A stretch of 15,163 nucleotides of DNA, taken from assembly GCA_022510885.1 (NCBI GenBank), contig JAFLSP010000033.1:1-15163 (forward strand), given 5' to 3'. Below, piece by piece: positions 1 to 15,163 of the stretch. Made by a program: the position numbers and the translations under genes. The notes below the pieces were generated by a model. The model ran no database searches, was not told the DNA's origin, and was given only the letters and a program-made list of their open reading frames with translations. Within the stretch, counting starts at the first letter, position 1. Every line of letters begins with the position of its first letter. This DNA is from Treponema sp. Its GTDB lineage: Bacteria > Spirochaetota > Spirochaetia > Treponematales > Treponemataceae.

Positions 1-215
1 CCCTTGTAGACCACGTTCTCCAGCATGACGGGCTTTATCTCCACCTCGCCGATGCGGAAGTCCGTGCCGTGGATGGCGTTGTAGAGCGACAGGAAGTAGT
101 CCTTCGCGTTCACGTTGCGCCCGAACAGGTTCACGAACAGCGTGTCGCGGTAGGTGCGCTTGGGCGGCGTTTTGTCCGTCGCCGGTTGCTGACAAGATTT
201 CGTTTCGTTTGCCAT
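1..215 (-). CDS. Rpn/PD-(D/E)XK nuclease-family transposase-like protein, N-terminal part
   Basis: Partial gene; only the first 71 codons lie in the window. Read on the minus strand, the ATG at 215 is preceded by a good Shine-Dalgarno (GAGGAAA, about 217-223). The protein starts MANETK, has a short polar lead, then YRDTLFVNLFGRN followed by DYFLSLYNAIHGTD, an I..V.I segment and a VVYKG end. That pattern matches the N-terminus of the Rpn family (recombination-promoting nuclease / putative transposase, PD-(D/E)XK_2 type), which is often present in many copies in treponemes and gut bacteria. The catalytic D...ExK residues lie beyond the window, so I cannot say whether the gene is intact. It is divergent from rpsO. 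Rpn proteins are sequence-unspecific DNases that promote RecA-independent recombination in E. coli; the role here is unknown. Family call fairly sure, function inferred. Confidence 0.75.
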   Translation of the reverse strand, partial: MANETKSCQQPATDKTPPKRTYRDTLFVNLFGRNVNAKDYFLSLYNAIHGTDFRIGEVEIKPVMLENVVYK

Positions 216-395
216 AATTTCCTCGCTTTTGGTAACGATGCGCAAGCGTTCTGCCTGCATATCGTTATATGCGCAGAAATGCAGTTTTTACCAAAAACGT
301 TCGCAATTTCGTAATATTTTTACTTCTCACACCGCACGGGGAAAAATACGGGAACGTGGTGGCTGTGGTTCTCGAAACCTCCGTTCCCTCCCTCA
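216..395. other. Divergent intergenic region upstream of the rpsO promoter
   Basis: No gene is supported here: open frames crossing it have no RBS and no recognisable product. It contains the palindrome at 251-276 and a short AT-rich stretch (about 280-325). It also has an inverted repeat, GGGAACG (350-356) and CGTTCCC (382-388), whose 25-nt loop holds a small GGTT/AACC stem (367-370/376-379). A weak upstream promoter-like pair is visible (TTACCA 288-293, 18 bp, TAATAT 312-317). If used, it would give rpsO a second, longer leader. Confidence 0.4.
251..276. repeat. Imperfect palindrome in the leader of the Rpn-type gene
   Basis: The six-bp arms GCATAT (257-262) and ATATGC (267-272) face each other across a CGTT loop. 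They are extended by CTGC (251-254) and GCAG (273-276) with a 2-nt bulge, giving 10 bp in total. The palindrome lies 36-61 bp upstream of the Rpn-type start codon. It also holds the only -10-like hexamer I see for that gene (minus-strand TATAAC, 264-269; a weak TTGGTA 19 bp upstream). It could be an operator or an RNA hairpin. The structure is seen directly; the function is not known. Confidence 0.4.
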
Positions 396-423
396 TTGAC
401 TTTTCTGCGCTTTTCGCTAGAAT
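396..423 (+). promoter_or_regulatory. sigma70-type promoter of rpsO-pnp
   Basis: TTGACT (396-401) and TAGAAT (418-423) are separated by 16 bp; each matches the consensus hexamer at 5 of 6 positions. Transcription should start near 430, giving a leader of about 200 nt before the rpsO ATG. The promoter lies between CCGTTCC (381-387) and GGAACGG (424-430), an inverted pair that could bracket it as an operator. Confidence 0.7.
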
Positions 424-438
424 GGAACGGTATCGTTT

Positions 439-502
439 CGGTACAACTGTCTGGCGCGGTGCAAAGACCACGCCACCACAAACCCTTGTTTGTGTTCTAC
501 CG
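439..502 (+). promoter_or_regulatory. Candidate S15-binding three-way junction in the rpsO leader
   Basis: Three stems can form at once. P1 pairs 439-443 (CGGTA) with 498-502 (TACCG), extended by 445-446 with 495-496 past a C-C mismatch. P2 pairs TGGCG 452-456 with CGCCA 471-475, and GGT 458-460 with ACC 467-469, around a GCAAAG loop. P3 pairs CACAAAC 477-483 with GTTTGTG 488-494 around a CCTT loop. P2 and P3 are separated by one base and P3 abuts P1, the geometry of a stacked three-way junction. S15 binds a three-way junction in 16S rRNA, and several unrelated S15-responsive mRNA leaders are known in other phyla. Function here is inferred; pairing was done by eye. If transcription began further upstream, an alternative outer stem GGAACGGTA (424-432) with TACCGTTCC (498-506) becomes possible. 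Confidence 0.45.
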
Positions 503-630
503 TTCCGACGGCTTGCAAATCGGTGTCCGGGAGCGTCCTGCTGCTGGGCTCCGACGGGTCGCCGCGAGGGACGGCGGGGCAGTCCATGTATGGGTATCTC
601 AAGGGAAAATCTATTTTTAAGGAGTAAGTC

Positions 631-900
631 ATGGCACTTACGAAAGAAGAGACTGCTGCTATCGTCAGCAAATTCGGTGCGAACGAATCGGACACCGGCA
701 ACACGAAGGTGCAGATTGCGCTGCTCACGGAGCGCATCAAGCAACTGACCGCGCACAAGAAGGCGTTTCCCAAGGACACGGGCGCGTCGCGCGGGCTGCT
801 CAAGGCGGTCGGGCAGCGCAGGAAGCTGCTCAAGTACCTGCAGAACCGTGACCTGGAGCTGTATCGCGCGCTCATCAAAGAGCTTGGCTTGCGCAAATAG
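631..900 (+). CDS. rpsO: 30S ribosomal protein S15
   Basis: 89 residues, the usual S15 length. S15 binds the central-domain three-way junction of 16S rRNA early in 30S assembly. Family motifs are clear: DTGNTKVQIALLTERI, RGLLKAVGQRRKLLKYL and the terminal LGLRK. The ATG is preceded by AAGGAG (619-624) at ideal spacing. The RNA-contact loop is unusual: where E. coli has KDHHSRRGLL this protein has KDTGASRGLL. The conserved H42 and D49 (H41 and D48 without Met) are kept, but the Ser that follows D by three is Ala52, with Ser one residue later. The gene is followed after 12 bp by pnp, as in many bacteria. It is probably autoregulated through its structured leader (inference). Confidence 0.98.
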   Translation: MALTKEETAAIVSKFGANESDTGNTKVQIALLTERIKQLTAHKKAFPKDTGASRGLLKAVGQRRKLLKYLQNRDLELYRALIKELGLRK

Positions 901-912
901 GCGGAGCGTGCA

Positions 913-3021
913 ATGGCAGTCGAAAGAGTAACGTATAAAATCGGCAACGACGAGCTTGTCCTTGAGGCGGGCAGGGTCGGCAAGCAGGCGAACGGGTGCG
1001 TGTTCGCGCAGTTCGCGGGTGCGGCAATCGTGGCGACGGTCTGCTGCTCCTCCGAGGTGAAGGAGGGGCTGGACTTCGTTCCCGTCACGGTCGAGTACAA
1101 CGAGAAATACTACGCCGCGGGCAAGATTCCCGGCGGCTTCATCAAGCGCGAGGGGCGGCCCAAGGACAAGGAGATTCTGGTCTCCCGCCTGATTGACCGC
1201 CCGATGCGCCCGCTGTTCGAGGTCTCGTTCGGGCGCGAAATCCAGATTGTGCCGACCTGCGTCTCGTCGGACGGCGTGAACCCGCCGGACATCATCGCGG
1301 TCATCGCGGCGAGCGCGGCGGTCTCCATCAGCGACATCCCGTTCCACGGGCCGGTCGCGGCGTGCCGCGTCGCCTACCTGAACGGCGAGTACGTCATCAA
1401 CCCGACCTTCAGGCAGATTGAGGCGGCGGATTTGGAGATTGTGGTCGCGGGCACGAAGGACGGCTTCACGATGGTGGAGGGCGGCGCGAACGAGGCGAGC
1501 GAGGAGGTGATGCTCGGCGCGCTCGCGAAGGCGGAGGGCTTCATCAAGGCGATGTGCGAGCTTCAGGAGCAGCTCGTCGCGAAATGCGGCAAGGAGAAGC
1601 TCCCGCTCAGCCCGCTTGCGGTGGAGCTTGCCAACCGGGACGCGATTGTCGCCGAGGCGACGCCGCTCCTGGAGAAGGCCTGCTTCCAGGACGGCAAGAT
1701 GAACCGCGGCAGCGCAATCAGCGCGGTCAAGAAGCAGCTGCTCGCCGCCCACGCGGAGCAGTTCGAGGACGACGTGCAGCGGAAGCTGTTCGACCAGTGC
1801 TTCGACGACATCCAGTACGACCTGCTGCGCCGGAGCATCCTCGACAAGGGCGTGCGCATCGACGGGCGCAGGTGCGACGAAATCCGCCCGATTACCTGCG
1901 AGGTGAACGTGCTGCCGCGTCCGCACGGAAGCGCGCTGTTCACGCGCGGCGAGACGCAGTCGCTGGCGGTCACGACGCTCGGCACGGCGATGGACGCGCA
2001 GGTGTTCGACGACATTGACGGCGAGCGCAGCGAGCATTTCATCCTGCACTACAACTTCCCGCCGTATTCGGTGGGCGAGACGGGCCGCCTGAGCACGGGC
2101 CGGCGCGAAATCGGCCACGGGAACCTCGCGCGCCGCTCGCTCGCGCCGATGGTGCCGTCCATCGAGGAATTCCCGTACACGGTGCGCGTCGTCTCCGAAA
2201 TTTTGGAGTCGAACGGCTCCTCGTCGCAGGCCTCCACCTGCGGCGGCTGCCTGTCGCTCCTTGCGGCGGGCGTTCCGATGAAGAAGATGGTCGCGGGCAT
2301 CGCGATGGGGCTCATCACGGAGGCGGAGGGCGACAATCCCTACGGCCGCTACCAGATTCTCTCCGACATCCTCGGCGAGGAGGACCACCTGGGCGACATG
2401 GACTTCAAGGTGGCCGGCACGAAGGACGGCATCACGGGCTTCCAGATGGACATCAAGATTGCCGGCGTGACGACCGAAATCATGCAGAAGGCGCTCGCGC
2501 AGGCGAAGGAAGGCCGCTTGCACATCCTCTCCATCATGGAGAAGTGCATCAGCAAGCCGCAGCCCATCAGCCCGTTCGCGCCGAAAATCCTGACGATGAA
2601 AATCGACACGGACAAAATCGGCGCGCTCATCGGGCCGGGCGGAAAGACCATCAAGGCGCTGTGCGCCCAGTACGGCGTCAAAATCGACACGGCCGACGAC
2701 GGCACGGTCACCGTCTACGGGCACACGGGCAAGAACGCCGAGGAGGCGAAGGTCGCGATTCACGGCATCGTGGACGACCCCGAGGTGGGCACGATTTACA
2801 ACGGCACGGTCAAGCGCATCATGGAATTCGGCGCGTTCGTCGAAATCCTGCCGGGCAAGGAGGGGCTGTGCCACATCTCCAAGCTCTCGCGCGAGCGCGT
2901 GAGCAAGGTCACCGACGTGCTCAAGGAGGGGCAGCAGATTCCCGTCAAGCTGCTTGAGGTTGACAAGATGGGGCGGCTGAACCTGTCGTACATCGACGCG
3001 CTTGAGGCGCAGCAGAAATAG
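913..3021 (+). CDS. pnp: Polyribonucleotide nucleotidyltransferase (PNPase)
   Basis: 702 residues, close to E. coli PNPase (711). The enzyme degrades RNA 3'-5' by phosphorolysis, as a trimer in the cytoplasm. Domains in order: first RNase PH core (about 1-220, with FIKREGRPKDKEILVSRLID), helical linker (about 230-310), second RNase PH core (about 315-550, with TRGETQSLAVTTLG, SNGSSSQASTCGG and EEDHLGDMDFKVAG), KH domain (about 555-615, with the GPGG loop in IGALIGPGGKTI) and S1 domain (about 622-700, with VKRIMEFGAFVEILPGKEGL). The catalytic aspartates and lysine map to D491, D497 and K499 by alignment to E. coli D486, D492 and K494. All appear intact. GGAG at 903-906 is the RBS. It is co-transcribed with rpsO and ends before an intrinsic terminator. 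Confidence 0.98.
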   Translation: MAVERVTYKIGNDELVLEAGRVGKQANGCVFAQFAGAAIVATVCCSSEVKEGLDFVPVTVEYNEKYYAAGKIPGGFIKREGRPKDKEILVSRLIDRPMRPLFEVSFGREIQIVPTCVSSDGVNPPDIIAVIAASAAVSISDIPFHGPVAACRVAYLNGEYVINPTFRQIEAADLEIVVAGTKDGFTMVEGGANEASEEVMLGALAKAEGFIKAMCELQEQLVAKCGKEKLPLSPLAVELANRDAIVAEATPLLEKACFQDGKMNRGSAISAVKKQLLAAHAEQFEDDVQRKLFDQCFDDIQYDLLRRSILDKGVRIDGRRCDEIRPITCEVNVLPRPHGSALFTRGETQSLAVTTLGTAMDAQVFDDIDGERSEHFILHYNFPPYSVGETGRLSTGRREIGHGNLARRSLAPMVPSIEEFPYTVRVVSEILESNGSSSQASTCGGCLSLLAAGVPMKKMVAGIAMGLITEAEGDNPYGRYQILSDILGEEDHLGDMDFKVAGTKDGITGFQMDIKIAGVTTEIMQKALAQAKEGRLHILSIMEKCISKPQPISPFAPKILTMKIDTDKIGALIGPGGKTIKALCAQYGVKIDTADDGTVTVYGHTGKNAEEAKVAIHGIVDDPEVGTIYNGTVKRIMEFGAFVEILPGKEGLCHISKLSRERVSKVTDVLKEGQQIPVKLLEVDKMGRLNLSYIDALEAQQK

Positions 3022-3028
3022 CAGATAG

Positions 3029-3056
3029 GATGCCGGCGCGGCTTGCGTCCGGCATC
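3029..3056 (+). other. Stem-loop just after pnp
   Basis: GATGCCGG (3029-3036) pairs with CCGGCATC (3049-3056), an 8-bp perfect stem. CGC (3037-3039) and GCG (3045-3047) can continue it past one bulged base. It starts 8 bp after the pnp stop and has no T-run, so it is not itself a terminator. A 3'-end barrier or processing hairpin is possible. Confidence 0.5.
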
Positions 3057-3071
3057 TGCCTGTTTGCACGG

Positions 3072-3101
3072 AACTCCAGTCCAGAAGGATTGGAGTTTTT
3101 T
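3072..3101 (+). terminator. Intrinsic terminator of rpsO-pnp
   Basis: AACTCCAGTCC (3072-3082) pairs with GGATTGGAGTT (3087-3097) around an AGAA tetraloop. The 11-bp stem has one G-T pair and is followed directly by TTTT (3098-3101). This is a textbook Rho-independent terminator about 50 bp after the pnp stop. Confidence 0.85.
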
Positions 3102-3118
3102 CGTTTATCTGCTAGACT
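3090..3118 (+). promoter_or_regulatory. Putative promoter of the dut operon, predicting a leaderless mRNA
   Basis: The -10-like TAGACT (3113-3118) lies 17 bp after a weak -35-like TTGGAG (3090-3095). The ATG of dut begins 7 bases after the end of the -10 (6-nt gap GACGCA), where transcription would be expected to start. No Shine-Dalgarno is present upstream of the ATG. The -35 and the start of the spacer are the 3' arm and T-tract of the pnp terminator. Confidence 0.45.
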
Positions 3119-3124
3119 GACGCA

Positions 3125-3571
3125 ATGGATGTTCTGATTTCTTGCACCGTGGCTGACGGCGCGGTGCTGCCCGAATACAAGACGGCGGGCGCGGCGGGTG
3201 CGGACGTGTGCGCGCTCTTGGACGAGCCGGTCACGCTCGCGCCCATGCAGCGCGCGCTGATTCCCACGGGGCTGTCCTTTGCAATCCCGGCGGGCTACGA
3301 GGTGCAGGTGCGCCCGCGCTCGGGGCTTGCGGCGAAGAACGGCATCACCTGCCTGAACGCGCCCGGCACGATTGACAGCGACTACCGCGGCGAGGTGAAA
3401 GTGATTCTGATAAATCTGGGGCAGGAGCCGTTCACGGTGCGCAACGGCGACCGCATCGCGCAGTTGGTCGTCGCGCCGGTGACGACGGGCGACTTCCGCG
3501 CGGTCACGGAACTGGACGTGACCGCGCGCGGAAATGGCGGATTTGGCAGCACGGGCGTGAGCGGCAACTAG
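3125..3571 (+). CDS. dut: Deoxyuridine 5'-triphosphate nucleotidohydrolase (dUTPase)
   Basis: 148 residues, typical of the homotrimeric all-beta dUTPases. It hydrolyses dUTP to dUMP and pyrophosphate, keeping uracil out of DNA and supplying dUMP for dTMP synthesis. All five family motifs are present in order: motif 1 around [12 protein letters not shown], motif 2 [11 protein letters not shown], motif 3 [11 protein letters not shown] (catalytic Asp about D84), motif 4 RIAQLVVAP and the flexible C-terminal motif 5 GNGGFGSTG. The start gives a normal N-terminus although no Shine-Dalgarno precedes it. The next gene begins immediately after its TAG. Confidence 0.96.
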
Positions 3572-4867
3572 ATGACCATCTTTCCCCCCGCGCTGACTGC
3601 CCGCGTTTCCGCATCGCTCGTTCGGGGCAAAGAACGGCTCGCGGGCTTCAATCTGCTCAACAGCCTGTGCGCGCTTGCGGCGCGGGCATGCCGTCGGCTG
3701 GGCTTCCGTGAGGCGGGCGAGCGGCTTGCGGTGCTCATGCAGGAGGACACGGGCATCAACCGCTTCGTGATGGTGCGCTATCTGACCAAAGAGCTGTTCC
3801 TCTATTTTTTTATTGCGTTCTTGTTCTTTTTTATGGTCTTTTTCTGCAACCAGATTCTGCTGCTTGCGGAGAACGTGCTGAAAAAGCGCGTGCCGCTCAT
3901 GGACGTGCTGCGGCTCATCTCGTACTCGCTGCCCTTCATCATCGCGCAGTCCGCGCCCTTTGCGACGCTCGTGGGCTTTCTGATGTGCCTCGGTCGTCTG
4001 ATGACGGAGAACGAGGTGCTTATCCTGCGCGCGTCGGGCATGGGCTACGGCATCATCATCGTCCCCGTCGTCGCCCTGGGGCTGGTGATTTCGGTCGCGT
4101 CGTTTTTCGTGAACGACTATCTGCTCCCGCTCGGCACGCTCAAGTACAATCAGCTGCGGCGCACGATTTTGATGTCCAACCCGGCGATTGAGCTGGAGTC
4201 GAATTCGGTCAAGCGCACGAACGACAAGACGCTGGTCATCGGGCAGGTGAGCGGCACGGACGTGAGCGACCTGATTTTCTTCGACACGGACACGGACGGC
4301 AACCAGCGCATCATCGTGGCGAACGATTCGGTGGTGGAGAAGTCGGCGGAAAGCGGCGTGCTGATGTCCATGGAGATGGACGATGCGTCGGTGGTCTTCT
4401 TCAAGACCGGCAGGCGCGATGACTTTGACGTGCTGATGGCGCGGCACATGCTGCTGAATATCTTTGAGTCGTCGTTTTTCAGCACCTCGTCGCACGTCAA
4501 TCCGAACGAGATGACTTCCTACGACCTGCGCAAGCGCATCGGCGAGATGGAGCGGGAAGAGAACGTTGACCCGAAGAGCCTGAACAAGTACAAGCTGGAG
4601 TATAACAAGAAATTCTCTATGCCGTTCGGCTCGATTTTCTTTGCCGTTCTCGCGATTCCGCTGTCGCTCCTGTTCGGCAAGCACAACGGGCAGACCATCG
4701 GGCTGATAATCGGGCTGTTCATCTCCGTGGCGTACTGGGCGATGATGATTTTGGGGCAGATTTTCGGCTCGCGCAGCGGCACGAACGGCGTGGTTCTGAT
4801 GTGGATTCCGAATGCCGTCATCGGCGTGGCGGCGCTGTTTTTCTACACGCAGTTGGGGCGGCGATGA
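3572..4867 (+). CDS. lptF: LptF/LptG (YjgP/YjgQ) family permease, first copy (LptF-like)
   Basis: Inner-membrane permease of the LptB2FG type, which extracts lipopolysaccharide or a similar lipid and passes it to the LptC/A bridge. 431 residues from the ATG that abuts the dut stop. The family core begins near residue 67 (MVRYLTKELFLYFF). Three N-terminal TM segments lie at about 72-95, 107-135 and 148-175, followed by a polar beta-jellyroll-like periplasmic region (about 190-340). Three C-terminal TM segments lie at about 350-368, 372-395 and 405-428. The first 66 residues are an extra, Arg/Ala-rich stretch with no obvious RBS for the ATG at 3572. Alternative starts are ATG 3738 and ATG 3770; neither has a clear Shine-Dalgarno, although AGGAGG lies at about 3740-3745, 24 bp before 3770. 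It overlaps lptG by ATGA. Not all spirochaetes make classical LPS, so the substrate is uncertain. Confidence 0.88.
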   Translation: MTIFPPALTARVSASLVRGKERLAGFNLLNSLCALAARACRRLGFREAGERLAVLMQEDTGINRFVMVRYLTKELFLYFFIAFLFFFMVFFCNQILLLAENVLKKRVPLMDVLRLISYSLPFIIAQSAPFATLVGFLMCLGRLMTENEVLILRASGMGYGIIIVPVVALGLVISVASFFVNDYLLPLGTLKYNQLRRTILMSNPAIELESNSVKRTNDKTLVIGQVSGTDVSDLIFFDTDTDGNQRIIVANDSVVEKSAESGVLMSMEMDDASVVFFKTGRRDDFDVLMARHMLLNIFESSFFSTSSHVNPNEMTSYDLRKRIGEMEREENVDPKSLNKYKLEYNKKFSMPFGSIFFAVLAIPLSLLFGKHNGQTIGLIIGLFISVAYWAMMILGQIFGSRSGTNGVVLMWIPNAVIGVAALFFYTQLGRR

Positions 4868-5934
4868 AACTGACGCAGTATTTGTTCAAACGGTTTATCC
4901 CGCTTTTTCTTGGCGCGCTCGCGTTTTTCGCGCTCGTCCTCGTCCTGGTGGATTTGCTGATGAACCTGTGGAATTACATCTCGAATCAGGTGCCGGGTGC
5001 GACGGTGGCGCGGATTCTGCTGCTCTACGTGCCGAAGTGCGTGTGGTACGCCACGCCGCTCGCGATTCTGTTCGCCGTCTCGTACACGCTCAGCGACTTT
5101 TACGCGAGCAACGAGCTGGTCGCGATTTTTGCGTCGGGCGTTCCGCTCATCTCCTTCACCGCGCCGCTCCTTGTCTTTTCGTTCGTCCTGAGCATCGCGC
5201 TGTTCGTGTTCGACGACCGGCTCGTCGTGCCCACGTATGCGCAGAAGACGGCGTTGCAGGAGAAATCGCTGGACAAGGAGAAGTCGCTGAACAACGACAA
5301 AATCGTGGTGATTGCCGAGGGCGGCAGCATCGTGTACAAGGCGGACTATTACGACGACGGCGCGAAGCGGCTCTACACGGTCTACGTCGTCGTCAGGAAC
5401 GAGGACAAGACGCTCGCGGCGGTTATCCGGGCGGATTCGGCGGTGTTCCAGAACGGACACTGGAATCTTTCGGGCGGCACGCAGTACACGTTCGCGGACG
5501 GTGCGATGATGATGCGCAGTCCCGACCCCGCGCTGGTGGAGCGGCTGACCGAAGAGCCGACGACGTTCCAGAACAACACGGTGAGCGTGGAGACTGTGAG
5601 CGCGCGCGAGGCGCAGCAGTACATCGAGCACTTGCAGAAGGCGGGGCTGCCGTTCAGCGAGGAACTGAGTCTGTACTACAAGAAATTCGCGTTTCCGTTC
5701 GTGCTGTTCATCGTCGTGTTCCTGTCGGTCGGCCTGAGCGGAAAGACGCGGAAGAACGTGCTGCTCGTGAGTCTTGCGGCGTGTATCAGCGCGGCGGTGC
5801 TGTTCTACGTGAGTCAGATGATAACGATGCTGCTCGCGAAATTCCAGTATATCAGCCCGTTCATGGGCGCGTGGTTTCCCGTGTTCTTGTTCGTGGCGAT
5901 AAGCGTGGTGCTGCTGCGCTACGCGCGCACGTGA
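4864..5934 (+). CDS. lptG: LptF/LptG (YjgP/YjgQ) family permease, second copy (LptG-like)
   Basis: 356 residues, the normal size for LptG. It is the partner of the preceding LptF-like protein in an LptB2FG transporter; the ATPase LptB must be encoded elsewhere. The start at 4864 (MKLTQYLFKRFIPLFLG) fits the family, overlaps the lptF stop as ATGA and follows a GGGGCGG purine-rich stretch; an upstream in-frame ATG at 4801 lies inside lptF and is not needed. Three N-terminal TM segments (about 10-37, 50-80, 90-120), a periplasmic beta-rich region (about 125-265) and three C-terminal TM segments (about 278-296, 302-325, 330-352) give the expected topology. Which of the two is F or G follows gene order and length only. 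Confidence 0.9.
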   Translation: MKLTQYLFKRFIPLFLGALAFFALVLVLVDLLMNLWNYISNQVPGATVARILLLYVPKCVWYATPLAILFAVSYTLSDFYASNELVAIFASGVPLISFTAPLLVFSFVLSIALFVFDDRLVVPTYAQKTALQEKSLDKEKSLNNDKIVVIAEGGSIVYKADYYDDGAKRLYTVYVVVRNEDKTLAAVIRADSAVFQNGHWNLSGGTQYTFADGAMMMRSPDPALVERLTEEPTTFQNNTVSVETVSAREAQQYIEHLQKAGLPFSEELSLYYKKFAFPFVLFIVVFLSVGLSGKTRKNVLLVSLAACISAAVLFYVSQMITMLLAKFQYISPFMGAWFPVFLFVAISVVLLRYART

Positions 5935-5943
5935 GGAAAGGAT

Positions 5944-7083
5944 ATGACGGCGGATATTTTTGACATAACGCATACTGACGCAAACGGTCGCGCGCGCACG
6001 GGCGTGCTGCATCTCCCTCATGGCGACGTGCATACTCCCGTGTTCATGCCGGTGGGGACGAACGCGACGGTCAAGGCGCTCACCAGGGACGACTTGGAGG
6101 ACATCGGCTTTGAGATTATCCTTGCGAACACGTACCATCTGTATCTGCGTCCGGGCAGCGACACGATTGAACAGGCGGGCGGTCTGCACGGATTCAGCGG
6201 ATGGCAGCGCAATTTCCTCACGGATTCGGGCGGCTTTCAGGTGTGGAGCCTCTCGCCGTTGCGGAAGATTACGACGCAGGGCGTGGAATTCAGAAGCACG
6301 GTTGACGGTTCAAAGCACTTCTTCACGCCCGAAAGCGTGGTGGACGTGCAGACGCAGTTCAACAGCGACATCCAGATGCAGCTGGACGTATGCACGGGAT
6401 TCGACACTTCGAAAACCGATGCGCAACTTGCGCTCACGATGACGATGCAGTGGGCGAGACGGGCGAAAGCGGCGTGGCTCAAAAAACGCGACCAGGGCTA
6501 TGCGGGGATGCTCTTCCCGATTGTGCAGGGCAATTTCTTTGAGGATTTGCGCGCGCGTTCGGCGGAATTCGTGGCTGGGCTCGACCTGCCCGGCATCGCG
6601 ATTGGCGGTCTGAGCGTAGGCGAGCCTGCCGACGTGTTCGCGTCCATGCTCGACTACACGGCGCGGCTGCTTCCCGAACGCAAAGTGAAGTACGTGATGG
6701 GCATCGGCACGCCGGACTATATCCTGAACGCGGTGCACAGCGGCATTGATATGTTCGACTGCGTGCTTCCCACGCGCAACGCCCGCAACGGCTCGTATTT
6801 TACGCACGACGGCAAGCTCTCCATCAAGCAGGAACGCTTTGCGCGCGACTTCTCGCCGGTCGATGCCGAATGCACGTGCAAGGTCTGCCGCACGTACAGC
6901 CGAGCCTATCTGCGCCACCTCTTCAAGGCGCAAGAAATCCTGAGCGCGACGCTTGCCAGTTACCACAATCTTTTTTTCTTGCAGACGATGATGCGCGAAA
7001 TCCGTAACGCAATCGCGGAGAATCGGTTTGAGGAATATAGGACGGCGTTTTTGCGTCGTTTTGCCGCCGGAAACATCCGATAA
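5944..7083 (+). CDS. tgt: Queuine tRNA-ribosyltransferase (tRNA-guanine transglycosylase)
   Basis: 379 residues, usual for bacterial Tgt. It exchanges G34 of GUN-anticodon tRNAs for preQ1, or for salvaged queuine in some bacteria, in queuosine synthesis. Motifs: TDSGGFQVWSL with the general-acid Asp at D94, GIAIGGLSVGEP, and DCVLPTRNARNGSYFT with the nucleophile Asp at D272. The zinc site is C310-x-C312-x2-C315 with H341 (the YHNLFF motif), matching the Zymomonas enzyme. The base-recognition segment reads LDVCTGFDT, where most bacterial enzymes have FDEC.P.P. The Asp is kept, so a shifted substrate preference cannot be argued strongly. GAGGAAAGG (5933-5941) is a strong RBS. It sits 9 bp after lptG and 14 bp before the next gene. 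Confidence 0.97.
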   Translation: MTADIFDITHTDANGRARTGVLHLPHGDVHTPVFMPVGTNATVKALTRDDLEDIGFEIILANTYHLYLRPGSDTIEQAGGLHGFSGWQRNFLTDSGGFQVWSLSPLRKITTQGVEFRSTVDGSKHFFTPESVVDVQTQFNSDIQMQLDVCTGFDTSKTDAQLALTMTMQWARRAKAAWLKKRDQGYAGMLFPIVQGNFFEDLRARSAEFVAGLDLPGIAIGGLSVGEPADVFASMLDYTARLLPERKVKYVMGIGTPDYILNAVHSGIDMFDCVLPTRNARNGSYFTHDGKLSIKQERFARDFSPVDAECTCKVCRTYSRAYLRHLFKAQEILSATLASYHNLFFLQTMMREIRNAIAENRFEEYRTAFLRRFAAGNIR

Positions 7084-7097
7084 TAACAGGGGATTCT

Positions 7098-8609
7098 ATG
7101 AGACACATCGCGACGATTGCAGCCATTCTTTTTCTCGCGCTGCCGTTTTTTGCGCAGGAGGCGGAAGGGCAGGACGCGGATTTCGGGACGCACACGGTGA
7201 CGATTCCGAGCGCAAAGCGGCCGAAGACTGCCGACGCGGACAAAGTGCGCGAGCTTGACGGCGAGGACACCGAGGCGGACAAAGAGAAACGCCGCGATAC
7301 GCTTCGCTTCGGCTTGGAGAGCGAAATCAGCGACCTGATTGGCGAGCTGACGAACAAAGCGGATTCGCGCTACGCCAGCGAGGTGTATGACCTGTTCACG
7401 GAGACCAAGAACAGCACGATTCGGGAAAATGCATTGCGCTATTTTGCCAAGTTGGAGGACCCTTGTGTAGAGGACTTTGCGGTTGCGGTTTTGGATGACC
7501 CCTATGACGAAAAACAGAGCATAGTGAACGCCTGCTTTGACTACGTGAAGGCGGTCAAGACGAAGGAAGCCGTCGCGCCCGTGCTGAATCTGCTCGAAAG
7601 CGACAACGAGATGTATTTCAACCAGTGCATGGAGACGCTCGGCAAAGTCGGTGGCAGCGACGAGGCTGTCTATCTTGCCGGCTACCTTGACCGTGAGGAT
7701 TTGTCCGTGCCGCAGAAGCAGTCGCTCGTCCGTGTGCTCGGCGAGCTGAAGGCGACGGAGACCTACGGCCGCCTTGTTGAGATTGCCGAGGACAAGGAAG
7801 AGAACACGTTTATGCGGATGTACAGCGCGGAGGCAATCGGCGCGATGGAAAATCCCGACGCGGTGGACGTTTTGCTTGCCTTGTATGAGGACGCCGACCC
7901 GAATATGCGCATTGCCGTGGTAAAAGGACTGGCGCATTTTCCCCGTAATGACGAGGCGAAGAAGACGGTCGTGCAGGCAATCCGCGATTCGTACTATAAA
8001 GTGCGTTTGGAGGCAATCGGCGTGGTCAGCGAGCAGGGTATGACCGAGGCTGTGCCGTATCTTATCCATCGGGCGAAGAACGACCCCGAGAACGTTGTCA
8101 AGGATGCGACCTATCCCGTCATCGCACGGCTCAACACGACGGAGGGAAATGATTTCCTTGTCAGTCAGATTACCGACAAAAAGGTCGCCGATACGACCAA
8201 AGCAAAAGTTGCGACCGCACTGCTTGCGGAGAACCACGCGGGGACGGCGGAAATCCTTGCGCTTGCCAAGGAAGTGGTGGGCGACGACGCGAAGAACAAC
8301 CCGCGCAAGCCGTTGCGCTACGCGCTCGGCAAAGAATTCGCCAAGTACGGTCGCGGCGAGTTCGCCGATATTTGCTCGGACTATCTTGCGAGCAAAGACG
8401 TTGCCACGCAGGGCACGGGGCTTGACATCTACAACAAGGGCAAATACGCGAGCGTCGAACGCGAGGTGCGCGCGCTTGCCGACCAGTACGACCCTGGCGC
8501 AAGGACGAAGAACGTGAACGCGCAAAAAGCGGCGAAAATTCTCGGCATCAGCGAGGAAGAGTCGGCGCGGAAAGCGGAGTCGCGCGCAGCCGAAAATGGC
8601 GCAAAATAA
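7098..8609 (+). CDS. Exported HEAT-repeat protein
   Basis: 503 residues. The first about 19 residues (MRHIATIAAILFLALPFFAQ) form a signal peptide with a probable cleavage near AQ/EA; no lipobox Cys is present, so it is likely periplasmic. An acidic linker follows (about 24-65). From about 70 to 450 there are repeated helical pairs of about 30-40 residues of the HEAT/armadillo type (for example YRLVEIAEDKEENT-like, DAVDVLLALYEDADPNMRIAVVKGLAHF, KVRLEAIGVVSEQG). The C-terminus is Ala/Glu/Lys-rich and charged. HEAT solenoids are protein-binding scaffolds; no enzyme motif is visible, and I recognise no specific family function. RBS AGGGGA (7088-7093). It is the last gene of the dut operon and its stop abuts the stop of the convergent helicase gene. 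Confidence 0.85.
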   Translation: MRHIATIAAILFLALPFFAQEAEGQDADFGTHTVTIPSAKRPKTADADKVRELDGEDTEADKEKRRDTLRFGLESEISDLIGELTNKADSRYASEVYDLFTETKNSTIRENALRYFAKLEDPCVEDFAVAVLDDPYDEKQSIVNACFDYVKAVKTKEAVAPVLNLLESDNEMYFNQCMETLGKVGGSDEAVYLAGYLDREDLSVPQKQSLVRVLGELKATETYGRLVEIAEDKEENTFMRMYSAEAIGAMENPDAVDVLLALYEDADPNMRIAVVKGLAHFPRNDEAKKTVVQAIRDSYYKVRLEAIGVVSEQGMTEAVPYLIHRAKNDPENVVKDATYPVIARLNTTEGNDFLVSQITDKKVADTTKAKVATALLAENHAGTAEILALAKEVVGDDAKNNPRKPLRYALGKEFAKYGRGEFADICSDYLASKDVATQGTGLDIYNKGKYASVEREVRALADQYDPGARTKNVNAQKAAKILGISEEESARKAESRAAENGAK

Positions 8610-11135
8610 TTACGTGTACAGACTGTTCAGCACACGATAAACGGCGCTTGCGGTCTCTTTCTGTGCGGGGGTGAGCGCGCCGCTTGCCTCGTCAACCAAT
8701 GTTTCAAGACTTGAAAGGCTTTCGTTGAGTGCCGTCGAAAAGCCGCGGCTCACCTTGAACCAGTACGTTCCCTTGCCGTTGGTGTGCAGGCAGATGAAGC
8801 CGTACTCGCGGCTTTTTGCCTTTGCCATCGTGACGCGCAACACGTAGTCTAGGCTCGTTACCAGTGTCTGCGCGCTGCCTTCCTCGTCAAGTTGCACGTT
8901 CATGCCGCGCGGCCAGTTTTTTTCGCCGATAGGCAGCAGGTCGAGCGTCTTGGTGAGCCGGCAGATAAGTTCCAGTTTTTCGCCGGCGAGCAGTTCCCCG
9001 CCTTTAAGCAGGATTTTGCCTTTCAGCCCGCCGATTTGCGCGAGTCGGTTTTCGTCATGCTCGGCAAGCAGTGCGGACTTGAATTGGTCGAACGGCAGGA
9101 TGAGCATTTTCTTTCCCTTGGCTTTTTGCAGCTCAAAGGGAACGCCGCCAATCGTCACGGTGTTTTCGTTCCTGCTTTTCTTCGTTCTGTCGTCAGCATG
9201 GCCGTCGTCGTTGCCCCGCTTTCCGCGCGCGCTGTCAAGCCGGGCTTCCAAATCAGGCGAGATGCGCTGGAGCAGGGGGCGCGTGAGCGGCGATACGCTC
9301 ATGGCGAACATTCGGCTCGTCCGCACGATTTCGCCCGCCACGATGAACGGCGGTTCCTTGCGGAACATGCTGGAGCCGGGGTGGATGGTGATGTGGTCGG
9401 CGGTGAGGCTGCGGTAGCTCTCGCGCCCCTCGCGCGCGCACACAAACTGAATCATGCCCGAGGCGACGCAGCACAGGTAGTCGTCCATGGAGCCGCCGCG
9501 CGTAATCGGGAAGCCGAGCGCGGACACCTCCTCCTCCAGTTGCTGCTTGATGTTGGCGATTTCTGCCATCACTTTTTCGTCGAGGTAACTGTTCTTGCAG
9601 AAGCGTTCCTGCTGCTTCGCATTCTGGTTCTGGTACGTGCGGAACAGGCGGAGATAGGACACGAAGTCGCCCCGCTCGTCGCGGAAAGCATGGTGTGCCT
9701 TGCGCGCGTCCATCTCCTCGCCGGGCGGCAGCACGAACGGCGACTGCGCACTTAAGAATGCCGCCGCAATCAGCGTCTCCTCCAGCACGTCGGGGTAGCG
9801 CGTCATGCTTTCCACGAGGATGCGGCTCACGCGCGGTTCGAGCGGGAATTCGGTCATCAGCTTGCCTACGGAAGAGAGCGTGCGGTCCTCGTTGAGCGCG
9901 CCGAGCAGGTTGAGCGTGTCAATCGCACCGAGAATGCCCTCTTTTCCCGGCGGCGAGATGAAGTCGAACGATTCAAAGTCGGTGATGCCCAGTTCCGCCA
10001 TGCGCAGGACGACCTCGCTCAGGTCGGTGCGGTAGATTTCCTCGGTCGTGTAGAGCTGGCGCGCCTCGAAGTCGTCGCGGGCGTACAGGCGGTAGCACGT
10101 GCCCGCGCAGGTGCGCCCCGCCCGCCCGCGCCGCTGGTTGCAGCTCGCCTTGCTCACGGGCGTCTCGGTCAGGCTTGACGTGTAGGTGCGCGGGTTGTAG
10201 AAGTTCAGTTTGGCAAGCCCGGTGTCGATGACTGTGGTCACGCCGTTAATCGTGACGGAAGTCTCGGCGATGTTGGTGGAGATGACCACCTTTTTCCTGC
10301 CGTGCGGCGCGGGGTCGAACACGCGCTCCTGCTCCTCTTTGGGCAGTCGCCCGTAGAGCGGAATGATGTGCAGCCTGCTGCGGAACGGTGCGGTGGCGAG
10401 GCGGCGCACGCAGTCGCGGATGATTTTCTCTCCGGGCAGGAATACGAGAATGTCGCCTTCGTCCTTGTTTTCAAGGACACGCTCAATCGTCGTTTCTATT
10501 TTGCGCAGGATTGCCTCGCAGCCGCTTTCGGTCGCGGTGGTGATTTTGAGTGCGGGCGGGTCGTATATCATGGTGACGGGGTAGGTCACCGTGTCAATCG
10601 TCACGACGGGGCAGCTGCCGAAGTAGTCGCTGAACGCCTCCGCGTTCATGGTTGCGCTGGAGACAATCACCTTGAAGTCGGTGCGCTCGGCGAGCACGCG
10701 CTTGAGCAGGCCGAGCGCGAAGTCGATGTTCAGGCTGCGCTCGTGCGCCTCGTCCACCATGACGACGGAATATTTCGAGAGCCAGGGGTCGAGCTTCATC
10801 TCCTGCAAGAGAATGCCGTCGGTCATAATCTTGATTTTCGTGGTCGCGTCGGTCTTGTCCTCAAAGCGCATCTTGTAGCCGACCAGCCCGGGGTAGCCCG
10901 TCTTGAGCTGCCGCGCGATGAATTCGCTCACGCTCAGGGCGGCGATGCGGCGCGGCTGGGTCACGGCAATCACGCCGTTCTCCGCGTAGCCCGCCTCGTG
11001 CAGGATGACAGGAATCTGCGTGGTCTTTCCGCTGCCCGTGGGCGACTGCACCACGATGACCTGGTTCGCGGCGAGCGTGTCAAGGATGCGCTGCTTTTGC
11101 GCGTAGACGGGGAGCGTTTCGTAGTTTATTGCCAT
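8610..11135 (-). CDS. hrpA: HrpA-type ATP-dependent DEAH-box RNA helicase
   Basis: 841 residues. SF2 DEAH/RHA helicase motifs are all visible: Walker A SPTGSGKTTQ (31-40), Ia TQPRRIAA (59-66), II DEAH (128-131), III SAT (160-162), IV around DILVFLPG (about 227-235), V STNIAETSVTI (286-296) and VI QRRGRAGR (334-341). Winged-helix and ratchet regions follow (about 365-530), then an OB-fold segment (about 565-640). Residues about 660-841 form a C-terminal extension I do not recognise. E. coli HrpA is about 1300 residues and HrpB about 809; the motif surroundings (GYKMRFEDKT) look HrpA-like despite the HrpB-like length. In E. coli HrpA acts on stalled ribosomes and HrpA proteins influence mRNA processing. 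In spirochaetes (Borrelia) HrpA is a global post-transcriptional regulator. RBS AAAGGAA; the start overlaps the upstream gene by 10 bp, suggesting coupling. Confidence 0.92.
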   Translation of the reverse strand: MAINYETLPVYAQKQRILDTLAANQVIVVQSPTGSGKTTQIPVILHEAGYAENGVIAVTQPRRIAALSVSEFIARQLKTGYPGLVGYKMRFEDKTDATTKIKIMTDGILLQEMKLDPWLSKYSVVMVDEAHERSLNIDFALGLLKRVLAERTDFKVIVSSATMNAEAFSDYFGSCPVVTIDTVTYPVTMIYDPPALKITTATESGCEAILRKIETTIERVLENKDEGDILVFLPGEKIIRDCVRRLATAPFRSRLHIIPLYGRLPKEEQERVFDPAPHGRKKVVISTNIAETSVTINGVTTVIDTGLAKLNFYNPRTYTSSLTETPVSKASCNQRRGRAGRTCAGTCYRLYARDDFEARQLYTTEEIYRTDLSEVVLRMAELGITDFESFDFISPPGKEGILGAIDTLNLLGALNEDRTLSSVGKLMTEFPLEPRVSRILVESMTRYPDVLEETLIAAAFLSAQSPFVLPPGEEMDARKAHHAFRDERGDFVSYLRLFRTYQNQNAKQQERFCKNSYLDEKVMAEIANIKQQLEEEVSALGFPITRGGSMDDYLCCVASGMIQFVCAREGRESYRSLTADHITIHPGSSMFRKEPPFIVAGEIVRTSRMFAMSVSPLTRPLLQRISPDLEARLDSARGKRGNDDGHADDRTKKSRNENTVTIGGVPFELQKAKGKKMLILPFDQFKSALLAEHDENRLAQIGGLKGKILLKGGELLAGEKLELICRLTKTLDLLPIGEKNWPRGMNVQLDEEGSAQTLVTSLDYVLRVTMAKAKSREYGFICLHTNGKGTYWFKVSRGFSTALNESLSSLETLVDEASGALTPAQKETASAVYRVLNSLYT

Positions 11136-12304
11136 GTTGATTGTTCCTTTATCGGTTCCATCAGTTTTTTGCGTTCCGCGAGGTAGTCTGCCCAGTCATC
11201 AAGCCCGGCGCGGCGCAGTGAGCGCGGAAGGTCGTCGTCCAGAAGGCGCAGTACGAAGCGGCGATTGGGCGTAATGTACGTGGTGATGAATTGCGGGGCG
11301 AGACTTTTTATGGTGAGCGTCGGCGTTCCGGCAGCGTTTGCTGCCCGCTTGAGCGTGACGGTCATCAGCAGCCCGTCGCCCGTGTAGTCGCGGCTGTTGT
11401 CGGGCGTGCCGAATTTCGGGGCGGTGCGCTGCCCGCTGATGGTGTTTCCGTTCGCGTACATTATCAGCCCGCCGCGCGTTGCCCTGTCCGCTGGGACGAC
11501 TTCCCATTCTTTGACCACGTGCGCGTGGTTCGACCACACGATGTCGGCATGGGCTTGCGCAATCAGGTCGCGGTAGAACTGCCGCTGCCGGTCACCGACG
11601 GTTCTGATGTATTCCGGCTCGTCGGCGTGGACGGAGACCACGAATATGTCGCACGGATTTTCGTCGCGCAGTCGTTTTAGGTCGGCGAGAATCGTGTCGT
11701 GCTTTTCGCTCTTCGGCGGAATGTAGTCGAAGTATTGTGCGTCGGTGCGGGCGTTCACGAGTTCCGTGAATGCGACGAACAGCACCGTCCAGCCGTTTTT
11801 GGTGATGACTTGGTACGTGAGCGGCGCGTTTGCCGTCTCCTTGATGCCGCACGCGCGCACGTCTTTCTTTTTCTTAAAGTACGCGAGCGTCTGGCGCATT
11901 CCCTCAAGCCCTTGGTCGTTCGTGTGGTTGTTTGCGAGCGAGAACACGTCGAATCCCGCCGCAATCGCCGCGTCGATGTAGGGCGCGTGCATATTGAAAT
12001 TCGGGTACGAGCTCCAGGGGAGACCGTCGGCAACGGGGGCTTCCACGTTGGCAAAGGCGAGGTCTGCGGCAGATATGACCGGCGCAACCTCGCGCCAGAT
12101 TGCGTCAAAGTCGCCCGTTTCGTAGTTGACGTTGTGCGCCATGATGTCGCCGGCAAAGAGCAGCGTAATCGTGTTTTCTGTCCGCGTGGAAATGACAGCC
12201 CGCTCGGATGCGGGAGTGTCGGTAAGACGTGTGGTCTCGCAGGCGGCGCACAGAAACGAAGCGAGAAGCAAAAAGATGGAACTACGGAACGTAAAACGCG
12301 GCAT
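11126..12304 (-). CDS. CapA-family (metallophosphatase-like) putative lipoprotein
   Basis: 392 residues from the ATG at 12304. A 12-residue-longer in-frame start at 12340 is less likely, because 12304 places the hydrophobic signal at the N-terminus (MPRFTFRSSIFLLLASFLCAAC). The LCAAC motif is a relaxed, spirochaete-style lipobox with Cys as the lipidation site. CapA/PGA-cap motifs follow: LLFAGDIMAHN, FANVEAPVAD, SLANNHTNDQG, VSVHADEPEY, VWSNHAHVV and IMYANGNTISG. These provide the Asp, Asn and His ligands of a calcineurin-like metal centre. The family is named for poly-gamma-glutamate capsule synthesis, but most members are of unknown role; no capBC-type genes are nearby, so capsule synthesis is not supported. 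The ATG lies 6 nt from a -10 box and has no Shine-Dalgarno. It overlaps hrpA. Confidence 0.85.
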   Translation of the reverse strand: MPRFTFRSSIFLLLASFLCAACETTRLTDTPASERAVISTRTENTITLLFAGDIMAHNVNYETGDFDAIWREVAPVISAADLAFANVEAPVADGLPWSSYPNFNMHAPYIDAAIAAGFDVFSLANNHTNDQGLEGMRQTLAYFKKKKDVRACGIKETANAPLTYQVITKNGWTVLFVAFTELVNARTDAQYFDYIPPKSEKHDTILADLKRLRDENPCDIFVVSVHADEPEYIRTVGDRQRQFYRDLIAQAHADIVWSNHAHVVKEWEVVPADRATRGGLIMYANGNTISGQRTAPKFGTPDNSRDYTGDGLLMTVTLKRAANAAGTPTLTIKSLAPQFITTYITPNRRFVLRLLDDDLPRSLRRAGLDDWADYLAERKKLMEPIKEQSTWQ

Positions 12305-12310
12305 GGTATC

Positions 12311-12339
12311 AGTATAGCCGAAAACGCGGAAAAAGTACA
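12311..12339 (-). promoter_or_regulatory. Promoter of the CapA-like / hrpA unit, predicting a leaderless mRNA
   Basis: On the minus strand, TATACT (12316-12311) is a near-consensus -10, with a weak TGTACT -35 (12339-12334) 17 bp upstream. The ATG at 12304 follows after six bases (GATACC), exactly where transcription should begin. No Shine-Dalgarno could fit. Confidence 0.55.
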
Positions 12340-12352
12340 CGAGAAAATCGCC

Positions 12353-12382
12353 TTGACCACCAAGCCGAATTCAAGGTATGCT
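12353..12382 (+). promoter_or_regulatory. Promoter of the bactofilin unit, predicting a leaderless mRNA
   Basis: TTGACC (12353-12358) and TATGCT (12377-12382) are separated by 18 bp. The ATG at 12389 lies six bases (AGCGAT) after the -10. AAGG at 12373-12376 is upstream of the predicted start of transcription and overlaps the promoter, so it cannot serve as an RBS on this transcript. It is divergent from the CapA-like promoter; both fit within 84 bp. Confidence 0.6.
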
Positions 12383-12388
12383 AGCGAT

Positions 12389-12748
12389 ATGTTTGAAGCG
12401 AAAGACACCGATTTGTTCAATCTGGAAGAAGACGATTTCGACACGATTCTTGCGGACGACATCACGTTCCGCGGGACAATTCGCTTCACCAAGCCGTTCA
12501 TGATTCGCGGAAAGGTCTACGGGACAATTGCGGCAACCAATGATTTGGTGGTGGATACGGGCGCGGTCGTGGAGGCGGGCATCACGGCGACGCGCGTGCT
12601 CGTGCGCGGCGACGTGAAAGGCGACATATTCGCGCAGGATTTGGTGTTCGTGTCGGCGTCAGGCTCGGTGCTCGGCGACATCACTTCAAAGCAGGTCGTT
12701 CTGGAGCCGGGGTCGCGCTTCAGCGGCAGATGCACGATGACGGAGTAA
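12389..12748 (+). CDS. Bactofilin (DUF583/CcmA family) polymer-forming cytoskeletal protein
   Basis: 119 residues, a typical small bactofilin. An acidic disordered lead (about 1-24) precedes a run of short beta strands with the bactofilin pattern: FRGTIRFTKPFMIRGKVYGTI, LVVDTGAVVEAGITA, VLVRGDVKGDIFA and SVLGDITSKQVVLEPG. These make a right-handed beta-helix that polymerises end to end without nucleotide. Bactofilins scaffold envelope or peptidoglycan enzymes; in Leptospira one affects helical pitch and in Helicobacter CcmA affects cell shape. A role in spirochaete cell shape is inference. It is immediately followed by the TPR gene. Confidence 0.93.
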   Translation: MFEAKDTDLFNLEEDDFDTILADDITFRGTIRFTKPFMIRGKVYGTIAATNDLVVDTGAVVEAGITATRVLVRGDVKGDIFAQDLVFVSASGSVLGDITSKQVVLEPGSRFSGRCTMTE

Positions 12749-12749
12749 G

Positions 12750-13373
12750 ATGATGAGAAAACTGTTTGTGCTGTGTGCGATGCTTTTGGTCTCTGTCGGT
12801 ACGCTTGCCGCACAGCGGGCGGACGCGCTTGACCTGTACCGCAAGGGGCGCTACGCGGAGTCGGTGAGGGTCTGCGAGCAGGAAATCAGGGAGAACCCCA
12901 ACAACACCGAATCCTACGTCGTGCTGTGCTGGAGTTTGATTCGTCTCCGCCAGTATGCGCAGGCGGAGCAGTATGCGACCGATGCGCGCACGCGGAATGC
13001 CGCGGACGTTCGTCTGATGGAAGCACTGGCAGAGGCGCGCTACTATCAGGGCAAGAACAACGGTGCGCTTGAGATGTTCCAGTTGTATGTGACGAACGCC
13101 CCGGCGAGCGCGGGTGATTTCAGCTGGGCGTACTATTATATGGGCGAGATTTATACCCGTCAGGCGCGCTATGAGCATGCCGACATTGCATATACGATGG
13201 CGGTGCACGTTGACCCGTCACGCGCGCTGTTCTGGACGCGCTGTGGCTATGCGCGGGAAATGGCAAACTCCTACGCTTCCGCGCTGGAAGCCTACAACAA
13301 GGCGATTGCGCTGGATTCGTCGCAGGCAGATGCCGTGCGCGGAAAGGAGCGTGTCGCCGCCCGTCTGCGCTGA
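12750..13373 (+). CDS. Exported tetratricopeptide-repeat protein
   Basis: 207 residues. The N-terminal signal peptide (M)MRKLFVLCAMLLVSVGTLAAQ has a likely cut after LAA or AAQ and no lipobox. At least four TPR-like helical pairs follow: DALDLYRKGRYAESVRVCEQEI, TESYVVLCWSLIRLRQYAQAEQ, WAYYYMGEIYTRQARYEHADIA and LFWTRCGYAREMANSYASALEA. TPRs are binding scaffolds, so a periplasmic partner-binding role is expected. The start could be ATG 12750 or 12753; GGAG at 12742-12745 favours 12753. It begins 1 bp after the bactofilin stop, so the two are almost certainly co-translated. Confidence 0.85.
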   Translation: MMRKLFVLCAMLLVSVGTLAAQRADALDLYRKGRYAESVRVCEQEIRENPNNTESYVVLCWSLIRLRQYAQAEQYATDARTRNAADVRLMEALAEARYYQGKNNGALEMFQLYVTNAPASAGDFSWAYYYMGEIYTRQARYEHADIAYTMAVHVDPSRALFWTRCGYAREMANSYASALEAYNKAIALDSSQADAVRGKERVAARLR

Positions 13374-13414
13374 GCATTCGTCCTGTCCGTTTTTGTGTAA
13401 TTACAGCATAATCT

Positions 13415-14833
13415 ATGAGCACGGTTCATTTTGAGACGCTGGGCTGCAAGCTTAACCAAGCGGAAAGCGAGGGCGCGGCGCGCTCGTTCCGTGACGCGGG
13501 TTTCTCTGTCACGATGGAGCCGCTGACCGCCGCCAGTGCCGTGCGGAGCGACGTGTGCCTCTGCGTTGTGAACACGTGCACCGTGACGGCAAAGGCAGAG
13601 CAGAAGGCGCGGCGCATCATTCGGCTGCTGCTGGCAAAATGCCCTGCCTGTGCCGTGCTCGTGACGGGCTGCTACGCCCAGCTCAGCCGCGGCGACATAC
13701 AGGCGATTGACGAGCGGATTTGCGTGCTCGGCGGGCAGAACAAGGGCGCGCTTGCGTCAGTTCCTGCGCAGATGCGCGCGGCGGGCGACCTGACGGGCAG
13801 CGCGCTCGCACGGTTTTTGCAGGCACGCTTTGACGCGCCCGCCGCGCAGTCCGCGTCACGCTTTGCGCTGGCTACGGACACGTTCCTAACCCACAGCCGC
13901 GCGTCGCTCAAGATTCAGGACGGGTGCAACGCTTCCTGCACGTACTGCCGTATCCGCCTTGCGCGCGGAACGTCTGTCTCGCTTGCCGTGCAGGACGTGC
14001 TCGACCGCGTGGCGGCACTGGAGCGGGCAGGGCATGCGGAAGTGGTCATCACGACGGTGAACATCGCGCAGTACCGAGGCGCGTGGCAGGACGGATTCGC
14101 CGATTTTGCCACCTTGCTGGAACTGATGCTCGCGCACACGGGCACTATCGGCATTCGTGTTTCCAGCCTGTATCCCGAAATTGTTACTGATAGGCTTGCG
14201 GACATCATCGCGCATCCGCGCGTTCGTCCGCATTTCCATCTTTCCATCCAGTCGGGAAGCGACGCGGTGCTCGCAAAAATGAAGCGGCCGTACCGAGTTG
14301 CCGCAGTCTATGAGGCGATAGCGCGACTGCGCCGCGCAAAGGGAAACCCGTTCCTTGCTTGCGACATCATCGCGGGCTTTCCCGGCGAGACGGACGAGGA
14401 TTTTGCGCAGACGATGGCGCTGCTCCAGAAAACAGAAATGACGTTCGTGCACGCCTTCCCGTTCAGTGCGCGTCCGGGAACGGAAGCGGCTGCCATGCGT
14501 CCGATGGTTCCCAATGCCGTTGCGCGTGCAAGGGTCGCCCAATTGGAAGCGTACAATCATGATGCAAAGGCTGCGTATATCGGCACGTTTGCCGGTGCGG
14601 AACTGCCCGCCGTGTGCGAGACGGTGCGCCGCGCTCCGTTCGCGCACGATACGCTCATCGTACACGCCGTCACCGACAATTTTTTGCACTGCCAGCTGCG
14701 CTTCCCTGCCAGTTCGCCCTATATTCCCCAGCCGGGAAGCCTCGCGCGGGTCGTTGTCCGCCGTCCGCTTGCCGAAAGCGAGCGGACGGGCGAATGCGAT
14801 ACGCTTGCAGAGTGCTTGCCGGGTACTTTTTAA
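13415..14833 (+). CDS. mtaB: MtaB-type tRNA (t6A37) methylthiotransferase, radical SAM
   Basis: 472 residues. MtaB converts t6A37 to ms2t6A37 in ANN-decoding tRNAs. Domains: N-terminal UPF0004 domain with the auxiliary Fe-S cysteines C11 (ETLGCKLNQAE), C55 (VNTCTV) and C86 (VTGCYAQ); radical SAM domain with the C171-x3-C175-x2-C178 cluster motif (DGCNASCTYCRI); HLSIQSGSD and DIIAGFPGETDEDF later in the barrel; C-terminal TRAM-like region (about 388-455). The LGCKLNQAE start and spacing of cysteines fit MtaB better than MiaB or RimO. One variation: the usual TGV(H/N) segment reads ITTVNIAQYRG. No Shine-Dalgarno precedes the ATG; a CATAAT (13407-13412) is too close to act as its -10. It lies 41 bp after the TPR gene and could be read through from it. 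Confidence 0.92.
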   Translation: MSTVHFETLGCKLNQAESEGAARSFRDAGFSVTMEPLTAASAVRSDVCLCVVNTCTVTAKAEQKARRIIRLLLAKCPACAVLVTGCYAQLSRGDIQAIDERICVLGGQNKGALASVPAQMRAAGDLTGSALARFLQARFDAPAAQSASRFALATDTFLTHSRASLKIQDGCNASCTYCRIRLARGTSVSLAVQDVLDRVAALERAGHAEVVITTVNIAQYRGAWQDGFADFATLLELMLAHTGTIGIRVSSLYPEIVTDRLADIIAHPRVRPHFHLSIQSGSDAVLAKMKRPYRVAAVYEAIARLRRAKGNPFLACDIIAGFPGETDEDFAQTMALLQKTEMTFVHAFPFSARPGTEAAAMRPMVPNAVARARVAQLEAYNHDAKAAYIGTFAGAELPAVCETVRRAPFAHDTLIVHAVTDNFLHCQLRFPASSPYIPQPGSLARVVVRRPLAESERTGECDTLAECLPGTF

Positions 14834-14934
14834 GAAGCGGAAAGGGCTGCGCAAGTTCTCCGCACGGCGACCCGCATACGGTCACGTTCTGTTAGATGAT
14901 TGTTTCAGTAGCGTGTTCGGAATATGCTGCACGC
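14834..14934. other. Non-coding stretch after mtaB with one hairpin
   Basis: No gene or clear intrinsic terminator is seen. GCGTG (14911-14915) and CACGC (14930-14934) form a 5-bp stem with a 14-nt loop that ends exactly where the 22-nt array begins. It may be a diverged leading unit. Confidence 0.4.
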
Positions 14935-15090
14935 CTGTCAAAATTATTTTGACAGGCTGTCCGAAAGATTATAATAGCCTATCAGAAAGATTCTGACAGA
15001 CTGTCATAAAGATTGTGATAGTACTATTAACATAATTACGAAAGTGCTATTAGAAAGATTTTGACAGTCTATGAGAATGGGTATGACGGT
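14935..15090. repeat. Tandem array of palindromic 22-nt hairpin units
   Basis: Seven head-to-tail units with no spacers: 14935-14956, 14957-14978, 14979-15000, 15001-15022, 15024-15046 (degenerate, 23 nt, preceded by one extra A), 15047-15068 and 15069-15090 (degenerate). The consensus is an arm CTRTCAG, a core AAAGATT, an arm NTGAYAG and one variable base. Each unit is itself an inverted repeat. Unit 1 gives a perfect 9-bp stem with core AATTATT; unit 3 gives a 9-bp stem with one mismatch. The core AAAGATT is identical in units 2, 3, 4 and 6, while the arms vary mainly by transitions. The array is much more AT-rich than the flanks. It is not a CRISPR and has no T-run for termination. No ORF with an RBS explains it. 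The function is unknown to me. Confidence 0.85.
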
Positions 15091-15163
15091 CGTGCATAAC
15101 GTTTCGGTACTGCCTTTACGGTGGGGCCTGCGGCATGGGCAAGCGGAGGCTGTTGACATGGTG
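15091..15163. other. Non-coding end of window
   Basis: No gene can be supported. 15091-15112 matches unit 4 of the array at about 10 of 22 positions and could be a decayed unit, but this is weak. A perfect -35-like TTGACA lies at 15153-15158; its -10 would fall outside the window, so no promoter is claimed. Confidence 0.3.

Follow-up and report, generated by a model that had tools for sequence, protein, structure and literature searches.

BOX elements of Streptococcus pneumoniae hold a variable number of tandem inner units within an intergenic element, and ParR-parC partition arrays are regular and spacer-free, with inverted half-sites about one helical turn apart. REP elements, in the accessible part of PMC2817692, have a GTAG or GTGG head and more than 100 copies. 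In Porphyromonas gingivalis, the accessible part of PMC4596501 describes BrickBuilt, in which spacer-free 23-nt tandem repeats are present in 1 to 22.8 copies at 19 intergenic loci, with imperfect units, varied neighbours, leader and tail segments and short terminal inverted repeats (TIRs) of the IS5 type. The same source gives target-site duplications of BrickBuilt as variable or absent, and P. gingivalis is also said there to have 22- and 41-nt tandem repeats (PMC4596501). Here, we analysed a stretch of 15,163 nt of Treponema sp. (assembly GCA_022510885.1, contig JAFLSP010000033.1), called the window below, in which seven abutting units of 22-23 nt each fill an intergenic segment at 14935-15090. 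The features of this region are as follows.

13415-14833, plus strand: mtaB-type radical-SAM tRNA methylthiotransferase gene (Pfam Radical_SAM and UPF0004; NCBIfam TIGR01579 above cut-off)
14928-14933: TGCACG, candidate outer inverted end matching 15091-15096, part of the outer stem in the fold
14935-14956, plus strand: unit 1, centre AATTATT in place of AAAGATT
14957-14978, plus strand: unit 2
14979-15000, plus strand: unit 3, the top match to the unit model (33 bits)
15001-15023, plus strand: unit 4, 22 nt and one extra base
15024-15046, plus strand: unit 5, degenerate, 23 nt
15047-15068, plus strand: unit 6
15069-15090, plus strand: unit 7, right edge, degenerate
15091-15096: CGTGCA, candidate outer inverted end, from the sequence

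The unit starts (14935, 14957, 14979, 15001, 15024, 15047 and 15069) follow at steps of 22, 22, 22, 23, 23 and 22 nt, and most units are separated by one free base only (position 22), with no spacer. TRF reported a period of 22 over 14963-15077 (score 72), and the best 44-nt identity at lag 22 was 33/44, a value to be compared with at most 26/44 in 1000 dinucleotide shuffles at lags 15-30; the periodicity is far above chance. The coordinates, TRF and the shuffles thus bear out the initial annotation, which had described seven spacer-less units of mostly 22 nt. It had also pointed out the exact heptamer AAAGATT in four units, which we find in those starting at 14957, 14979, 15001 and 15047, and an AT-rich island, which agrees with a GC content of 33% in the array versus 55% and 60% in the flanks. 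The stop codon of the mtaB-type gene lies about 100 nt before the array and the contig ends at 15163, about 70 nt beyond it; the named hosts of relatives of the MtaB-type protein, among the matches listed, are Treponema or Treponemataceae, which supports the treponeme origin taken for granted in the initial annotation.

The unit is not unique in its own genome (G000). A second array, on contig C101, lies 36-38 nt after a bifunctional aspartokinase/homoserine dehydrogenase gene, opens like the window array with a unit reading CTGTCAAAATTATT and is broken by a run of 100 N, which is perhaps a scaffold gap. On C68, a PDDEXK_4 gene has a two-unit remnant at its 3′ end, and C283 holds a diverged relative (L017, 3226-3299), a 22-nt array with a different arm whose ATCAGAAAGATTA core on the minus strand is, by eye, related to the window family. 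Unit-model matches in G000 at E up to 1 number at least 16, with 150 of the 695 candidates scored.

The family also recurs in other treponemes. A pattern derived from the window, allowing up to three mismatches, detected, in several same-family genomes, 22-nt arrays whose arms are different, and the symmetric scaffold CTnnCnGAAnnnTTCnGnnAGn matched at least three times in 10 of 274 same-family genomes versus 1 of 274 for the reversed-pattern control, single matches being frequent for pattern and control alike. Among 392 genomes sampled across the phylum, 15 had a match at up to one mismatch: seven matched more than once (each strand counted separately), all belonging to the taxonomic family of the host, and eight, all from other families, had one match on one strand each. 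The scaffold is kept across at least three genera (g1, g36 and g39), and one genome, G252, has arrays on eight contigs. Because several arrays lie at contig ends, the numbers given for units and arrays are minimum values, and diverged family members may be missed, since most same-family genomes gave no array with these patterns. Two further matches of the contig search had no array in the 300-350 bases around them. In G028, a more extensive duplication includes two near-identical array copies (L079 on C2 and L132 on C46, ~93% over 453 nt), and a PDDEXK_2 ‘transposase’ gene is close by.

We consider the window array, with a probability of roughly 60%, to belong to a non-coding minisatellite family that is dispersed between the genes of Treponema and related bacteria and is built on a dyad DNA site. 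Among the three options put forward at first, a repeat family expanded by recombination, or by slippage, fits best, an array of sites for a dimeric protein is possible and a multi-hairpin RNA is disfavoured. Replication slippage or unequal recombination would change the number of copies in both directions, and now and then an entire array would be gained or lost as a block. A protein, of the host or a transposase, may recognise the double-stranded dyad, possibly as one dimer per two helical turns, which would result in symmetric, base-specific conservation.

Wherever neighbouring genes matched Pfam they were diverse, with housekeeping, transport, polysaccharide and defence-like functions (the neighbours include MtaB, ThrA, ArgS, an ABC transporter, DHOD, LysS and MATE; the gene calls are simple ORF picks, for which we give no percentages), and arrays are located after genes, between convergent genes and between divergent genes. 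Two arrays in different genomes follow different methylthiotransferase genes (MtaB at 13415-14833 of the window and MiaB at 101-1495 of L081), which is probably a coincidence; the array beside the methylthiotransferase gene of G267:C239 was ruled out as the ortholog of the window array (29% identity, MiaB versus MtaB). A gene with an HU domain is situated 0.2-2.3 kb from three arrays (L074, L078 and L137). The arrays of L080, L087, L133-L136 and L149 lie near polysaccharide-type genes, with gene and array segments similar between several of them, and cassette exchange may use such arrays as stretches of homology. Given their positions at contig ends and beside polysaccharide genes, the arrays may matter for assembly and genome plasticity.

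Turnover within and between arrays was compared on 36 chains, without the unit filter. Mean identity was 16.0 of 22 positions within arrays and 12.9 between arrays, and in arrays of at least five units the internal units (16.7, n = 105) were more alike than the terminal ones (14.5, n = 40); homogenised units with decayed edges are as expected from slippage or unequal recombination. One orthologous array has seven units in G252:C10 versus two in G212:C187, a difference of 110 nt or five units. Between argS and rpsO, 194 bases separate the flank matches in G252, versus 5 in G212 and 2 in G164, and in the alignment the array forms a clean block of ~194 bp directly after the argS stop codon of G252. 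This array was likely gained in G252, as judged from an unrooted sequence comparison. The argS-rpsO flanks of G164 and G252 are 79-83% identical, and elsewhere the two genomes share a 1.3-kb segment of 97% identity (5125-6422 of L085 and 1-1298 of L140) with two ORFs without a Pfam match, possibly a recent transfer. At another G252 locus (L076) the array begins ~16 nt after homology with G212 stops, at the end of the upstream gene. There, around 4190-4215, the upstream gene, whose G212 counterpart ends differently, seems on inspection by eye to be terminated by a stop codon that lies in the first array unit.

Such a clean ~194-bp difference from two array-free sites would also fit a MITE-type origin as in BrickBuilt, in which the arrays would form the bodies of non-autonomous elements that an IS transposase mobilises. 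This reading, which is the best placed of the alternatives yet still unlikely in our view, can further draw on the 6-bp inverted ends TGCACG and CGTGCA around the window array and on the 23-nt spacer-free repeats, 19 intergenic loci and short TIRs given for BrickBuilt in the accessible part of PMC4596501. However, no common leader or tail was seen, the inverted ends were by eye inconsistent between the arrays, and the single site compared, one filled locus versus the array-free loci of G212 and G164, showed no target duplication.

What the units have in common was determined from 179 units of 36 arrays, including only units with at least 9 of 12 scaffold positions and leaving 4 of 40 chains (L149:3730, L146, L147 and L136) out of the conservation and pairing counts. 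Their consensus, CTnnCnGAAnnnTTCnGnnAGn, is a 22-bp dyad-symmetric site, CTnnCnGAAnnnTTCnGnnAG plus one free base, in which positions 1, 2, 7-9, 13-15, 20 and 21 carry 1.3-2.0 bits and positions 4, 6, 11, 16, 18 and 22 are nearly free (0.2-0.4 bits). The parts conserved across arrays are CT..C.GAA and TTC.G..AG, with three varying central bases between them, so that the core AAAGATT, called invariant at first, is so within four window units and is a local feature when all arrays are considered. Since the 179-unit set was motif-filtered, and extraction by motif inflates conservation at the motif positions, we recounted conservation on 17 arrays that had been found with the window-only pattern, excluding the matched units (84 units). 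Conservation was lower in this recount (e.g., 0.6 bits at position 15), and the profile was symmetric about the unit centre (r = 0.82, versus −0.51 to 0.47 for shifted centres), with 84% G at position 7, a position that the search pattern leaves unspecified. Both unit sets show the base-specific, dyad-symmetric conservation expected of a site for a dimeric protein. Between arrays (35 consensuses), positions 3 and 19 pair in 24/35 versus a mean of 14.7 (2 of 3000 shuffles), and the four variable pairs together pair in 82/140 versus a mean of 61.6 (1 of 3000 shuffles), a co-change that is only suggestive because the arrays are related by descent and are not independent. It fits a protein that reads the dyad and has changed its preference at both half-sites, or slow pairing over the long term. 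A neighbouring 22/23-nt array in G184:C16 (L149, 3730-3893) has the core CTGACGTAAnnnTTACGACAG on the same scaffold, and in several of its units G7/C15 is replaced by T7/A15, a paired change.

Two of these observations count against the minisatellite reading: conservation of the scaffold over at least three genera exceeds what is expected of a purely neutral minisatellite, and the co-change at positions 3 and 19, in arrays that are not independent, could reflect real pairing over long times. In an alternative reading the arrays would be primarily operator- or centromere-like, with a dimeric protein binding each dyad and polymerising along one face of the DNA. A length of 22 bp corresponds to about two helical turns, and partition proteins polymerise on iterated sites. 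The symmetric, base-specific conservation with free positions 4, 6, 11, 16, 18 and 22, the co-changes at positions 3 and 19 between arrays and the regular, spacer-free phasing all speak for such a role. We nevertheless regard it as rather improbable, and somewhat more so than the MITE-type origin, given array contigs as numerous as eight in one genome, beside diverse genes, no par or rep family among the neighbours tested, most same-family genomes without detectable arrays and one array cleanly gained or lost.

Within arrays, pairing between the arms was not kept. The initial annotation had viewed the arms as drifting yet still complementary, a view that is not supported in the own genome, where 81.1% of cells pair in 10 units (six of the window and four of C101) versus 82.0% with the 3′ letters shuffled among units. 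Watson-Crick pairing of positions 3-7 with 15-19 within arrays was seen in 486/895 versus a shuffle mean of 500.7, and hence without excess; in L076, positions 3-19 and 4-18 are mismatched alike in most units. Hairpins across unit borders, which look good by eye in the window, were ruled out as well, pairing of the 3′ arm with the 5′ arm of the next unit amounting to 398/700 over all arrays versus a shuffle mean of 400.0. Since the arms do not preserve their pairing within arrays, we regard a multi-hairpin transcript or a terminator cluster as very unlikely, even though the 176-nt fold is far stronger than that of shuffles (z −6.9), which is expected of any palindrome array; moreover, the same arm mismatches run through nearly whole arrays, as in L076, there is no terminator-like site in 14700-15163, and none of 4227 Rfam families matched at the gathering score.

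Hardly any weight can be given to REP/BIME elements spread by a RAYT transposase, for which short palindromic intergenic units, several per genome, and PF01797 (RAYT/Y1 transposase) hits above the cut-off in five array-bearing genomes (G252, G018, G164, G184 and G212; one hit below it in G146) would speak, and against which stand zero PF01797 hits in G000, an assembly that is 88% complete, the missing GTAG/GTGG head and copy numbers far below 100, both REP features being taken from the accessible part of PMC2817692. PF01797 hits occurred in 61 of 196 genomes. The array-bearing G028, G267 and G120 do not figure in those 61 and possibly lie outside the 196.

The step of the arrays extends beyond the window family. 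Array flanks were where other arrays, with steps of 21-24 nt and different sequences, first came to notice. We surveyed 400 kb of G252 in stretches chosen without regard to arrays (TRF, periods 12-60) and obtained 22 intergenic arrays, 15 of them with a period of 22, 23, 44 or 46. All 8 intergenic arrays with at least four copies have a period of 22, 23 or 44, a strict test that draws on G252 because the comparison sets have no such intergenic array, and 3 of the 18 arrays inside long open frames have a period of 22-23. These 8 arrays form about five sequence families in a clustering that listed only pairs with at least 15 matches; as 119 of 190 consensus pairs within the window family reach 15, distant kin can be missed. 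The window scaffold was not found beyond shuffles in the 15 G252 arrays of these periods (best 6-8 of 12 positions, reached in at least 31/200 shuffles), and most units of the G252 arrays with other sequences are not palindromic. Arrays with a 22-23 bp period and different unit sequences were located, in genomes that also carry the window family, as follows.

L180, L182, L185-L188 and L190: G252 stretches chosen blindly
L073, 5266-5363
L133, 3989-4096
L173, 1348-1447

In 400 kb of G001, of the same genus, 11 intergenic arrays included four of period 23, by eye one sequence family, and none of period 22; 120 kb of G048, from another family of the order, contained no intergenic arrays, and 163 kb of the own genome contained two, with periods of 22 and 42. 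Among 26 intergenic arrays without a window-family flag in 366 kb of otherwise-fetched, biased loci, 13 have a period of 22-23, of which at least two (L017 and L149) look like diverged relatives of the window family. We tentatively suggest, with the balance tilting against it, that treponeme genomes hold a process that builds intergenic arrays at a fixed 22-23-bp step whatever the sequence, with the window family as just one example among many. What fixes the step may then be the footprint of a protein, or a dedicated enzyme, and not the sequence of the repeat. If so, the 22-23 nt arrays of Porphyromonas would be another instance, and with the period fixed while the sequence is free, what sets the size of bacterial tandem duplications would become testable. 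This regularity behind the window family is potentially of more interest than the family itself.

The initial annotation had placed the array in none of the REP, CRISPR, iteron or attC classes, which stands for the classes tested (Rfam, REP/RAYT and CRISPR), none of which matched. Unique spacers, as in CRISPR, are lacking, since the units abut. Plasmid and phage searches gave no match to the arrays, nor did two exact patterns in viral contigs, and literature searches returned no description of these arrays in treponemes, the accessible parts of PMC8040213 and PMC5771137 included. The treponeme arrays resemble REP/BIME in their short palindromic intergenic units in clusters, but are direct and spacer-free, without a tetranucleotide head and low in copy number. 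With ParR-parC arrays they share regular, spacer-free units with inverted half-sites; unlike those, they occupy many chromosomal loci, with no par genes seen beside them. Unlike BOX, they have one unit type, and no ends like boxA or boxC were seen.

Among the described elements that were found, BrickBuilt of Porphyromonas comes closest, being likewise a set of spacer-free 22-23 nt units at several intergenic loci. The arrays are not classed as a member because a constant leader and tail were not found, flank matches among the fetched loci being confined to orthologous or duplicated ones. They differ also in organism, in sequence and in the palindromic unit, a property not reported for BrickBuilt in the accessible part of PMC4596501. 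The treponeme arrays are real and family-specific, a dispersed minisatellite that conserves a DNA dyad. They extend to treponemes a little-studied kind of intergenic repeat described in Porphyromonas, the minisatellite with spacer-free 22-23 nt units, and clean examples of both filled and array-free loci are on hand for comparison.
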